The notes under the pieces were generated by a model, which worked only from the letters and a program-made list of their open reading frames with translations, was not told the origin of the DNA and ran no database searches. A stretch of 64,000 nt of DNA. It comes from Cellulomonas endophytica. GTDB taxonomy: Bacteria > Actinomycetota > Actinomycetes > Actinomycetales > Cellulomonadaceae. Below are positions 1 to 64,000 of the stretch, piece after piece. Where the stretch lies: NCBI RefSeq assembly GCF_004123805.1, contig NZ_RWJX01000003.1:1-64000 (forward strand). Reading direction: 5' to 3'. Each line of letters begins with the position of its first letter. Positions within the stretch are counted from its first letter, which is position 1. A program made the translations under genes and the position numbers.

Positions 1-912
1 GTGCCCTCCGCCGGGGCGGCCGCGCCCGCCGTCGTGCCGCTCGCCGCGCGCCGGGCCGGCTCCCGCACCGGCACGCGCACCGGCGTGCCGCGCTGGCGCG
101 CCGCCCTGCGCAGCCCGGTCGTCGCCGCCGTCGGCGCGGTGGCCGTGCTCGCCGGGGGCGGGGCCGCCGCCGCGGCGAACTGGCTCCCCATCTTCCGCAC
201 GGAGCAGGTCGTCGCCGTGGACGTGACGGAGACGGACCTCGTCGACCTGCCCGACCTGTCCGCCCTCGGCACCGTCGAGGTGCTGCAGGAGCCGCAGGTG
301 CGCGAGGTCGCGGACGCCGCCGCCGCCGAGGCGGAGACGGGGCTGACCGTCCCGACGCTCGCCGCCCTGCCCGGCGGGATCGCCGACGGCCCGACGTACC
401 AGGTCGGCGACGAGGTCACCGCGGTGCTGACGTTCTCCGCCGAGCGCGTCGCGGAGGCCGTCGCCGCCGGTGCGGACCTGCCGACGCCGCCCGCCGGCCT
501 CGACGGCAGCCAGTTCCGGATCACCGCCGGGCCGGGCGTGGCCGCGGTGTGGGCGGACGGGCGCGGGGTGCCCTCGCTCGTCGTCGGCCGCGCCGGGGCG
601 CCGACCGTGGACTCCTCGGGCGTGCCGTTCGCCACGGCGCGCGACTACGTCCTGTCCCTGCCCGGCCTGCCCGAGGACCTCGCCACGCAGCTGCGGGCGT
701 TCTCCGCGGACGGCTCGACCCTCCCCCTGCCCGTGCCGGCCGGCTCCGTCGACACGGACACCACCGAGGTCGACGGCGCGCCCGCCACGGTCTTCACCAC
801 CCGTGACGGCCTCATGGCCGGCGTCGTGTGGGTGGAGGACGGCACGCTGACCGCCGTGGCCGGGACGCTGTCGGACGACGAGGTGCTCGACGTCGCCCGC
901 GGGCTGCGGTGA
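1..912 (+). CDS. Single-pass membrane protein, anti-sigma-factor-like or DUF4367-like (5' end possibly cut)
   Basis: The 303 readable residues begin with a GTG at the first base of the window, so the true start may lie upstream. An Arg-rich N-terminus precedes one membrane segment at about residues 38-60, followed by an acidic extracellular domain of about 240 residues with the pattern YQVGDEVTAVLTFSAE and repeated short beta-like stretches. No zinc-finger anti-sigma domain is visible in the part present. Its stop overlaps the GTG of the downstream ABC ATPase (GTGA), so the three genes form one translationally coupled operon. It could be a membrane-bound regulator or accessory subunit of that exporter. 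The function is not established, and no catalytic motif is seen. Confidence 0.6.
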   Translation: MPSAGAAAPAVVPLAARRAGSRTGTRTGVPRWRAALRSPVVAAVGAVAVLAGGGAAAAANWLPIFRTEQVVAVDVTETDLVDLPDLSALGTVEVLQEPQVREVADAAAAEAETGLTVPTLAALPGGIADGPTYQVGDEVTAVLTFSAERVAEAVAAGADLPTPPAGLDGSQFRITAGPGVAAVWADGRGVPSLVVGRAGAPTVDSSGVPFATARDYVLSLPGLPEDLATQLRAFSADGSTLPLPVPAGSVDTDTTEVDGAPATVFTTRDGLMAGVVWVEDGTLTAVAGTLSDDEVLDVARGLR

Positions 913-2015
913 CCGCCGCCCCCCGGCCCGCGGCGGCGGGGACCGTGACGACCGGGTCACCGGCCGCGACGGACCTCGCCGCCGCGGCGCGCCTCGTCGC
1001 CGACCTGCCCGCCTCCCCGGCGGCGTGGTGCTCGGGCCTGCGCAAGCGGTACGGGAAGCGGACCGCGGTGGACGACGTGTCCTTCGCCGTCGCCCGCGGC
1101 GAGGTGGTCGGGCTGCTCGGCCCGAACGGCGCCGGCAAGACGAGCGTCATCAAGATGCTGCTCGGCCTCGTGCGGCCCGACGCCGGCGAGGTCCTGCTGC
1201 TCGGCCGGCCCTCGGCGGACCCGCTGTCCCGCGCGCGCGTGGGCTACCTGCCCGAGCTCTTCCGCTACCAGCCCTGGCTGACGGCCTCGGAGGTGCTGCG
1301 CCTGCACGTGCGGCTCGCCGGGCTCGACGTCCCGGACGCGGAGCAGCGGGCACGGCTCGGGGACGTCGGCCTCGGCGGGCGGGCCGGCGACCGCGTCGGC
1401 GGGTTCTCCAAGGGCATGCAGCAGCGCCTGGGCATGGCCGTCGCGCTCGTCGCGCGGCCGGAGCTCGTCGTGCTCGACGAGCCCACCAGCGCCCTGGACC
1501 CGCTCGGGCGCGCCGACGTGCGCGACCTGCTGCTGGACCTGCGGGCCCGCGGCGTCGCCGTCCTGCTGAACTCCCACCTCATCGGCGAGGTCGAGCGCGT
1601 GTGCGACCGCGTCGTCGTCCTCGACCGCGGGAAGGTCGCCGCGCAGGGCACCCTCGCCGAGCTGCTCGGGCGCCGGGAGGTGCGGATGCGCCTGACGGGC
1701 GTGTCGGACGCCGCGCACCGGCGGCTCGAGGCGGCCGGCACCCTCGTCCGGGCAGGGGACCTGTTCACCGTCGGGCTCGCCGCCGACGACGTGCTCGCCG
1801 GCCCGGCACCCGCCGGTGACGGCGGTGACCCGTCGGCGGAGGCCGCCGCCACGACGGACCGCGCCGCCGGCGCCGCGGCCGACGCCGTCGCCGACCTCGT
1901 CACGGACCTCGTCGCGCTCGGGGTCCGCGTCCACGCGGTCGAGCCCGGCCACATCAGCCTCGAGCAGCGCCTGCTCGACATCCTGCGCACCGCCCACCCC
2001 GAGGACCCGCGATGA
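909..2015 (+). CDS. ABC transporter ATP-binding protein
   Basis: This 368-residue ATPase would power export or efflux with the ABC-2 permease that follows. Walker A (GPNGAGKTS) lies near residue 71, the signature FSKGMQQR near 167 and Walker B plus D-loop (LVVLDEPTSALDP) near 186-198, with the switch His in LLNSHL. After the nucleotide-binding domain comes a C-terminal extension of about 120 residues with a Gly/Ala-rich insert, as in ABC-2 (CcmA/NatA-type) ATPases. The GTG at 909 is chosen because it overlaps the preceding stop. The 3' end overlaps the permease start by ATGA. The substrate cannot be read from the sequence. Confidence 0.93.
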   Translation: MTAAPRPAAAGTVTTGSPAATDLAAAARLVADLPASPAAWCSGLRKRYGKRTAVDDVSFAVARGEVVGLLGPNGAGKTSVIKMLLGLVRPDAGEVLLLGRPSADPLSRARVGYLPELFRYQPWLTASEVLRLHVRLAGLDVPDAEQRARLGDVGLGGRAGDRVGGFSKGMQQRLGMAVALVARPELVVLDEPTSALDPLGRADVRDLLLDLRARGVAVLLNSHLIGEVERVCDRVVVLDRGKVAAQGTLAELLGRREVRMRLTGVSDAAHRRLEAAGTLVRAGDLFTVGLAADDVLAGPAPAGDGGDPSAEAAATTDRAAGAAADAVADLVTDLVALGVRVHAVEPGHISLEQRLLDILRTAHPEDPR

Positions 2016-2938
2016 GCGCCCCGACCAGCACGACCGCCCCCGCCGCGGCCGACGCCGCCGCCGACGCGCGCCGGGCCCGCGTCGTCCCGACGATCCTCAC
2101 GGTCGCCCGGCTCACGCTCCAGGAGGCCTCGCGCCGCAAGGTGCTGCGCGCGCTCGTCGTGCTCACCGTCGTGCTCGTCGGGCTCAGCGCGTGGGGCTTC
2201 TCCCGCCTCACGGCGGAGGACCCGACGATGGCGGAGCTGACGAGCGGGCAGGCGCGGCTCGTCGCGTCCCAGCTGCTCAACCTCGTGATGTTCGGGCTCA
2301 GCCTCATCGCGGCGCTGGGGACGGCGTTCCTCGCGGGGCCGACGCTGGCGGGCGAGGTCGAGTCGGGGCAGGCGCTGGCGCTGCTCGCCCGTCCGGTCCG
2401 CCGGTGGGCGGTGCTCGTCGGCAAGTGGCTCGGTCTCGTCGCGTTCGGCTCGGGCTACATCGCCGTGGCGGGGCTGGCGCAGCTCCTCGTCGTCCAGCTG
2501 ACCGTGGGCTACTGGCCGCCGGACCCGGTGGGCGCGCTGGCGCTGCTCGCGGCGCAGACGACCGTGCTGCTCACGCTGGGGCTGCTGCTGTCGACGGTCA
2601 TCTCGCCCATGGCGTCCGGGATCGTGGCGGTCGGGCTGTTCGGGGCGACGTGGGTCGCCGGGGTCGTCGGCGGCCTCGGTGCGGCCTTCGGCAACAGCGG
2701 GGTCGCGGCCGTCGGCACGTGGTCGCGGATGCTGCTGCCGACGGACGGGCTGTGGCGCGGGGCGATGCACGGCTTCTCCGACCCCTCGGCGCTGGCGTCG
2801 TCCTTCGGCGCCGAGATGGCCGGGTTCCCGTTCCTCGGCTTCGAGGGGCTGAGCCTGGCGTACCTCGGGTGGGTGGCGCTCTGGGTCGCCGTCGTCCTCG
2901 GGCTCGCGTCCATGGCGTTCGGCCGCCGCGACCTCTGA
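2012..2938 (+). CDS. ABC-2 type transporter permease
   Basis: The 308-residue integral membrane protein has about six hydrophobic segments. The first lies at about residues 45-65, after an Ala/Thr-rich cytoplasmic start, and the protein ends in FGRRDL. The motif AGPTLAGEVESGQALALLARPVRRW, broken across the second and third segments, is typical of ABC-2 permeases of the NosY/bacitracin-export type. Its ATG overlaps the stop of the ATPase (ATGA), implying a stoichiometric complex. Its 3' end stops 4 bases before the stop codon of the convergent immunity gene, leaving no room for an intergenic terminator. Confidence 0.9.
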   Translation: MSAPTSTTAPAAADAAADARRARVVPTILTVARLTLQEASRRKVLRALVVLTVVLVGLSAWGFSRLTAEDPTMAELTSGQARLVASQLLNLVMFGLSLIAALGTAFLAGPTLAGEVESGQALALLARPVRRWAVLVGKWLGLVAFGSGYIAVAGLAQLLVVQLTVGYWPPDPVGALALLAAQTTVLLTLGLLLSTVISPMASGIVAVGLFGATWVAGVVGGLGAAFGNSGVAAVGTWSRMLLPTDGLWRGAMHGFSDPSALASSFGAEMAGFPFLGFEGLSLAYLGWVALWVAVVLGLASMAFGRRDL

Positions 2939-2942
2939 CGCC

Positions 2943-3881
2943 TCACACCACGTAGCGCTCCGGGGAGCCGGTCTCCGCGACCTCCCGGCGGAACTCCTCG
3001 ACGGTCCGCGTCCCGGGGGCCAGCGCCGGCTCGAGCACCGCGCGCAGCCGGGCGACGTCGCCGGGCGTGACCGCCGCCAGGTCGTCCCCGAGCGTCGCCC
3101 AGACGAGGTCCCCCGCCGGCCGCAGCCGGATGCCCGGGAGCGCACGCAGGGCCGCCTCGCCCCCGACGGCCCTCAGGTGCTCCGGTCCCAGGAGCGTGCC
3201 CCAGCCGTGCCCCCACAGGCGGCGCCGCAGGTCGCGACGCCCGGGCGAGCTGCCGACGACCCGCTCCCACGGGCTCTCGGCGTCGTCGGCGCGCACCCGG
3301 TCGAGCGTGACGAAGCCCGTGCCCGCCCCGAGCGTCGTGGCGGCGTCGAGCAGCCACGGCACGAGCCGGTCGGTCACGCGGACGAGGTCCGCGCCGCCCC
3401 CGTACATCGCCCAGCGCTGCACGTGGACGGCCACGGTCAGCCCGCCGACGGGCCCCGCCGCCGTCGGCACCGGCCACGCGGCGTGCACCTCGGCCACGGG
3501 TCGCTGCGGGTGCTCGGGGTGGTCGACGAGGGCCGTGGCCAGCGCTCCCGCCGTCATCGTGCGCAGAGGCGCCCCCGCCCCCCGCTCCGCCAGGAACGCC
3601 CAGTCCAGCCCGTCGCGGCCCGTGAGGCCCGGGCGCGGGTCGGCGAGGTCGTCCGCGACCGTCGTCGCCTGCACCCACCAGGTGAGGTCGACCCCGACGC
3701 AGGCGGCCACGACGTCCTCGACCGCCCGGCGCAGCACGTGGCGGACCGCGTCCGCCTCGGCGGGCGCCTCCGCCACGGCCACCCCGCCGAGGACGGCGGG
3801 CTCGCGCCCGCCCGGCACCGCCGGGCCGCCGACGGGCTCGTCGTCCCCCGGCCCGCCGTCCGAGCTGCCCGGTCCGCTCAC
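2943..3881 (-). CDS. DUF3396-like (type VI immunity family) protein, predicted immunity protein for the RHS toxin
   Basis: This 312-residue protein is predicted to be cytoplasmic: no signal peptide is visible. The block WGTLLGPEHLRAVGGEAAL followed by a GIRLRP strand near residue 240 is the hallmark of DUF3396, as is the closing region with VARLRAVLEPAL. The family contains known immunity proteins of nuclease effectors, for example partners of VRR-Nuc toxins. The GTG start at 3881 overlaps the TGA of the RHS gene, so the pair is translationally coupled, as expected for toxin and antidote. The N-terminal 30 residues are Gly/Pro-rich and poorly conserved in appearance. The family assignment is by motif memory, not alignment. 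The neutralising role is inferred from position. Confidence 0.8.
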   Translation of the reverse strand: MSGPGSSDGGPGDDEPVGGPAVPGGREPAVLGGVAVAEAPAEADAVRHVLRRAVEDVVAACVGVDLTWWVQATTVADDLADPRPGLTGRDGLDWAFLAERGAGAPLRTMTAGALATALVDHPEHPQRPVAEVHAAWPVPTAAGPVGGLTVAVHVQRWAMYGGGADLVRVTDRLVPWLLDAATTLGAGTGFVTLDRVRADDAESPWERVVGSSPGRRDLRRRLWGHGWGTLLGPEHLRAVGGEAALRALPGIRLRPAGDLVWATLGDDLAAVTPGDVARLRAVLEPALAPGTRTVEEFRREVAETGSPERYVV

Positions 3882-6800
3882 CAGAACGACGACCAGGCCT
3901 TGGACCACAGGGCCGCGCCGGAGCCGATGAGCGCCACCCCGCCGCCGATCGTCAGCGGGTCGTCGAGGATGCCGATGCCACCGGTCGCCACGTCCTCGAC
4001 GAGCGTGCCGCCGATGAGCAGGGTGCCGCCCGCGATGAGCAGCGTTCCGCCGGCCGCCTCCGTCGCGGGTCCGATCCAGCTCGGCGGCTCCCACGTCCAG
4101 TCCCGCGGTGCCGGCGCGGGGGCCGGCACGGGCACGGGGACCGGCACCGGGACGGGGACCGGCACCGGGACGGGGACCGGCACGGGGACCGGACGCGGCC
4201 CCGCCGAGGCCCGGTAGTAGTACCAGAGCATCCCCGCGTCGCCGTAGGACTGGACCACGAGCTGCCCGCGCTGGTACCCGAAGGCGTACTGCCCGTAGGC
4301 GGTGCCCGAGCGCCCGGGGCCGCCCGGCAGGTTCGCGACGTACCCGGCGAGCTGGGTGAGGGCGCGCTGCCGGAGCACCGGGTCCCCGTGCCAGCGGGCG
4401 GTCTTGACCTCCCACACCGACAGCCCGTCGACGAGGTCCGCCCGCCCGCCCGCGCCGTTGACGCCGGCGCCGGGCACCCAGACCTCCATGCGCGTGCCGG
4501 GCCGCTTGGCCGCGGCGAAGTGCACCTGGACGGCGCGGTGCTGCGCCGACCACTCCGTGATGTCCGGCGCCTGCGGGGTGGCGGCGGCGATGGTCGCGGC
4601 CAGGCCCGTCGAGGCGAGCGCTGCGTCGGACACCGGGCTCAGGCCCGTGGGGTCCACGAGGTCGAGCGGGTCGTTCGCGGCGTAGGCGTAGTCGTTCGTC
4701 GCCGCGGGGGTGCCCGGGGGCTGGGTGACGGGGTCCGGGGTGAGCATCTGGCCCGTGGCCGCGTCGTAGTCGCGCTCGAGCAGCTCGAGCGTGCCACCGA
4801 CGGTGAGCTCACCCCGGTACCCCAGCGTCGGGGTGAGCGTGAGGTCGGCGAGGTTGACAGGGTCGGTCGCCCCGCCGAAGGGGTCGTAGGAGGTGCTGGC
4901 GGCCACGTCGGCCGTCGGCAGCGTGGTCGTCACCGACCCCCACGCGTCCTTGGCGAGCACCGCCGTGCTGCCGTCGGCGCGCGACAGGCCCACCGGGCCC
5001 CGCAGGCCCTGGACGAACGCGGTCGTGCGGCCGCCCGTGGAGGTGCTCACGAGCTCGGGGAGACCGCCGCTGGCGTCCCATCCCAGCGTCGTGGCCACCG
5101 TGCGACCGCCGCGGGTGGCGGTGGTCCCGACGAGGAGCCCGTCGCCGTCGTGGGTGCGCGCGACGGTCGTCGTCACCGGCCCCACGACGACCGTCTGCGT
5201 GGCCGGCCGCCCGGCGGCGTCGTACGTCCACCGCTGCGCGGACAGGGGCGCGGTCGCGCTCACGCGACGCCCGGCGGCGTCGTAGGAGTACCGGGTGACG
5301 ACGCCGCGCGTGGTCTCCGTCGCCAGCCGGCCGGCGCCGTCGTACGCGGAGGCCGTGGCGACCCCGTCCGCCGTCGTGGCGGTGCGGTTCCCGCGGCGGT
5401 CGTACGTCCAGGTCCGGGTCCGCGGGGTCCGCGGGTCGAGGTCGGTGACCTGCGACGAGACGAGCTGCCCGGCGGCGTCGTAGCCGTAGGCGGCCGACCC
5501 GGTGCCGAGCCCGCCGCGGGTCGTGGTGCCGACGACCCGTCCGGCGGCGTCGCGGCGCGTCTGGACGGTCGTCGTCACCCCGGCGACGACCTGCGTCTGC
5601 GAGGCCTGGCGCCCGAGGGCGTCGTAGGTCCAGCTGCGCGACTGGCCGCGCGGCAGCGCCTCGGACGTGACGAGGCCGTCGGGGTCGAGGGTCCAGGAGA
5701 CCGTGCCCCACTCCGAGTGGACGGCACGGGTCGCGCGGCCGGCCGCGTCGCGCGTCCACTCCAGGACGCTCGCGTCGGGGAGGGTGGCCGTGCGGACCCG
5801 GCCCGCCGCGTCGAGCGTCCACGCCTGCGTGCCGCCGGGCCCGACCTGGCGGACGAGCCGGCCGGCCGCGTCGGAGGCGTAGGTCGTCGTGCCGCGGGCG
5901 TCCGTCATGGACGTGCGCAGGCCCGTGCGGTCGTAGCTGTAGGCCACGGCGGAGCCGTCGCCCCACGTGCGGGACAGCAGGCGGCCCATCGCGTCGTAGC
6001 CGCGGCGCTCCGTGCGGCCGGTCGCGTCGGTGACCGTCGTGACGCGGCCGAGGGCGTCGTAGGCGTACGCGGTGCGCGCCCCGGCCCGGTCGACGGTCTC
6101 CGTCAGCCGGCTCGCGGCGTCGTAGCGACGGGTCTCCCGGCCACCGGCCGCGTCCGTCACCGACGTGAGCAGCCCGCCGTCCCAGCCGTAGGCCGTGGCG
6201 GCCCCGAGCGGGTCCACCGCCCCGACGAGGCGGCCCGCCGCGTCGTAGGAGTAGGTCGAGCGCGCCCCCGTGGGTCCGGTGAGCTGCACGAGGGCACCGG
6301 CGGCGTCGAGCCCGCGCACCTCCGTGCTGCCGTCGGCCTGCGTCGTGCGGACGAGGCGGCCCGCGGCGTCGTAGGCGGAGCGCACCGTGCGACCCGCGGC
6401 GCTCGTCTCGGCGACGACGAGGCCGTCGCCGTCGTAGGCGGTGGTGCTGCGGCCGCCGACCGGGTCGACCGTGGCGACGTGCCGGCCCGCGGCGTCGTAG
6501 GCGTAGGTCGTCCGCGCCCCCGTGGCATCGGTGGCCACCGCGACGCGGCCCCCCGGTGTCCACGTCGTGCCGGTGGAGGCGCCCGTGGGGTCGGTCAGCG
6601 CGACCGGGCGGCCGACGGCGTCGTACGCGGCGACGGTCCGGCGGCCCTCCGCGTCCACGGAGGCGACGACCGCGCCGCGGGCGTCGTACTCGTACCGCTG
6701 CTCGCCGCCCGCCGCGTCGACGGTCGACGTCACCCGGCCCAGGGCGTCGACGGCCTGGCGCGTCGTCCGTCCGAGGGCGTCGACGACGGTCGCCACGCGG

Positions 6801-9232
6801 CCCTCGGCGTCGTAGGTGTAGGACGTGCGCGCGCCCGTCGGGTCGGTCACCGCCTCGACTCGGCCCAGGGCGCCGTAGGTCCAGGTGGTCGTCCCGCCCT
6901 GGGCGTCCGTCGTGGTGGCCACGCGGCCGGCCGCGTCGTAGGTCGTGCGGGCGACCTCGCCCGTGGGGTCCGTGGCGCTGACGAGCCGCCCGACCGCGTC
7001 GTAGGCGTAGGTCGTCGTGCCGCCCGTCGGGCTCGTCTCCGTCAGCAGCAGCCCGGACGGGTCGTACGTGGACGCGCGCGTGCCCGCCGCGTCCGTCACC
7101 GCGACGGTGCGCCCCGTCGCGTCGTACGTGAAGGACGTGCGGCGACCCTCCGGGGTCGTGATCCGCGTGAGGCGCCCCGCGCCGTCGCGGTCGTAGGCCG
7201 TGCGCCCGCCGAGGCCGTCCAGCTCGGCCACGACGTTGCCGGCGGCGTCGTGCTCGAGGACCACGCGCACGCCGTCGGGGTCGGTGACCGAGCGCACGAC
7301 GTCGCCCTGGACGTCCTGCCGGGTGACGCCGCCGTCCGCCGCCGTGATCGTCGAGGGGACGCGCTCGTCGCCCTCGTACCCGTGCACGGTCCGGGCGCCC
7401 GCGGCGTCCGTGTGCGCGACGAGGCGGCCCCTCTCGTCGTACTCCCACCGCTGCTCGCCGCCGAGCGCGTCGGTGGCGCTGAGCACGTGCCCGCGGTCGT
7501 CGTAGGTGACGCGGGTGGTGGCGGCGCCCCGGTCGGTGGCCGCGGCGAGGTTGCCGCCGGCGTCGTACTCGAGCAGGACCCGCTCGCCCGCGGTGTCGGT
7601 CAGCGTGGTCGGCCGCCCGCCCTCGTCGTGCTGGACCCGCGTCTCCTCGCCCGTGCGCAGGTCCCGGACCGTCGTGAGGCCCTCGAGGTCGTCGTAGGCC
7701 AGCTCGACGGCGCCGTCGGGCAGCTCCTGCCGCAGCACACGACCCAGGGAGTCGAACGTGTTCGTCATGAGCACGCGGCCGGCCGCGTCCGTGACGGTCG
7801 CGAGGTGGTCCTCGTCCCAGCCGTAGGACGTGGTGGCCCCGGCCGGGTCGGTCACGCCGACGAGGAGGTCGCCCTCGTGCGCGTAGGTCACGGTGCGGCC
7901 GTCCGAGGCGGTCGCACCCGTCACGCGACCGGCCCGACCCGCGAGGGTGAGGACCGCACCGGTGCTGCTGCGCACCGCCGTCGGGGTGCCGTCCGCCGCG
8001 CGCTCGAGGGTCAGCACCCCGCCGTCGGTCTCGTCGATGCGCGCGAGCCGCCCCTCCGCGTCGAACGACCAGGTCTCGCCGCCGTCCCAGCGCAGGCCCC
8101 AGCGCCCCTCGGCGGTGCGGGTCAGCTCGCCCGCGAACTCCTCGGGGCGGTCGAAGCCCGTCCCCGTGGGCACGAACGGCACCGTGCGGCCGTCCGCGTC
8201 CAGCATCTCCGCGCCGCCGCCGTCCGTACCCGTGACCGTGACGTCGAGCAGCGTCGTCCAGCCCGTGCCGAGGACGCCCGTGCGCCCGTCCCGGGAGTTG
8301 TAGGTGCGTGCGAGGTCGAAGCCCGCGCGCCCGCCGACGGCGTCGAGGTCCGTGGCCGGCAGGACGAGGTTGCCCGTCGCCGTGCTCACCGGGTCGCTGA
8401 CGTAGAACGACGAGGCCCGGACGCCGTTGAGCTCGTCGGCCGGGCGCGCCACGTGGTTCGGCGTGCCGTTGCTGATGGCGAAGACGTAGCGGCCGGGGAC
8501 GGAGGAGCCCCGGCTGCCCGAGGCGAGCGCCGTGGCGGCGCCGTCGAGGAAGGCGCCGTTCACGCCCGAGCCCGGGAAGGCGTAGGAGGTGTCCGCCGTG
8601 CCGGCGCCGCTGGAGAAGCCCGCGTGCGCCGAGCTGCCGCCCGTGCCCCCCGCCCCGCCCGAGGCGGACCCGGTCTCCCACTGGACGGCGTCGTACGCGA
8701 ACACGATGTCGAAGTCGGCGTCCCCGCGGTCGTCGCGCTCGACGAGGAGCAGCTGGAACGTGTTGAGCCTGTCGACCTGGTTCGGGAAGTACCCGACCCG
8801 CGGCCAGGTGACGCAGAACGCGTCGTGCCCGTCGTAGGTGGTGGTCCCGTACGTGACGACGCCCTCGCCGCCGCGGGTGTCCACGTCCGCGAAGAACGGC
8901 GCGATGATCGGACGCTCCGTCGCCACGAGCCCGAAGGGCGTGTACGTCGACAGCTGCTCGTCGAACGTGACGTTGCCGTTGTTGTTGACGAAGGCCTGCG
9001 AGTAGGCCTCCCCGTAGAAGTTCAGCTCGAACGGCAGGTCGACGACCGCGGAGGACCCGTCGTCGTTGCGCGGCAGCACCTGCTCGGCGCACCCCGCCAG
9101 GTCGAGCACGGCCCCGGGCAGCGCCTGCGCGGGGGCCGCCACGGCGACGCCTGCGGCGAGGGCGGTGGCCAGCGCGACCCCTCCCGCGACGAGACGCCGG
9201 GCGTGGTCGGTGACGGGGTGGGGCAGGCGCAC
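3878..9232 (-). CDS. Secreted RHS/YD-repeat polymorphic toxin with NIDO domain and PD-(D/E)XK-like nuclease tip
   Basis: The protein has 1784 residues from the GTG at 9232, which follows a GGGAGA ribosome-binding site and opens a Sec signal peptide (VRLPHP... to APAQALPGA). Next comes a nidogen-like domain at about 45-215 (FVNNNGNVTFD, APFFADVDTRG). A DUF6531-type entry with AFDP-like SDPVSTATGNLVLP follows near 275-320. About 1100 residues of YD repeats (YAYDAAGR variants) lead to an RHS core end (LLERDYDAATGQMLTPDP ... NDPLDLVDPTG) near 1527. The tip carries GRADLVDG with D1599 and WEVK with E1608 and K1610, a PD-(D/E)XK-like site. A Pro-Val tract at about 1680-1701 and a Gly-rich hydrophobic tail end the protein. 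A -10 TACGTT lies at 9281-9286. It probably acts in contact-dependent competition. The target (DNA or RNA) is inferred. Confidence 0.9.
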   Translation of the reverse strand: MRLPHPVTDHARRLVAGGVALATALAAGVAVAAPAQALPGAVLDLAGCAEQVLPRNDDGSSAVVDLPFELNFYGEAYSQAFVNNNGNVTFDEQLSTYTPFGLVATERPIIAPFFADVDTRGGEGVVTYGTTTYDGHDAFCVTWPRVGYFPNQVDRLNTFQLLLVERDDRGDADFDIVFAYDAVQWETGSASGGAGGTGGSSAHAGFSSGAGTADTSYAFPGSGVNGAFLDGAATALASGSRGSSVPGRYVFAISNGTPNHVARPADELNGVRASSFYVSDPVSTATGNLVLPATDLDAVGGRAGFDLARTYNSRDGRTGVLGTGWTTLLDVTVTGTDGGGAEMLDADGRTVPFVPTGTGFDRPEEFAGELTRTAEGRWGLRWDGGETWSFDAEGRLARIDETDGGVLTLERAADGTPTAVRSSTGAVLTLAGRAGRVTGATASDGRTVTYAHEGDLLVGVTDPAGATTSYGWDEDHLATVTDAAGRVLMTNTFDSLGRVLRQELPDGAVELAYDDLEGLTTVRDLRTGEETRVQHDEGGRPTTLTDTAGERVLLEYDAGGNLAAATDRGAATTRVTYDDRGHVLSATDALGGEQRWEYDERGRLVAHTDAAGARTVHGYEGDERVPSTITAADGGVTRQDVQGDVVRSVTDPDGVRVVLEHDAAGNVVAELDGLGGRTAYDRDGAGRLTRITTPEGRRTSFTYDATGRTVAVTDAAGTRASTYDPSGLLLTETSPTGGTTTYAYDAVGRLVSATDPTGEVARTTYDAAGRVATTTDAQGGTTTWTYGALGRVEAVTDPTGARTSYTYDAEGRVATVVDALGRTTRQAVDALGRVTSTVDAAGGEQRYEYDARGAVVASVDAEGRRTVAAYDAVGRPVALTDPTGASTGTTWTPGGRVAVATDATGARTTYAYDAAGRHVATVDPVGGRSTTAYDGDGLVVAETSAAGRTVRSAYDAAGRLVRTTQADGSTEVRGLDAAGALVQLTGPTGARSTYSYDAAGRLVGAVDPLGAATAYGWDGGLLTSVTDAAGGRETRRYDAASRLTETVDRAGARTAYAYDALGRVTTVTDATGRTERRGYDAMGRLLSRTWGDGSAVAYSYDRTGLRTSMTDARGTTTYASDAAGRLVRQVGPGGTQAWTLDAAGRVRTATLPDASVLEWTRDAAGRATRAVHSEWGTVSWTLDPDGLVTSEALPRGQSRSWTYDALGRQASQTQVVAGVTTTVQTRRDAAGRVVGTTTRGGLGTGSAAYGYDAAGQLVSSQVTDLDPRTPRTRTWTYDRRGNRTATTADGVATASAYDGAGRLATETTRGVVTRYSYDAAGRRVSATAPLSAQRWTYDAAGRPATQTVVVGPVTTTVARTHDGDGLLVGTTATRGGRTVATTLGWDASGGLPELVSTSTGGRTTAFVQGLRGPVGLSRADGSTAVLAKDAWGSVTTTLPTADVAASTSYDPFGGATDPVNLADLTLTPTLGYRGELTVGGTLELLERDYDAATGQMLTPDPVTQPPGTPAATNDYAYAANDPLDLVDPTGLSPVSDAALASTGLAATIAAATPQAPDITEWSAQHRAVQVHFAAAKRPGTRMEVWVPGAGVNGAGGRADLVDGLSVWEVKTARWHGDPVLRQRALTQLAGYVANLPGGPGRSGTAYGQYAFGYQRGQLVVQSYGDAGMLWYYYRASAGPRPVPVPVPVPVPVPVPVPVPVPVPAPAPAPRDWTWEPPSWIGPATEAAGGTLLIAGGTLLIGGTLVEDVATGGIGILDDPLTIGGGVALIGSGAALWSKAWSSFW
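4123..4192 (-). repeat. In-frame short tandem repeat encoding a Pro-Val linker
   Basis: An 18-base unit rich in GGGACC/GGCACC, with two exact copies at 4141-4158 and 4159-4176 and several degenerate partial copies, encodes an uninterrupted run of Pro-Val dipeptides between the nuclease-like domain and the hydrophobic tail of the RHS toxin. The unit length is a multiple of three, so slippage would change linker length without breaking the frame. Confidence 0.85.
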
Positions 9233-9439
9233 GGCGGTCTCCCGGGGGTGGTCCGGGTCCTCCGCGACCCGGGCGGGGGAAACGTACTGGTCAGGGCCGG
9301 CGCGCGGGCCTGGTCCGGGCGACTTCACCCGGTCCCCCCTCGACCGGTCACCCCGTCGGCGGGACGCGGTACCGTCGGGCCGTCGCCGCGGCCCCGGCCC
9401 GACGACCTCCGCGGCGGGCGTGCGCCACGCCCCCGCGTC

Positions 9440-9512
9440 GGGCCTCTAGCTCAACCGGCAGAGCAGCGGACTTTTAATCCGCGGGTTGTGGGTTCGATCC
9501 CCACGGGGCCCA
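9440..9512 (+). tRNA. tRNA-Lys (anticodon TTT)
   Basis: A full cloverleaf is visible. The acceptor stem GGGCCTC pairs with GGGGCCC (one G-T pair). The D arm is GCTC...GAGC, the anticodon loop CTTTTAA gives TTT, and the T arm is GTGGG-TTCGATC-CCCAC. The discriminator is A at 9512, and CCA is not encoded. No second tRNA is adjacent, and no integrase or direct repeat marking an integration site is seen on either side. Confidence 0.96.
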
Positions 9513-9699
9513 CCGTCGTCCAGCACCACCCGGACCCTCCCGCCCGCAGCAGCGCTTGACGCGGCACCGGCCCACCGGCACGATGACGACGCCCACCCTT
9601 ACGACGTCGTAAACGTGCCGCCACCTGCACCACCGTCTCCGCCGGCCCCGTGCCGCCGCGGCGGTCCCGCGCGCCGCGGCACGGATCGGGAGACCCACC

Positions 9700-10665
9700 A
9701 TGAAGCTCACCTCCACGCCCCGTCTCGGCCGCACGGCCGCGTCGTTGGGGCTCGTGCTCGCCGCGACGCTGGCGGCGCCCGCCCTGGCCCCCGCGCCCGC
9801 GTCCGTGCCCGCGTCCGTCCCGGCGGCAGCGCCTGCGGCCGCGCCCGCGAAGCGCCCCGCGCCCGCCGCGACGAACGCGGTCGACCGGCACCACCCCGTC
9901 GTCCGCGAGGCCGCCGAGAACGCGCCGCAGTACACGGTGTACCGGCCGCTCGGCGTGCGCGGCGACCTCCCCGTCGTCGTCTGGGGCAACGGCGCCTGCA
10001 ACCACGCGACGGACATCGAGTACGTCACGGCCCTGTCCCTGCTGGCGTCGCACGGGTTCGTCGTCATCTCCGAGGGCTACTACGCCGGCGCCCCGGAGGG
10101 CGTCACCGGCGGCGTCCAGCCCGAGCTGCTCACGGGCGCGATCGACTGGGCCGAGAGGGCGGACCGGCGCGGGTACAACGACCTGAAGAAGTCGCTCGAC
10201 CTCTCGCGCGTCGCGCTCGCGGGGCACTCCTGCGGCGGCATCGAGGCGCTCGTCGCCGGCGACGACCCGCGCGTCGACGCCGTGCTCTCGCTCAACAGCG
10301 GCTTCTTCCCGGACGCGGGCATCTTCGGGTACGGGCGCGAGGAGCTGGCGGAGCTGCACGCGCCGGTGCTCTTCGTCGACGGCGGGCCGGAGGCGATCGA
10401 GTACCAGAACAGCCGGGACAACTACGCCCTCGTCACCGTCCCCGCGATCGCGGCGAGCGCCGAGGACGCCCAGCACACGGGGCTGTGGCACAACACGCGC
10501 GACGACGCGGCGGACAGCACCATCGCGCTCGAGGCCGACGTCGTCGTGACCAACTACCTCGACTTCGTCCTCAACGGCAACGCCGCCGCACGGGACTACT
10601 TCCTCGGGACCTCGCCCGGCCTCGCCGCCGTGCCGGGCTGGACGGTGGAGAGCCGGAACTACTGA
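9700..10665 (+). CDS. Secreted alpha/beta hydrolase (dienelactone hydrolase/cutinase-like fold)
   Basis: The 321-residue protein begins with a signal peptide and an Ala/Pro-rich low-complexity stretch up to about residue 60, then a hydrolase domain. The nucleophile elbow GHSCGG (Ser in G-H-S-C-G) lies near residue 178. VVVWGNGACN near 94 probably forms the oxyanion region, and APVLFVDGG plus HNTRDD near 230-270 are candidates for the acid and His of the triad. It resembles secreted esterases/lipases of actinomycetes (Chlorophyllase/PET-hydrolase-like fold), but the substrate is not evident. An ATG start follows 187 bases after the tRNA. The gene converges on ykoC, with a shared hairpin between them. 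Confidence 0.85.
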   Translation: MKLTSTPRLGRTAASLGLVLAATLAAPALAPAPASVPASVPAAAPAAAPAKRPAPAATNAVDRHHPVVREAAENAPQYTVYRPLGVRGDLPVVVWGNGACNHATDIEYVTALSLLASHGFVVISEGYYAGAPEGVTGGVQPELLTGAIDWAERADRRGYNDLKKSLDLSRVALAGHSCGGIEALVAGDDPRVDAVLSLNSGFFPDAGIFGYGREELAELHAPVLFVDGGPEAIEYQNSRDNYALVTVPAIAASAEDAQHTGLWHNTRDDAADSTIALEADVVVTNYLDFVLNGNAAARDYFLGTSPGLAAVPGWTVESRNY

Positions 10666-10672
10666 CGGCGGT

Positions 10673-10709
10673 GCCCGGGGCGGACCGGCACCCGCCGTCC
10701 GCCCCGGGC
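10673..10709. terminator. Bidirectional hairpin terminator between the hydrolase gene and ykoC
   Basis: A perfect 13-base inverted repeat (GCCCGGGGCGGAC and its complement) with an 11-base loop lies between two convergent genes. There is no T tract, as is common for actinobacterial terminators. Confidence 0.75.
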
Positions 10710-10735
10710 CCCCGGGCCGTCCGCACCCGTCGCGC

Positions 10736-11539
10736 TCACCGCGTCAGCGTGCCGGGCCCCTCGAGCAGCCCGAGGGCGGCGCTCGTCGCCAGCACCGCTG
10801 CGAGGGGGGCGAGCACGGCGACGACGAGCACCGCGTCGCCGCGGGTCAGCGGCACGGGCCGCCAGGTGGTCCGCGGCGCCAGGCCCAGCCCGCGCGACTC
10901 CAGCGCCTGCGCCATCCGCTCCCCCTTGCGCAGCGACACCACCAGGAGCCCGAACACCACCCCGAGGTGGTGCCGCGGCCCGAGCGCCGGGCGCCCGTCG
11001 CGGCGCAGCGGCGCGCGGACGGCGTGGGCGTGCTGCAGCAGCGTCCACTCGCGCGGCATCTCCTCGAGCATCCGGTAGCCGGCGAGCACCGCGTAGGTGA
11101 CCCGGGGACCGAGGCGGGCGTGCTGGTGCAGGCTCGTCATGAGCGCGACGCCGTCGGTGGAGAGCACGAACCCGAGCGCCAGCACCCCGACGAGGAGCGT
11201 GCGGGCCGCCAGGGCGACGCCGAGCGCGAGGCCCTCCCGCGTGACGACGAGCGGGCCCGCCGCCGCCAGCAGCGTCCCGGACCGGGACAGCGCGTTCACG
11301 ACGAGCACGCCCGCGGCGAACGCGACGAACGGCACGTGCGCCAGCAGGAGGGTCCGGGCGGGCGCCCGCGTCGCGACGGCGACCCCGACCAGCGCGAGCC
11401 CGTAGAGCACCGCCGGAGTCACGGGGTCGAGGACGAGGAGCGCGACGAGCGACACCAGGGTGAGCAGCGCGAGCTTCACGGTCGGGTCGCGGCGCGCCAG
11501 CGGCGACGGGACGACCTGCCGCAGGGGCGACGCGCTCAC
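10736..11539 (-). CDS. ykoC: Energy-coupling factor transporter T component YkoC
   Basis: The 267-residue integral membrane protein has about six hydrophobic segments between residues 20 and 262. The two coupling-helix motifs expected of EcfT proteins appear as EEMPREWTLLQHAHAVR near 150-170 and LRKGERMAQALESRGL near 205-220 (the A-R-G/S-R-G type). It joins the S component to the ATPase. The GTG start at 11539 overlaps the ATPase stop. It is the last gene of the ykoFEDC operon, so the expected substrate is thiamine or its pyrimidine precursor HMP. Confidence 0.92.
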   Translation of the reverse strand: MSASPLRQVVPSPLARRDPTVKLALLTLVSLVALLVLDPVTPAVLYGLALVGVAVATRAPARTLLLAHVPFVAFAAGVLVVNALSRSGTLLAAAGPLVVTREGLALGVALAARTLLVGVLALGFVLSTDGVALMTSLHQHARLGPRVTYAVLAGYRMLEEMPREWTLLQHAHAVRAPLRRDGRPALGPRHHLGVVFGLLVVSLRKGERMAQALESRGLGLAPRTTWRPVPLTRGDAVLVVAVLAPLAAVLATSAALGLLEGPGTLTR

Positions 11540-13347
11540 GGGACGGCCCGGTCCAGCGCGCGCAGCGCGGGCCCGAGCGCGCCCTCCGCCTCGTGGGCCA
11601 GGAGCCACGCGACGAGCGGCGGGAGGACCAGCCCGGCGCGGGACAGGACGGCGTCGTCGCGCAGCACGGCGGCGGTCCGCCCGTCGGCGAGCACCCGGCC
11701 GTCGCCGAGCACGACGACGCGGTCGGCCAGGCCCGCGACGGTGCGCAGGTCGTGGCTGGACAGCACCACCGCGGTGCCCTCCGCCGCCGCCGCGCGCAGG
11801 ACAGCGGTGGTGGCGACCGTGTCACGGCGGTCGAGGCCGAGGGTGGGCTCGTCGGCCAGCAGGACCGGGCGGCGGTGGGCCAGCATCGCCGCGAGGCTCA
11901 GGCGCCGCTTCTCCCCGCCCGAGAGCCGGAAGGGGTTCGCGTCCGCCAGGTGCTCGAGGCGGTGCCGGCGCAGCAGCCCCGGCACGGCCGCGGCGGCCTG
12001 CGCGCCCAGGCCGTGCGTGACCTCCGCGGCGACGGTGTGCGCGACGAAGCCGTGCTCGGCGTGCTGCAGCACGAGCCCGGCCCGCGGTCCGTCCACGCGC
12101 CCTGCCAGCGGGGCCAGCAGGCCGGCGAGCGTGAGCAGCAGCGTCGTCTTGCCGACGCCGTTCGCGCCGAGCAGCGCCACGACCTCCCCCGGCCGGACCG
12201 CGAGGTCGAGCCCGTGCAGGACGGCGGCGCCGGGACGGCGACGGTCCTCGCGCCGCCCGACGGACAGCCCGCGCGCCACCAGGACCGGCTCGGCGTCCGG
12301 CTCGGGCCCGGGCCCTGGCCCGGGCCCTGGCCCCGGCTCACGCCCGGGTCGCGACAGGGCGCCGTCGCGACCGTCCGTCCCGCCGGCGCACCGGTGCAGC
12401 AGCGCACGGTTGGCCTCGGCCGCCAGGCCGCCCGCGGCGCCGGTGAGGGCCAGCAGCTCCACGTCGAGCGGCAGCCAGAGGCCCGCCGCGTGGAGGCGGG
12501 CGGCGGCGTCCCGGAGCACCGTCGCGGTGGGGCCGTCCGCGACCACGGTGCCGTCCTCGCCGAGCACGAGCGCACGGGCCGGCAGCCCGTCGACCCCGGC
12601 CTCCCCCGCCCACTCGTCGAGCCGGTGCTCCACGAGCACGACCGCCGGGCGGGGCGCCGCTGCCCCTGCCGGGCCTCCGGCCGTCGTGCCGTCGCCGCGC
12701 ACCGCTCCCTCCACCGCGGCGCGGACGGACCGCACGCCGGCCGGGTCGAGCATGGACGTCGGCTCGTCGAGCAGCAGCACCCGCGGACCCGTCACCAGCG
12801 CCGCGGCGAGCGCGACCCGCTGCAGCTCACCGCCGGACAGGCCCGCGGTCCGCCGGTGCCGCAGCGCGCCGGCGCCGACGCCCGCGAGCGCGGCGTCCAC
12901 CCGGTCGTCGATCTCCCCCGCCGGCACGCCGTGGTTCTCCAGCGGCAGCGCCACCTCCCCCTCGACGGTGGGCAGGCAGACCGCGGAGGCCGGGTCCTGC
13001 GCGAGCACGCCGAGGTGCCGCGACCGCTCGACCACGCAGGTGCGGGCCGTCGCCGTGCCCGCGACGAGCACCTCACCGGTCAGGTCGGCGTGCACCGCGT
13101 GCGGCACCACCCCGGTGACGACCTGCAGCACCGTCGACTTGCCGGACCCGGACGGGCCGAGGACGACCACCTCGTCGCCCGGGGCGACCCGCAGCGTCAC
13201 CCCGCGCAGCGCGGGCTCGGGCCGCCGGGGGAACCGGACGCCCACGTCGCGCAGCACGACGACGTCCTCGCCCCCGTCCGGCGCCGCGGCGGACGGCCTC
13301 CTGTCGACGACGACCCCCTCCGGCCGGGCGGGCCGGGCCGCGCTCAC
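11536..13347 (-). CDS. ykoD: Tandem ECF ATPase YkoD (two fused ATP-binding domains)
   Basis: The 603-residue protein contains two complete ABC domains. Domain 1 has Walker A GPSGSGKST near 62, signature LSGGELQRV and Walker B VLLLDEPTSMLDP. Domain 2 has GANGVGKTT near 392, LSGGEKRRLSL and VLLADEPTLGLDRR. The domains are joined by a Gly-Pro repeat linker encoded at about 12300-12345. This is the usual YkoD layout, replacing separate EcfA1 and EcfA2 subunits. The GTG at 13347 overlaps the ykoE stop and the 3' end overlaps the ykoC start, so subunit synthesis is coupled. Confidence 0.93.
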   Translation of the reverse strand: MSAARPARPEGVVVDRRPSAAAPDGGEDVVVLRDVGVRFPRRPEPALRGVTLRVAPGDEVVVLGPSGSGKSTVLQVVTGVVPHAVHADLTGEVLVAGTATARTCVVERSRHLGVLAQDPASAVCLPTVEGEVALPLENHGVPAGEIDDRVDAALAGVGAGALRHRRTAGLSGGELQRVALAAALVTGPRVLLLDEPTSMLDPAGVRSVRAAVEGAVRGDGTTAGGPAGAAAPRPAVVLVEHRLDEWAGEAGVDGLPARALVLGEDGTVVADGPTATVLRDAAARLHAAGLWLPLDVELLALTGAAGGLAAEANRALLHRCAGGTDGRDGALSRPGREPGPGPGPGPGPEPDAEPVLVARGLSVGRREDRRRPGAAVLHGLDLAVRPGEVVALLGANGVGKTTLLLTLAGLLAPLAGRVDGPRAGLVLQHAEHGFVAHTVAAEVTHGLGAQAAAAVPGLLRRHRLEHLADANPFRLSGGEKRRLSLAAMLAHRRPVLLADEPTLGLDRRDTVATTAVLRAAAAEGTAVVLSSHDLRTVAGLADRVVVLGDGRVLADGRTAAVLRDDAVLSRAGLVLPPLVAWLLAHEAEGALGPALRALDRAVP

Positions 13348-13997
13348 CGCAGGCCGCCCGCCCGGCCGATCGCGTAGTTCTCGACGACGCCCGTGCGGAC
13401 CACGGCGCGCACGAGCACCCGTGCGAGCAGGCCGCCGAGCACCAGGCCGGAGAGCACCTGGAGCCCGAGCCGCAGCGCGAACAGGTCCTGCCCGTACCAG
13501 CCGGACCGGAAGGCGCTCCAGAAGAAGACGAGCGCCGCACCCAGGAGGCCGGAGACCGCGAACACGCCCCACCCGAACCGGCGGTACCGGGTGAGCGCGA
13601 ACGGCAGCTCGCTGCCGGCCCCCTGGAGGACCGCGGCCACGAGGAGCAGCGGCCCCACGGGCGAGCCGAGGAACGCGAACTCGACCACGGCCGCGAGCAC
13701 CTCCGCGACCACGCCCGCGAACGGTCGCCGCACGATCGCGACCGCGACGGGCGCGACGAGGAGCCAGCCGCCGAGCAGCAGGTGCTGCGCGAGGTCGCCG
13801 GCCGGCCCCATGAGCAGCGCCAGCCCGTTCCACGCCTGCACGAGCGCCCAGTAGGCGAAGCCGAAGACGACGCCGAGCACCACGACGAGGACGAGGTCCT
13901 TCAGCGCCCAGGCCCGGGTCGGGGCGGGCCCGGCGGCAGCGGACCCGGCCGGGGCCGCGGGCACGGTCGCCCCGCCGGCGGCGCCGTCGCGGCTCAC
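13344..13997 (-). CDS. ykoE: ECF transporter S component YkoE (thiamine/HMP-specific)
   Basis: The 217-residue membrane protein has a short Ala-rich start and about five or six hydrophobic helices. LKDLVLVVVLGVVFGFAYW begins helix 1, and conserved-looking ELPFALTRYRRFGWG and GWYGQDLF segments sit in loops, as in the YkoE family. It is the substrate-binding unit. The GTG at 13997 overlaps the ykoF stop. The assignment to thiamine or HMP rests on the ykoF neighbour and the TPP riboswitch upstream. Confidence 0.9.
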   Translation of the reverse strand: MSRDGAAGGATVPAAPAGSAAAGPAPTRAWALKDLVLVVVLGVVFGFAYWALVQAWNGLALLMGPAGDLAQHLLLGGWLLVAPVAVAIVRRPFAGVVAEVLAAVVEFAFLGSPVGPLLLVAAVLQGAGSELPFALTRYRRFGWGVFAVSGLLGAALVFFWSAFRSGWYGQDLFALRLGLQVLSGLVLGGLLARVLVRAVVRTGVVENYAIGRAGGLR

Positions 13998-14659
13998 GCG
14001 GCGGCCCCGCTCGGGGAGCCGACGGAGACCGTGAGGTGGGTGACGACGTGCGCGACGTGCGCCCCCACCTCGGCCCAGGCGTCGGCCGCGGTGGCCAGCA
14101 CGTCGGCGAGGTCGCCGGACAGGCGGGTGGCGTAGTGGGCGGCGCCGGTGGCGGTGCCGCGGTCCCGGGCACGGGCGATCGCGCGCTCGATGTGCTCCAT
14201 GTGGTCGCCGGCGGCGCTGCCCCCGTCCAGCAGCGGGTACAGCGACCACTGCGCGGTGGCGGCGAGCCCCGTCGGCGGCAGCGCGACCGGCTCCGCGGCG
14301 GGCAGGCCCGTCACCGCGAGGTCGCAGCCCACCTCGCCGGGGCAGCCGCGCGAGAGCAGGACGTGGGCGACGACGTGCCCGCCGCCCGTCCGGCGCGAGG
14401 CGGCCGTGACGACGCCGGCGAGGTAGCCGACGAGACGCCCCTCCGCCGGGGCCTCGCGGGCGCCGACGTAGGTGCTCACGTCGTCGGTCTCCAGGACGAG
14501 GCCCTCGGCCAGGCCGGCCGCCTCGGCGTCCGCCAGCGCGCCCAGGACGACGGCGACGAAGTCGTCCGTGTGGGGGTGCAGGCTGAACCGCATCCCGATG
14601 CCGAGCGCCTGCGGCGTGGGCTCCGTCGTGCTCGTCGCGGGCATGGTCGTCGTGCTCAT
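13994..14659 (-). CDS. ykoF: Thiamine/HMP-binding protein YkoF
   Basis: The 221-residue cytoplasmic protein has two related halves: the first contains GMRFSLHPHTDDF, the second GLAATAQWSLYPL. This matches the two ferredoxin-like repeats of the YkoF fold, which binds the HMP part of thiamine. It is the first gene of the riboswitch-controlled operon and its ATG follows a GGAGAGGGA ribosome-binding site. A role as ligand chaperone or sensor for the transporter is known only in outline for the family. Confidence 0.88.
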   Translation of the reverse strand: MSTTTMPATSTTEPTPQALGIGMRFSLHPHTDDFVAVVLGALADAEAAGLAEGLVLETDDVSTYVGAREAPAEGRLVGYLAGVVTAASRRTGGGHVVAHVLLSRGCPGEVGCDLAVTGLPAAEPVALPPTGLAATAQWSLYPLLDGGSAAGDHMEHIERAIARARDRGTATGAAHYATRLSGDLADVLATAADAWAEVGAHVAHVVTHLTVSVGSPSGAAA

Positions 14660-14726
14660 GGCGGTCCCTCTCCAGGGCCCGCGGGTGCGTGCGAGACCGG
14701 TCGACGCGCACGTCGACCGGTGCCCT

Positions 14727-14810
14727 GCTCCCTACGCCGGTACGAACCGGATCAGGTGTACGGGTCTGCGGACGGTCCGCACTCTCAGCGCTCCTCAGCG
14801 CTCCCCGGGG
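14727..14810 (-). promoter_or_regulatory. TPP riboswitch controlling ykoFEDC
   Basis: On the minus strand the thi-box core is clear: CTGAGA (complement of the bases around 14782-14787) in the pyrimidine-sensing arm, then ACCTGATCCGGTTCGTACC and GGCGTAGGGA in the pyrophosphate-sensing arm. Together they make the three-way junction element. It lies 68 bases before the ykoF start, so TPP binding would most likely shut off translation or transcription of the uptake operon. Confidence 0.95.
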
Positions 14811-14819
14811 GTGCGGCCG

Positions 14820-14848
14820 AACCTAGCGACGGCCCCGGGCGGTGTCCA
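14820..14848 (-). promoter_or_regulatory. Promoter of the riboswitch-ykoFEDC operon
   Basis: On the minus strand, TGGACA (14843-14848) and TAGGTT (14820-14825) are separated by 17 bases. This places the transcript start about 5-10 bases before the riboswitch. Both boxes are close to the housekeeping sigma-factor consensus. Confidence 0.75.
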
Positions 14849-14968
14849 CCGGCGCCACCACCCGTACCGAGCGGTGGACACCCGGCGGCGCCGGGGCGAG
14901 CCTGACGGCATGGAGTACCCCACCTCGGCCGCTCCGGCCTGTCCGTCTCCCGCCTGTGCCTGGGCACG

Positions 14969-15880
14969 ATGAACTTCGGGCCCCACACGCCCGAGCCCGA
15001 CGCGCACGCGATCCTCGACGCCGCCCACGAGCACGGCATCAACTTCGTCGACACGGCCAACCGGTACGGCGGCGAGCTCGGGGCCGGCGCGACGGAGTCC
15101 ATCCTCGGGCGCTGGTTCGCGCAGGGCGAGGGCCGCCGCGAGCGCACCGTGCTCGCCACGAAGCTCTACGGCGCGATGTCGGAGTGGCCGAACGACGAGA
15201 AGCTGTCCGCGCTGAACATCCGCCGCGCGCTCGACGCGAGCCTGCAGCGGCTGCAGACGGACCACGTCGACCTCTACCAGTTCCACCACGTCGACCGGGG
15301 CACGCCGTGGGACGAGATCTGGCAGGCGATGGAGGTGGCCGTCGCGCAGGGCAAGGTGCTGTACGCGGGGAGCAGCAACTTCGCCGGCTGGCACCTGGCG
15401 ACCGCGCAGGAGCACGCCCGCCGTCGGGGCTACACCGGCCTGGTGAGCGAGCAGTCGATCTACAACCTGCTGACGCGCGACATCGAGCTCGAGGTCATCC
15501 CGGCCGCGCAGCACAACGGCATCGGGATCATCCCGTGGTCGCCGCTGCAGGGCGGCCTCCTCGGGGGCGTCGTCCGCAAGGAGCGCGACGGGAAGCGGCG
15601 CACGGAGGGCCGCGCGAAGGAGGCGCTCGAGCAGCACCGCGGGGCGATCGAGGCCTTCGAGGACCTCGCCGACGAGCTCGGGCAGGAGCCCGGGGACGTC
15701 GCGCTCGCGTGGCTGCTGCACCAGCCCGCCGTCACCGCGCCGATCATCGGCCCCCGCACGCGCGAGCAGCTCGACGCGGGCGTCCGCGCGCTCGACGTGA
15801 CGCTCGACGAGGCCACGCTCGCCCGCCTCGACGAGATCTTCCCGGGCCGCCGTACCGCCCCGGAGGACTACGCCTGGTGA
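14969..15880 (+). CDS. Aldo/keto reductase, N-terminus probably frameshifted
   Basis: The 303 residues readable from ATG 14969 cover most of an NADPH-dependent AKR barrel: INFVDTANRYGG (catalytic Asp and Tyr), ATKLYG (Lys), YQFHHVD (His) and a C-terminal IIGPRTREQLD NADPH-binding segment. The family's usual opening, ending in LGRSGLSVSRLCLGTMNFG, is encoded in the same frame directly upstream (14921-14968) but has no start codon. The natural ATG at 14910 is one base out of frame. Either one base is missing near 14918-14921 or translation starts at 14969 without the first strand. The gene diverges from the ykoFEDC promoter and ends in a hairpin. Confidence 0.85.
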   Translation: MNFGPHTPEPDAHAILDAAHEHGINFVDTANRYGGELGAGATESILGRWFAQGEGRRERTVLATKLYGAMSEWPNDEKLSALNIRRALDASLQRLQTDHVDLYQFHHVDRGTPWDEIWQAMEVAVAQGKVLYAGSSNFAGWHLATAQEHARRRGYTGLVSEQSIYNLLTRDIELEVIPAAQHNGIGIIPWSPLQGGLLGGVVRKERDGKRRTEGRAKEALEQHRGAIEAFEDLADELGQEPGDVALAWLLHQPAVTAPIIGPRTREQLDAGVRALDVTLDEATLARLDEIFPGRRTAPEDYAW

Positions 15881-15884
15881 CGAC

Positions 15885-15927
15885 CGCCCGCCGGCCCGGG
15901 CCCCGACCGGGCCGGGGTCGGCGGGCG
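15885..15927. terminator. Hairpin between convergent aldo/keto reductase and TetR genes
   Basis: Outer arms CGCCCGCCG and CGGCGGGCG enclose a second G/C-rich stem. It sits 5 bases after one stop and 9 bases after the other, so it can serve both genes. Confidence 0.65.
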
Positions 15928-15935
15928 CCCGCCCG

Positions 15936-16478
15936 TCACGACGGCCGCTCCCGGTCCGACGACAGCCCCGCGACGAGGTGGGCGAGCCCGTAGTCGAAGG
16001 CCTCCTCCACGCTGCCCCCGAGCCGGAAGGCCCCGGCCAGCTCCATCGTGAGGAACCCGGTCACCCACGCGGTGACGAGCCGGGCCGCGGCGAGCGCGTC
16101 GTCGGGGCCGACGAGGGCCTCCGTCGCCCGCAGCACGGGTCCGGCGGCGCGCGCCAGGGCGTCGGGGTCGGCCCCGGCCGACATCGCGAGCCGGAAGCCC
16201 GCCGGCCGCTCCTGCGCGAAGGCGCGGAACCCCCGGGCCACGGCCTCGAGCGTCGCCGGGGCCGCGACGAGCCGCGCGGTGAGGTCGTCCACCGTGGCGA
16301 CGACCACGAGCTCGAGGAGCGCGTCCCGGTCCCGGACCCGCTTGTAGAGGGACGGCGCCTTCACGCCGACGCGTGAGGCGACCGCCTGCATCGTCAGCCC
16401 CGCGGGCCCCTCGTGCTCCAGCAGGTCCCTCCCCGCGGCGACGATCGCGTCCAACGAGGTGCGCTCGGGCGTCGGCAT
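15936..16478 (-). CDS. TetR/AcrR family repressor with WHG-type ligand domain
   Basis: The 180-residue protein has an N-terminal TetR helix-turn-helix (LTMQAVASRVGVKAPSLYKRVRDRDALLELV) at about residues 28-60. An all-helical ligand domain follows, with the TAWVTGFLTMELAGAF helix near 140 seen in the WHG subgroup. It is divergent from the metallo-hydrolase gene, and the gap contains two identical-type inverted repeats that are its likely operators, so autoregulation and control of the hydrolase are predicted. The inducer is unknown. Confidence 0.9.
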   Translation of the reverse strand: MPTPERTSLDAIVAAGRDLLEHEGPAGLTMQAVASRVGVKAPSLYKRVRDRDALLELVVVATVDDLTARLVAAPATLEAVARGFRAFAQERPAGFRLAMSAGADPDALARAAGPVLRATEALVGPDDALAAARLVTAWVTGFLTMELAGAFRLGGSVEEAFDYGLAHLVAGLSSDRERPS

Positions 16479-16497
16479 CGTGGACTCCCTCTCCGAA

Positions 16498-16536
16498 GGC
16501 TATTGACGTTAGCCATCAAGGCTACGTACCGTAGCC
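16498..16536. promoter_or_regulatory. Twin TetR operators overlapping divergent promoters
   Basis: Two perfect inverted repeats GGCTA-N7-TAGCC lie at 16498-16514 and 16520-16536, with centres exactly 22 bases apart. On the plus strand, TTGACG (16503-16508) and TACCGT (16527-16532) with an 18-base spacer form the hydrolase promoter; operator 1 covers its -35 box and operator 2 its -10 box. On the minus strand, TAACGT (16507-16512) could be the -10 of the repressor gene. Confidence 0.8.
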
Positions 16537-16594
16537 ATGTCTACCAGCGCCACCCCCGCCGCACCCGGCGGGGCACCCCCACGAGGAGATCGCC

Positions 16595-17323
16595 ATGGAG
16601 CTCGGACCGCACCTGCGCCGCATCGGGAACGACGTCGTCGCCGTGCACCTCGTCGTCACCGACGAGGGCGTCACCGTGATCGACGCCGGGCTGCCCGGGC
16701 ACTGGCGGGAGCTCGTCGCCGAGCTCGCCGCGGTCGGTCGCACGCCCGACGACGTGCGCGGGGTGGTCCTCACGCACGGCGACTCCGACCACGTGGGCTT
16801 CGCCGAGCGCCTGCGCCGCGAGCACGGCGTGCCGATCCACGTGCACGCGGCCGACGCCGACCGCGCCCGGGGCGCGAAGGCACCGGGCACCAGCTGGGGC
16901 GCCTGGCGGCCCGGCCCCACCCTGGGCTTCCTGGCCTACTCCGCGCGTCGCGGGGGCCTGCGGCCGTCGCACCCGTCCGAGGTGGTGGAGGTGGCGGACG
17001 GGGACGTGCTGGACCTGCCCGGCGCCCCGCGGGTCATCGGCCTGCCCGGCCACTCCCCGGGCAGCATCGCCGTGCACGTGCCCGTCGCCGACGCCGTCTT
17101 CGTCGGCGACGCCCTCACGACGCGGCACGTGCTGACGGGCCGCACGGGCCCCGCGCCCGCGCCCTTCACGGACGACGCCGCGGCGGCGCTGCGCTCGCTG
17201 GACCGGCTCGCCGACGTCGCCGCCGGCTGGGTGGTCCCGGGGCACGGCGCGCCGTGGCGCGGCACGCCGGCGGCCGCCGCGGAGCTCGTCCGCGCGGCCG
17301 CGCGGGAGGCCTCCGCCCTCTGA
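16595..17323 (+). CDS. Metallo-beta-lactamase fold hydrolase
   Basis: The 242-residue protein has the metal-binding motif HGDSDH near residue 65, a variant of HxHxDH with Asp at the second position. It also has GLPGHSPGS near 150 (third His), VFVGDALTT (bridging Asp) and VVPGHGAP near 215 (last His). It is a probable zinc hydrolase of unknown substrate, possibly a lactonase or thioesterase. The ATG follows a GAGGAG ribosome-binding site. It is divergently paired with, and probably repressed by, the TetR protein, so it likely answers a small inducing molecule. Confidence 0.88.
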   Translation: MELGPHLRRIGNDVVAVHLVVTDEGVTVIDAGLPGHWRELVAELAAVGRTPDDVRGVVLTHGDSDHVGFAERLRREHGVPIHVHAADADRARGAKAPGTSWGAWRPGPTLGFLAYSARRGGLRPSHPSEVVEVADGDVLDLPGAPRVIGLPGHSPGSIAVHVPVADAVFVGDALTTRHVLTGRTGPAPAPFTDDAAAALRSLDRLADVAAGWVVPGHGAPWRGTPAAAAELVRAAAREASAL

Positions 17324-17365
17324 CGCCCGGCCCGCCCCCGGCGGGACGCGCCCCTCGTCGGGCGG

Positions 17366-18883
17366 TCAGGCCGTCGGCGACGCGTCCCGCCCCGAGGCCG
17401 GTCGCGTCGCCGGCCCCGGCCCGGCCACCGGCCCCGACGGGGCGTCCGCGAGGTCCGCCACCGGCGGCCGGGCGCGCGCGAAGGAGCCCGACAGGGACCG
17501 GTACTGCGGGCTCGCGAGCGCCAGGACCGTCACCACGAGACCGGCGGCACCCGTGACGACGAACACGAGGGCGATGGCCCGCGCCTGCCCCGTGCCGAAC
17601 CACGCGCCGATCGCGTCCGCCCCGGCGCCGTCGGTCATGAACGGGACGACGGCGAACTGCGTGAGGGGCCCGACGAGGAACGCCGTCAGGGGCGCGGCCG
17701 ACTGCTCGACGCTCTGCGCGAAGCCGAACACCCGCCCCTGCCGCTCGTAGGGCACCACGCGCTGCAGCACGGTCTGCTCCGCGGCCTCGGCGAACGGCAT
17801 GAGGAGCATGAAGACGGCCATCGCGACGGTGAGGGTGACGACGGACGCGGCGAGCGGGAAGAGCATCGTCACCGCCCACGCCCCCACGTTGACGAGCAGC
17901 AGCAGGCGCACGGGCCGTGCTCCCAGGCCCAGCCGCGCGACGAGCAGCCCGCCGACGATCATGAGCGCGCTGAGCCCTCCCCAGAGCAGCCCCCACACCT
18001 GCACGGACACGAGCGAGAGCCCGTAGGCGTCCATGAGCGCCATGAAGGCGCCGCCGAGGAAGTTGTTGAAGCAGCTGAAGCCGATGAGGGGCACGAGCCC
18101 GGGGACGCCGCGCACCAGCCGCCAGGTCCCCCGCAGGTCGACGCCGGCGCCGAGGTCGGGCCCGGGGCCGGGCCCGGGGTCGGGCCCGGCGTCGGGCCCG
18201 GCACCGGGGCCACCGCCCGACCTCCCGTCCTCGGCCGCGTGCGGCGGCCGCTCCGGCACGTGCACGCGCGCGAGGTGCGCCACGGACGCGACGAGCACGA
18301 CGAGCGCGAGCAGCAGGACGGGCAGCATCCCGCCGGCGGCCACGAGCACGCCGCTGAGGACCGACGTGACGAGCATCGAGGTGCCCGTCACCGTCCCGAC
18401 GAGCCCGTTCGCCCGGTCCCGACGGTCCTCGGGGACGAGCAGCGTCACGAGCGTGGGCAGCGCGATCATCCGCGGGTTGCCGGCGATGACGCCGACCATG
18501 AGCAGCACGATGAGGACCCACAGCTCCCAGGAGCCCACGTCCGTGAACGTGCGCGCCGGCGTCACCAGGTACAGCGCCAGGCAGAGCGCGTAGATCGCGG
18601 CGGACGCGAGCGCGGAGGCCTGCAGCACCGTCCGCTTGGGGTGGTGGTCGACGAGGCTGCCGAACCAGATGCCGGTGGCGGCCGTGGCGACGAGGAACAC
18701 CCCGGCCACCGTGCCCGTGGCGAAGACGGAGCGCGTCTCCAGGAACACCCAGAACGTCAGGGCGAACCACACGGTGTAGTTGACGAGCGCGACGACCGCG
18801 TTGCTCACGAGGAGGTGGGCGAACACGCGTTGCGTCCCGGTGCGCAGATCGAGCCGGGGGGAGGCGTCCTGGGAGCCGGCCAC
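17366..18883 (-). CDS. Major facilitator superfamily transporter
   Basis: The 505-residue protein has about 12 membrane segments starting with FAHLLVSNAVVALVNYTVWF. The cytoplasmic loop motif GSLVDHHPKRTVL between segments 2 and 3 is typical, and a central Gly-Pro-Asp-rich loop at about residues 225-250 is extended by short repeats. It resembles drug or macrolide efflux proteins of the MFS. The GTG at 18883 is preferred because GAGAGGA precedes it by 7 bases; an ATG at 18961 would add 26 Ala/Gly-rich residues. The substrate is unknown. Confidence 0.85.
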   Translation of the reverse strand: MAGSQDASPRLDLRTGTQRVFAHLLVSNAVVALVNYTVWFALTFWVFLETRSVFATGTVAGVFLVATAATGIWFGSLVDHHPKRTVLQASALASAAIYALCLALYLVTPARTFTDVGSWELWVLIVLLMVGVIAGNPRMIALPTLVTLLVPEDRRDRANGLVGTVTGTSMLVTSVLSGVLVAAGGMLPVLLLALVVLVASVAHLARVHVPERPPHAAEDGRSGGGPGAGPDAGPDPGPGPGPDLGAGVDLRGTWRLVRGVPGLVPLIGFSCFNNFLGGAFMALMDAYGLSLVSVQVWGLLWGGLSALMIVGGLLVARLGLGARPVRLLLLVNVGAWAVTMLFPLAASVVTLTVAMAVFMLLMPFAEAAEQTVLQRVVPYERQGRVFGFAQSVEQSAAPLTAFLVGPLTQFAVVPFMTDGAGADAIGAWFGTGQARAIALVFVVTGAAGLVVTVLALASPQYRSLSGSFARARPPVADLADAPSGPVAGPGPATRPASGRDASPTA

Positions 18884-19215
18884 GGGCGTTCCTCTCGTCG
18901 TGCGGGCGCCCCCGGGAGGGGCGGCTCCCCCGTCCTGACCCGGCGCGGCTGCCGGAGTCATCGCCCCGCCGCGACCGCCCCCGGCGGGTGCCCGATATGC
19001 GGCTTTCACCCGGAAGAGTGGAACGAGACCTAGATCACATGCGCGCGCACAGGCCCCGCGGCGACCTGCACGTATACGGCACCTGGGGGAACGGCGCCAC
19101 CGGAAGCAGCGGGTGAAAGTCAAGAGCCAGAGAGTGACGTCCGACATAAGGGGGGACGACGTCTCACCCGGAGGATCCGGCCGAGGCATACCGACCTGGA
19201 CCCCTGGAGGCTCCT
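18884..19215. other. 332-base divergent intergenic region upstream of the MFS and GH26 genes
   Basis: No gene is seen here. It holds the ribosome-binding site of the MFS gene, a 10-base inverted repeat (CTTTCACCCG at 19003-19012 and CGGGTGAAAG at 19110-19119) about 97 bases apart, and a possible alternative-sigma promoter at 19120-19149. It is the least G+C-rich stretch in this part of the window, as expected for regulatory DNA. No known riboswitch core was recognised. Confidence 0.5.
19120..19149 (+). promoter_or_regulatory. Possible FliA/WhiG-type promoter for the GH26 gene
   Basis: TCAAG at 19120-19124 and CCGACATAA at 19141-19149 are separated by 16 bases, resembling the TAAA/GCCGATAA pattern of sigma-28-like factors in actinomycetes. 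The match is imperfect and the call is tentative. Confidence 0.25.
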
Positions 19216-20610
19216 GTGCACCTCCCCCTGGCTCTCGCCCGTACCGCCCGACGTGCCGTCGGCGCCGCGCTGGCCCTCACCGTGGCCACGACCGGCTTCC
19301 TCGCCGGCGCCGCACCCGCCTCGGCGAACCCCTCGGAGAGCTCCGCGACGCGGACCCGCTCCGGCGCCTACGTCGGCGCCCGCAACTTCACCGCCCTCGC
19401 CGCCTTCGAGTCCATGCGCGGCGCCCGCGCCACGATCGGCTTCGACTTCCTGGACGGCACGAGCTGGACGTCCATGAAGAACCCGTGGGTGATGAACGGC
19501 TGGTCCGGCAAGGGCCTCGAGGTCGTCTACTCCGCCCCGATGCTGCCGGCGGACTCCTCCACGACGCTCCAGGCCGGCGCCCGCGGCTCGTACAACGCGC
19601 ACTGGAAGACGATCGCGCAGAACCTCGTCGCGGCGAAGCAGCCGAACGCCGTCCTGCGCATCGGCTGGGAGATGAACGGGAACTGGTTCCGCTGGTCGGC
19701 CATCCCGGACCCGGGCGCCTACGTCGCCTACTGGCGCCAGATCGTCACGACGATGCGCTCGGTCCCCGGGACGAACTTCAGGTTCGAGTGGGCCCCGAAC
19801 ATCGGCCAGGGCAGCAAGACGGGCTTCAACAAGGAGTCCGCGTACCCGGGTGACGCCTACGTCGACCTCGTCGGCATGAGCTTCTACGACCAGCACTGGG
19901 GCATGGCGCCGAGCCGCTCCGCCGACCGCTGGCGGGACTTCCTCACGATGTCGGGCGGCCTGCAGTGGGCGGCCGACTTCTCCCGGGCCCACGGCAAGCG
20001 CGCCTCGCTCTCCGAGTGGGGCCTGTCCAAGCGGTGCGACGGCCACGGCGGCCTGGACAACCCGCTGTACATCAACAACGTCCTCGCCTTCGCGGACAAG
20101 CACGACTTCTACTACGAGAGCTACTACGACTGGAACGTCAGCTCCTGCGAGATCCACAAGGTCACGACCGGCGTCTTCCCGACCGCCCGCGAGGCCTACA
20201 AGAAGTGGTTCCAGCCCCGCCCCGTCGTGACCTTCTCCTCCGGGACCCCGACGACGAGCACCGTCCCCGCGGCGGACGCGACCCTCTCGGCCGCCCTCAA
20301 GCTCAGCACGAGCTCCTCGCGCTCCAACCCGGTGGCGCTCGCCGGCCGGACCGTGTCCGGCAAGGTGTACCTCTTCGTGACGCCGAGCAGGACGCCCGCG
20401 TCGATCTCGTACCACCTGGACGACCCGACGATGTCGAAGGCCCCGCGGACGGTCGAGCGGACGGCGCCCTGGGACTTCCTCGGCGGCTCCACCACGGTCG
20501 CCAACCCGTTCGACACGAGCACGCTGGCCGCCGGGTCGCACACCCTGACGATCTCCGTGACGTACACGGACGGCTCGAAGCAGGTCGGCCGCGCGAGCTT
20601 CACGCGCTGA
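19216..20610 (+). CDS. Secreted glycoside hydrolase family 26-like enzyme (beta-mannanase/glucanase type)
   Basis: The 464-residue protein begins with a signal peptide ending near APASANP. The catalytic domain at about residues 45-335 shows the two glutamates expected in clan GH-A: the acid/base in LRIGWEMNGNWF near residue 153 and the nucleophile in ASLSEWGL near 268. WAPN and DLVGMSFYD are further GH26-like landmarks. A C-terminal Ig/cadherin-like beta domain (about 345-464) may bind polymer or the cell surface. The GTG start follows TGGAGG. Likely substrates are beta-mannan or mixed beta-glucan, but the exact specificity cannot be read. A strong hairpin follows the gene. Confidence 0.85.
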   Translation: MHLPLALARTARRAVGAALALTVATTGFLAGAAPASANPSESSATRTRSGAYVGARNFTALAAFESMRGARATIGFDFLDGTSWTSMKNPWVMNGWSGKGLEVVYSAPMLPADSSTTLQAGARGSYNAHWKTIAQNLVAAKQPNAVLRIGWEMNGNWFRWSAIPDPGAYVAYWRQIVTTMRSVPGTNFRFEWAPNIGQGSKTGFNKESAYPGDAYVDLVGMSFYDQHWGMAPSRSADRWRDFLTMSGGLQWAADFSRAHGKRASLSEWGLSKRCDGHGGLDNPLYINNVLAFADKHDFYYESYYDWNVSSCEIHKVTTGVFPTAREAYKKWFQPRPVVTFSSGTPTTSTVPAADATLSAALKLSTSSSRSNPVALAGRTVSGKVYLFVTPSRTPASISYHLDDPTMSKAPRTVERTAPWDFLGGSTTVANPFDTSTLAAGSHTLTISVTYTDGSKQVGRASFTR

Positions 20611-20628
20611 CCCCTCGCCCGCACCGGC

Positions 20629-20666
20629 CGACGCCCCGCTCCCCCGCACCGGGGGGCGGGGCGTCG
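20629..20666 (+). terminator. Hairpin terminator after the GH26 gene
   Basis: An 11-base stem (CGACGCCCCGC pairing with GCGGGGCGTCG) is followed by TCGTC. It also lies 6 bases from the stop of the convergent DUF6510 gene, so it may act in both directions. Confidence 0.75.
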
Positions 20667-20671
20667 TCGTC

Positions 20672-21004
20672 TCAGCCGCCCGCCCCCGGAGCCCCACCGG
20701 TCGGCGCCGCGCCGGTCAGCGCCGCGAGGCAGCCGACCTCCAGGCGCACCCCGCCCGGGACGTGCAGCACCGTGAGCAGCGTGCGCGTGCACCCGCGGCA
20801 CCGCACGAGCGCCCCCGCCGCGTCGACCTCGACGACGGCCTGAGCCAGCGGCGCGTGCGCCCCGCACCCGCGGCACTCGGCCACGGCGGTCGTCACCTCC
20901 ACGGCGAGGACCTCCCCCAGCAGCCCGGCGGCGGCGTTGCCGTCGACGGGCGGCCGCCCCGCCGGTGTCCCCGCCCCGGGCCGGGGCGGGTGCGGGCCCG
21001 TCAC
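20672..21004 (-). CDS. DUF6510 family zinc-ribbon-like protein
   Basis: The 110-residue protein has two Cys pairs, CRGCG near residue 45 and CRGC near 69, which would hold one zinc as a ribbon. The opening VDGNAAAGLLGEVLAVEVTTA is characteristic of DUF6510. It is the last gene of a three-gene cluster with a sulfite-oxidase-like molybdoenzyme and a flavin reductase, the usual company of this family, but its biochemical role is not known. It may be a small redox or assembly partner. Confidence 0.8.
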   Translation of the reverse strand: MTGPHPPRPGAGTPAGRPPVDGNAAAGLLGEVLAVEVTTAVAECRGCGAHAPLAQAVVEVDAAGALVRCRGCTRTLLTVLHVPGGVRLEVGCLAALTGAAPTGGAPGAGG

Positions 21005-21074
21005 GACCGCCCCCGCGTCCCGGGCCGTGCGCGTCCCGTGCCCCCCGTGCCTGCTCCGCCTGCCGTGCCCCCCA

Positions 21075-21791
21075 TCAGGACCCCCCGAACCGTTCGGTGC
21101 GGATGCGGCCCGGCGGGTGCCCGGCCGCGACGAGCAGCGACGCGGCGGCCTCGACGAACCCCGTCGGCCCGCACACGTACACGGTGGGGCCCGCCTCCGG
21201 CGGCAGGGCCGCCGCCGCGAGGCCGGCCGCCGTCAGCCGCCCGGGCGTCCCGGGCCACCCCGGCGGCGCCGCGCGGGTCCACACCCAGTCGAGGCGGAAC
21301 GCGTCGTCGACGAGCGCCTCCAGCTCGGGCCGGTAGAAGGCGTCCGCCGGGGTCCGCACGGAGCACAGCAGGCGGAACGGCGCCGGGCTGCGGGCCGCGG
21401 CGTGCGCGCGGACCATCGCGACGAGCGGCACGACCCCCGACCCGCCGGCGACGAGCTGCACCGGCCCGGGGTCCTCGGGCTGCCAGACGAAGTACCGGCC
21501 GAGCGGCCCGCGGACCTCGAGCACGTCACCGGGGCGCACGTCCTGGACGAGGTAGGGCGAGACCTCGCCGTCGGGCACCTCGTCGACCGCCAGCTCGACC
21601 CGCTCCCCAGCACCGACGGACGCCACGGAGTACGAGCGCACGGCCTGGTACCCGTCCTCCGCGGTGAGGCGCAGGTCGAGGTGCTGCCCGGCGAGGTTGC
21701 CCGGCCACCCGGGCACGTCGAGCACGAGCACCCGCCCCGACGCGGACGCCGGCACCACCTCGGCGACCCGCGCCGCCAGCCAGCCGCTCAC
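21075..21791 (-). CDS. Ferredoxin-NADP reductase-like FAD oxidoreductase
   Basis: The 238-residue protein has an FAD domain with RSYSVAS near residue 72 (the RxYS flavin motif) and GPLGRYFVW. An NAD(P) domain follows with VAGGSGVVPLVAM near 120 and VYVCGPTGFVEAA near 205. There is no 2Fe-2S domain, so electrons must pass directly to or from a partner. The GTG at 21791 is chosen at the start of homology; the 64 bases upstream are a hexamer repeat. It most likely reduces the neighbouring molybdoenzyme or accepts electrons from it. Confidence 0.85.
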   Translation of the reverse strand: MSGWLAARVAEVVPASASGRVLVLDVPGWPGNLAGQHLDLRLTAEDGYQAVRSYSVASVGAGERVELAVDEVPDGEVSPYLVQDVRPGDVLEVRGPLGRYFVWQPEDPGPVQLVAGGSGVVPLVAMVRAHAAARSPAPFRLLCSVRTPADAFYRPELEALVDDAFRLDWVWTRAAPPGWPGTPGRLTAAGLAAAALPPEAGPTVYVCGPTGFVEAAASLLVAAGHPPGRIRTERFGGS

Positions 21792-21815
21792 GCACGCCCC
21801 GCCGGCGGCCGCACC

Positions 21816-21851
21816 GGCACGGGCACGGGCACGGGCACGGGCAGGGGCACG
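21816..21851. repeat. GGCACG hexamer tandem repeat between two cassette genes
   Basis: Six consecutive hexamers, five of them exact GGCACG and one GGCAGG, fill the gap between the sulfite-oxidase-like gene and the reductase gene. They could alter spacing between the two reading frames by slippage. Confidence 0.8.
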
Positions 21852-21855
21852 AACC

Positions 21856-22449
21856 TCACCAGTACCGCTGCTCGCGCCACGGGTCGCCGTAGAGGTGGTA
21901 GCCGTTGCGCTCCCAGAAGCCGGGCTCGTCCGTCTCCGTGAGCACGAGCCCACGGACCCACTTCGCGCTCTTCCAGAAGTACAGGTGCGGCACGAGGAGG
22001 CGGGCGGGGCCGCCGTGCTCGTCGGGCAGCGGCGCGCCCTCGAACTCCGTGGCGATCCAGGCCTTCCCGTCGACGAGGTCGGCCAGCGGCACGTTCGTCG
22101 TGTACCCGCCGTAGCAGTGCACCGTGGTGAAGGCGGCCGTCGTCTCCACGCCCTCCAGGAGCGTGTCGACCGCGACCCCGCGCCAGCGCGTGCCGAGCTT
22201 CGACCAGCGCGTCACGCAGTGGATGTCGGTGCGGACGTCCTCCTGCGGCAGCGCGAGCAGCTCCTCCCAGGACCAGGTGCGCCGGGCGCCGGTCTCCGTC
22301 CGGACCTCGAGCTCCCACTCGCCCGCGTGGAGGTGCGGGGTCGGGCCGGCCGACAGCACGGGGAAGTCCGTCGTGAGGTACTGCCCGGGCGGCAGCGCGG
22401 GGTCCTGCTCACGGCGGCGGGCTCCGAAGCCCCGGGAGACGACGGCCAT
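21856..22449 (-). CDS. Sulfite oxidase-like molybdopterin oxidoreductase
   Basis: The 197-residue protein consists of the SUOX-fold molybdopterin domain only. The probable molybdenum-ligand Cys is in DIHCVTRWSKLGTRW near residue 75. HCYGGYTTNVPLADL and PHLYFWKSAKWVRGL are typical of the YedY/MsrP-like branch. No Tat signal or dimerisation domain is present, so it is probably cytoplasmic. The ATG follows GAGGAGG. With the flavin reductase and DUF6510 protein downstream it forms a putative reductase system. The substrate is unknown. Confidence 0.88.
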   Translation of the reverse strand: MAVVSRGFGARRREQDPALPPGQYLTTDFPVLSAGPTPHLHAGEWELEVRTETGARRTWSWEELLALPQEDVRTDIHCVTRWSKLGTRWRGVAVDTLLEGVETTAAFTTVHCYGGYTTNVPLADLVDGKAWIATEFEGAPLPDEHGGPARLLVPHLYFWKSAKWVRGLVLTETDEPGFWERNGYHLYGDPWREQRYW

Positions 22450-22711
22450 CGCGGTCCTCCTCGTCAGGGGTGGTGCAGGGCGTGCGGCAGCGGTGGTGAC
22501 CGCGTGCGGCGGGCACCTCGGCGCGGTCGCGCCGCTGAGCAGGGCCACTGTGGCGCAGGCACGGGCCGTCGCGCCAGGGGCGGCGGGGGTGCCGCGGGTG
22601 CCGCGGCCCGGCCGTTCCGGGCGGGGCCCGGCTGTGGAAAGGTCGGAGATGCCCTCAGCCGCCCCTCCCGGCCGCCCGGACCCGGACGGGGCCCTCCCCC
22701 AGGAGGCCCGT

Positions 22712-23551
22712 GTGACCCGCCCCCGGCCCTTCGCCCAGGTCGACGTCTTCACCTCGACCGCGCTGCTCGGCAACCCCGTCGCCGTGGTCCTCGACGCGGC
22801 GGACCTCGACGACGCGTCCATGGCGGCCTTCGCGCGGTGGACGAACCTGTCGGAGACGACGTTCGTGCTGCCGCCGACCGCACCGCGCGCCGACTACCGC
22901 CTGCGGATCTTCACGCCCGGCGGCGAGCTGCCGTTCGCCGGGCACCCCACGCTCGGCTCCGCGCACGCGTGGCTCGAGGCCGGCGGCGTGCCGCGGGACG
23001 GGGACGCCGTCGTCCAGGAGTGCGCGGCCGGCCTCGTCCCCCTGCGGCGCGACGGCGACGGCCTGGCGTTCCTCGCCCCGCCGCTGCTGCGGGACGGCCC
23101 GCTCGACGAGCCGCTCGTGACCCGGGTCGCCGCCGCGCTGGGCCTCGGGCGCGACGAGGTGCTCGACCACCGCTGGGCCGACAACGGACCGGGCTGGGCC
23201 GCCGTGCTCCTGGCCTCGGCAGACGCGGTGCTGGCGCTGAGGCCGGACCCGGCGCTCGTCGGGGACCTGCGGATCGGGGTCGTCGGGCCGCTCCCGCCGG
23301 GCGGGCACGCCGCCGTCGAGGTGCGCGCGTTCTGCCCGTCGCTGGGCGTGCCCGAGGACCCCGTCACCGGGAGCCTCGACGCCGGGCTGGCGCCGTGGCT
23401 CGTCGCGACGGGGGTCGTGCCGCCCGTCTACGTCGCCTCGCAGGGGGCGGCCGTGGGGAGGCGCGGCGCGGTGCGGGTGCGCGTCGAGGACGGCGTGGTC
23501 CACGTCGGCGGCACGAGCACGACGTGCATCCGGGGCACCGTCGTGCTGTAG
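22712..23551 (+). CDS. PhzF family isomerase/epimerase-like protein
   Basis: The 279-residue protein has two similar halves of the diaminopimelate-epimerase fold. The opening QVDVFTSTALLGNPVAVVLDA, NLSETTFVLPP with the conserved catalytic Glu near residue 44, and RIFTPGGELPFAGHPTLGSAH near 70-90 are all PhzF landmarks. PEDPVTGSLDAGLAPWL closes the second half. A GTG start is set by AGGAGG five bases upstream. Members isomerise small unsaturated acids, but only a few have known substrates, and no phenazine genes are nearby. Confidence 0.9.
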   Translation: MTRPRPFAQVDVFTSTALLGNPVAVVLDAADLDDASMAAFARWTNLSETTFVLPPTAPRADYRLRIFTPGGELPFAGHPTLGSAHAWLEAGGVPRDGDAVVQECAAGLVPLRRDGDGLAFLAPPLLRDGPLDEPLVTRVAAALGLGRDEVLDHRWADNGPGWAAVLLASADAVLALRPDPALVGDLRIGVVGPLPPGGHAAVEVRAFCPSLGVPEDPVTGSLDAGLAPWLVATGVVPPVYVASQGAAVGRRGAVRVRVEDGVVHVGGTSTTCIRGTVVL

Positions 23552-23554
23552 CGC

Positions 23555-23578
23555 GGCCTCCGGGCGGACCGGGAGGCC
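23555..23578. terminator. Hairpin between convergent PhzF and CDF genes
   Basis: The stem GGCCTCC/GGAGGCC with a 10-base loop lies directly after the PhzF stop and 6 bases from the CDF stop. Confidence 0.55.
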
Positions 23579-23583
23579 GGCCG

Positions 23584-24738
23584 TCAGGGGTGGTGGGCGG
23601 CCTCGTGCGCGCCGTGGCCCACGGGCTCGAGCTGGAACGTGCAGTGGGAGGTGTCGAAGTGCCCGCCGAGGCACTCGGACAGCGCGTCCAGCACCACGCC
23701 GCTGCGCCCCTCGACGAGGCACTCCTCGTCCACGACGACGTGCGCCGACAGCGCGGGCACCCCGCTCGTGATGGTCCAGGCGTGCAGGTCGTGCACGTCC
23801 AGGACGCCCGGGACGCCGCGGATGTGCTGCCGCACGGCGTCGAGGTCGATCCCGCGGGGTGTCGCCTCCAGCAGCACGTCGAGGGTCTCGCGCAGCAGCG
23901 ACCAGGCCCGGGGCAGGATGAGCACCCCGATGACGACGGACGCCACGACGTCCGCCCGCGCCCACCCCGTCAGCGCCACGACGGCCCCGGCCACGAGGAC
24001 CGCGACCGACCCCAGCAGGTCCCCGAGGACCTCGAGGTACGCGCCCCGCAGGTTCAGGCTCTCCGCGCGCCCGCCGTGCAGCAGGCGCAGGGAGACGAGG
24101 TTCGCCACCGCCCCGGCACCGGCCGCGGCGAGCATGACGCCCGTGCCGACCGCGGGCGGGTCCGACCAGCGCCGCACCGCCTCGACGACCACCCACACCG
24201 CCAGCGCGCCGAGCAGCAGCGCGTTCACCATCGCCGCGAGGACCTCCGCCCGCTGCCAGCCGAAGGTGCGCGTGGTGGTGGCGGGCCGGGCCGCGAGCGC
24301 GACGGCGCCCAGCGCGATCGCGATGCCCGCCGCGTCGGTGAGCATGTGGCCCGCGTCGGCGAGCAGCGCCAGCGACCCCGACACGAGGCCGCCGACCACC
24401 TGCACGCCGACGACGCCGAGCGTGATCGCCAGGACCGCGACGAGCCGCCGCCGGTGCCGGCCGGTCGCCGTGCCGTGCGCGTGGGAGTGGGTGTGCGCGT
24501 GGGGGTGCGGGCGCCCGTCCGCGTGCCCGTGCCCGTGCCCCGCCGACCGCCGCGCCGCCGGGGCGGCCTCCGCGTCGGCCCCCGCCGCGCCCGCGGGTCC
24601 GTGCCGGGGCGGGCCGTCGGGGCCGGGGCGGTGGTCGTCGTCGGACGCACCGTTCCCGCGCCCCGGTCGTGGCTCGCCCCCGGGGCGCAGGGGCTCGCAG
24701 CCCTCCGCGCGGCCGTCGCCGGGCACGGGCTCCACCAC
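23584..24738 (-). CDS. Cation diffusion facilitator (CzcD/ZitB-like zinc exporter)
   Basis: The 384-residue protein has a disordered N-terminus and a His-rich metal-collecting stretch (HGHGHADGRPHPHAH) near residues 65-85. Six membrane helices follow; helix 2 carries ADAGHMLTDA and helix 5 GAYLEVLGDLLGS, giving the tetrahedral metal site of D-H-D type. A cytoplasmic C-terminal domain contains DVHDLHAWTITSG. It exports zinc or a similar divalent ion by proton exchange. The GTG at 24738 fits a leaderless transcript: TAGCAT (24746-24751) lies 7 bases upstream. Confidence 0.92.
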   Translation of the reverse strand: MVEPVPGDGRAEGCEPLRPGGEPRPGRGNGASDDDHRPGPDGPPRHGPAGAAGADAEAAPAARRSAGHGHGHADGRPHPHAHTHSHAHGTATGRHRRRLVAVLAITLGVVGVQVVGGLVSGSLALLADAGHMLTDAAGIAIALGAVALAARPATTTRTFGWQRAEVLAAMVNALLLGALAVWVVVEAVRRWSDPPAVGTGVMLAAAGAGAVANLVSLRLLHGGRAESLNLRGAYLEVLGDLLGSVAVLVAGAVVALTGWARADVVASVVIGVLILPRAWSLLRETLDVLLEATPRGIDLDAVRQHIRGVPGVLDVHDLHAWTITSGVPALSAHVVVDEECLVEGRSGVVLDALSECLGGHFDTSHCTFQLEPVGHGAHEAAHHP

Positions 24739-25205
24739 GCCCCCGATGCTAGCCGCGCCGGCCCCGGCGACCGCGACCTGACGCCGGCAGCCGGGTCCCG
24801 TCGACGCCGCCGTGGAGGGACGCTGCACCGGCGCGTCGGCACGCCGCCGGCCACCGCCTCGCGACGGCGTGCCGGGGCCACCGCTGCAGCGTCCGTCCGC
24901 GGCCTCGGTCCCGGTGCCGGCTGCGGGCACGACAGCGGCCCGGACGGCGCGTCTCGCGTCCGTCCGGGCCGGCCGCCGGCGTCCCGCCCCTGCACGGGAT
25001 CCGGCCGCACCCGGTGGGACCGCCGCAGCACCGGCGGGCCCCGGTGCCGGCGGACGCGGGCGGCGTCCCTCCCGCCGCGGGCGTCCGGGCCCGGCGCGGG
25101 CACGTCCTGCGACCGTAGGCACCGCCGGTGAGCACGCGACGGCCGCCCGGCGTCCGGTGGGCGTCCGCCCGGCGACGGTCGGGTGAACGCGGCGGCCCCC
25201 GCTCG
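24739..25205. other. 467-base intergenic region with nested and single inverted repeats
   Basis: No convincing gene is found. It holds a nested palindrome: outer 10-base arms GGACGCTGCA (24818-24827) and TGCAGCGTCC (24885-24894), inner 10-base arms CGGCACGCCG (24837-24846) and CGGCGTGCCG (24865-24874). The two internal gaps of 9 and 10 bases are nearly symmetric, so a two-stem rod of 77 bases can form. A separate perfect 10-base stem GGCCCGGACG (24937-24946) with its complement at 24961-24970 follows, and a 7-base stem lies near 25028-25047. The region separates two minus-strand transport genes and could hold a terminator, a non-coding RNA or a repeat element. Confidence 0.6.
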
Positions 25206-26150
25206 TCAGCCGCGCGCGTCCCCGCCGGTCCCCGCCCGCCAGCCACGCTCGTCGTTGACGTAGGAGTACGCGAGCCCGACGAGCAGCCCCCCGCCGACGA
25301 AGTTGCCGAGCAGCGCCAGCGCCACGTTCCCCGCGGCCAGGGCGGGGTCCACGCCCTCCCGCAGCCCCACCACGGCGAACAGCACGGTGTTCGCCACGGA
25401 GTGCTCGAGCCCGAGGAAGGCGAAGACGAACACGGAGGTGATCATCACGAGGCACTTCGTCAGGGTGTCGGCGATGAGCCCGTTGTAGACGAGGAGCATC
25501 GCCACGTTGATGCAGAAGTTGCACAGGACGGCACGCACGAACAGGTCGCCCCAGCCGGCCGCGCCGTCGGCGACGTAGGCCGTCTTGTGCTCGACGGCCG
25601 CGACCATCTCGGCCATGACCGCGCCCTCCGTGAGCGTGGAGAACCGCAGCAGCACGGCGACGACGAGCCCGCCGAGCAGGTTGCCGAGGTAGCACAGCCC
25701 CAGCAGCCGCAGCGCGCGGCCCCACCCGGTGCGCCGGTGGTAGGCACCCACCGTCACGATCATTATGTTCGAGGTGAGCAGCTCGGACTTCGTGTAGTAG
25801 ATGAAGACGAGCGCCCAGCCGAACGAGACGGCCCCGACGAGGCGGCCGATCGTGCGCAGCGTGACGCCGTCGCCGAGGGCGACCGCGTCGAAGGCCGCCA
25901 CCACCGCGTAGTGCGTGACGTAGAAGAGCCCGATGAGGAAGCCGGCCATCGCGGCGCGCTGGACGAACCGCCGCGCCAGCCGGCTGGACATCGTCGTCTT
26001 CGTCTCCAGCGCGTCGAGCACCGTGGAGACGAAGACCCGGCCGGGGAACAGGCCGGCCGACGGGTCGGCGGAGGGGCGGGCGTCGCTCACGGGCACCACC
26101 GTGGCACGGGCCGACGCCGGGTGTCTGCCGCCGGCCGCGGCGTCCGTCAT
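25206..26150 (-). CDS. Formate/nitrite transporter family channel
   Basis: The 314-residue protein has six membrane segments separated by FNT landmarks: AAMAGFLIGLFYVTHY in helix 1, SELLTSNIM near residue 120 (the omega-loop region), NLLGGLVVAV, LCNFCINVAMLLV and FLGLEHSVANTVLF near 250, which has the conserved His-containing P-helix pattern. It would conduct formate, nitrite or a related small anion across the membrane. No formate or nitrite enzymes are adjacent, so the substrate is open. The start is uncertain: a GTG about 20 codons downstream is also possible. Confidence 0.9.
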   Translation of the reverse strand: MTDAAAGGRHPASARATVVPVSDARPSADPSAGLFPGRVFVSTVLDALETKTTMSSRLARRFVQRAAMAGFLIGLFYVTHYAVVAAFDAVALGDGVTLRTIGRLVGAVSFGWALVFIYYTKSELLTSNIMIVTVGAYHRRTGWGRALRLLGLCYLGNLLGGLVVAVLLRFSTLTEGAVMAEMVAAVEHKTAYVADGAAGWGDLFVRAVLCNFCINVAMLLVYNGLIADTLTKCLVMITSVFVFAFLGLEHSVANTVLFAVVGLREGVDPALAAGNVALALLGNFVGGGLLVGLAYSYVNDERGWRAGTGGDARG

Positions 26151-26320
26151 GCGCCACCGGTGCGCGATGTCACCCGGCTGCCCGAGAACCTCACCCGAAC
26201 GGGTTCATCCGTGCCCGGCTGGTGCCGATCTATCCTCCAGGTCCAACCCGGTCGCGGTCCTCGGTCTCGCGGCGTCGTGCGGTGGCAAGCCGTGCACCCA
26301 CGTCCCGCCGGGAGTCCCCT

Positions 26321-27274
26321 GTGTCCCTCGACGTCGTCTCCGTCGACGCGCCCGTCGTCCCCGCCCCCGCGCCCCACGCGGCGCCGGTGGCGGACCCCTT
26401 CGCGACGCCCTCGCTGCGCGCCCTCGTCGGCGCCCCCGACCCCCTGCCCCTGCCGGCGGCGAGCTGGGGGGCCGCCGAGGCGCTGCTCGCCCTCGACGAG
26501 GCGCGTCTCGCCCTCGACCTGCACCTGCCCGACCCCCAGGTCGTGTCGGCGCTCACCACCGTCGTGCTGCGGGCCGGCGCGTACGCCGTGAAGGTCTTCG
26601 CCCCGGGCACGGACCCCGGGCACGTCGCCCGCGTCGCCGACGCGCTGGCCGGCTCGCGCACGGCGGTGCTGCCCGTGGCCGCGCCGGTCGTCACCTCGTG
26701 GGGCGTCGTCAGCGTGCAGCCGTGGCTCGTCGCGACGGGGACGGCGGACTGGGCCGCCACCGGCCGTCTCCTGCGCCGCTTCCACGCCGCGCACGCGCAC
26801 GCCGACCTGCCGACGTGGGTGCCGCTGCGTCGCCTGGAGCCGCAGCTCGCGGGCCTGCCGGAGGGCGCCGCCGACGTGCTGCTCGCGGCGCGCGACACGC
26901 TGCTCGACGAGCTGTCGACGCTGCACCTGCCGCTCGGCGTCGGGGCCGTCCACGGCGACGTCTCGCCGATGAACGTGCTGCGCCACGGCCGCCGGCACCT
27001 GCTCATCGACCTCGACTTCGCCGCCCGCGGGCCGCGCGAGTACGACCTGTCGAGCGCCGCCCGCCGCGCCGACGCCGGCGAGATCGACCCGGTGACCTAC
27101 CTCGACTTCTGCCGCGCGTACGGCCACGACGTGCGCGCGTGGGAGGGGCGGGTCGTGCTCGACCGGATCGCGCTCCTCGGGGGCGTCGCGTTCCGGCTCT
27201 GGGACGACCGCCGCCAGGGCCGCGACCTCGGCTGGCTCGCCCCCGCGGTCGCCGACTGGCGCACGCCGCTCTGA
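26321..27274 (+). CDS. Phosphotransferase of the aminoglycoside/choline kinase-like fold
   Basis: The 317-residue protein has a small lobe with a Lys in YAVKVFAPG near residue 90. Brenner's motif VHGDVSPMNVL lies near 210 (Asp catalytic, Asn metal-binding) and the metal-binding DLDFAARGP follows near 230. The overall layout matches the APH superfamily, which phosphorylates small hydroxylated molecules. Nothing in the sequence points to drug resistance rather than metabolism. The GTG at 26321 has GGGAG upstream. It diverges from the FNT gene over a 170-base gap that contains TATCCT at 26231-26236. Confidence 0.82.
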   Translation: MSLDVVSVDAPVVPAPAPHAAPVADPFATPSLRALVGAPDPLPLPAASWGAAEALLALDEARLALDLHLPDPQVVSALTTVVLRAGAYAVKVFAPGTDPGHVARVADALAGSRTAVLPVAAPVVTSWGVVSVQPWLVATGTADWAATGRLLRRFHAAHAHADLPTWVPLRRLEPQLAGLPEGAADVLLAARDTLLDELSTLHLPLGVGAVHGDVSPMNVLRHGRRHLLIDLDFAARGPREYDLSSAARRADAGEIDPVTYLDFCRAYGHDVRAWEGRVVLDRIALLGGVAFRLWDDRRQGRDLGWLAPAVADWRTPL

Positions 27275-27318
27275 CGGCCCCGGCGGCGGGACCGGCGCGG
27301 CCGGGGTCCGGCCGGGGT

Positions 27319-27873
27319 TCAGCCGGGCGTGCCCGCGGCCCGCACCGGGCGGGGCACGACGCCGCCCGGGGCGGGCAGGCCGCGCAGCCATGCGGCGAAG
27401 GCCGCGTTGTTCACCGTGCCCTCACGGCGCTCCTGCACGTGGCGCAGCGCCTCGGCGCCGCTGAGCCCGAGGAGCTCCCGCACGACGAGGCTCACGAGCA
27501 GCCCCGAGCGGTTGCGGCCGAAGGTGCAGTGCACGAGCACCACGTGCCCGTCGTCGACGAGCCCGGCGACGAGCGCCGCGAGCCGCAGGGTGAGCCCCGT
27601 GTCCGGCAGGTCGTCGCCGTCCACGAGCGGCGACTTGAGGTAGAGCAGCCCGTCCGTGGCGCCCGCCGGCGGGTGCGCGTCGGCGTCGGCGACGTCCACG
27701 ACGGCCGTGATGCCGAGGGCACGGGCGGCGTCGAAGTCGACGGGGCACCCGCCGTGCCAGAGGCGGCCCGGCACCATGTGCGTCGGCGGGTCCGCCGGGC
27801 GCACCCCGGGGAGCGTCACGGCCTCCGTCGTGAGGGAGCCGTGGGCGGTCGCGTCGTCGACGGTGCTGGTCAC
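27319..27873 (-). CDS. Dual-specificity/tyrosine phosphatase family protein
   Basis: The 184-residue protein has the active-site loop HCTFGRNRSG (the C-x5-R signature) near residue 118. The upstream general-acid region contains SPLVDGDDLPD, and GITAVVDVADADAH is the strand before the active site. It probably removes phosphate from protein tyrosine or a small phosphoester. The GTG at 27873 lies 7 bases after TAGCGT (27881-27886), indicating a leaderless transcript. It converges on the phosphotransferase gene, so a kinase/phosphatase pairing is possible but unproven. Confidence 0.85.
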   Translation of the reverse strand: MTSTVDDATAHGSLTTEAVTLPGVRPADPPTHMVPGRLWHGGCPVDFDAARALGITAVVDVADADAHPPAGATDGLLYLKSPLVDGDDLPDTGLTLRLAALVAGLVDDGHVVLVHCTFGRNRSGLLVSLVVRELLGLSGAEALRHVQERREGTVNNAAFAAWLRGLPAPGGVVPRPVRAAGTPG

Positions 27874-27934
27874 CCCGCCGACGCTAGTCGCGTGCGCGCG
27901 CCCCGGCACCCCGCTCGCCACGGCGTCCCCGTCG

Positions 27935-29023
27935 TCAGGCGTCGACCGTCTCCCGCTGCGGCCCGGGGGCGTCGGCCGGCGGCCCCGGCGGCGTCCGGGG
28001 ACCCCGCCGGCGCAGGGCGCGCGCCACCGCGACCACGCCGACCGCGACGAGCGCCACGGCACCGGCCCACGGCAGCAGCACGCCGAGGACGACGAGCGCG
28101 ACCTCCACCACACGTCCGAGCGCCGCCCAGCCCGTGCCGACCCCGTCGGCGAAGGTGGCGGGGCCGGTCGCAGCCGGGACCTCCCCGGGTGCGGACACCG
28201 TCACCGTGAGGGTCGACAGGGCGACCTCCTCCGCCAGCCGCGCGCGCTGCGCCTCCAGGCTCTCGAGCTCGGACTGCCGCTCCGTGAGCGCCCGCTCGGC
28301 CTCGACGAGGTCCGACGAGGTGCTCGCCCGGGCCAGCAGGTCCTCCATCCGCGCCACGGACAGCCGCAGGGCGCGGGCGCGGGCGTCGAGGTCCTGCGCC
28401 GTCCCCGTGACGTCGCGTGCCGCGACCGTCTGCTCCGTCACCTCGCCCAGCCGCTCCAGGCCGTCGAGCGCGTCGGTCAGCCGGTCGGCGGGCACGCGCA
28501 CGACGAGGGACGCCGACCCCGGGCCGGCGCCCTCGCCCCCGCCGGCGACGACGTGCCGGTCGTCGACCCGCCCGCCGAGCCCCTCGACGAGCACGACGAC
28601 CCCGTCCGCCGCCGCGGCGGGGTCCTGGGCCGTGAGCCAGGCCTGCCCCGTCTGCACCACCTGCCGGTCGGCGTCCGCGACTGCCGCGGCCCCGCCGTCC
28701 GTCCCCGGGGCGACGTCGGCGGCCTCGCCCCCGCCCTCGGGTCCCGCGGCGGCGTCCTCCGCGGCCTGCGACCCGCCGGAGCCGTCCCCCTGCCCGGCCG
28801 TGCAGCCCGCGAGCAGCAGCGCGACCACGCCGAGCGCGAGCCCGCCCCGTCGCACCGCACGTCGCACGGCCCGCCCCGCGGACGGGCGCACGGGCAGCGG
28901 GCCGGGGACGAGCACGGCACGGGACGCAGGACCGGACGCAGGACCGGACGCAGGACCGGGTGCGGCGTCCCCGGCGACGCGGCGGGGCAGGGGGTCGGGG
29001 CTGGGCACCTCGAGGGTCGTCAT
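27935..29023 (-). CDS. DUF4349 domain lipoprotein
   Basis: In the 362-residue protein a basic N-terminal stretch precedes a lipobox LLLAGC with Cys74. An extracellular domain with the DUF4349 pattern follows (ASLVVRVPADRLTDALDGLERLG near 190, then a coiled coil LVEAERALTERQSELESLEAQ near 265). A C-terminal membrane helix ends in an Arg/Pro-rich tail. A -10 TACGGT sits 8 bases before ATG 29023, favouring this start, yet 73 residues before the lipid Cys is unusually long. Three copies of a Gly-Pro-Ala-Ser unit near residue 25 come from a 12-base DNA repeat. Confidence 0.82.
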   Translation of the reverse strand: MTTLEVPSPDPLPRRVAGDAAPGPASGPASGPASRAVLVPGPLPVRPSAGRAVRRAVRRGGLALGVVALLLAGCTAGQGDGSGGSQAAEDAAAGPEGGGEAADVAPGTDGGAAAVADADRQVVQTGQAWLTAQDPAAAADGVVVLVEGLGGRVDDRHVVAGGGEGAGPGSASLVVRVPADRLTDALDGLERLGEVTEQTVAARDVTGTAQDLDARARALRLSVARMEDLLARASTSSDLVEAERALTERQSELESLEAQRARLAEEVALSTLTVTVSAPGEVPAATGPATFADGVGTGWAALGRVVEVALVVLGVLLPWAGAVALVAVGVVAVARALRRRGPRTPPGPPADAPGPQRETVDA

Positions 29024-29200
29024 ACCCGTCGACCGTAGGGTCGCCGCCCGCCGCCCGGGACCGCCGTGACGCACTCGTGACACCCTCGTGGCCGGATCGG
29101 TCCCGGTCGCGGGGGGTGCCGGCCGCGCGTAGGGTCGGGGTCCCAGCACGGCCACCCCCGGGCGGGACCGGCCCCCCGGGACGAGAGGAGGGACGGACCC

Positions 29201-29338
29201 ATGGCATCGATCGGCAAGCTGCTCAAGAGCGGCGTCGCGCTCCAGGCCGCCCGCATCATCCAGCGCGAGATGGCCAAGCCCCAGAACCAGGCCAAGGCCA
29301 AGCAGCTGCTCGGCCGCGTGACGAAGCGCGGTCGCTGA
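29201..29338 (+). CDS. Small basic hypothetical protein (45 residues)
   Basis: ATG 29201 follows a strong GGAGGGACGGACCC ribosome-binding site. The peptide starts MASIGKLLKSGVALQAARII and ends RVTKRGR. It is rich in Lys, Arg and Gln and could form one amphipathic helix. Codon third positions are G/C as in neighbouring genes, supporting a real gene. No family was recognised, though similar small basic proteins occur in actinomycetes. A nucleic-acid-binding role is only a guess. Confidence 0.65.
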   Translation: MASIGKLLKSGVALQAARIIQREMAKPQNQAKAKQLLGRVTKRGR

Positions 29339-29388
29339 CACCGCTGCGCACACGACCCGCACCACCACGCACGACCACGGAGGGCACC

Positions 29389-29556
29389 ATGAGCGGCACG
29401 CAGCCCACCCCCGGACCCGGCCCGGCCCCGGCCGGTCCCCCGACGAACGTCCCGGACGGCACCGGTCCCCAGGACACGGGCCCCGGACCGGACGAGTCCC
29501 AGCTCGAGCCCGGCGTCCGCCCGGCCGGGCCGGACGAGGACGACACGGTCCGCTGA
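29389..29556 (+). CDS. Small Pro/Gly/Asp-rich disordered protein (55 residues)
   Basis: ATG 29389 has CGGAGGGCA just upstream. The product contains PTPGPGPAPAGPP and ends PDEDDTVR; it should be unstructured and acidic. It sits 50 bases after the small basic protein gene and before a strong terminator, so the two probably form one transcript. A basic and an acidic micro-protein side by side may interact, but that is inference. No family was recognised. Confidence 0.55.
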   Translation: MSGTQPTPGPGPAPAGPPTNVPDGTGPQDTGPGPDESQLEPGVRPAGPDEDDTVR

Positions 29557-29593
29557 CTCTCCCCGGGCCGCGTGGCGGCCCGGCAGCACCGGC

Positions 29594-29623
29594 GAGGGCC
29601 GGCACCCACGGGTGCCGGCCCTC
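29594..29623 (+). terminator. Strong hairpin terminator after the small-protein genes
   Basis: A perfect 13-base stem (GAGGGCCGGCACC and complement) with a 4-base loop is followed by TGTCGTC. Confidence 0.85.
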
Positions 29624-29660
29624 TGTCGTCGACCGGTCCCGCGAGGGACGCGGCTCAGGG

Positions 29661-29710
29661 CCGTCCCCCGCCGTCCTCCGCCGTCCTCCGCCGTCCTCCG
29701 CCGTCCTCTA
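29661..29710. repeat. Five 10-base tandem repeats in the promoter region of the DsbA-like gene
   Basis: The unit CCGTCCTCCG occurs five times in a row, the first (CCGTCCCCCG) and last (CCGTCCTCTA) with changes. The final copy runs into the -10 element TACGGT, so the array occupies the -35 and upstream region of the next gene. Confidence 0.9.
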
Positions 29711-29721
29711 CGGTGTCGGGC

Positions 29722-30243
29722 GTGGACGCGCCCGCCGCCCCTGCCGAGGCCCGACCGGTCGACCTGGACCGGCACGTGTACGGCGACCGGGACGCCCCGC
29801 TCACGCTCGTCGAGTACGGCGACCTGGAGTGCCCCTACTGCGCGGCCGCCGCCCCGGTCCTCCGCGAGCTCGTCGACACCTCGCGCGGCGGGCTGCGTCT
29901 GGTGTGGCGGCACTTCCCGCTGTTCACCCGGCACCCCTTCGCGCTCACCGCCGCGCTCGCGGCGGAGGCGGCCGGCGAGCGGTTCTGGGAGCTGCAGGAG
30001 GTCCTCCTGCGCCACCAGGACCGTCTGACCGACGCCGACCTCGACGCCCACGGCGCGCGCCTGGGGCTCACCGGGCTCACCGGCGCCGCCGTCCAGCACC
30101 ACCGCGCGGACGTCGAGGCCGACTACCGCTCCGGCGTCGCCGCCGGGGTGCGGGGCACGCCGACGCTCCTCGTCGACGGGCACCGCTACACCGGTCCCCT
30201 CGAGCTGCACGCCCTGCGCACGGCCCTCGGCCTGCCGACCTGA
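29722..30243 (+). CDS. DsbA/thioredoxin-fold oxidoreductase
   Basis: The 173-residue protein has the redox motif ECPYCAAA (C-P-Y-C) near residue 40 in YGDLECPYC, an inserted helical region, and the cis-Pro loop VRGTPTLLVDG near 145. This is typical of DsbA-like or DSBA-oxidoreductase proteins that form or isomerise disulfides. No signal peptide is visible, so a cytoplasmic thiol role is likely. The GTG at 29722 is chosen because TACGGT (29709-29714) lies 7 bases upstream; a GTG at 29713 would add three residues but overlaps the -10 box. Confidence 0.88.
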   Translation: MDAPAAPAEARPVDLDRHVYGDRDAPLTLVEYGDLECPYCAAAAPVLRELVDTSRGGLRLVWRHFPLFTRHPFALTAALAAEAAGERFWELQEVLLRHQDRLTDADLDAHGARLGLTGLTGAAVQHHRADVEADYRSGVAAGVRGTPTLLVDGHRYTGPLELHALRTALGLPT

Positions 30244-30273
30244 CCCGCCGCCGTCCCTCGGCCGCCGGACCCG

Positions 30274-31674
30274 CTACGCGTCGACGAGCGAGGGGTCGCG
30301 CCACGGGCCCGTCGGCAGCTCGGGCGGCGCCTCGGCCTCGTCGACGGAGCACAGCGGGGACCGTTCGCCGAGGAACCGCAGGACGAGCGACCCGAGCACG
30401 GCCGCCAGCAACGAGCCGACCAGCACCCCGATCTTCGCCTCGTCGCGCAGCGCCAGGTCCTCGAAGGCGAGGTCGGTGATGAACAGGGAGATCGTGAAGC
30501 CGATCCCCGCGAGCATCGCGCCCCCGACGAGGTGCCCGTACCGCACCCGCCCCGGCAGCCGCCCCATCCCCGTGCGCAGCGCGACGCCGGCCGCGACGGA
30601 GATGCCCACCGCGTTGCCGACGACGAGCGCCAGCACGACCCCCAGCGTCACGGACGACCCCGCCGCACGCCGCAGGGTCTCGGGGTCCAGGAGCACGCCG
30701 GCGTTGGCGAGGCCGAAGACCGGGACGACGACGTAGGCGCTGACCGGGTGCAGCGCGGCCTGGAGCCGGTCGTTCGCCGGCACCGCCGCCCGGGCGGCGG
30801 ACGTCGCCAGCCGCGCCCGCCGGGGGTCCGCCCGCTCGACGAGCGCCCGCCCGAACGCGCGGAACCGGTCGCCCTGCGCGGGGTCGACCCGGGCCGCCGG
30901 CACGAGCACCCCGACGAGGACGCCGGCGAGGGTGGGGTGCACCCCGGAGGCGAGGACGGCGCACCACAGCGCCAGGCCCACGAGCACGTAGGGCGGCAGC
31001 TGCCACACCCGCGCCCAGCGCAGCGCGCCGAGCACGACGACGAGCAGCGCGGAGACGACGAGCGCCGGCACGGACACGCGCTCGGTGTAGAAGACGGCCA
31101 TCACGGTCACGGCGCCGATGTCGTCCACGATCGCGAGCGTGAGGAGGAACAGGCGCAGCTGGTCCGGGCACCGCGGCCCGAAGAGGGCCAGCACCCCGAC
31201 GAGGAAGGCCGTGTCCGTCGACATGGGGATGCCCCACCCGACCGCCTCGGGGCCCGAGGGGTTGACCAGCAGGTAGAGCAGGGCGGGCAGCGCGAGCCCG
31301 CCGAGGGCGCCGAGGGCCGGGACCACGACGGCCCGGGGGTCCCGCAGCTCCCCGACGCTGACCTCGCGGCTGATCTCGAGCCCGACGGCGAGGAAGAACA
31401 GCGCCATGAGCCCGTCGTTCACCCAGTGCCGCAGGTCGAGCGCCAGCTCGTCCGACCCGAGCCGCAGGCCCGCCTCGACGTGCCAGAACGCCTCGTACGT
31501 CCCGCCCGGGAGGTTGGCCCACACGAGGGCGACGAGGGTCGCACCGAGCAGCAGGGACGCGCCGCCCGCCTCCGTCGCGAGGAACCGGCGCACGGGCTGG
31601 GCCGTGTAGGGCACCGGGAGGCGGACACGGGGCGCCGGGCCGGGTCGGACGGGCAGGGGGCGCACGGTGGTCAC
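30274..31674 (-). CDS. nhaA: Na+/H+ antiporter NhaA
   Basis: The 466-residue protein has about 12 membrane segments. The opening GGASLLLGATLVALVWANLP and LFFLAVGLEISRE are standard NhaA regions. The ion-binding aspartates are expected in LTLAIVDDIGAV near residue 183 (paired Asp), and GWGIPMSTDTAFLVGVLAL is the conserved segment before them. It expels sodium in exchange for protons and helps pH and salt homeostasis. It starts with GTG. It is divergent from galK over 152 bases. Confidence 0.95.
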   Translation of the reverse strand: MTTVRPLPVRPGPAPRVRLPVPYTAQPVRRFLATEAGGASLLLGATLVALVWANLPGGTYEAFWHVEAGLRLGSDELALDLRHWVNDGLMALFFLAVGLEISREVSVGELRDPRAVVVPALGALGGLALPALLYLLVNPSGPEAVGWGIPMSTDTAFLVGVLALFGPRCPDQLRLFLLTLAIVDDIGAVTVMAVFYTERVSVPALVVSALLVVVLGALRWARVWQLPPYVLVGLALWCAVLASGVHPTLAGVLVGVLVPAARVDPAQGDRFRAFGRALVERADPRRARLATSAARAAVPANDRLQAALHPVSAYVVVPVFGLANAGVLLDPETLRRAAGSSVTLGVVLALVVGNAVGISVAAGVALRTGMGRLPGRVRYGHLVGGAMLAGIGFTISLFITDLAFEDLALRDEAKIGVLVGSLLAAVLGSLVLRFLGERSPLCSVDEAEAPPELPTGPWRDPSLVDA

Positions 31675-31826
31675 GACAGGACAAGTACCCGCTCCGGCGC
31701 CGGATTCCCAGGGGTGTCCACGTCACGCCGGCCCTGCGCCGACCCGACCGGGACCCGCCCACTAGGCTCCTCGCGCACGCGGGCGCGCCGCCCGACCTCC
31801 CCCGCCGACGCAGGAGCCCGCCAGCC

Positions 31827-33035
31827 GTGAGCACGCCCGTGAGCACCGACCCGCAGCCCGCCTGGACCGACGCCGAGGGCGCCGGGCGGGCCGCCGACCT
31901 GTTCCGGGCGACGTACGGCACCGAGCCCGACGGCGTCTGGGCCTCGCCCGGCCGCGTCAACCTCATCGGTGAGCACGTGGACTACAACGCCGGCCTCTGC
32001 CTGCCGATCGCGCTCCCGCACCGCACCTTCGTCGCGCTGGCGCGCCGGGAGGACGAGGACGTGCGGCTCGTCAGCGACCTCGCGCCCGAGGACGTGTGGT
32101 CCGGCGCCCGGGGCGCCATCGCCCCCGGCGCGGTGCGGGGCTGGGTCGCCTACGCGGGCGGACCGGCCTGGGCGCTGGCGCAGGAGGGGCACGCGCTCGG
32201 CGGCTTCGACGCCGCGGTCGCCTCCTGCGTGCCGCTCGGGGCCGGCCTGTCCTCGTCGGCCGCCATCGAGTGCGCGGTCGCGCTCGCGCTCGACGAGACG
32301 TTCGGCCTCGGTCTCGGGGGCGACGACGCGGGCCGCTCCCGCCTCGTCCAGGCCTGCATCCGCACGGAGAACGAGGTCGCGGGCGCGAACACCGGCGGCC
32401 TGGACCAGGCCGCGTCGCTGCGGTCGCACGCCGGGCACGCGCTGCTCCTCGACACCCGCGACGGCTCCGTCGAGCAGGTCCCCTTCGACCTCGAGAGCGC
32501 CGGTCTGGAGCTGCTCGTCATCGACACGCGCGCGCCGCACTCCCTCAACGACGGCCAGTACGCCGAGCGGCGCGCGACCTGCGAGGCCGCCGCCGCGACG
32601 CTCGGCGTCACGAGCCTGCGGGAGGTCGACGACCTCGCCACGGCGCTCGAGGCCCTCGACGACGAGGTGGTGCGCCGCCGGGTCCGCCACGTCGTCACGG
32701 AGATCGCCCGCGTCGAGGACTTCACCGCGCTCGTGCGCGAGGGCCGGGTCCGCGACGTCGGGCACCTCATGGACGCCTCGCACGAGTCGCTCCGCGTGGA
32801 CTACGAGGTCACCTGCCCCGAGCTCGACGTCGCGGTCGAGGCGGCCCGTGCCGCGGGCGCCCTGGGCGCCCGCATGACCGGCGGCGGCTTCGGCGGCTCG
32901 GCGATCGCCCTCGTCGAGGCCGGCTCCGCCCCCACGGTGTCCGCCGCCGTGGCGGAGGCGTTCGCGGCCCACGGCTTCGCGGCGCCCGCGTTCCTCGTCG
33001 CCGTCGCCGGCCCCGCGGGCGCGCGCGTCCGCTGA
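31827..33035 (+). CDS. galK: Galactokinase
   Basis: The 402-residue GHMP kinase has the galactokinase signature PGRVNLIGEHVDYNAG near residue 38, the ATP loop VPLGAGLSSSAAIECA near 140 and MTGGGFGGSAIA near 350. It phosphorylates galactose to galactose-1-phosphate in the Leloir pathway. The GTG at 31827 has AGGAG 11 bases upstream; another GTG four codons later is possible. A TAGGCT -10 box lies at 31763-31768. UGPase follows directly, and galE is encoded at 51.2 kb. Confidence 0.95.
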   Translation: MSTPVSTDPQPAWTDAEGAGRAADLFRATYGTEPDGVWASPGRVNLIGEHVDYNAGLCLPIALPHRTFVALARREDEDVRLVSDLAPEDVWSGARGAIAPGAVRGWVAYAGGPAWALAQEGHALGGFDAAVASCVPLGAGLSSSAAIECAVALALDETFGLGLGGDDAGRSRLVQACIRTENEVAGANTGGLDQAASLRSHAGHALLLDTRDGSVEQVPFDLESAGLELLVIDTRAPHSLNDGQYAERRATCEAAAATLGVTSLREVDDLATALEALDDEVVRRRVRHVVTEIARVEDFTALVREGRVRDVGHLMDASHESLRVDYEVTCPELDVAVEAARAAGALGARMTGGGFGGSAIALVEAGSAPTVSAAVAEAFAAHGFAAPAFLVAVAGPAGARVR

Positions 33036-33081
33036 CCGGGCGGGCGGGGCGGACCCCGCCCCCGCCCCTACGATCGGCCCC

Positions 33082-34461
33082 ATGAGCGACACCGGACTCC
33101 GGCTGGCCCGGGACAAGATGCGGGCGGCGGGCGTGGCGCCCACCGCGATCGAGGTCTTCTCCCACTACTACCGCGAGCTCGAGGCGGGGGCCACGGGCCT
33201 CATCCGCGAGAGCACCATCGAGCCCCTCCTGGACCCCCCGCGCCTCGCGGACGTGCAGGTCGACGAGGCGGCCGCCCACGAGGCCCTGGCCCGCACCGCG
33301 GTCCTCAAGCTCAACGGCGGCCTCGGCACCTCGATGGGCATGGACAAGGCCAAGTCGCTGCTCCCCGTGCGCGACGGCCGCTCGTTCCTCGACCTCATCG
33401 TCGAGCAGGTGCAGCACGTGCGGCGCACCCACGGCGTCCGCCTGCCCCTCGTCCTCATGAACTCGTTCCGCACCCGGGAGGACACGCTCGCCGCGCTCGC
33501 GCGCCACGAGGACCTCGCGGTCGACGACCTGCCGCTGGACTTCCTGCAGAACCAGGAGCCCAAGCTCCTCACGTCCGACCTCACGCCGGTGTCGTGGCCC
33601 GCCGACCCCACGCTCGAGTGGTGCCCGCCCGGCCACGGCGACCTCTACACCGCGCTGCTGGCCTCCGGCGTGCTGCGGAAGCTGCTCGACGCCGGGTTCC
33701 GGTACGCCAGCGTGTCGAACTCCGACAACCTCGGCGCCGCGCCGGACCCGACGATCGCCGGCTGGTTCGCCGCGTCGGGCGCCCCCTACGCCGCCGAGCT
33801 GTGCCGCCGCACCGCCGCCGACCGCAAGGGCGGGCACCTCGCCGTCCGGAAGGCCGACGGCCGGCTCATCCTCCGCGACACGGCGCAGACGGCCGACGAG
33901 GAGATGGACTTCTTCACCGACGAGCACCGCCACCCGTTCTTCCACACGAACAACCTGTGGTTCGACCTCGAGCAGATCGCGGCGGCGCTCGAGAGCCGTG
34001 GCGCGGTGCTGGGCCTGCCGCTCATCCGCAACACGAAGACCGTCGACCCCACCGACGCCGACTCCCCGGAGGTGTTCCAGGTCGAGACCGCCATGGGGGC
34101 CGCGATCGAGGTCTTCGAGGGCTCCACCGCGATCGTCGTCGGCCGCGAGCGCTTCCTGCCCGTCAAGACGACGAACGACCTGCTGCTCGTCCGCTCCGAC
34201 GCGTACCGGCTGACGGAGGCCCGGACGCTGCGGCTCGCCGTGGAGAAGGCCCCGCTCGTCGACCTCGACAAGGTCTACAAGACGGTCGGCCGCTTCGACC
34301 AGCGCTTCCCCGCCGGCCCGCCCTCGCTGCGGGAGGCGACGTCCCTCACCGTCCGCGGCGACTGGACGTTCGAGGCCGGGGTGGTCGCGCGCGGCGACGC
34401 CACGGTCCGCGCCGAGGGCTCCCCCGGCACGGTCGCGGCCGGCACGACGATCGGCGGCTGA
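33082..34461 (+). CDS. UTP--glucose-1-phosphate uridylyltransferase, UDPGP (eukaryote-like) type
   Basis: The 459-residue enzyme makes UDP-glucose. The nucleotide-binding loop LKLNGGLGTSMGMDKAKSLL lies near residue 75. FLQNQEPKL, WCPPGHGDLYTAL near 190 and VSNSDNLGAAPD near 213 follow, all marks of the UDPGP family rather than bacterial GalU. A left-handed beta-helix-like C-terminus ends in VAAGTTIGG. ATG 33082 sits 7 bases after TACGAT (33069-33074), so it can be transcribed without a leader even though galK is just upstream. Confidence 0.93.
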   Translation: MSDTGLRLARDKMRAAGVAPTAIEVFSHYYRELEAGATGLIRESTIEPLLDPPRLADVQVDEAAAHEALARTAVLKLNGGLGTSMGMDKAKSLLPVRDGRSFLDLIVEQVQHVRRTHGVRLPLVLMNSFRTREDTLAALARHEDLAVDDLPLDFLQNQEPKLLTSDLTPVSWPADPTLEWCPPGHGDLYTALLASGVLRKLLDAGFRYASVSNSDNLGAAPDPTIAGWFAASGAPYAAELCRRTAADRKGGHLAVRKADGRLILRDTAQTADEEMDFFTDEHRHPFFHTNNLWFDLEQIAAALESRGAVLGLPLIRNTKTVDPTDADSPEVFQVETAMGAAIEVFEGSTAIVVGRERFLPVKTTNDLLLVRSDAYRLTEARTLRLAVEKAPLVDLDKVYKTVGRFDQRFPAGPPSLREATSLTVRGDWTFEAGVVARGDATVRAEGSPGTVAAGTTIGG

Positions 34462-34486
34462 GCCCCGGCACCCGGCGCGCGGTCGG

Positions 34487-34537
34487 CGGCGGTCGGCCCT
34501 CCCCCCAGGCGGGACGGCCGACCGCCGTGTCGTTTTC
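34487..34537 (+). terminator. Terminator after the UGPase gene
   Basis: A perfect 12-base stem (CGGCGGTCGGCC, 34487-34498, with its complement at 34516-34527) is followed by TGTCGTTTT, one of the few T-rich tails in the window. Confidence 0.88.
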
Positions 34538-34576
34538 CTGCCAGCACCGCCCCTCGCGCGGGGCGAGGATGGGCCC

Positions 34577-36220
34577 GTGCTCACCGACCACGCCGCCCGC
34601 GAGGCCGTCGCCAGCCGGGACCCCCGGTTCGACGGCCGCTTCGTGCACGCGGTCACGTCGACGGGCATCTACTGCCGCCCGTCGTGCCCCGCGCGCACCC
34701 CGCGGCCGGAGCACTCGCGCTTCTTCCCCAGCGCCGCCGCCGCCCAGGGCGCCGGGTTCCGCGCGTGCAAGCGCTGCCGCCCCGACGCCGCCCCGGGCTC
34801 CCCCGAGTGGGACGTGCGCACGGACACGGTCGCGCGGGCGGTGCGGCTCGTCGCGGACGGCGTCGTCGACCGCGACGGCGTCCCCGCGCTCGCGACCGCC
34901 CTGGGCTACAGCGTCCGGCAGCTCGAGCGGCTGCTGCGCGCCGAGCTCGGGGCCGGGCCGCTGGCGCTCGCCCAGGCGCAGCGCGCCCAGACCGCGCGGA
35001 CGCTCGTCGAGTCCAGCGACCTGCCGATGGCCGACGTCGCGTTCGCGGCCGGCTTCTCCTCGGTACGGTCGTTCAACGAGGTCCTCCAGGCCACGTACGG
35101 GACCACGCCGACCGCGCTGCGCGCCGCCGCGCGGACCGGGACGGGCGCCGCACCGGGCGCGGGACCGTCCCCGGCGCGCGCCGCCGCCCCGGGTGACCGC
35201 CCCGCCGGCCCGGCGACCGGCGGGGCCGGCGGCACCGGCGGCACCGGCGCCCGCACCGCCACGCTCGCGCTCCGCCTGGCGTTCCGCGCCCCGCTCGAGC
35301 CGTCGAACCTGCTCGGCCACCTCGTCGCGACCGCCGTCCCCGGCGTGGAGGAGTACCGCGACGGCGCCTACCGCTCCACGGTCCGGCTGCCGCACGCCTG
35401 GGGCGTCGTCGCGGTGCACGCCCCCGCCGACGACCACGTGCCCGTGACGCTCCACCTCGCCGACGTGCGCGACCTGCCGGCGGCCGTCCGGCGCACCCGT
35501 CGCCTGCTCGACCTCGACGCGGACCCCGTCGCCGTCGACGAGGCGCTGGCCCGCGACCCGCACCTGCGGCCCCTCGTCGAGGCCGTGCCCGGCCGGCGCG
35601 TGCCGCACCACCTCGACCCGGAGCAGATGGCGCTGCGCGCGGTGCTCGGGCAGCAGGTCTCGACCGCCGCGGCCCGCACGCACGCCGCCCGCCTCGTCGC
35701 CGCGCTCGGGACGCCGGTCGCCGACCCCGCCGGCGGACTCACGCACCTGTTCCCCTCGGCTGCCGAGCTCGCCGCCCGTCCCGACGAGGCCGCCGGCGTC
35801 CTGCGCGTCCCCGCCAGCCGGCAGCGGACCTTCGCCGGTCTCGCCGCCGCCCTCGCCGACGGCCGCGTGGTCCTCGACGCCGGCGCCGACCGCCGCGCCG
35901 CCGAGGCCGCCCTGACCGCGCTGCCCGGCATCGGCCCCTGGACGGTCGGCACCATCGCGATGCGCGCCCTCGGCGACCCCGACGCGTTCCTCGTCGGCGA
36001 CCTCGGCGTCCGCGCCTCCGCCCGGCTCCTCGGCCTGCCCGACGCGCCGCGCGCCCTCGAGCGGGCCGCCGCGGCCTGGGCCCCCTGGCGCGCCTACGCC
36101 GTCCAGCACCTCTGGGCGCTGTCCCCGCACGCCGTCAACGCGCTCCCGGGGCAGGTCGCCCCGCCGTCCGGCTTCGTCCCCGCCCACCCGTCAGACCGAG
36201 AGGACCCGGTGCCCGCATGA
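34577..36220 (+). CDS. Ada-AlkA fusion: alkylation-response regulator and 3-methyladenine DNA glycosylase
   Basis: The 547-residue protein begins with an Ada metal-binding domain (GIYCRPSCPART and ACKRCRPD, giving four Cys; the first is the methyl acceptor). An AraC-type helix-turn-helix follows at about residues 90-180. After a Gly/Pro linker comes an AlkA glycosylase (about 230-535) with LGQQVSTAAARTHAARL, the helix-hairpin-helix LPGIGPWTVGTIAMRALGDP near 447 and the expected catalytic Asp in the FLVGDLG region. It senses methylated backbone and excises alkylated bases. The GTG start lies 6 bases after GAGGAT (leaderless type). It overlaps ogt by ATGA. Confidence 0.95.
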   Translation: MLTDHAAREAVASRDPRFDGRFVHAVTSTGIYCRPSCPARTPRPEHSRFFPSAAAAQGAGFRACKRCRPDAAPGSPEWDVRTDTVARAVRLVADGVVDRDGVPALATALGYSVRQLERLLRAELGAGPLALAQAQRAQTARTLVESSDLPMADVAFAAGFSSVRSFNEVLQATYGTTPTALRAAARTGTGAAPGAGPSPARAAAPGDRPAGPATGGAGGTGGTGARTATLALRLAFRAPLEPSNLLGHLVATAVPGVEEYRDGAYRSTVRLPHAWGVVAVHAPADDHVPVTLHLADVRDLPAAVRRTRRLLDLDADPVAVDEALARDPHLRPLVEAVPGRRVPHHLDPEQMALRAVLGQQVSTAAARTHAARLVAALGTPVADPAGGLTHLFPSAAELAARPDEAAGVLRVPASRQRTFAGLAAALADGRVVLDAGADRRAAEAALTALPGIGPWTVGTIAMRALGDPDAFLVGDLGVRASARLLGLPDAPRALERAAAAWAPWRAYAVQHLWALSPHAVNALPGQVAPPSGFVPAHPSDREDPVPA

Positions 36221-36738
36221 GCCACCTCGTCGTCGACTCCCCCGTCGGCCCGCTCACCCTCGTCGCCGGCGACGAGGGGCCCACCGCCGGGCACCTCGTC
36301 GGCGTCTACATGGTCGACCACCGCCCGGCCCCGGACCGCACCCGCTTCGGCACCCGGCTCGCCGGCCCCGGCACGGGCTCCGTCCTCGACGAGGCCGCCC
36401 GCCAGCTCGACGCGTGGTTCGCCGGCCGCCGCCGGGACTTCGACCTGCCGACCGCCGCCGCCGGCACGGACTTCCAGCGCGAGGTGTGGGCCGGGCTGGC
36501 GCAGATCCCCTACGGCACGACGTGGTCCTACGGCCGCCTCGCCACGCACATCGGGCGGCCCGCCGCCGTCCGCGCCGTCGGCATGGCCAACGGCCGGAAC
36601 CCGCTGAGCATCGTCGTGCCGTGCCACCGCGTCGTCGGCTCCGACGGCTCGCTCACGGGCTACGCCGGCGGCCCGGGCCGCAAGCGGCACCTCCTCGACC
36701 TCGAGGCGGGCCGCGCCACCCTCGTCCCGGCCGGCTGA
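36217..36738 (+). CDS. ogt: Methylated-DNA--[protein]-cysteine S-methyltransferase
   Basis: The 173-residue protein has the active site VVPCHRVVG (acceptor Cys near residue 132) with the Asn/Arg motif TDFQREVWAGLAQIPYGTTWSYG upstream, split by the DNA-reading helix. It repairs O6-methylguanine by suicide transfer. The ATG overlaps the stop of the Ada-AlkA gene, so both repair activities are produced together, and the Ada domain probably activates this operon. Confidence 0.95.
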   Translation: MSHLVVDSPVGPLTLVAGDEGPTAGHLVGVYMVDHRPAPDRTRFGTRLAGPGTGSVLDEAARQLDAWFAGRRRDFDLPTAAAGTDFQREVWAGLAQIPYGTTWSYGRLATHIGRPAAVRAVGMANGRNPLSIVVPCHRVVGSDGSLTGYAGGPGRKRHLLDLEAGRATLVPAG

Positions 36739-36773
36739 CCGGCCCACCTCCGCCGGCGGCCTCGGGTGGAGAC

Positions 36774-36843
36774 GTCGGCGTCGCACTCCGCCGTCGGCGT
36801 CGCACCTGCAGGTGCCCCTCCGACGGCGAAGTGCGACGCCGAC
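36774..36843. repeat. Long inverted repeat between convergent genes (24-base arms, one mismatch)
   Basis: The left arm 36774-36797 and right arm 36820-36843 are complementary at 23 of 24 positions. The 22-base loop contains the perfect palindrome CACCTGCAGGTG. The left arm also starts with GTCGGCGTCGCAC, repeated directly 20 bases later at 36794-36806. It lies between ogt and the convergent desaturase gene, so it may be a bidirectional terminator, but its length and internal order resemble a mobile palindromic repeat unit. Confidence 0.85.
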
Positions 36844-36965
36844 CGGCGGACCGGTCGTCGCCGCCGACCCGACCGGCCGCGCCGGCGGGGTGGGACGGGC
36901 ACGACGACGGCCGCCGCGCCCGGGGGACGCGACGGCCGTGACGTGCGGCCCGCGGGCCGGGGTGC

Positions 36966-38084
36966 TCAGCGCATCGTCGCCAGCATCGGGCACTCGAAGG
37001 GCCCGCGGGCGGCCAGGCCGACCCGGTTGAGGTAGGCGACGACGATCGCGTAGGACCGCACGAGGCTCGTCTCCGTGTACGGGACGCCCTCGCGGGCGCA
37101 GTGCTCGCGCACGAGCCGGCGCGCGGCGGCGAGGTGCGGGCGCGGCATGCTCGGGAAGAGGTGGTGCTCGACCTGGTGGTTGAGGCCGCCCATGAGGGTG
37201 CTCATCCAGACGCCGCCGCGGATGTTGCGCGAGGTGAGGACCTGCTTGCGCAGGAAGTCGAGGGAGACGCCGGCCGGCACGAGCGGCATGCCCTTGTGGT
37301 TCGGCGCGAAGGACGCGCCCATGTACACGCCGAACACGGCGAGCTGCACGCCGAGGAAGGCGGCGGCCAGGCCGAGCGGCAGCGCCCAGACGATCACGGC
37401 GAGGTAGGCGGCGATCCGCACGACGAGGACCGTGAGCTCGATCGTCCGGTCCTTGCTCTTCGGCGCCGACAGCAGGCTCCGCAGCGACACGGCGTGGAGG
37501 TTCAGGCCCTCGAGCGTCAGCAGCGGGAAGAACGCCCACCCCTGGACGCGCGTCAGGACGCGCAGCGGCCCGCGGCGTGCGCCGGCGTCGGCCTCGAGGA
37601 ACGACACCGTGTCCTGCTCGATGTCCGGGTCGCGGCCCACCTGGTTCGGGTTGGCGTGGTGGCGGTTGTGCTTCGTCATCCACCAGGAGTGGCTGATCCC
37701 GACGACGCCGTTGGCCAGCACCCGGCCGAGCCGGTCGTTGCCCTTGCCGGAGGCGAGCACCTGGCGGTGCGAGGCCTCGTGGGCGACGAAGGCGAACTGC
37801 GTGAGCACGAGCCCCAGACCCCCGGCGACGAGGAGCTGGAACCACGAGTCGCCCAGGAGCACGAAGGCCGTCACCAGCCCGCCGAGCAGGAGCGTCAGCA
37901 CCGCGAGCAGCCCGCCGTAGAACCCGTAGGCGCGCCGCAGCAGGCCGGCCTCGCGGACCGCCTGCGACAGGGCGCTGTAGGAGCCGACCGCGGCGGTGCG
38001 GCCGGACCCCTCGCGACGGGGACGCGTCGGACGGACGCCGGTGGCGTCCGGGGCGACGGCGGGGACGGGTGCGGACACGGCCAA
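36966..38084 (-). CDS. Membrane fatty-acid desaturase
   Basis: The 372-residue protein has the three histidine boxes of di-iron acyl desaturases: HEASH near residue 102, HNRHH near 139 and HQVEHH near 302. Four predicted membrane helices surround them. The order and the HQVEHH form match the acyl-CoA/acyl-lipid desaturase group (DesA3 or linoleoyl-desaturase-like). It introduces double bases into acyl chains, likely for membrane fluidity. The start is TTG 38084, or GTG 38078, after GGGAGGG. It is divergent from the NYN gene. Confidence 0.92.
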   Translation of the reverse strand: MAVSAPVPAVAPDATGVRPTRPRREGSGRTAAVGSYSALSQAVREAGLLRRAYGFYGGLLAVLTLLLGGLVTAFVLLGDSWFQLLVAGGLGLVLTQFAFVAHEASHRQVLASGKGNDRLGRVLANGVVGISHSWWMTKHNRHHANPNQVGRDPDIEQDTVSFLEADAGARRGPLRVLTRVQGWAFFPLLTLEGLNLHAVSLRSLLSAPKSKDRTIELTVLVVRIAAYLAVIVWALPLGLAAAFLGVQLAVFGVYMGASFAPNHKGMPLVPAGVSLDFLRKQVLTSRNIRGGVWMSTLMGGLNHQVEHHLFPSMPRPHLAAARRLVREHCAREGVPYTETSLVRSYAIVVAYLNRVGLAARGPFECPMLATMR

Positions 38085-38206
38085 GGGAGGCCCTCCCGGT
38101 CTCGGGGCGACTTCCCAGCCTGGGTCTCGAGCGGGTGCTCGAACGAACGGATGCCCCGAGGTTACGGCACCGTAGGTTGCGGCACCATCGCTCGGACGAG
38201 GGCAGG

Positions 38207-39652
<1,446 letters not shown>

Positions 39653-39830
39653 CCCCGGCGCGGGCGTCGACCAGGACGGCCCGAGACCCGTTCGTGATCG
39701 ACCGGTTACGCTCCGGTAAACACGACGTGGTGGGGTAGCGCACGCGCCCGTCCCGGGCGCGTCCAGGCCTGCGCCCGGACGGGGCAGGCCCCCGCCGCGC
39801 GCACCCGCAGGAAACAGGAAGAGGTGGCGG

Positions 39831-41501
39831 ATGGCATCCGCGAACAGGCGCCGACGTGCAGGGGCGCTCACGGCAGGGGCCGCGGCCCTCACGCTCGGCC
39901 TCGCCGCGTGCGGCGGCGGGGACGACGGCGGGTCCGGCACGGACGGCGGCGCCGAGGGCGGCGGCAGCGGCAGCAGCCTCACCATCGGCACCACGGACAA
40001 GATCACGACGATCGACCCGGCCGGCTCGTACGACAACGGCTCCTTCGCCGTGATGAACCAGGTCTACCCGTTCCTCATGAACACCCCGCTGGGCTCCCCG
40101 GACGTCGAGCCGGACATCGCCGAGCAGGCGGAGTTCACGAGCCCGACGGAGTACACGGTCACCCTCAAGCCGGGGCTGACCTTCGCCAACGGCAACGAGC
40201 TGACCTCCTCGGACGTGAAGTTCACGTTCGACCGGCAGCTCGCGATCTTCGCCTCGGGCGCCGACGGCGGCAACGGCCCCGGCTCGCTGCTGTACAACCT
40301 CGAGAGCGTCGCGGCGCCGGACGACACGACGGTCGTGTTCACGCTCAAGAGCGAGAACGACCAGGTCTTCCCCCAGATCCTGTCGAGCCCCGCGGGCCCC
40401 ATCGTCGACGAGGACGTCTTCGCCGCCGACGCGCTGACCCCGGACGCGGACATCGTCGCGGGCGAGCCCTTCGCCGGGCCGTACACGATCGCGGACTACA
40501 CCCAGAACGAGCTCGTCTCGTACGCGGCGAACGACGCGTACCAGGGCCTGCTGGGCGCGCCGAAGACGGAGACCGTCGACGTCGCCTACTACGCGGAGTC
40601 CTCGAACCTCAAGCTCGACGTCCAGGAGGGCAACGTCGACGTGGCGTACCGCTCCCTGTCGAGCACGGACGTGGCGGACCTGCGCGAGGACGACGGCGTG
40701 CAGGTCGTCGACGGCCCCGGTGGCGAGATCCGCTACATCGTCTTCAACTTCGACACGCAGCCCTACGGCGGCACCACGCCCGAGGCCGACCCGGCCAAGG
40801 CGCTCGCCGTCCGGCAGGCCGTCGCGGACCTCGTCGACCGCCAGGCGCTGTCCGAGCAGGTGTACCAGGGCACGTTCACGCCCCTGTACTCCTACGTCCC
40901 CGAGGGCCTGACGGGCGCCACCACGGCGCTCCAGGGCCTCTACGGCGACGGCCAGGGCGCGCCCGACGCCGACCGCGCCGCCGAGCGCCTGTCCGCGGCC
41001 GGCGTCGAGACGCCCGTCGCGCTCAACCTGCAGTACTCGCCGGACCACTACGGCCCGTCCTCGGCCGACGAGTACGCGCTCGTGAAGGACCAGCTCGAGG
41101 AGAGCGGCCTGTTCACGGTGAACCTGCAGAGCACGGAGTGGGTGCAGTACTCCAAGGACCGCACCTCGGACGTGTACCCGGCCTACCAGCTCGGCTGGTT
41201 CCCGGACTACTCGGACGCCGACAACTACCTCACGCCGTTCTTCCTGCTGGAGAACTTCCTGGGGAACCACTACGAGAACCAGCAGGTCAACGACCTGATC
41301 CTGGAGCAGGCGACGACGGCCGACGAGGCCGAGCGCACCGCCGTGATCGAGCGGATCCAGGAGCTCGTGGCGGCCGACCTGTCGACCGTTCCGCTCCTGC
41401 AGGGCGCGCAGGTCGCCGTCGTGGGGCCGGACGTCGAGGGCGCGCAGGACACGCTCGACGCGTCCTTCAAGTTCCGCTACGGGGCGCTCTCCAAGGGCTG
41501 A
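39831..41501 (+). CDS. Peptide ABC transporter substrate-binding lipoprotein
   Basis: The 556-residue SBP_bac_5 protein has a lipobox LGLAACG with Cys27, then an acidic Gly/Ser linker. The family motif around SPTEYTVTLKPGLTFANGNELTSSDVKFTFDR near residues 110-140 is present in broken form, with typical hinge segments later. It captures peptides outside the membrane for the permeases and ATPase encoded downstream. The ribosome-binding site GGAAGAGG precedes the ATG. A strong hairpin separates it from the permease genes. Confidence 0.95.
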   Translation: MASANRRRRAGALTAGAAALTLGLAACGGGDDGGSGTDGGAEGGGSGSSLTIGTTDKITTIDPAGSYDNGSFAVMNQVYPFLMNTPLGSPDVEPDIAEQAEFTSPTEYTVTLKPGLTFANGNELTSSDVKFTFDRQLAIFASGADGGNGPGSLLYNLESVAAPDDTTVVFTLKSENDQVFPQILSSPAGPIVDEDVFAADALTPDADIVAGEPFAGPYTIADYTQNELVSYAANDAYQGLLGAPKTETVDVAYYAESSNLKLDVQEGNVDVAYRSLSSTDVADLREDDGVQVVDGPGGEIRYIVFNFDTQPYGGTTPEADPAKALAVRQAVADLVDRQALSEQVYQGTFTPLYSYVPEGLTGATTALQGLYGDGQGAPDADRAAERLSAAGVETPVALNLQYSPDHYGPSSADEYALVKDQLEESGLFTVNLQSTEWVQYSKDRTSDVYPAYQLGWFPDYSDADNYLTPFFLLENFLGNHYENQQVNDLILEQATTADEAERTAVIERIQELVAADLSTVPLLQGAQVAVVGPDVEGAQDTLDASFKFRYGALSKG

Positions 41502-41543
41502 CCCGCCGCACCGGCGCCACCCGGCGCCGGGCACCGCACCAGG

Positions 41544-41580
41544 ACCGGGGCGGTCCCCTCCACGAGGGGACCGCCCCGGT
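41544..41580 (+). terminator. Intra-operon hairpin between binding-protein and permease genes
   Basis: A perfect 16-base stem (41544-41559 with 41565-41580) and 5-base loop stand 43 bases after the stop of the binding-protein gene. Such hairpins commonly attenuate or stabilise the transcript so that binding protein exceeds membrane subunits. Confidence 0.88.
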
Positions 41581-41629
41581 CACGCCGGGAGCCGTGGGCC
41601 GACCCGCGGCCCGGACCTGCCGAGGAGCC

Positions 41630-42757
41630 ATGACGACGACCACCGACCGGACGCCCGCGCCGGCGCCCGACCCCCGCGCCGCCGGCGGCGCCGAGCCCGC
41701 CGCGACGGGCACCCGCCGCACGCGCCGCACCCCCGGCGGCGGCCTGGGCCGCTACCTGCTGGTGCGGTTCCTCCTCATCTTCCCCACGATCTTCATCCTC
41801 GTGACCGCGGTGTTCGTGCTCATGCGCGCCACGGGCGACCCCATCACCGCCGCCCAGGGCGGCCGGCTCCCCCCGGCCCAGCTCGCGGAGCGCATCGCGC
41901 AGGCGGGCTACGACCGGCCGATCCTCGTGCAGTACGGCGACTACCTCGGCGGCATCCTGCGCGGCGACTTCGGCACGACGATCTCCGACCGTCGCCCGGT
42001 CACGGAGGTCCTCACGACCTACGGCGCCGCCACGCTCGAGCTGTCCGTGTACGCGCTGCTCGTGGCCTTCCTCGTCGGTATCCCGCTCGGGCGGGTCGCC
42101 GCCGCCCGCCGCGACCGGCCGACGGACGCCTCCCTGCGGGTGCTCGCGATCCTCGCCTACGCCACGCCCGTGTTCTTCGCGGGCCTGCTGCTCAAGCTCG
42201 TCTTCGCCGTGGGCCTGGGCTGGCTGCCCGTCGCCGGGCGCGCCACGACGACCTCGACCCTGGTGATGAAGCGCGAGGGGGCGGGCACGGGCCTGTTCCT
42301 CGTCGACGCGATCAGCACGGGTGACGGGGAGGTCGTCCGCGACGTGCTCGAGCACGCCGTGCTGCCGGCGCTGGCGCTCGGGCTCCTCACGGCCGGGGTG
42401 TTCCTGCGCCTCGTGCGCACGAACGTCATCGCGACCCTCGGCACGGGCTACGTCGAGGCGGCGCGCTCGCGCGGCGTGGGCGAGGGCCGCCTGCTGCGCA
42501 CCCACGCCTGGCGCCCCGCGCTCGTGCCGATCATCACCGTCATCGGCCTGCAGATCGCCCTGCTGCTCGGCGGCGCCGTCCTCACCGAGACGACCTTCGA
42601 GTGGAAGGGCCTGGGCTTCCAGCTCGTGCAGTACCTGCTCGCGCGCGACTTCGTGGCCGTCCAGGGGCTCGTCGCCCTGCTCGCGGTCATCGTCGCCGTC
42701 ACCAACTTCGTCGTCGACGTGGTCGCCGCCCTCGTCGACCCGCGCGTCCGGTACTGA
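41630..42757 (+). CDS. Peptide ABC transporter permease (DppB/OppB type)
   Basis: The 375-residue protein has a disordered start, a first helix at about residues 45-65, and a periplasmic loop with GDYLGGILRGDFGTTISD. Five more helices follow. The coupling motif EAARSRGVGEGRLLRTHAWRPALVPI near 280-305 matches the EAA loop that contacts the ATPase. The ATG follows GAGGAG. It pairs with the second permease 23 bases downstream. Confidence 0.94.
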   Translation: MTTTTDRTPAPAPDPRAAGGAEPAATGTRRTRRTPGGGLGRYLLVRFLLIFPTIFILVTAVFVLMRATGDPITAAQGGRLPPAQLAERIAQAGYDRPILVQYGDYLGGILRGDFGTTISDRRPVTEVLTTYGAATLELSVYALLVAFLVGIPLGRVAAARRDRPTDASLRVLAILAYATPVFFAGLLLKLVFAVGLGWLPVAGRATTTSTLVMKREGAGTGLFLVDAISTGDGEVVRDVLEHAVLPALALGLLTAGVFLRLVRTNVIATLGTGYVEAARSRGVGEGRLLRTHAWRPALVPIITVIGLQIALLLGGAVLTETTFEWKGLGFQLVQYLLARDFVAVQGLVALLAVIVAVTNFVVDVVAALVDPRVRY

Positions 42758-42780
42758 CCGGCGCCCAGGAGGACCACCCC

Positions 42781-43926
42781 ATGACCGTCTCCATCCCCGG
42801 CGCCCCGCCCGGACTGCCCGGCGACGACGCGCCCGGCCTGCCCGACCTGACGCCCCCCGCGCCCCACGCCCCCCGCTGGCAGCGGCTGCCCGTCGTGCAC
42901 CAGCTGCGCGCGAGCGTCGGCCTGCAGCGCGGCATGCTCGTCACGGGCCTCGTCCTCACGGGCCTGTTCCTGCTCACCGCCCTGCTCGCGCCGCTGCTCG
43001 CCCCGTACGGGTACAGCCAGCTCCGCACGGGCGACGTGGCGTTCGGCGCGCAGCAGCCGCCGTCCGCCGAGCACCTGCTCGGCACCACCGTCGGCGGCTA
43101 CGACGTGCTCTCCCGCGTCGTGTGGGGCACACGCACCGCGTTCCTCGTCATCGTCGTGGCGCTCGTGCTGTCGCTCTTCGTCGGCGTGCTGCTCGGCCTC
43201 GTGTCGGGCTACCTCGGCGGCGCGCTGGACCGCGTGCTCGTCGTCGTCGCCGACGCGATCTACGCCTTCCCCTCGCTGCTGCTCGCGATCGTCGCCGCGA
43301 TCGTCATCTCCGGCGGCCAGTCCGACCTGTGGGGCGGGGTGCTCGCCGCGGCGGTGTCCATCACCGTGGTGTTCGTCCCGCAGTACTTCCGCGTCGTGCG
43401 CGCCGAGGTCGTCCGCGTGAAGTCCGAGGCGTTCGTCGAGTCCGCGCGCGTCATCGGCGCGGGCCCGGTCCGGATCATGACGCGGCACGTGCTGCGCAAC
43501 TCCACCCGCACGCTGCCGCTCATCATCACGCTGAACGCCTCCGAGGCGATCCTCACCCTCGCCGGCCTGGGCTTCCTCGGCTTCGGCATCGAGCCGTCCG
43601 AGGCGGCCGAGTGGGGCTACGACCTGCAGCAGTCCATCCCCGACGTCACGAGCGGGATCTGGTGGACGTCGATCTTCCCCGGCGTCGCGATCGTGCTCAC
43701 CGTCCTGGGCATGACCCTCGTCGGCGAGTCGCTCAACGACCTGGCCGACCCCCGCCTGCGCACCCGCCGCCGCGCGGGCGGCCGCCGCCGGCGCGGTGCG
43801 GGCAGCACGACGACCAGCACCACGACGAGCACGACGACGAGCACGACGACGAGCACGACGACGAGCACGACGACGAGCACCGGCGCGACCGGCGCGACGC
43901 GCACGACCGACGGAGGTGCCGCATGA
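42781..43926 (+). CDS. Peptide ABC transporter permease (DppC/OppC type)
   Basis: The 381-residue protein has a cytoplasmic N-terminus, a first helix near 55-75, the LGTTVGGYDVLSRVVWGTRTAF loop and five further helices. The EAA-type loop VESARVIGAGPVRIMTRHVL lies near 220. The C-terminus carries a run of Thr-Thr-Thr-Ser units from a 12-base DNA repeat, an unusual tail for this family. The ribosome-binding site is GGAGGACC. The stop overlaps the ATPase start (ATGA). Confidence 0.94.
   Translation: MTVSIPGAPPGLPGDDAPGLPDLTPPAPHAPRWQRLPVVHQLRASVGLQRGMLVTGLVLTGLFLLTALLAPLLAPYGYSQLRTGDVAFGAQQPPSAEHLLGTTVGGYDVLSRVVWGTRTAFLVIVVALVLSLFVGVLLGLVSGYLGGALDRVLVVVADAIYAFPSLLLAIVAAIVISGGQSDLWGGVLAAAVSITVVFVPQYFRVVRAEVVRVKSEAFVESARVIGAGPVRIMTRHVLRNSTRTLPLIITLNASEAILTLAGLGFLGFGIEPSEAAEWGYDLQQSIPDVTSGIWWTSIFPGVAIVLTVLGMTLVGESLNDLADPRLRTRRRAGGRRRRGAGSTTTSTTTSTTTSTTTSTTTSTTTSTGATGATRTTDGGAA
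43806..43880 (+). repeat. 12-base tandem repeat encoding a Thr/Ser tail
   Basis: About six copies of a unit like ACGACGACGAGC extend the 3' end of the DppC-type gene and encode Thr-Thr-Thr-Ser repeats. The unit is a multiple of three, so copy number can change in frame. Confidence 0.88.
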
Positions 43927-45728
43927 GCGCGACCGAGGCCCCGACGAGCGCGGCGGGCGGCGCGCGCCCCGCGGACGGCCCTCCGGTCGTCGACGTGCGC
44001 GACCTGCGGGTGACGTTCGCGACGGACGGCGGCGACGTCCAGGCCGTCCGCGGGGTCGACCTCCAGGTCCGCGCCGGCGAGGTGCTGGCCGTCGTGGGCG
44101 AGTCGGGCTCGGGCAAGACGGTCACGGCGCGCTCGATCCTGCAGCTCCTGCCCGGGACGGCGACGACGACGGGCGCCGTCCTGCTCGGCCGCAAGGACGG
44201 GTCGACGACGACGGACGTCGTGACCGTCCGCGGCGCGCGCCTGCGCGAGGTCCGAGGCCGCGACGCGGCGATGGTGTTCCAGGAGCCCTCGTCGGTCCTC
44301 AACCCGGTCTTCCCCGTCGGCTGGCAGATCGCCGAGGGGCTGCGGGCCCACGGCCGCCTCTCGCGGGCGCAGGCCCGGGCGGCGGCGGTCGACGCCCTGC
44401 GCCGGGTCGGCATCCCCGACCCCGAGCACCGCGTCGACCACTACCCGCACCAGTTCTCCGGCGGGCAGAAGCAGCGCATCGTCATCGCGCAGGCCCTCGT
44501 GCTCGACCCCGGCGTCATCATCGCGGACGAGCCGACCACGGCCCTCGACGTCACCGTCCAGGCCGAGATCCTCGACCTGCTCCGCCGCTGCCGGGACGAG
44601 TTCGGCGCCGCCGTCGTGCTCATCACGCACAACATGGGTGTCGTCGCCGACCTGGCGGACCGCGTGGCGGTGATGTACGCCGGCGAGGTCGTCGAGCAGG
44701 CGGACGTCCGCACCCTCTTCACGGCGGCGCAGCACCCGTACACGCGGGCCCTGCTCGAGGCCGTGCCCCGGGTGGGCGGCACCCGCCTGCGGCAGCCCGT
44801 CACGACGGCCCCCCGCCCGCCGGCGCCGGCGCCCGCGCCCGGCACGGCGACGCCCGACGGCACCGCGACGCCCGACCGCGCCGCGGGCACCCGCCCGGAG
44901 GCCGTCGTCGCCGCGCGTGACCTGCGCATCACCTACCCCGGCCGCTTCCGCACCCCGGGCTTCACCGCGGTGAACGGCGTCGACCTGACGATCCGTCCGG
45001 GCGAGGTCCTCGGCCTCGTCGGGGAGTCCGGCTCGGGCAAGACGACGATCGGCCGCGCCATCGCCGGCCTCACGGCCGTCACCGGCGGCTCGCTGCAGGT
45101 GCTCGGCACCGAGATGCGCGGGGTGCGCGAGCGCCGCCTGCGTCCCGTCCGCCGCCGCATCGGGTTCGTCTTCCAGGACCCGGCGACGAGCTTCAACCCG
45201 CTGCTCACCATCGCCCAGTGCGTGGCGGAGCCCCTCGTCGTGCACGGCCGCGCGCGGGACCTCGCCGGGGCGCGGGCGCGGGTCGACGAGCTGCTCGACG
45301 CCGTCCAGCTGCCCACGGCCTTCGGCGACCGGTTCCCCCACGAGCTGTCCGGCGGGCAGCGGCAGCGGGCGAGCCTGGCCCGGGCGCTGGCGCTGGACCC
45401 CGAGCTCCTCGTCGCCGACGAGCCGACCTCCGCCCTCGACGTGTCCGTCCAGGCGCGCGTGCTCGACCTGTTCGCCCGCCTCCAGCGCGAGCTGGGGTTC
45501 GCGTGCCTGTTCATCAGCCACGACCTCGCCGTCGTCGACCTGCTCGCGGACCGCATCGCGGTGCTGCACCGGGGCCGGCTCGTCGAGGAGGGGACGGGCG
45601 ACGAGGTGCTGGGCGCGCCGAAGGACCCCTACACGCAGCGCCTCCTGGCGTCCCTGCCCGTGCCGGACCCCGTCGAGCAGGCGGCCCGCCGCGAGGCCTG
45701 GCGCGCGCTGGCGGCGACGCAGGCCTGA
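43923..45728 (+). CDS. Tandem peptide ABC transporter ATPase (DppD-DppF fusion)
   Basis: The 601-residue protein contains two ABC domains joined by an Ala/Pro linker near residues 295-325. The first has GESGSGKTV near 60, FSGGQKQRIVIA near 180 and IIADEPTTALDVTVQ. The second has GESGSGKTT near 367, LSGGQRQRASLA near 477 and LVADEPTSALDVSVQ. Both are followed by oligopeptide-transporter C-terminal segments (HPYTRALLEAVP; DPYTQRLLASLP). One chain therefore replaces the usual DppD and DppF. Translational coupling to the permease by ATGA completes the operon. Confidence 0.95.
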   Translation: MSATEAPTSAAGGARPADGPPVVDVRDLRVTFATDGGDVQAVRGVDLQVRAGEVLAVVGESGSGKTVTARSILQLLPGTATTTGAVLLGRKDGSTTTDVVTVRGARLREVRGRDAAMVFQEPSSVLNPVFPVGWQIAEGLRAHGRLSRAQARAAAVDALRRVGIPDPEHRVDHYPHQFSGGQKQRIVIAQALVLDPGVIIADEPTTALDVTVQAEILDLLRRCRDEFGAAVVLITHNMGVVADLADRVAVMYAGEVVEQADVRTLFTAAQHPYTRALLEAVPRVGGTRLRQPVTTAPRPPAPAPAPGTATPDGTATPDRAAGTRPEAVVAARDLRITYPGRFRTPGFTAVNGVDLTIRPGEVLGLVGESGSGKTTIGRAIAGLTAVTGGSLQVLGTEMRGVRERRLRPVRRRIGFVFQDPATSFNPLLTIAQCVAEPLVVHGRARDLAGARARVDELLDAVQLPTAFGDRFPHELSGGQRQRASLARALALDPELLVADEPTSALDVSVQARVLDLFARLQRELGFACLFISHDLAVVDLLADRIAVLHRGRLVEEGTGDEVLGAPKDPYTQRLLASLPVPDPVEQAARREAWRALAATQA

Positions 45729-45735
45729 CCACGGT

Positions 45736-45767
45736 GGAGGGCACCGCCCGGCCGGGCGGTGCCCTCC
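45736..45767. terminator. Terminator after the peptide transporter operon
   Basis: A perfect 14-base stem GGAGGGCACCGCCC and complement with a GGCC loop is followed by GTCGCCG. It lies between the convergent ATPase and STAS genes and can serve both. Confidence 0.85.
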
Positions 45768-45788
45768 GTCGCCGTGACCGGTCCGACG

Positions 45789-46139
45789 TCAGGGCTCGAG
45801 GGCGAAGCGGTTCGTCGCGCCGATGATGTCGAGGACGTGCAGGAGGGCGGCGGGCGCGCGGCGCACGCGGACGGGGCCGCCGCCGACGTGCTCGCGCAGG
45901 CGCAGGAGGAACGACACCCCCACGGAGTCGATGTACGACAGGGCGCCGGCGTCGACGAGCACGCCGTGGGCGCCCGAGCGCGCGACGCTCTCGACGACCT
46001 CGTCCATGACGGGCCGCAGGCTCGCGTCGATCTCGCCCGCGAGGGTCACGACGAGGCCGTCGGGGCCCTCGTCGGCGCGGATGGAGGGCGAGCGGTGCCC
46101 CTCGGGCACGGCGCCGGGGGCGCCGGTCAGGTCGGTCAT
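45789..46139 (-). CDS. STAS domain protein (anti-sigma factor antagonist type)
   Basis: The 116-residue protein has a STAS fold with the core LAGEIDASLRPVMDEVV near residue 37 and the phosphorylation region VDAGALSYIDSVGVSFLLRL near 72, where Ser in YIDSVG is the expected phosphorylated residue as in SpoIIAA/RsbV. The ATG overlaps the stop of the lycopene elongase gene (ATGA), so it is translated as part of the carotenoid operon. It may connect pigment synthesis with a stress or light sigma-factor switch. That link is inferred from position only. Confidence 0.87.
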   Translation of the reverse strand: MTDLTGAPGAVPEGHRSPSIRADEGPDGLVVTLAGEIDASLRPVMDEVVESVARSGAHGVLVDAGALSYIDSVGVSFLLRLREHVGGGPVRVRRAPAALLHVLDIIGATNRFALEP

Positions 46140-47065
46140 GCGGGTCCTCCCCCGTCGCTCCCCACGGCGAGGAGCAGCATCGTCACCAGGGCCCCGGCGA
46201 CGAGGTTGAGCCACAGGAACGTGCGCCACCCCGCGTGCGCACGCTCGCAGTCCTCGTCGCGGACGCCCAGGAAGCGGGCCGTGCTGGCGGCGTACGCCAG
46301 CGGCACCGCGGCGGCCAGGGTGGCCGGCCACGGCAGCACGAGGAGCACGGCCGCCGCGAGCACGTAGGCCGCGGTCGCGCCCACCACGGTCGTCCGCGCC
46401 CCGAGGACGGTGGCCACGGAGGCGATCCCGCCCTGCCGGTCGGCGCGCACGTCCTGCACGGCGCCGAACGCGTGCGAGGCCATCCCCCACAGCACGAACG
46501 CCACGAGCACGGGCCAGGTCGACGCCGCCGCGAGGTCCGCCCCGACGAGCACCAGCGCGTAGAGCAGGGGCCCGACGAAGTGCATCGCGCTCGTGGCGGA
46601 GTCCAGGACGGGGCGCTCCTTGAACCGCAGGCGCGGGGCGGAGTACGCCACGACGAGCGCCAGGACCAGGGCGAGGGTCGCGTCGGCGGCCCACGACCCG
46701 ACCGCGAGCAGGTACGCGACGAACGGCAGCACCGTGACGGCGCAGGCGAGCAGGATCCGCCGGTGCACCGCCCGCGCCCGCGAGGGGTCGACCAGCCCGC
46801 CCTCGATCCCGCCCTTGCGCGGGTTCGCCAGGTCCGAGGCGTAGTCGAAGACGTCGTTCACGCCGTACATGAGCAGGTTGTACGGGACGAGGAAGAACAG
46901 CGTCCCGACGACGAGCGTGGCGTCGACCCGGCCACCCGTCGCCATGAGGTACCCGGCGGCGAACGGGAAGGCCGTGTTCACCCAGGAGAAGGGCCGCGAC
47001 GCGGCGAGGACCTCGCGCACGGCCGTCGCCGGCGCCCGCGTCCCCGGGGCCGCGGCCACGCTCAC
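46136..47065 (-). CDS. crtEb: UbiA-type prenyltransferase, probable lycopene elongase
   Basis: The 309-residue membrane protein has the prenyl-diphosphate-binding motif NDVFDYASD near residue 72 and a second Asp-rich region VQDVRADRQGG near 205, with about eight hydrophobic helices. Together with crtE, crtB and crtI it should attach C5 units to lycopene, giving C45 and C50 acyclic carotenoids. The GTG start overlaps the crtI stop. No cyclase gene follows; a STAS gene does. Confidence 0.85.
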   Translation of the reverse strand: MSVAAAPGTRAPATAVREVLAASRPFSWVNTAFPFAAGYLMATGGRVDATLVVGTLFFLVPYNLLMYGVNDVFDYASDLANPRKGGIEGGLVDPSRARAVHRRILLACAVTVLPFVAYLLAVGSWAADATLALVLALVVAYSAPRLRFKERPVLDSATSAMHFVGPLLYALVLVGADLAAASTWPVLVAFVLWGMASHAFGAVQDVRADRQGGIASVATVLGARTTVVGATAAYVLAAAVLLVLPWPATLAAAVPLAYAASTARFLGVRDEDCERAHAGWRTFLWLNLVAGALVTMLLLAVGSDGGGPA

Positions 47066-48729
47066 GCGCCGACCGCCTGGCGCTGCCACTCCCCCCGCGG
47101 CAGCGCCGCCGCGAGGTAGCCGGGGCGCAGCGGGGCGGGCAGGGGGCGCGCGGAGGTCTCGCCGAGCAGCCGCTTCACGACGAGCTCCGCGCTGATGAGG
47201 CACATCGGCAGACCCACGCCCGGCACGGTACCGCCGCCGACGTGCAGCAGCCCGTCCACGTGCGCCGAGGCGTTGCCCGGACGGAACAGCGCCGACTGCC
47301 GCAGCGTGTGCTCCATGCCCAGGGCCGTCCCGCGCCAGGCGGACAGGTCCCGGGCGAAGTCCGCCGGCGTCACGACGCGCCGCGTCACCACCCGCGCGCG
47401 CAGGTCCGGCACCCCCGCCCACGACCCGACCTGGTCCAGGTACCGGTCGGCGGCCGTCTCGAGGGCGGCGCGCGAGGCCGCGTCGGCCCCCAGCGAGGGG
47501 TCGGCCGGGAACGGCACGAGGACGAAGACGTTCTCGTGGCCCTCCGGCGCCGCGGAGGGGTCCGTGGCGGTGGTCCGGGAGACGTAGACGGAGGCCGGCT
47601 CGGGCAGCCGCAGCCCGGCGACCGCCGAGGCCCGGTCCCGGCCGAGCACGGCCTCGAAGTTGTCCGGCCAGTCCCGCGTGAACAGCAGGGTGTGGTGCGC
47701 CAGCTCGGGCAGCGCCCCCCGCACGCCGGCCATGACGAGCAGCGCCGAGACGCCCGGCCCGCGCTCGTCCCAGGCCGCCGCGGGCAGGTCGGCGTGCCGC
47801 TCCTCGAGCAGGGCCGTCTCCGCGTGGTGGCGGTCGGTGGCGGCGACGACGACGTCCGCCTCCAGCAGCTCCCCGCCGCGCAGGCGCACGCCCCGCACCC
47901 GGCCCGTGCGGCGCGGGCGGCGCAGGGAGGGCAGCGCGTCGTCGACCTCGATGCCCTCGACCTCCGTGGACGTCCGCACGTCGACGCCCTCGCGGCGGGC
48001 GAGCGCCGACAGCGCCGCCATGACCGTGTACATGCCGCCCCGCGGGTAGCGGACGCCGTCGGCGAGGTCGAGGTGGCTCATGAGCGTGTAGAGCGCCGGG
48101 AGCCGGTACGGCGAGGAGCCGAGGAACACGCCGTGGTAGCCGAGCACCTGCCGCAGCACGGGGTGCTGGACGGTGGCGGCGATGCGGTCCGCCATCGTCG
48201 TGGTGAGCAGCGGCCCGAGGGTGCGCAGCTGGCGCAGCACGCCGGCGTCCAGGGCCCGGTCCGGCCGGGCGAAGGTCGTGTAGAGGAAGTGGTCCAGCGC
48301 GGTGCGGTAGGCGTGCGAGGAGGCCGTGACGTAGCGGCGGACCGCCTCCCCCGCCCCCGGCTCCATCGCCTCGAACGTCGCGAGGTTGCGCTCGAGGTCG
48401 GCGACCACGTCGAAGCCCTCCGACGGCGCCCCCGGCACCTCCGGCTCGGGCAGCACGCGGTAGGCCGGGTCGAGGAGCTCGAGGTCGACGTGGTCCTCGA
48501 GGCGCTCGCCGAGCAGCGCGAAGGCGTGCTCGAAGACCTCGGGCATGAAGTACCACGAGGGCCCCGTGTCGAACCGGAAGCCGTCGAGCTCGAGCTCCCC
48601 CATGCGGCCGCCCAGGCGCTCGTGGCGCTCGACGAGGGTCACCCGCGCCCCGCCCCGGGCCAGGAGCGCCGCCGTGGTGACCCCGCCGATCCCGCCGCCG
48701 ACGACGACGACCCGTCCTGCCCTGCTCAC
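47062..48729 (-). CDS. crtI: Phytoene desaturase
   Basis: The 555-residue FAD enzyme has the dinucleotide-binding start VVVVGGGIGGVTTAALLARGG and ERHERLGGRMGELELDGFRFDTGPSW. The C-terminal CrtI signature region contains HVGGGTVPGVGLPMCLISAELV. It desaturates phytoene to lycopene. The GTG at 48729 is 7 bases after the crtB stop and is the only plausible start in frame. It is the third gene of the carotenoid operon. Confidence 0.93.
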   Translation of the reverse strand: MSRAGRVVVVGGGIGGVTTAALLARGGARVTLVERHERLGGRMGELELDGFRFDTGPSWYFMPEVFEHAFALLGERLEDHVDLELLDPAYRVLPEPEVPGAPSEGFDVVADLERNLATFEAMEPGAGEAVRRYVTASSHAYRTALDHFLYTTFARPDRALDAGVLRQLRTLGPLLTTTMADRIAATVQHPVLRQVLGYHGVFLGSSPYRLPALYTLMSHLDLADGVRYPRGGMYTVMAALSALARREGVDVRTSTEVEGIEVDDALPSLRRPRRTGRVRGVRLRGGELLEADVVVAATDRHHAETALLEERHADLPAAAWDERGPGVSALLVMAGVRGALPELAHHTLLFTRDWPDNFEAVLGRDRASAVAGLRLPEPASVYVSRTTATDPSAAPEGHENVFVLVPFPADPSLGADAASRAALETAADRYLDQVGSWAGVPDLRARVVTRRVVTPADFARDLSAWRGTALGMEHTLRQSALFRPGNASAHVDGLLHVGGGTVPGVGLPMCLISAELVVKRLLGETSARPLPAPLRPGYLAAALPRGEWQRQAVGA

Positions 48730-48736
48730 CGTGCGG

Positions 48737-49783
48737 TCACCGTGCGGCCTCCTGGTCGGCGCCCGCCGGGGCGCCCTGCGTGGTCGTGGTCGTGGGGGTG
48801 CTCGGCGTGGTGCTCGCCGGGGTGCTCGTGGGGGTGCTCGTCGCGCCGGCGGGGCCGGCCGTGCCGGGCGGCACGGGCGCCGTGCGGGGCGACGGCGACG
48901 GCGTCGGGGCCGCCCGCCGCCGGTCCTCCGCGAGCGTCGCCGCGACCGCGCGGGCCACGACGAGGAGCTTCTCCGGGTCCGGCACCCGCACACGGCGTCG
49001 CGCCAGCGTGGCGGGCGGCGTCCGCCGGATGCGCACGAGCAGCCGGTCGTACAGAGCGAGCGTCGCGGCGACCGCGCACCGTGCCCGCAGGGGCAGGGCG
49101 GGCATCGCGGCCCGCGCCCGCGCCACGTCCGTGCCGATCTCGTCGAGCACGTCGGCGAGCTGCGCCGCGGTGAGCGACCGGGGGTCGAGGCCGGGGAAGT
49201 ACGCCCGCCCGAGGTCCCCGGAGTCGGCCCCGAGGTCGCGCAGGAAGTTGATCTTCTGGAACGCGGCCCCGAGCGCCCGGGCGCCGGCGAGGGTCTCCGC
49301 GTCCGGCTCCCCCGCGCCCTCGGCCGCGAGGAAGACCCGCAGGCACATGACGCCGACGACCTCCGCCGAGCCGTAGACGTACCGCTCGTAGCTGGCGCGG
49401 TCGTGCTCGGCCACGGACAGGTCCGCCCGCATGGAGGCGAAGAACGGGTCGAGCTCGTCGCGGCCGATGCCCGTGCGGCGGGCGGTCCGGGCGAAGGCGT
49501 GCACGACGAGGTTCGTCGAGAAGCCGGTCGTCAGCGCGCGGCGGGTCTGCTCCTCGAGCTCGTCCAGCTCCGTGGCGGCGACGGGCCCGCGGTAGGTGTC
49601 GACGACCTCGTCGGCGAGCCGCACGAGCGCGTACACGGCCTCGATGTCCGCCCGGCCCCGGGCGCCGAGGAGCCGCGTGCCGAGCCCGAAGGAGGTGGAG
49701 TACGCCCCGAGCACCGCCCGGCTGGTGCGGGCGGCGGTGCGGTCGTAGAGCTCGAGGCCGTCGGCCTCCCCGCGGTCAGCCAC
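48737..49783 (-). CDS. crtB: Phytoene synthase
   Basis: The 348-residue squalene/phytoene synthase family enzyme has the first Asp-rich motif in LVRLADEVVDTYRG near residue 52 and the second in AFQKINFLRDLGADSGDLGR near 178, with YVYGSAEVVGVMCLRVF between them. It condenses two GGPP molecules to phytoene. The last 55 residues are a Thr/Pro/Ser-rich disordered tail absent from most homologues. The GTG start lies inside the crtE 3' end (8-base overlap), so translation is coupled. Confidence 0.93.
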   Translation of the reverse strand: MADRGEADGLELYDRTAARTSRAVLGAYSTSFGLGTRLLGARGRADIEAVYALVRLADEVVDTYRGPVAATELDELEEQTRRALTTGFSTNLVVHAFARTARRTGIGRDELDPFFASMRADLSVAEHDRASYERYVYGSAEVVGVMCLRVFLAAEGAGEPDAETLAGARALGAAFQKINFLRDLGADSGDLGRAYFPGLDPRSLTAAQLADVLDEIGTDVARARAAMPALPLRARCAVAATLALYDRLLVRIRRTPPATLARRRVRVPDPEKLLVVARAVAATLAEDRRRAAPTPSPSPRTAPVPPGTAGPAGATSTPTSTPASTTPSTPTTTTTQGAPAGADQEAAR

Positions 49784-50957
49784 GGCCCGCGTCCCGGCCC
49801 GCGAGGTCGTCGACCACCCCGGCGAGGTAGTCGGCCAGGGGCTGCGGCAGCACCGCGCGGGCCACGTCGCGGGCGCGGCCGGCCAGCGTGCGCGCCAGGC
49901 CCAGCGTGCCCTCCCGGGCACCCGTGCGCACGAGCACGTCCCGGACGGCCGCGGCGTCGACCTCGTCGAGGTCGGCGCGCCCCACGTGCCGCTCCAGCAG
50001 GGCGCGGTCCTGCGGGCCGGCGGCCGCCCAGGCGGTGCGCAGGAGCTCCGTGCGCTTGCCCTCGCGCAGGTCGGACAGCACGGACTTGCCCGTGGCGGCG
50101 GGGTCCCCGAAGACGCCGAGGTCGTCGTCGACGAGCTGGAACGCGACCCCCATGGCCTCGCCGACGGCGCGCAGCCCGGCGAGCACCTCCGGCCCGGCCC
50201 CCGCGAGGACGCCCCCGGCCTCCAGCGGGACGCCGCACGTGTAGACGGCGGTCTTCAGGTGGGCGACGGCGAGGGTGTCGACGTCGAGCACCGGCCGCAG
50301 GGCGCCGCGGACGTCGAGCAGCTCGCCCGCCACGGTGGTCCGCACGCCCTCCGCGAGCCGCTGCACGAGGGCCAGGCGGACGAGGGGCTCGACGGGCGCG
50401 ACGGCGAGCAGCGCGAAGGCCTCCGCCAGGGCGAGGTCGCCCGCCAGCAGCCCGGCGGCGCGCACCTGGTCCTCGAGGCGGTCGCCGACGGGCGGCACCG
50501 CCGCCGCGCCGGCGCCCGACCCCCCCGATACCAGCCGGGCACGCGTGGCGCCGGCGACGTTGGGGCGGCCGCGGCGCACCTCGTCGTGGTCGAGCAGGTC
50601 GTCGTGGACGACCATCGCGGTGTGGAGGACCTCCTGGGCCGCCGCGACGTGGGCGACGGCGGGCAGGTCCGTCCCGCCCAGCCCGAGGTACGCCGCGACC
50701 GTGAGGTGCGGGCGCAGCATCTTGCCGCCCACCTGCCGGCCGAGGTCGCGCCAGAGGTCGGCGTAGTCGGCGGAGGTGGCGGCGGCCTCGCCGACGCGCA
50801 GCGCCGTGACGCCGCGCAGCACCGTCTCCGTGGCGGCGAGCCCCTCGCCGACGTGGGCGGCCAGGGCCGCGAGGGCGGCCTCGTCGGCGGCCGGGGCGGA
50901 CCGGACCGGCGCCACGCCCCTCGGGCGGACGGCGTCGTCCGTGGCGTGCGGGTCCAT
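49776..50957 (-). CDS. crtE: Geranylgeranyl diphosphate synthase
   Basis: The 393-residue polyprenyl synthase has the first Asp-rich motif HDDLLDHDEVRRGRP near residue 118 and the second FQLVDDDLGVFGD near 273; GGKMLRPHL near 77 binds diphosphate. A Gly/Ala-rich insert after RLVSGGSGAGAAAV near 145 lengthens it slightly. It supplies GGPP to CrtB. The ATG is preceded by GGGAGGTGCC. An inverted repeat overlaps its -10 box, suggesting a dedicated repressor. Confidence 0.93.
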   Translation of the reverse strand: MDPHATDDAVRPRGVAPVRSAPAADEAALAALAAHVGEGLAATETVLRGVTALRVGEAAATSADYADLWRDLGRQVGGKMLRPHLTVAAYLGLGGTDLPAVAHVAAAQEVLHTAMVVHDDLLDHDEVRRGRPNVAGATRARLVSGGSGAGAAAVPPVGDRLEDQVRAAGLLAGDLALAEAFALLAVAPVEPLVRLALVQRLAEGVRTTVAGELLDVRGALRPVLDVDTLAVAHLKTAVYTCGVPLEAGGVLAGAGPEVLAGLRAVGEAMGVAFQLVDDDLGVFGDPAATGKSVLSDLREGKRTELLRTAWAAAGPQDRALLERHVGRADLDEVDAAAVRDVLVRTGAREGTLGLARTLAGRARDVARAVLPQPLADYLAGVVDDLAGRDAGRG

Positions 50958-50978
50958 CCGGCACCTCCCGTCGAGATC

Positions 50979-50992
50979 CTCAGCCTACTGAG
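50979..50992. promoter_or_regulatory. Palindromic operator overlapping the -10 box of the carotenoid operon
   Basis: CTCAG-N4-CTGAG is a perfect 5+5 inverted repeat. On the minus strand TAGGCT (50982-50987) inside it is a good -10 element 24 bases before crtE. A repressor bound here would block the polymerase. Confidence 0.5.
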
Positions 50993-51220
50993 CATCTGCC
51001 CACGAGGCGCCACACCGGCACGGGCGGACGCAGGACGGGGGTCGCCACCGCGACGCGCTGCACGGTCGTGTCCGCGACACCCTCCCGCACCCGGCGCCCG
51101 TCCGCGCGCCCTTCTCCCCGGCGGCCCCTCAGGGCGCTCCCAGGACGGTGCTGTCGACAGGACCCTCGCGACGCCGGCGCCCCGCCCGGCACCGGGCCCG
51201 CCGCCACTAGGCTCACGGCC

Positions 51221-52207
51221 GTGACGTGGATGGTGACGGGCGGGGCGGGGTACATCGGGGCGCACGTGGTGCGGGCGTTCGGGGCGGTGGGGCTGCCGAC
51301 CGTCGTGCTGGACGACCTGTCGAGCGGGCACCGGGAGTTCGTCCCCGCGGACGTGCCGCTCGTCGAGGGCTCGATCCTCGACGGGGCGCTCGTCGGGCGG
51401 ACGCTGGCCGAGCACGGCGTCGTCGGCGTCGTGCACCTCGCGGGGTTCAAGTACGCCGGCGTGTCCGTGCAGCGGCCGCTGCACACGTACGAGCAGAACG
51501 TCACCGGCACCGCGACGCTGCTGGCGGCGATGGCCGAGCACGACGTGCGCAGCATCGTGTTCTCCTCCTCCGCCGCGGTCTACGGGACCCCGGACGTGGA
51601 CCTGGTCACGGAGGCGACGCCCACCGCGCCCGAGTCGCCCTACGGGGAGTCCAAGCTCATCGGCGAGTGGCTGCTGCGGGACCAGGCGACCGCCACGGGG
51701 ACGCTGCGGCACACCTCGCTGCGGTACTTCAACGTCGTCGGCTCGGGCACCCCGGACCTCACCGACACGAGCCCCCACAACCTGTTCCCGCTCGTCCTGG
51801 ACGCGCTCGTCGCGGGCCGGACGCCGCGGGTCAACGGCACGGACTACCCGACGCCCGACGGGTCGTGCGTGCGGGACTACATCCACGTCGCGGACCTCGC
51901 GGAGTCGCACGTCGCCGCCGCCCAGGCGCTGGCCGCGGGCCGCGACCTCGAGCGGGTCTACAACCTCGGCTCGGGCGAGGGCGTCTCCGTGCGGCAGATC
52001 ATGACGGCGATGGCGGCGGGCACGGGCCTCCCGTTCACCCCCGAGGTGGGGCCGCGCCGCCCGGGCGACCCCGCGCGGATCGTCGCCTCGGGCGAGCTCG
52101 CGCGCCGGGACCTGCGCTGGGAGATGCGGCACACCCTCGACGACATGGTCGTCAGCGCCTGGGAGGCACGGCAGGCGTTCGAGGCCCGCCGCGGGGCGCA
52201 GGGCTAG
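51221..52207 (+). CDS. galE: UDP-glucose 4-epimerase
   Basis: The 328-residue extended short-chain dehydrogenase has the NAD motif VTGGAGYIGAHVV at the N-terminus, SSSAAVYG near 115, the catalytic Tyr-Lys pair in YGESKLIGEW near 139, and RYFNVVGS behind it. It interconverts UDP-glucose and UDP-galactose. The GTG at 51221 lies 7 bases after TAGGCT (51208-51213), a leaderless start. Its TAG stop overlaps the stop of the convergent LLM gene in one CTAG. Confidence 0.93.
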   Translation: MTWMVTGGAGYIGAHVVRAFGAVGLPTVVLDDLSSGHREFVPADVPLVEGSILDGALVGRTLAEHGVVGVVHLAGFKYAGVSVQRPLHTYEQNVTGTATLLAAMAEHDVRSIVFSSSAAVYGTPDVDLVTEATPTAPESPYGESKLIGEWLLRDQATATGTLRHTSLRYFNVVGSGTPDLTDTSPHNLFPLVLDALVAGRTPRVNGTDYPTPDGSCVRDYIHVADLAESHVAAAQALAAGRDLERVYNLGSGEGVSVRQIMTAMAAGTGLPFTPEVGPRRPGDPARIVASGELARRDLRWEMRHTLDDMVVSAWEARQAFEARRGAQG

Positions 52208-53166
52208 ACGTCGCCGCCCCCCGTGGCCCGGCCGGCCACCGGCAGGGCCTGGAGCTCGGGCAGGCGCTCGGCGAAGGCCTCCGCGGTGCGCTCGTCGCCC
52301 GCGTAGACGCCCTCGGCCCGCGGCCAGTGCAGCACGACGTCCGTGAACCCCAGCGCCGCGGCCCGCTCGACGCCCTCCACCGCCAGCGTCAGGCTGCTCA
52401 GCGCGAACCGGGGCGCGCCGTCGAGGCTGAGGACCCGCCGCAGGGGCCGGGTGCGGCCCGCCTCCCGCTCCGCGGCGTCCACCCGGTGGGCCAGCTCGGC
52501 CAGGCCCTGCCACCAGCGCTCCTGGGCGGCGTCGTCCGACCCGGCCGGCGGGAGCCCGTCGGGGCCGGCGGCGTCGAGCGCGACGGACGGCCCGAAGGTG
52601 ACCCAGCCGTCGCCGAGACGGGCCGCGAGCGCCATGGCGCGGGGGCCGTTCGCCGCGACGAGGAACGGCACCCGCGGCCGGGCGATCGTCCCGGGGTGCA
52701 TGCGGGCGCCGTGCGCCTCGTAGTGCTCGCCCGCGTGCTCGGTGACGGGCTGGGTGAGCAGCCGGTCGAGCACCCCGACGAACTCCTCGAAGCGGCGGGT
52801 GCGCGCCGCCCGCGCCGGCGCGGGGCCGAGGACCCGGGCGTCGAACCCCTCGCCGCCGGCGCCGACGCCGAGCAGGAACCGGCCGCCGGAGACGTCGTCG
52901 AGCCCGAGCACGTCCTTGGCGAACGGGACGGGGTGGCGGAAGTTCGGGGACGCGACGAAGGTGCCGAGCCCGATGCGGCCCGTCACCGCGGCCGCGGCCG
53001 CGAGCAGCGGCACCGTGGCGAACCAGGGCTCGTCGGCCAGGGTCCGCCACGCCAGGTGGTCGTACGTCCAGGCGTGGTCGAAGCCCGCCTCCTCCAGCCG
53101 CTGCCAGCGTCCCCGGGCCTGCGCCCAGCGCTCCTGCGGCAGCAGCACCATCCCCATGGCGACCAT
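52204..53166 (-). CDS. LLM-class flavin-dependent oxidoreductase
   Basis: The 320-residue luciferase-like TIM-barrel protein contains GFDHAWTYDHLAWR near residue 28, TGRIGLGTFVASPNFRHP near 60-80, LDDVSGGRFLLGVGAGG near 90 and PFLVAANGPRAMALAARLGDGW near 165. It probably uses F420 or FMN to oxidise or reduce a small molecule; the cofactor cannot be fixed from sequence. The ATG is 6 bases after TAGGGT, leaderless type. It is divergent from the GH6 cellulase gene. Confidence 0.88.
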   Translation of the reverse strand: MVAMGMVLLPQERWAQARGRWQRLEEAGFDHAWTYDHLAWRTLADEPWFATVPLLAAAAAVTGRIGLGTFVASPNFRHPVPFAKDVLGLDDVSGGRFLLGVGAGGEGFDARVLGPAPARAARTRRFEEFVGVLDRLLTQPVTEHAGEHYEAHGARMHPGTIARPRVPFLVAANGPRAMALAARLGDGWVTFGPSVALDAAGPDGLPPAGSDDAAQERWWQGLAELAHRVDAAEREAGRTRPLRRVLSLDGAPRFALSSLTLAVEGVERAAALGFTDVVLHWPRAEGVYAGDERTAEAFAERLPELQALPVAGRATGGGDV

Positions 53167-53192
53167 GCCCCGACCCTAGGTGCCGGCCCGCA

Positions 53193-53221
53193 TTGACAGC
53201 GCGGGAACGCTCCCACACGCT
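53193..53221 (+). promoter_or_regulatory. GH6 cellulase promoter with CebR/CelR-type operator in the spacer
   Basis: TTGACA (53193-53198) and CACGCT (53216-53221) are spaced 17 bases apart. The spacer contains CGGGAACGCTCCCA (53202-53215), matching the actinobacterial cellobiose-repressor box TGGGAGCGCTCCCA at 12 of 14 positions. A bound repressor would lie exactly between the two promoter boxes. Confidence 0.85.
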
Positions 53222-53291
53222 CGTCGGGCGGGCCCGGCGACGACGCGGGGGCCCGAGGACCGACCCGACCACGACGAGGTGGAGGACGACC

Positions 53292-54584
53292 GTGACGCGA
53301 GTGAGAGCGCTCCCGGGACGCGGCAGGACGGGGCGACGGGGGTGGGTGGCGGGCCTGCTGGCCGCGGGCCTCCTGCTGGCCGCCGCGGCCCCGGCCGCCG
53401 CCGAGGACGTGCTGGACCCCGGCACGGACCTGTCCGTGGACCCGGCGAGCACGACCCTCGAGGCCGCCGCCTCCCTCACGGGCCAGGCGCGGGCGGACGC
53501 GGAGCTCCTCGCGTCCTTCCCGACGGCGACCTGGTTCACCGACGGCAGCCCCGGCCAGGTGAAGAACGAGGTGCGGACCGTCGTCGCCGACGCCGCCCGG
53601 CGCGGCGAGGTCCCCGTGCTCGTCGCGTACAACCTGCCGTACCGCGACTGCGCCCAGTACTCCGCGGGCGGGGCCAGGGGCGTCGACCAGTACAAGGCCT
53701 GGGTCCGCCAGCTGGCGCACGGCATCGGCGACCGGGAGGCCGTCGTCGTCCTCGAGCCCGACGGGCTGGGGATCATCCCCTGGTACACGACCCTCGACGG
53801 GCAGACGGAGTGGTGCCGGCCGTCGACCGTGGACGCGGCGACGGCGGCCGACCAGCGGTTCGAGATGCTCGGGTACGCCGTGGACGTGCTGGGCGCCAAC
53901 GCGCGCACGGCCGTCTACCTCGACGCCACGCACAGCGGCTGGCTCTCGGTGGAGGAGGCGACGAGCCGCCTCCTGCGGGCGGGCGTGGAGCGCGCCGACG
54001 GGTTCTTCCTCAACGTCTCGAACTACGAGTACACGCAGAACAACGTCGCGTACGGCACGTGGGTCTCCTCGTGCCTGGCCTACGTCACGCAGGTCGCGCC
54101 CGGCGGCTACGGCGAGTGCGGCGACCAGTTCTGGAGCGGCGGCCCGGCCAACGGCTGGACGGGCGTGGCCCTGTCCTCGGCCGGCCGCTGGAGCGACACC
54201 GCCGCCGACCCGGCGCTGAGCACGGCAGGGCTGACCTCCCGCTACGCGGCCCTGCTCGGCGACGTCGAGCCCACCACGCACTTCGTCGTGGACACGAGCC
54301 GCAACGGCCGCGGCCCGTGGGTCCCGGACCAGGTGCTGCCCGACCCCGAGGTGTGGTGCAACCCGCCGGACCGCGGCCTGGGCGACCGCCCGACGACGAG
54401 CACGGGCCACGCGCTGGTCGACGCCTTCCTCTGGATCAAGGTGCCCGGGGAGTCGGACGGCCGGTGCCTGCGCGGCACCGCCGGGCCGCAGGACCCGGTG
54501 CGCGGCATCGTCGACCCGGCCGCGGGGCGGTGGTTCCCGCAGCAGGCGCGCGAGCTGGTCGCGCTCGCCGTGCCGGCGCTGTGA
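53292..54584 (+). CDS. Secreted glycoside hydrolase family 6 endoglucanase/cellobiohydrolase
   Basis: The 430-residue protein has a signal peptide (VAGLLAAGLLLAAAAPAAAE). The GH6 domain shows both family signatures: YNLPYRDCAQYSAGG near residue 115 and VVVLEPDGLG near 155 with the catalytic acid Asp. Further Trp and Asp substrate residues appear in LDATHSGWL and GVALSSAGRW. It hydrolyses cellulose beta-1,4 bonds by inversion. No carbohydrate-binding module is attached. The GTG at 53292 follows GGTGGAGGACG. CebR-type boxes in the promoter and just inside the coding start imply induction by cellobiose. Confidence 0.93.
   Translation: MTRVRALPGRGRTGRRGWVAGLLAAGLLLAAAAPAAAEDVLDPGTDLSVDPASTTLEAAASLTGQARADAELLASFPTATWFTDGSPGQVKNEVRTVVADAARRGEVPVLVAYNLPYRDCAQYSAGGARGVDQYKAWVRQLAHGIGDREAVVVLEPDGLGIIPWYTTLDGQTEWCRPSTVDAATAADQRFEMLGYAVDVLGANARTAVYLDATHSGWLSVEEATSRLLRAGVERADGFFLNVSNYEYTQNNVAYGTWVSSCLAYVTQVAPGGYGECGDQFWSGGPANGWTGVALSSAGRWSDTAADPALSTAGLTSRYAALLGDVEPTTHFVVDTSRNGRGPWVPDQVLPDPEVWCNPPDRGLGDRPTTSTGHALVDAFLWIKVPGESDGRCLRGTAGPQDPVRGIVDPAAGRWFPQQARELVALAVPAL
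53302..53315 (+). promoter_or_regulatory. Second CebR-like box at the start of the GH6 coding region
   Basis: TGAGAGCGCTCCCG matches the CebR consensus at 12 of 14 positions and lies 10 bases after the GTG, 100 bases downstream of the first box. It could act as a roadblock or as a looping partner. Confidence 0.65.
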
Positions 54585-54586
54585 CA

Positions 54587-54626
54587 CCGGGGGACGGCGG
54601 TGCCGGCCGGCACCGCCGTCCCCCGG
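54587..54626 (+). terminator. Perfect 20-base inverted repeat after the GH6 gene
   Basis: Arms 54587-54606 and 54607-54626 are fully complementary without a spacer, starting two bases after the stop codon. This is a very stable hairpin and the probable terminator of the cellulase transcript. Confidence 0.88.
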
Positions 54627-54685
54627 CCGTCCGGCCCTGCGCGCGGCGCGGTTGCCGCCCCGACCTGCAGGACTAGGTTCGCCGC

Positions 54686-55156
54686 ATGGCCGTCGTCCAC
54701 CGCATCGTCGAGAGCCCCGCCGCCGCCGTGCTGGAGGTGCTCGCGGACGGCTGGACCTACGCGAGCTGGGTCGTCGGCGCGTCCCGCATCGAGGGGGTCG
54801 ACCCGAGCTGGCCCGAGCCCGGGTCGCGGCTCGCGCACTCCGTGGGCCCCTGGCCCCTGCGCATCGACGACGTCACCGTCTCCCGCGGGTGGCGCCCGGA
54901 CCAGGGCGTCGTGCTGCAGGCCAAGGGCTGGCCGCTGGGCGAGGCGCGGGTCGTCGTCACCGTGGAGCCCCTCGGCGAGGGCCGCTGCCGCGTGACGATG
55001 GAGGAGGACGCCACGGACGGGCCCGGGCTGCTCGTGCCGGGCCCGCTGCGCCAGGCCGTCCTGCGGTTCCGCAACGTGGAGTCCCTGCGCCGCCTCGCCC
55101 TGCTCGCCGAGCGGCCGACGCCCGAGCAGGGCCGCGGGGGCGACCCGGAGGACTGA
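54686..55156 (+). CDS. SRPBCC family (polyketide cyclase/lipid-binding fold) protein
   Basis: The 156-residue START-like protein has IVESPAAAVLEVLADGWTYASWVVG near the N-terminus, RIEGVDPSWPEPGSRLAHSVG and a C-terminal helix LRFRNVESLRRLALLAE, as in proteins that bind a small hydrophobic ligand in a deep cavity. No catalytic residues are evident. The ATG is 6 bases after TAGGTT (leaderless). It converges on a CrtI-like oxidoreductase gene, and both could act on lipids or isoprenoids. Confidence 0.82.
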   Translation: MAVVHRIVESPAAAVLEVLADGWTYASWVVGASRIEGVDPSWPEPGSRLAHSVGPWPLRIDDVTVSRGWRPDQGVVLQAKGWPLGEARVVVTVEPLGEGRCRVTMEEDATDGPGLLVPGPLRQAVLRFRNVESLRRLALLAERPTPEQGRGGDPED

Positions 55157-55182
55157 GCGCGAGGCGCTCGCGCCGGCAGCCC

Positions 55183-56781
55183 TCAGCGCGCCTCGTCGCG
55201 GAGCACGCGGCCCCATACGGACTGCACGACCCGGGCACGGGCGGACCCGAGCGCGCCGGACTCCTTCAGCGCCACCCGGGCGGCGTTCCACCCCGGGGCG
55301 CCGTGGACGCCGCCGCCGGGGTGGGCCGAGGCGCTCGCCAGGTACAGGCCGCGCACGGGCGTCTCGGGGCGCCCGAGCCCGACCGTGGGCCGGAAGACGA
55401 GCTGCTGGTGCAGGTTGGCGGTGCCGCCGTTGATCGAGCCGTGGTGCAGGTTGGCGTCCGCGGCCATGAGGTCGTCGGGCGTCTGGCGGTGCCGGGCCAG
55501 GACCGTGTCCCGGAAGCCGGGCGCGGTGCGCTCGATCGCCTCCTCGACGCGGCGCTCCTCGTCGGCGGCGGTCGCCTCGTCCCACGTCATCCCGTGGGGC
55601 AGGTGCGTGTAGGCCCACACGGACTCGGTGCCGGCGGGGCTGCGCGTGGGGTCCGCGGTGGTCATCTGCCCGACGAGCAGGAACGGGTGCTCCGGGACGC
55701 GGCCCGTCGACAGGTCCGCCGCGACGTCGACGAACCCGTCGAGGTCGACCCCCAGGTGCACGGTGCCGGCGCCGCGCGCGTCCGGCGAGCGCCACGGGAT
55801 CGGGCGGTCCAGCGCCCAGTTCATCTTGAAGGTCGGGTGGTCCCACTGGAACCGCGCGACGTCGCGCAGGAGGCGCTCGGGCAGGTGCCGGGCGTCGACG
55901 AGGCCCCCGTACAGCGCGGGCGCGGTGACGTCCGCGAGGACCGCGCGCCGGACCGCGACGCGCTCGCCCCCGGCGGTCCGCACCGCCACCGCACGGCCGT
56001 CCCGCACCTCCACCGACGTCACGCGCTCGCCCGTGCGCACCTCCCCGGTCCCCGCGGCCACCCGGCGGGCCAGCGCCTGCGCCAGCTCCCCCGCGCCGCC
56101 CTGCGGGACGGGGAAGCCCACGTCCTGCCCGAGCATCGCCAGCAGCCACCCGAAGAGCCCGCTGCCGGCCGCGTCCGGGGGGATGTCGGCGTGCATCGCG
56201 TTGCCCGCCAGCAGGAGGCCGCCGCCCTCGCCCCGGAAGTTCTCGTCGGCCAGGCGCCTCACCGGCAGCGTGGCGAGCCGGGCGAGGTCGAGCGCGCCGG
56301 TCGCGCCCGTGCGGCGCAGCACCCGCGCGAGCGCCCGCACCGGCGGGACGGGCGTGAACAGCGCGTCGAGCAGCGGGTCGCGCAGCCGGCGCCAGTGCGC
56401 GGCCATGGCCAGCCAGGCGTCGCCGTCGCCCGCGCCCCAGGCCTCGAGCCCCGCGGCGGTGTCCTCCGGGCGGTCGCGCAGCACCGCGGTCCGACCGTCG
56501 TCGAGGGCGTGGGCCAGCACGTCGGGGGCGCGGACCCACGTGAGCCCGTGGTCCTCCAGGTGCAGCCCGCGCACGAGCGGCGACGCGGCCGCCAGGGGGT
56601 AGAACGCGCTGAAGAGGTCGTTGCGGAAACCCGGCGCCGTCACCTCCGCCGTCCGCACCGCGCCGCCGACGTCGGGCTGCGCCTCCAGGACGAGCACGTC
56701 CCAGCCGGCGTCCACGAGCGCGTTCGCGCCGACGAGGCCGTTGGGCCCCGCCCCGATGACCACCGCGTCGACCGTCCGCAC
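55183..56781 (-). CDS. FAD-dependent oxidoreductase related to phytoene desaturase/CrtO
   Basis: The 532-residue enzyme opens with the FAD motif VVIGAGPNGLVGANALVDAGW and LEAQPDVGGAVRTAE. It has FSAFYPLAAASPL near residue 65, and the C-terminus contains GLYLASASAHPGGGVHGAPGWNAA, the FAD-binding signature of CrtI/CrtO-like and RPE-type NAD(P)/FAD proteins. It is distinct from the crtI in the carotenoid operon at 47.1 kb and could act on a carotenoid, retinoid-like or other lipid. The GTG at 56781 has GAGGGGG upstream. Confidence 0.87.
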   Translation of the reverse strand: MRTVDAVVIGAGPNGLVGANALVDAGWDVLVLEAQPDVGGAVRTAEVTAPGFRNDLFSAFYPLAAASPLVRGLHLEDHGLTWVRAPDVLAHALDDGRTAVLRDRPEDTAAGLEAWGAGDGDAWLAMAAHWRRLRDPLLDALFTPVPPVRALARVLRRTGATGALDLARLATLPVRRLADENFRGEGGGLLLAGNAMHADIPPDAAGSGLFGWLLAMLGQDVGFPVPQGGAGELAQALARRVAAGTGEVRTGERVTSVEVRDGRAVAVRTAGGERVAVRRAVLADVTAPALYGGLVDARHLPERLLRDVARFQWDHPTFKMNWALDRPIPWRSPDARGAGTVHLGVDLDGFVDVAADLSTGRVPEHPFLLVGQMTTADPTRSPAGTESVWAYTHLPHGMTWDEATAADEERRVEEAIERTAPGFRDTVLARHRQTPDDLMAADANLHHGSINGGTANLHQQLVFRPTVGLGRPETPVRGLYLASASAHPGGGVHGAPGWNAARVALKESGALGSARARVVQSVWGRVLRDEAR

Positions 56782-56910
56782 CCGTCCCCCTCGTCGCACC
56801 GCGGCCCGCCGCGCGCCGCGGCACCGCCCGGCACCCGCGCCGTCCCCGCCACGCTCGCACGTCCCGTCGCCCGTCGCGCGCGGGCGGGGCGTGCACCCCG
56901 GGACGACCCC

Positions 56911-57264
56911 TCAGTCCCAGCCGAGCGCGTGGAGCCGGTCGTCGTCGATCCCGAAGTGGTGCGCGATCTCGTGCACGACGGTGACGGCGACCTCCTCGAC
57001 GACCTCGTCGGCGTCCTCGCAGAGGCGCAGGGTCGGCAGCCGGAACACCGTGATGCGGTCCGGGAGGGACCCCGCCGCCCACCAGCCGTCGCGCTCGGTG
57101 AGGGGGGTGCCCTCGTAGAGCCCGAGCAGCTCGGGGTCGTCGGCCGGCGCCTCGTCCTCGACGAGCACGACGACGTTGTCCATGAGCGCCGTGAGCTCGG
57201 GGGGCACGAGGTCGAGCGCGTCGCGCACGGCGTCCTCGAAGGCGTCCCGCGTCATCTCGACCAC
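56911..57264 (-). CDS. Small zincin-like metallopeptidase family protein
   Basis: The 117-residue protein has the zinc motif HEIAHHFGI (HExxH) near residue 102, with an additional Asp behind it in DDDRLHALGWD. It opens EDAVRDALDLVPPELTALMDNV, the typical start of the small bacterial zinc-peptidase-like family (minimal zincins). Its substrate is not known. GTG 57264 is 6 bases after CACGAT and in frame with ATG 57255, so either start is possible. It is divergent from the tRNA cluster. Confidence 0.87.
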   Translation of the reverse strand: MVEMTRDAFEDAVRDALDLVPPELTALMDNVVVLVEDEAPADDPELLGLYEGTPLTERDGWWAAGSLPDRITVFRLPTLRLCEDADEVVEEVAVTVVHEIAHHFGIDDDRLHALGWD

Positions 57265-57293
57265 GGCCCCATCGTGCGGCCGGAGGGGCCGTT

Positions 57294-57323
57294 TTGGAGA
57301 TCGGGCCCGGGGTCGCGTACATT
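57294..57323 (+). promoter_or_regulatory. Promoter of the tRNA-Glu-Asp-Phe cluster
   Basis: TTGGAG (57294-57299) and TACATT (57318-57323) are spaced by 18 bases, about 42 bases before tRNA-Glu. It stands out as an A+T-richer patch in very G+C-rich DNA. Confidence 0.78.
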
Positions 57324-57364
57324 GAACCCCGGTCTTCCGACGCCTCGACGTCCGGGGCGGCAAC

Positions 57365-57437
57365 GCCCTCATCGTCTAGCGGCCTAGGACCCCGCCCTTT
57401 CACGGCGGTAGCACGGGTTCGAATCCCGTTGGGGGTA
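57365..57437 (+). tRNA. tRNA-Glu (anticodon TTC)
   Basis: The cloverleaf has the anticodon stem CCGCC/GGCGG around loop CTTTCAC (anticodon TTC), T arm CGGG-TTCGAAT-CCCG and acceptor GCCCTCA/TGGGGGT with G-T pairs. It is the first gene of a three-tRNA cluster. Confidence 0.96.
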
Positions 57438-57500
57438 CGAGCTCGGCAGCACGGCGCAGGTCAGCACGGCAGCAGGAACAGCAGGAAGGTCTCACCACGA

Positions 57501-57574
57501 GGCCCCGTAGCGCAGTTGGTTAGCGCGCCGCCCTGTCACGGCGGAGGTCGCGGGTTCAAGTCCCGTCGGGGTCG
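57501..57574 (+). tRNA. tRNA-Asp (anticodon GTC)
   Basis: The anticodon loop CTGTCAC gives GTC. The acceptor GGCCCCG pairs with CGGGGTC, the D arm is GCGC...GCGC, and the T arm is CGGG-TTCAAGT-CCCG. The discriminator is G, and CCA is not encoded. Confidence 0.96.
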
Positions 57575-57608
57575 CTCCACCACCCGGTCCCCGGACCCGG
57601 GTGACCAC

Positions 57609-57684
57609 GGCTCTGTAGCTCAGTTGGTAGAGCGCACGACTGAAAATCGTGAGGTCACCGGATCGACACCGGTCGGAGCCACCA
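57609..57684 (+). tRNA. tRNA-Phe (anticodon GAA)
   Basis: The anticodon loop CTGAAAA gives GAA, stem CACGA/TCGTG. The acceptor GGCTCTG pairs with CGGAGCC. The discriminator A is followed by an apparent encoded CCA, unlike the other tRNAs here. It is the last gene of the cluster, directly before a terminator. Confidence 0.95.
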
Positions 57685-57685
57685 C

Positions 57686-57725
57686 CGACGCAGGCCCCGG
57701 AGCACATGCTCCGGGGCCTGCGTCG
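57686..57725. terminator. Strong terminator after the tRNA cluster
   Basis: A perfect 19-base inverted repeat (57686-57704 with 57707-57725) ends the tRNA transcript and also faces the 3' end of the convergent M20 gene. Confidence 0.9.
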
Positions 57726-57755
57726 TGCTCGGGCCCCGTCGCCACGGCGCCCTGC

Positions 57756-59003
57756 TCAGCCGTGCGTCCGCGGCCCCGGCGCCGCCCCGTCGTCGGGCAG
57801 CGTGTGCAGCACGAGCGCGACGAGCGCCGCCCGGTCCAGCAGCGTCGGGAACCGGACGTGCTCCGCCTCGGCGTGCGCCCCGCCGCCGTGCGGCCCGAAG
57901 CCGTCGAGCGTCGGCAGGCCCAGGGCACCCGTGGCGTTCGTGTCGGCCGCCCCCGGGGCGGGACGCGCCGTCACCGGGGTCCCCAGCACCGCGGCGGCCG
58001 CGGCCACCGTCGCCAGCAGGCCGGCGGAGGCGGCACCCGGGGCCCAGGTCGGCCGGTGCGTGAGGACCTCCGCGGCGAGCCGGGCCCCCGGCCGCACGGG
58101 CGTCAGCGCGGCGAGCGCGTCGAGCACCTCCCGCTCCACCGCGAGGTCGCCGAAGCGCAGCCCCAGCAGCGCCTCCGCGTGCCCGGCGACGACGTTCGCC
58201 CGCCCGCCGCCGGACACCGCGCCGGCGTTGAGGAGCACGGTGCCGGGCCGACGGGCGGCGACGTCCGCGGCGAGCCCCCGCACGGCCAGCAGGGCGTCGA
58301 CGAGCTCGTCGATCGCGGAGACGCCCTTCTCGGGGTCGACGGCGGCGTGCGCCTCGCGCCCCGTCACCGCCAGCCGCACGCGGGTGGAGCCCAGCCGCGC
58401 GTCCTTGAGCGCCCCGTCGGCGTGCGGCGCCTCCAGGCCCAGCACGGCCGCCACCCCGTCGGCGACCTCGGCCACGAGCGCGGCCGACGTCGGGGAGCCG
58501 ACCTCCTCGTCCGCGACGACGACGAGGCGCACCGGCCGGTGGTCGGTCCCGGTCGCCGCCAGCGCCGCGAGCGCCGTCTCGGCAACGACGAGGCCCGCCT
58601 TCATGTCGAGGGTGCCGGGCCCGGCGACGACGTCCCCGCTCTCGCGCCACGGCACCGCGCCGGCGAGGGTCCCGACCGGCCAGACGGTGTCCGCGTGCCC
58701 GACGAGGAGCACCGGCGCGGCCCCCGCCCCGGCGCCGGCCCCCGGGACGTCGACGACGAGGTGCGGGCCCAGGTCGCCCACGACCGTCCGGGCGCGCGCC
58801 CCCGGCAGGGCGCCGAAGGCCTCCGCCAGGAGGTCGACGACGGCGGTGACGGCGGCGACGTCCCCCGTCGGCGACTCGAGGTGGACGAGGTCGCGCAGGC
58901 GGCGGAGCGCGCGGTCCGCGCGGCCCGCGACGGCCTCGCGCAGGGCCGCCGCCGCCACGGCGGGGTCGGGGCGGGCGCCCGGGGGCACCGGGGCAGCGGT
59001 CAT
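57756..59003 (-). CDS. M20 family metallopeptidase/deacylase (candidate N-succinyl-amino-acid desuccinylase)
   Basis: The 415-residue protein has the M20 zinc motifs: LLVGHADTVWP near residue 95 (His and Asp), GTLDMKAG near 120 (bridging Asp) and ADEEVGS near 155 (catalytic and metal Glu). A lid domain follows, with TGREAHAAVDPEKGVSAI containing the conserved His. It resembles ArgE/CPG2-type deacylases. The ATG is 6 bases after TATGCT (leaderless). It lies back-to-back with the GNAT-SIS-racemase operon, so removal of the N-acyl group from racemised amino acids is a plausible job. Confidence 0.87.
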   Translation of the reverse strand: MTAAPVPPGARPDPAVAAAALREAVAGRADRALRRLRDLVHLESPTGDVAAVTAVVDLLAEAFGALPGARARTVVGDLGPHLVVDVPGAGAGAGAAPVLLVGHADTVWPVGTLAGAVPWRESGDVVAGPGTLDMKAGLVVAETALAALAATGTDHRPVRLVVVADEEVGSPTSAALVAEVADGVAAVLGLEAPHADGALKDARLGSTRVRLAVTGREAHAAVDPEKGVSAIDELVDALLAVRGLAADVAARRPGTVLLNAGAVSGGGRANVVAGHAEALLGLRFGDLAVEREVLDALAALTPVRPGARLAAEVLTHRPTWAPGAASAGLLATVAAAAAVLGTPVTARPAPGAADTNATGALGLPTLDGFGPHGGGAHAEAEHVRFPTLLDRAALVALVLHTLPDDGAAPGPRTHG

Positions 59004-59133
59004 GCGGGCAGCATACGCACGGCATCCGTCCGCGACCCGGGGCCGGCACGTGCCCGCGCGGACACCCCTGAGCCGCTGACACGAGCCGCCAGGCCCTTCC
59101 GTCCGGCGACATACGTTCCGTAAGGTGGCGCGG

Positions 59134-59955
59134 GTGACCACGCCGTCGCCGTCCCCGCCCGGGTCCGCCGCGCCCGACCTGGGAGCCGTCCGGGTCGAGG
59201 AGCTGCACACGGCCGAGGACCTCGACGCGGCCTCCCGGCTCTACCGCACCGTCTTCGGCTACACCGGGCCCGAGGCCGGGCTCAACCGCCGCCTGCTGCG
59301 CGCCCTGGCGGTCAACGGCGGCGCGACGCTCGGCGCCCGCGTCCCCGGTGGCCCCCTGCTCGCCTTCGCCTACGGCTTCCCGGGCCTGAGCGCGGGCGTC
59401 CCCTACTTCTACTCGCAGGCGGCCGTGGTCGCGGCGGGGGCGCAGGGGCTCGGGCTCGGCCGGCGCCTCAAGGCCGCCCAGGCCGACGCGGCGCGCGGCC
59501 GCGGCTTCACGACGATGCGGTGGTCCTTCGACCCGCTGTACGCCCGCAACGCGCACGTCAACCTCGACGTCCTCGGGGCGGTCGGCCGCTGGTTCCACCG
59601 CGACCTGTACGGCGACGGCGACTCCGACCGGCTCGTCGTGGAGTGGACCCTCGCGACCGCGGACGAGCCGGACGGTCCGGGCGGGGCGGGTGCCGTCCGG
59701 CCGGGGCCGTGGCGCACGTACGGGCCGCAGGACTGGGGGCGGCCCGACCCGCACCCGGACCGCCCGGACGCGCTCGTCGCGCTCCCGCTGCCCGCCGGGG
59801 TGCAGGTCGGCGCCGGCGACCGCGCGGCCGCGGCCGACGTGGCGGCCCGGCTCGGGCACGCGCTCGACGCGCTGCTCGCCGCCGGCCTCCCGGCCGTGCG
59901 CTGCGTGCGCCAGGACGCGACGACGGCCGTCTACGTCTGCGCGGCGACGCCGTGA
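59134..59955 (+). CDS. GNAT-fold acyltransferase (COG3375-like), candidate amino-acid N-succinyltransferase
   Basis: The 273-residue protein has an acyl-CoA-binding region AAGAQGLGLGRRLKAAQADAAR near residue 110, FTTMRWSFDPLYARNAHVNLDVLGAVGRW near 130-160 and a C-terminal extension. This is the layout of the predicted GNAT proteins found beside N-succinylamino acid racemase. TAAGGT (59121-59126) lies 7 bases before GTG 59134, favouring this over GTG 59125. Its stop overlaps the SIS gene start (GTGA). Specificity for D-amino acids and succinyl-CoA is inferred from context. Confidence 0.85.
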   Translation: MTTPSPSPPGSAAPDLGAVRVEELHTAEDLDAASRLYRTVFGYTGPEAGLNRRLLRALAVNGGATLGARVPGGPLLAFAYGFPGLSAGVPYFYSQAAVVAAGAQGLGLGRRLKAAQADAARGRGFTTMRWSFDPLYARNAHVNLDVLGAVGRWFHRDLYGDGDSDRLVVEWTLATADEPDGPGGAGAVRPGPWRTYGPQDWGRPDPHPDRPDALVALPLPAGVQVGAGDRAAAADVAARLGHALDALLAAGLPAVRCVRQDATTAVYVCAATP

Positions 59956-60770
59956 GCGCGGGGACCCCGGGCGGTGCCCGCGGACCCGGCGCCACGACCG
60001 ACGCCGGGTCCGACGCCGGGTCCGACGCCGGGTCCGACGCCGGGTCCGACGCCGGGTCCGACGCCGCGAGCGACGACCGGCTGCTCGATTCGCCCTCGGC
60101 CCGGTTCGGCGCCCGGCTGCAGGGCACGGCGTCGGCGGTCGCGCTCCAGGCGCGGCTCGTCGAGCAGGAGCGCCGGACGCTGGGGGCCGTCCTCGACGAG
60201 CACGTCGCCTCCGGGGCGCTGCTGCGGGCCGCGGCCCTCACGGTGGCGGCCCGCCGGCGCTTCGTCCTCGGCAGCGGCAAGTCCTTCGCGTACGCGACGC
60301 TCCTGGCCACGGACCTGTCGGCGGCGCTGTCGAACGTCACGCTCGTCGACGACACGATCGTCGGCGCCCTCGACGTGCTCACGGAGGTCCGGGACACGGA
60401 CGTCCTCGTCGCCTTCTCCTTCCGGCGGTACCGGCGCACCACGGTGGCCGTCGCGGAGCAGTTCGTCGCCGCGGGTGGCACGCTCGTGGCCGTGACGGAC
60501 GACGCCCGCGCCCCGCTGGCCGCGCACGCCGCCGTGACGGTGGTGGTGCGCACCGGCAGCGCGTCCTACGCCGACTCCCCCACCGCCGTCGCCGCGACGA
60601 CCCACCTGCTGTCGGCGCTCACGACCGCGAGCTCCAAGGGCGCCCGCCGGCGGCTCGCGCACCGCGACCGCCTCAGCGTCGACCTCGGCCTGCACCTGGA
60701 CGCGTCGGACGCGCCGCGGCGCGGGCCGGGCGTCGGGGGGAGCGGGCACCGCGCGGAGGGGACGCCGTGA
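59952..60770 (+). CDS. SIS domain protein (RpiR/MurR-like, without a visible HTH)
   Basis: The 272-residue protein has a SIS domain at about 95-210: FVLGSGKSFAYATLLATDLS, DTDVLVAFSFRRYRRTTV and AGGTLVAVTDDARAPLAAHA are the usual sugar-phosphate-isomerase landmarks. In RpiR regulators an N-terminal DNA-binding domain of about 75 residues precedes this. Here that position holds a Gly-Ser-Asp-Ala repeat and a helical stretch without an HTH pattern. It may be an enzyme or a regulator that lost DNA binding. It is coupled by overlaps to the genes on both sides. Confidence 0.83.
   Translation: MSAGTPGGARGPGATTDAGSDAGSDAGSDAGSDAGSDAASDDRLLDSPSARFGARLQGTASAVALQARLVEQERRTLGAVLDEHVASGALLRAAALTVAARRRFVLGSGKSFAYATLLATDLSAALSNVTLVDDTIVGALDVLTEVRDTDVLVAFSFRRYRRTTVAVAEQFVAAGGTLVAVTDDARAPLAAHAAVTVVVRTGSASYADSPTAVAATTHLLSALTTASSKGARRRLAHRDRLSVDLGLHLDASDAPRRGPGVGGSGHRAEGTP
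60001..60060 (+). repeat. Five exact 12-base tandem repeats in the SIS gene
   Basis: The unit ACGCCGGGTCCG is repeated five times without change and encodes Ala-Gly-Ser-Asp units near residue 17. Perfect identity suggests recent expansion. Confidence 0.95.
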
Positions 60771-61948
60771 GGGTCGTCGAGGCGGCGCTGCACGTCGTGC
60801 GGCTGCCGCTCGTGCACGCCTTCGCGACGAGCTCGCACTCCAAGACCACGCTCACCCACGTGCTCGTCGAGCTCCGCGGCGAGGACGGCACGGTCGGCTG
60901 GGGCGAGATCGCCTCGCCGGCGGGCCCCTGGTACTCCGCCGAGACCGTCGGCACCACGCTCCTCGTCGCGCGCGAGTTCCTCCTGCCCGCCCTGCTCGGC
61001 GCGGAGTGGGACCACCCGCGGGCGGCCGGCGCCCGGTGGCGCAAGGTCCGCGGCCACGAGTTCGCGAAGGCGGGCGTCGACGCCGCCGCGTGGGCGCTGT
61101 GGACGCAGGCGGAGGGGGTGCCGCTGGCCCGGGCGCTGGGCGGGACCCGCGACCGCGTGCCGGTCGGGGTGTCCCTCGGCATCGAGCCGACGGTCGACGC
61201 GCTGCTGGCGCAGGTGCAGAGGCAGGTGGACGCCGGCTACGGGCGCGTGAAGCTCAAGATCGCCCCGGGCTGGGACACGGAGCCCGTCGCGGCGGTCCGC
61301 GCCGCCTTCCCCGACCACGACCTGCACGTGGACGCCAACGGCGCCTACCCGGCCACGGAGGCGTCGTTCGCGGTGATGCGCGCCCTCGACGCCCACCGCC
61401 TGACGATGCTCGAGCAGCCCTTCGCCCCCCGGGACCTCCTCGCGCACGCCGCTCTGCAGGAGCAGGTGGCCACGCCCGTGTGCCTCGACGAGAGCGTCGT
61501 GGAGCTCGACGACCTGCGCACCGCGCTCGCCCTGCGCGCCGTGGGCGTCCTCAACATCAAGGTCTCGCGCATGGGCGGGCTGTCGGCCGCCGTCGACGCC
61601 CACGACCTCGCCCGCGAGGCCGGCCTGCCCGTGTGGTGCGGCGGGATGCACGAGTTCGGCGTGGGGAGGGCGGCGAACCTCGCGCTCTCGAGCCTGCCCG
61701 GCTTCACGCTGCCCTCGGACGTCTCGGGCTCGGAGAAGTACTACGCCCGGGACGTCGTCGTGCCGCCCGTCGTGTCCCGCGACGGGCACTCGGCGGTGCC
61801 GACCGGGCCGGGGCTGGGGTACGCGGTCGACGAGGCCTGGGTGCGCGAGAACACGCTCGGGCGCACCGTCCTGGCGCTCGCCCCGGACGGCGGCGTGCGC
61901 GTCGAGGTCACCCCCGGTCCCGCGGGGACGGGCGACCCCGGGCCCTGA
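60767..61948 (+). CDS. Enolase-superfamily N-succinylamino acid racemase / o-succinylbenzoate synthase
   Basis: The 393-residue protein has a capping domain followed by the muconate-lactonizing-type barrel: general base in VKLKIAPG (KxK), metal ligands in LHVDANGAY (Asp), TMLEQPF (Glu) and VCLDESV (Asp), and second base in LNIKVSRMGG (Lys). This set is the OSBS/NSAR subgroup. The start has RLPLVHAFATSSHSK and the end LGYAVDEAWV. No menaquinone genes are nearby, but a GNAT transferase and an M20 deacylase are, favouring amino-acid racemisation. The GTG follows GGAGGGG and overlaps the SIS stop. Confidence 0.9.
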   Translation: MRVVEAALHVVRLPLVHAFATSSHSKTTLTHVLVELRGEDGTVGWGEIASPAGPWYSAETVGTTLLVAREFLLPALLGAEWDHPRAAGARWRKVRGHEFAKAGVDAAAWALWTQAEGVPLARALGGTRDRVPVGVSLGIEPTVDALLAQVQRQVDAGYGRVKLKIAPGWDTEPVAAVRAAFPDHDLHVDANGAYPATEASFAVMRALDAHRLTMLEQPFAPRDLLAHAALQEQVATPVCLDESVVELDDLRTALALRAVGVLNIKVSRMGGLSAAVDAHDLAREAGLPVWCGGMHEFGVGRAANLALSSLPGFTLPSDVSGSEKYYARDVVVPPVVSRDGHSAVPTGPGLGYAVDEAWVRENTLGRTVLALAPDGGVRVEVTPGPAGTGDPGP

Positions 61949-62047
61949 CCGCCGGCCCCGCCCGCGTCCGCACGGCCTGCACGCCCCCGTCCGTCCCGTC
62001 CGCGCCCGTCCGCCGCCGTCCCGCCCCGACCGCCAGGAGCCCCGCCC

Positions 62048-62929
62048 GTGCCCGTCCTCCTCCTCGTCGACGCCGCCCGCACGGGCGCCGGCGCCACCGA
62101 CCCCGACGACCGCATCCGCGTCGTGCGCGCCGACGCCCCCCACGTGCAGGTCCTCGACCTGGGCGTCACCCGCGGCGACGGCGTGTTCGAGTCCTTCGGG
62201 GTCGTCGACGGCGCCGTGCAGGCCCTCGAGCCGCACCTGGCGCGGCTCGGCCGCTCCCTGGCGATGCTCGACCTGCCCGAGCTCGACCTCGACGTGCTCC
62301 GCACCGCGGTCCTGCGGTCCGTCGAGCTGCACGAGCCGCGGCCGGAGCTGCTGTGCAAGCTCGTCGTCACGCGCGGGGTGGAGGGCAGCGGCGTCCCGAC
62401 GGCCTGGGTCTACACGGACCCGGGCGCCGACTTCTCGCGCGAGCGCCGGGACGGGATCGCGGTCGTGACGCTCGACCGCGGCCTCCGTCACGACGTCGCG
62501 CGGACCTCCCCCTGGCTGCTCCAGGGCGCCAAGACGCTGTCCTACGCGGTGAACAAGGCCGCGCTGCGCGAGGCGGCCCGCCGCGGCGCGCAGGACGTGC
62601 TCTTCGTCAGCTCGGACGGCCACGTCCTCGAGGGCCCGACGTCGACGCTCGTCGCGCGGTACGGGCGGACGGTCGTCACGCCCGCCACCGACCAGGGCAT
62701 CCTCGCCGGCACCACCCAGGCCGCCGCGTTCGACTGGTTCGCCGCCGAGGGGTTCGACGTCGCCGAGCGCGTGCTCCTCACCGACGAGCTCGCCGGCGCC
62801 GACGCGCTGTGGCTGCTCTCGAGCGGGCGGCAGGCGGCCCCGCTGCGGGCGCTGGACGGCCGGGCGCTGGTCGTCGACGCGGAGACCACCACGGGCCTGC
62901 TGCGCCACCTGCTGGGCCGCCGGGAGTGA
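62048..62929 (+). CDS. pabC: Class IV aminotransferase, 4-amino-4-deoxychorismate lyase-like
   Basis: The 293-residue PLP enzyme has VTRGDGVFESF near residue 40, the PLP Lys in GAKTLSYAVNKAALREA near 158 and VLEGPTSTLVARYG near 195, plus the phosphate loop GILAGTTQAAAF near 220. This matches PabC/ADC lyase and related branched-chain or D-amino-acid aminotransferases. ADC lyase (folate pathway) is the best guess, while D-amino acid transaminase would also suit the racemase neighbours. The GTG follows CAGGAG. Confidence 0.82.
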   Translation: MPVLLLVDAARTGAGATDPDDRIRVVRADAPHVQVLDLGVTRGDGVFESFGVVDGAVQALEPHLARLGRSLAMLDLPELDLDVLRTAVLRSVELHEPRPELLCKLVVTRGVEGSGVPTAWVYTDPGADFSRERRDGIAVVTLDRGLRHDVARTSPWLLQGAKTLSYAVNKAALREAARRGAQDVLFVSSDGHVLEGPTSTLVARYGRTVVTPATDQGILAGTTQAAAFDWFAAEGFDVAERVLLTDELAGADALWLLSSGRQAAPLRALDGRALVVDAETTTGLLRHLLGRRE

Positions 62930-63096
62930 GGTGCGGAGGAGGCGCGGAGCCGGCCGGGGGGTGAGGTGCGCCGCACCGGGCGCACCTGGACGGGGCACGT
63001 CTCGCGTCGGGCAGCGCGGACCGACAGACTAGGCCGGACCGCCGCAGGCCCCGTGCCGCGGGCGGGGGCCGGGACCGCGGGACGGAGAGGGAGCAC

Positions 63097-63528
63097 ATGA
63101 GCACGCCACTGAGCACGTCACCCCTGGCAGGCGGGGGTGCGACGGGCCGCGAGCGGACGCTCGGCCAGCTCGTCAGCGACCTCAGCGAGCAGGGCGCGCG
63201 CCTCGTCCGCGCCGAGATCGACCTGGCGAAGGCCGAGCTCGTCGCGAAGACGAAGTCGCTGGGCACGGGCGCCGGCATCCTCGCCGCGGCGGGGGTCGTG
63301 GCGCTGTACCTGGTGAACGTCGTGCTCGCGCTGATGATCATCGTCCTGGACGAGTGGCTGCCCCTGTGGGCCGCCGCCCTGATCGTCGCCGGGCTGCTGC
63401 TCGTCGTCGTCCTGGTGCTGGCGCTCGTCGGGATCCGCGTCCTCAAGGCCGGCACGCCGCCGGCCCCGACGCGCGCCCAGGAGAACGTCCAGGAGGACAT
63501 CACCGCCGTGAAGGAGGCCATCCGCTGA
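63097..63528 (+). CDS. Phage-holin-superfamily III (Holin-X/DUF1469-like) membrane protein
   Basis: The 143-residue protein opens with RTLGQLVSDLSEQGARLVRAEIDLAKAEL, the amphipathic start of the actinobacterial Holin-X/DUF1469 family. Two membrane segments follow near 58-80 and 88-112. Despite the family name, this chromosomal pair with a DUF3618 gene is not evidence of a prophage. The ATG follows GGAGAGGGAG. The stop overlaps the next gene by one base (TGATG). Confidence 0.87.
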   Translation: MSTPLSTSPLAGGGATGRERTLGQLVSDLSEQGARLVRAEIDLAKAELVAKTKSLGTGAGILAAAGVVALYLVNVVLALMIIVLDEWLPLWAAALIVAGLLLVVVLVLALVGIRVLKAGTPPAPTRAQENVQEDITAVKEAIR

Positions 63529-63827
63529 TGGGCACCGAGGACAGCTTCGCCACGCCCCGCACCGTCGCCCTCGAGGCCGAGCTCGCCGCCACGCGCCGGC
63601 AGCTCGCCGAGACCGTCGACGAGCTCGCCGACCGCCTCGACCCGCGCGCCAACGCGCAGAAGGTCGTCGAGGGCGGCCGCCGGTACGTCGACGAGGGCCG
63701 CCGGCTCGTCCAGGACGTCGTCTCCGGCGAGGCGTCGGCCGACGAGCGCAACCGCGTGCTCGCCGTGGCCGGCGGCGTCGTCGGCGCCGTCGTGCTCCTC
63801 GTGACGATCGGCCTGCGCCGCCGCTGA
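63528..63827 (+). CDS. DUF3618 domain membrane protein
   Basis: The 99-residue protein starts with ALEAELAATRRQLAETVDELADRLDPRANAQ, the DUF3618 signature helix. It ends with one membrane segment (VLAVAGGVVGAVVLLVTIGL) and three Arg. It is usually paired with the holin-like protein, and the two probably work together in the cell envelope. The exact function is unknown. Confidence 0.88.
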   Translation: MGTEDSFATPRTVALEAELAATRRQLAETVDELADRLDPRANAQKVVEGGRRYVDEGRRLVQDVVSGEASADERNRVLAVAGGVVGAVVLLVTIGLRRR

Positions 63828-63855
63828 GGCGGGCCTGAGGAGCACGGCCCCACCG

Positions 63856-63897
63856 ACGACGACGGCCGCCCCGCTGCTGCGGGGCGGCCGTCGTCGT
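63856..63897. terminator. Bidirectional terminator between the DUF3618 gene and the BldC-like gene
   Basis: A perfect 19-base stem (63856-63874 with 63879-63897) with a 4-base loop stands between two convergent genes. Confidence 0.9.
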
Positions 63898-63917
63898 GCG
63901 CGGGTGCGGGTGGTGCG

Positions 63918-64000
63918 TCAGCCCTCGCCGACGCGCGGCCGCGGGAGGCCGTCGAGGAGGCTCCGGACCTCCGACTCGCGGTAGCGGCGGTGGCCGCCGA
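63918..64000 (-). CDS. BldC/MerR-like helix-turn-helix regulator (3' end only)
   Basis: Only the last 27 complete codons are inside the window. They encode GGHRRYRESEVRSLLDGL followed by a short PRPRVGEG tail. The segment GGHRRYRESEV is the wing and following helix of BldC-type small DNA-binding proteins, which act as developmental or global regulators in actinomycetes. The recognition helix lies outside the window, so the subfamily is likely but not certain. Confidence 0.8.
   Translation of the reverse strand, partial: GGHRRYRESEVRSLLDGLPRPRVGEG

What the first reader, a model, noticed from the sequence alone, without database searches (positions are those of the whole stretch)
2943..9232. 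Secreted RHS toxin translationally coupled to a DUF3396 immunity gene in an actinomycete
The RHS gene ends in a PD-(D/E)XK-like tip (D1599, E1608-x-K1610). Its TGA overlaps the GTG of a gene with the DUF3396 motif block. DUF3396 proteins are known antidotes of nuclease effectors mostly from type VI systems of Gram-negative bacteria. Here the carrier has a Sec signal peptide and a NIDO domain, and no secretion-system genes are nearby, so the same toxin/antidote logic appears to be used with a surface-displayed or secreted actinobacterial RHS shell.
Basis: partly seen in the sequence, partly recalled or inferred. Interest (0 to 1): 0.72.

Follow-up and report, generated by a model that had tools for sequence, protein, structure and literature searches.

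The report
Exported RHS nuclease toxin with antidote
A soil actinomycete carries a large exported shell protein whose end looks like a DNA-cutting toxin, followed directly by a gene for an antidote built like those known from Gram-negative injection-system toxins; the logic is known, the host and the wrapping are new.

Summary
A 1784-aa RHS gene (9232..3878, -) with signal peptide, NIDO domain and RHS shell carries a ~147-aa tip, D1599 and E1608-x-K1610 where stated. Its TGA overlaps the GTG of a 312-aa gene (3881..2943) by 4 nt. The tip is rare (4 of 221 family genomes, 1 found outside); all 5 copies have a relative of the 312-aa gene directly downstream, although flanks mostly differ. That protein matches TsiV (PF11876, ex-DUF3396) below the curated cut-off (18.4 vs 25 bits), but its predicted fold matches solved TsiV (PA0821, Z 14.1) best; TsiT follows (Z 10.6). 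Both are antidotes of PD-(D/E)XK nuclease effectors. The tip matches no library family and its model failed (pLDDT 37), so the nuclease reading rests on an invariant E-D-ExK-Q-Y pattern and the antidote's fold. Sec-exported RHS and REase-fold toxins in actinobacteria were already described; the TsiV-like antidote there is the new element. Toxicity and delivery are untested.

The parts
3878..9232 (-). RHS carrier/toxin gene, 1784 aa, GTG start
9122..9232 (-). signal peptide, residues 1-37 (AQA|LPG by inspection)
   Evidence: hydropathy 2.14 at residues 14-32; cleavage site by eye
8471..8998 (-). NIDO domain, residues 79-254
   Evidence: PF06119 5.2e-30
8174..8395 (-). DUF6531, residues 280-353, entry to the RHS shell
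   Evidence: PF20148 4.1e-18
4640..8173 (-). RHS/YD repeat shell up to the Rhs core end (core at 4640-4888)
   Evidence: PF05593 3.9e-142; TIGR03696 1.1e-10
4640..4735 (-). aspartyl-protease-like end of the shell, D1500 ... D1527PTGL, spacing 23
   Evidence: both Asp in 5 of 5 relatives; motif described in PMC10684867
4199..4645 (-). tip, residues 1530-1678, predicted PD-(D/E)XK nuclease: E1560, D1599, E1608, K1610, Q1627, Y1631
   Evidence: invariant in 5 of 5 relatives; no library family
4106..4198 (-). Pro-Val linker, residues about 1679-1709
3881..4105 (-). hydrophobic tail, residues 1710-1784 (GGTLVEDVATGGIGILDD)
   Evidence: a relative's tail is 51% identical over 41 aa to a protein of a Rhizobium plasmid
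3878..3881 (-). GTGA overlap of toxin stop and antidote start
2943..3881 (-). TsiV-like antidote gene, 312 aa
3141..3242 (-). LWGxGWGTLLxxxHLxxVGG block, the part that matches PF11876

Best explanation
A competition toxin of the RHS kind with its antidote. Shown: gene order, domain order, conserved residues, linkage, antidote fold (by prediction). Inferred: the protein is exported by Sec; the NIDO domain and the RHS barrel form the outside part; the barrel's end (D1500, D1527) cuts the chain before the tip, which stays inside the barrel until delivery; the tip enters neighbouring cells and cuts DNA with D1599/E1608/K1610 and a metal ion; the 312-aa protein stays in the cytosol, is made by re-initiation at the overlapping GTG, and binds the tip over its DNA-binding face as TsiV3 does to TseV3. 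The Pro-Val linker and hydrophobic tail behind the tip most likely touch a membrane, either holding the protein on the producer's surface or helping the tip through the target's membrane.
For: Tip in 4 of 221 family genomes and in one genome of another family, with the antidote relative directly downstream in 5 of 5, while flanks of up to 6 kb are alike at DNA level in one of the ten pairs of loci (L019/L020), apart from short pieces (81 and 220 nt in all) between L045 and the window. E31, D70, E79-x-K81, Q98, Y102 (tip numbering) invariant in all 5 at 43-87% pairwise identity. The antidote model (pLDDT 61, pTM 0.65) has PA0821 (7drg, 3.4e-8) and BPSL2088 (4rho, 1.8e-5) as its only PDB entries at E <= 0.001; second look Z 14.1 and 12.6, then TsiT entries at 10.6, 10.6 and 10.1. 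10 of 11 proteins scanned (P0002 among them) hit PF11876 at E <= 1, best 1.7e-5. TsiV3 blocks the DNA-binding site of its PD-(D/E)XK effector (PMC9635880, abstract, section 7 and passages). Orphan relatives of the antidote in four tip-free genomes.
Against: The tip has no library match, and its model is unusable. The PF11876 match is below the cut-off; the fold rests on a medium-confidence model from 4 sequences, and the TsiT rows (10.1-10.6) are within 1 Z unit of an unrelated 103-residue domain match (9.8), though they align twice as many residues. No swap of tips was seen: the NIDO-RHS shell was found only with this tip, and none of the nine other NIDO stretches I fetched (of 27 listed) holds an RHS shell, unlike typical polymorphic toxins. 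Divergence does not rise evenly towards the antidote: identity to the window is 80/80/66/71% for NIDO, 59/59/54/54 for the RHS repeats, 70/70/50/54 for the tip and 54/54/43/36 for the antidote. A tail behind the tip is atypical (recalled). The own genome holds only this one RHS gene. Nothing tested at the bench.
Confidence: 0.77

Rival explanations
1. The same toxin/antidote pair, but the tip is not a DNase: an RNase, or another enzyme on a different fold, with E/D/K conservation being structural.
For: No PD-(D/E)XK, VRR-Nuc or Tox-REase family match in Pfam or NCBIfam; structure prediction failed; the nearest profile match outside the group is marginal (E 0.003 per genome in a sample of 296).
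Against: The E...D...ExK...Q...Y order is that listed for REase-fold toxins (Tox-REase-1: E, D, ExK, Q; Tox-REase-6: E, D, ExK, Q, Y; PMC3482391, passage); the marginal match aligns D, E, K and Q with the N-terminal region of a protein with an N6-methylase domain; the antidote has the fold of an antidote of a PD-(D/E)XK effector.
Confidence: 0.15
2. The RHS protein is a surface or wall protein (adhesion, wall structure) whose C-terminal half is an anchor; the tip is not a toxin and the downstream gene is a chance or maturation partner.
For: (PV)n linker plus hydrophobic tail look like a wall-spanning anchor; the tail recurs in a Rhizobium protein with a LysM-like start; NIDO occurs in non-RHS proteins of the family.
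Against: 5 of 5 linkage to a relative of a TsiV-fold protein; catalytic-type residues invariant; orphan copies of the downstream gene in tip-free relatives, expected of antidotes, not of maturation partners.
Confidence: 0.07
3. The pair works inside the cell, as a toxin-antitoxin module or against phage.
For: Overlapping genes in 2 of 5; no strongly hydrophobic stretch in the antidote, so it is probably cytosolic; RHS elements acting as toxin-antitoxin modules have been reported (PMC7043789, title and start of abstract in a listing).
Against: Hydrophobic signal-peptide-like N-terminal stretch in 5 of 5; no PADLOC match.
Confidence: 0.05

Closest known systems
TseV/TsiV (VRR-Nuc effector with DUF3396 antidote, Salmonella bongori SPI-22 T6SS, PMC9635880; P. 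aeruginosa PA0822/PA0821)
   Same: Antidote fold (PA0821, Z 14.1); order toxin then antidote; D/E/K-type catalytic set.
   Different: No PAAR domain found in the protein; RHS/NIDO shell with signal peptide; tip does not match VRR-Nuc; antidote only 12% identical to PA0821 in the structural alignment.
TseT/TsiT (Tox-REase-5, recalled, with Imm52; P. aeruginosa PA3907/PA3908)
   Same: Antidote fold (7dym, 9oz0 Z 10.6; 6jdp Z 10.1); TseT is counted to the PD-(D/E)xK superfamily in PMC9635880.
   Different: No Tox-REase-5 or Imm52 family match; T6SS delivery.
WapA of Streptococcus suis (PMC12704120, abstract and outline) and of Bacillus subtilis (recalled)
   Same: Sec-exported RHS toxin of a Gram-positive with self-cleavage and a C-terminal toxin.
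   Different: Other N-terminal wall-binding region, sortase link, diverse tips; here NIDO instead, one tip only, tail behind the tip.
Sec-exported RHS polymorphic toxins and Tox-REase tips in actinobacteria (PMC3482391, tables in passages)
   Same: Export route, RHS repeats, residue pattern of Tox-REase-1/6.
   Different: Antidotes listed there for Tox-REase-1 and -6 are Imm49 and Imm-PA2201; Imm52 is listed for proteobacteria and tailed phages only; DUF3396 does not occur in the part of the text held.

Membership tests
TsiV (PF11876, formerly DUF3396) | score over the curated cut-off (25 bits) | tested here: not met
   18.4 bits, E 0.0015, residues 214-247 only; in 236 class genomes 0 over the cut-off, and 0 of the 14 control genomes over it either
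TsiV (PF11876, formerly DUF3396) | TsiV fold | tested here: met
   7drg PA0821 E 3.4e-8, prob 1.00, Z 14.1 over 257 residues, rmsd 5.3; model only pLDDT 61
TsiV (PF11876, formerly DUF3396) | encoded next to the toxin it neutralises | tested here: met
   5 of 5 tips followed by a relative; the toxin role of the tip is itself predicted
TsiV (PF11876, formerly DUF3396) | binds and neutralises the effector | not testable with these tools
   needs expression; no complex prediction was made
RHS toxins | YD repeats and Rhs core | tested here: met
   PF05593 3.9e-142, TIGR03696 41.8 of 32.5 bits
RHS toxins | DPxG-x18-DPxG protease motif | tested here: inconclusive
   both Asp in 5 of 5, but first Gly lost and spacing 23
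Polymorphic toxins | same shell with swapped tips | tested here: not met
   the NIDO-RHS shell was seen only with this tip: 4 family genomes and G266; 18 of 27 other NIDO places were not looked at
PD-(D/E)XK superfamily | E, D, (D/E)xK, Q in order | tested here: met
   invariant in 5 of 5
PD-(D/E)XK superfamily | alpha/beta core fold | tested here: inconclusive
   model pLDDT 37.3, unusable
VRR-Nuc (PF08774) and Tox-REase families of Pfam | profile match | tested here: not met
   none up to E 10 for four tips and none up to E 1 for the fifth
T6SS cargo effectors | PAAR or other T6SS loading domain in the protein | tested here: not met
   none in P0001; the genome was not searched for T6SS genes

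The most novel reading that the evidence does not exclude
A surface-held nuclease weapon of a new layout: the nuclease sits between the RHS barrel and a Pro-Val spacer with a membrane hairpin, so that self-cleavage leaves a nuclease-spacer-hairpin piece whose hairpin carries the nuclease through the target's membrane without any injection machine; and a TsiV-type antidote family, in the papers found only with Gram-negative T6SS toxins, has spread in actinomycetes as linked, orphan and fused forms that protect toxin-free relatives.
Probability: 0.2. Interest if true: 0.65.

Novelty: new variant of a known kind. Interest (0 to 1): 0.45.

Why it matters
It extends a known antidote fold from injected Gram-negative effectors to a carrier that looks Sec-exported in a Gram-positive, offers a small self-contained pair for asking how RHS toxins cross into a cell without an injection machine, and shows orphan antidotes in toxin-free relatives. 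A search for DUF3396 in the held library gives 5 papers, each with the type VI system in its title (listing only).

Tried and rejected
Genome-contig scan with the antidote alone: 189 pattern matches, no relative; with the tip alignment: 71 pattern matches, 3 relatives, all Cellulomonas and already known. Plasmids: no antidote relative; six tip matches at E 4-5, not followed; two tail matches, one followed, the other, at E 3, lies in an unrelated membrane protein. Viral contigs: no tip relative among 16 pattern matches. PDB sequence searches: none for the antidote, chance matches for the tip (low complexity, antibodies, prothrombin). BFVD: no hit at E <= 0.001 for the antidote. PADLOC: none. 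PHROGs: chance-level only for the tip. Weak Pfam and NCBIfam matches of tips taken as chance: Gln-synt_C 0.11, DUF4982 0.0052 for the G266 tip, below its cut-off, DusC 0.048. Tip model pLDDT 37, so no fold search was run with it. The four weak tip-profile matches in the phylum sample: one in the N-terminal region of a methylase-domain protein with D, E, K and Q aligned (weak MmeI_N match E 0.24); the others lie in a frame antisense to an M23-like peptidase gene, a lipoyl-synthase-like frame and an unconvincing G+C-rich frame, taken as chance. PF11876 hit L109 (G371) is a FlhF-like protein, taken as chance; L108 (G259) is a lone TsiV-like gene. The names M23, lipoyl synthase and FlhF are recalled, not scanned. 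Island signs: G+C of the pair is within 1.1 points of its flanks in all 5 loci; no tRNA in the stretches of the other four loci, so tRNA-Lys at 9440-9514 is probably chance. The solved TseV3:TsiV3 complex did not appear among the listed structures, which says nothing.

Full report
WHAT IS THERE. The RHS gene runs 9232..3878 (-), 1784 aa, the partner 3881..2943, 312 aa, sharing GTGA. Domain order: signal peptide (by eye and hydropathy), NIDO 79-254, DUF6531 280-353, RHS repeats, Rhs core 1449-1531, tip 1530-1678, (PV)n linker to about 1709, hydrophobic tail to 1784.

LINKAGE. The tip was found in 4 of 221 genomes of the family (own, G064, G101, G079) and, among 394 genomes drawn from the class, in the own genome and G266. 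The named counterparts of G064, G101 and G079 are Cellulomonas sp. Root930, C. xylanilytica NBRC 101102 and Cellulomonas sp. JH27-2 (tips and antidotes identical letter for letter). All 5 copies sit near the end of a 1781-1816 aa RHS protein with a NIDO-type N-terminal region, and all 5 are followed by a relative of P0002: overlap of 4 nt in the window and G079, gaps of 13, 31 and 40 nt in G064, G101 and G266. Flanks of up to 6 kb (2.9 kb on one side of the window) are similar at DNA level between G064 and G101; otherwise only pieces of 81 and 220 nt in all were found, between G266 and the window. Where genes overlap I see no clear ribosome-binding site before the GTG, and where there is a gap a G-rich stretch stands before the ATG (by eye); this fits translational coupling but was not tested.

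THE ANTIDOTE. P0002 hits TsiV (PF11876) with 18.4 bits against a cut-off of 25, over 34 residues; a first search of the own genome at E <= 0.001 had found nothing. Of 11 proteins scanned, P0002 among them, 10 hit it at E <= 1, best 1.7e-5; the relative in G266 gives 0.069, that in G644 none up to E 1. A model from 4 sequences (pLDDT 61, pTM 0.65) finds PA0821 (E 3.4e-8) and BPSL2088 (1.8e-5) as the only PDB entries under 0.001. VIA-align ranks PA0821 Z 14.1 (257 residues, 5.3 A), BPSL2088 12.6 (205, 4.3 A), entries of TsiT 10.6, 10.6 and 10.1 (198-207 residues), then a domain of spermine synthase at 9.8 over 103 residues; by Z the TsiT rows and the last are tied, and only the aligned length sets them apart. 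PA0821 is named as an immunity protein and as TsiV3's nearest structure in PMC9635880 (passage). I therefore call P0002 TsiV-like by fold, not a member of PF11876 by its cut-off. The role of BPSL2088 is unknown to me.

THE TIP. No family in Pfam, NCBIfam, PADLOC or PHROGs matches it convincingly. Forty-six columns are invariant among the 5 tips, among them E31, D70, E79, K81, Q98 and Y102, the order given for REase-fold toxins (PMC3482391, passages). The structure model is useless (pLDDT 37). Of four weak matches (E 0.003-0.007 per genome) to the tip profile in the 295 other genomes of the phylum sample, one lies in the N-terminal region of a protein with an N6-methylase domain and aligns D, E, K and Q; with that many genomes a match of this strength is expected about once by chance. 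I put the PD-(D/E)XK fold at about 0.75.

THE SHELL. Both aspartates of the RHS protease motif are present in 5 of 5, with spacing 23 instead of 18 and without the first Gly (the motif and its role from PMC10684867, passages). A search with the NIDO end found 30 of 221 genomes at 1e-10, 31 places: the 4 RHS loci and 27 others. I fetched nine of the 27 (the six strongest and three weaker ones); none holds a stretch similar to the RHS shell at E 1e-3, and some end in RCC1-like repeats (name recalled). Eighteen, at E 4e-18 or weaker, were not looked at. Thus this shell shows one tip only, and the swapping that defines polymorphic toxins was not seen. Identity to the window over the four relatives is 80/80/66/71% for NIDO, 59/59/54/54 for the RHS repeats, 70/70/50/54 for the tip and 54/54/43/36 for the antidote: the antidote varies most, while the tip and the repeats do not rank the same way in every pair.

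THE TAIL. After the tip come a Pro-Val linker (4 of 5 with a long run, shorter and mixed in G079) and a hydrophobic stretch of mean hydropathy 1.65-2.59, in 4 of 5 with GTLxEDVxTxGxGIxDD. A similar motif ends a protein with a LysM-like start on a Rhizobium plasmid (51% over 41 aa, E 2e-3; LysM recalled). This favours a membrane or envelope role of the tail over a toxic one; which membrane is open.

ORPHANS AND FUSIONS. The antidote search found 14 places in 12 of 221 genomes: 4 beside an RHS tip; 4 alone (L021, L022 on a 9.8-kb contig, L028, and L024 with two in-frame stops); 5 with an extra C-terminal domain (L023, L025, L027, L029, L031) and a sixth, L030, where that part appears out of frame (by eye). 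None of the ten non-RHS stretches holds an RHS shell, and none of the genomes of L021, L022, L024 and L028 shows a tip. In a tree of 17 proteins the orphan L021 pairs with the window's copy (97/96) and L022 with that of G064 (83/65, weak); the six fused ones form one group (100/99). An order-wide sample of 396 genomes (6 with matches) added relatives in G853 and G644, without an RHS shell beside them. Orphan antidotes in toxin-free relatives are what one expects if the toxin is used between bacteria.

HOW IT COMPARES. Toxin/antidote logic, RHS shell, Sec export and REase tips in actinobacteria are known (PMC3482391, tables seen in passages); Sec-exported, self-cleaving WapA toxins are shown in S. 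suis (PMC12704120, abstract and outline). New here are a TsiV-like antidote in actinomycetes (PF11876: 3 of 236 class genomes at E <= 0.01, none over the cut-off; of 14 control genomes one, Caulobacter, below the cut-off, so the search had no control above it; DUF3396 in 5 papers of the held library, none on actinomycetes by title and start of abstract), a tip outside the library families searched, NIDO at the front and the tail behind. A search for at least three of Cellulomonas, Rhs, toxin and immunity held 813 papers, of which I saw 10 in the listing, none on this system by title and start of abstract. Verdict: real, a new variant of a known kind, moderate interest.

Noticed in passing
L023, L025, L027, L029, L031 (and L030, out of frame): TsiV-like domain fused to an unlisted C-terminal domain of about 150-190 aa (GPVGFT ... 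GPTLRTAL ... GHAVGPxREDERVTVD ... PDELR ... WxVWWD); one copy scanned, no Pfam match; no RHS shell in the stretches; L029 carries the domain twice by eye.
   Followed up: partly
L021 (after a proB-like gene), L022, L028, L046, L047, L108: Lone TsiV-like genes without an RHS shell in the stretch; L021 is the nearest relative of the window's antidote in the tree (L108 not in the tree).
   Followed up: partly
L103:4002-5186: Rhizobium plasmid protein with a LysM-like start ends in a hydrophobic EDxxxGGxGxxDD tail like that of the RHS proteins.
   Followed up: partly
window 4106-4198: Pro-Val linker encoded by an in-frame 6/12/18-bp repeat that could change length by slippage.
   Followed up: no
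L101, L102 (contigs C144, C117 of the own genome): Two WXG100 matches over the cut-off, one in a 611-aa open frame, on other contigs than the RHS gene.
   Followed up: no
L078-L083: The NIDO end of the carrier recurs in six proteins of the family without RHS shell, 49-56% identical.
   Followed up: partly
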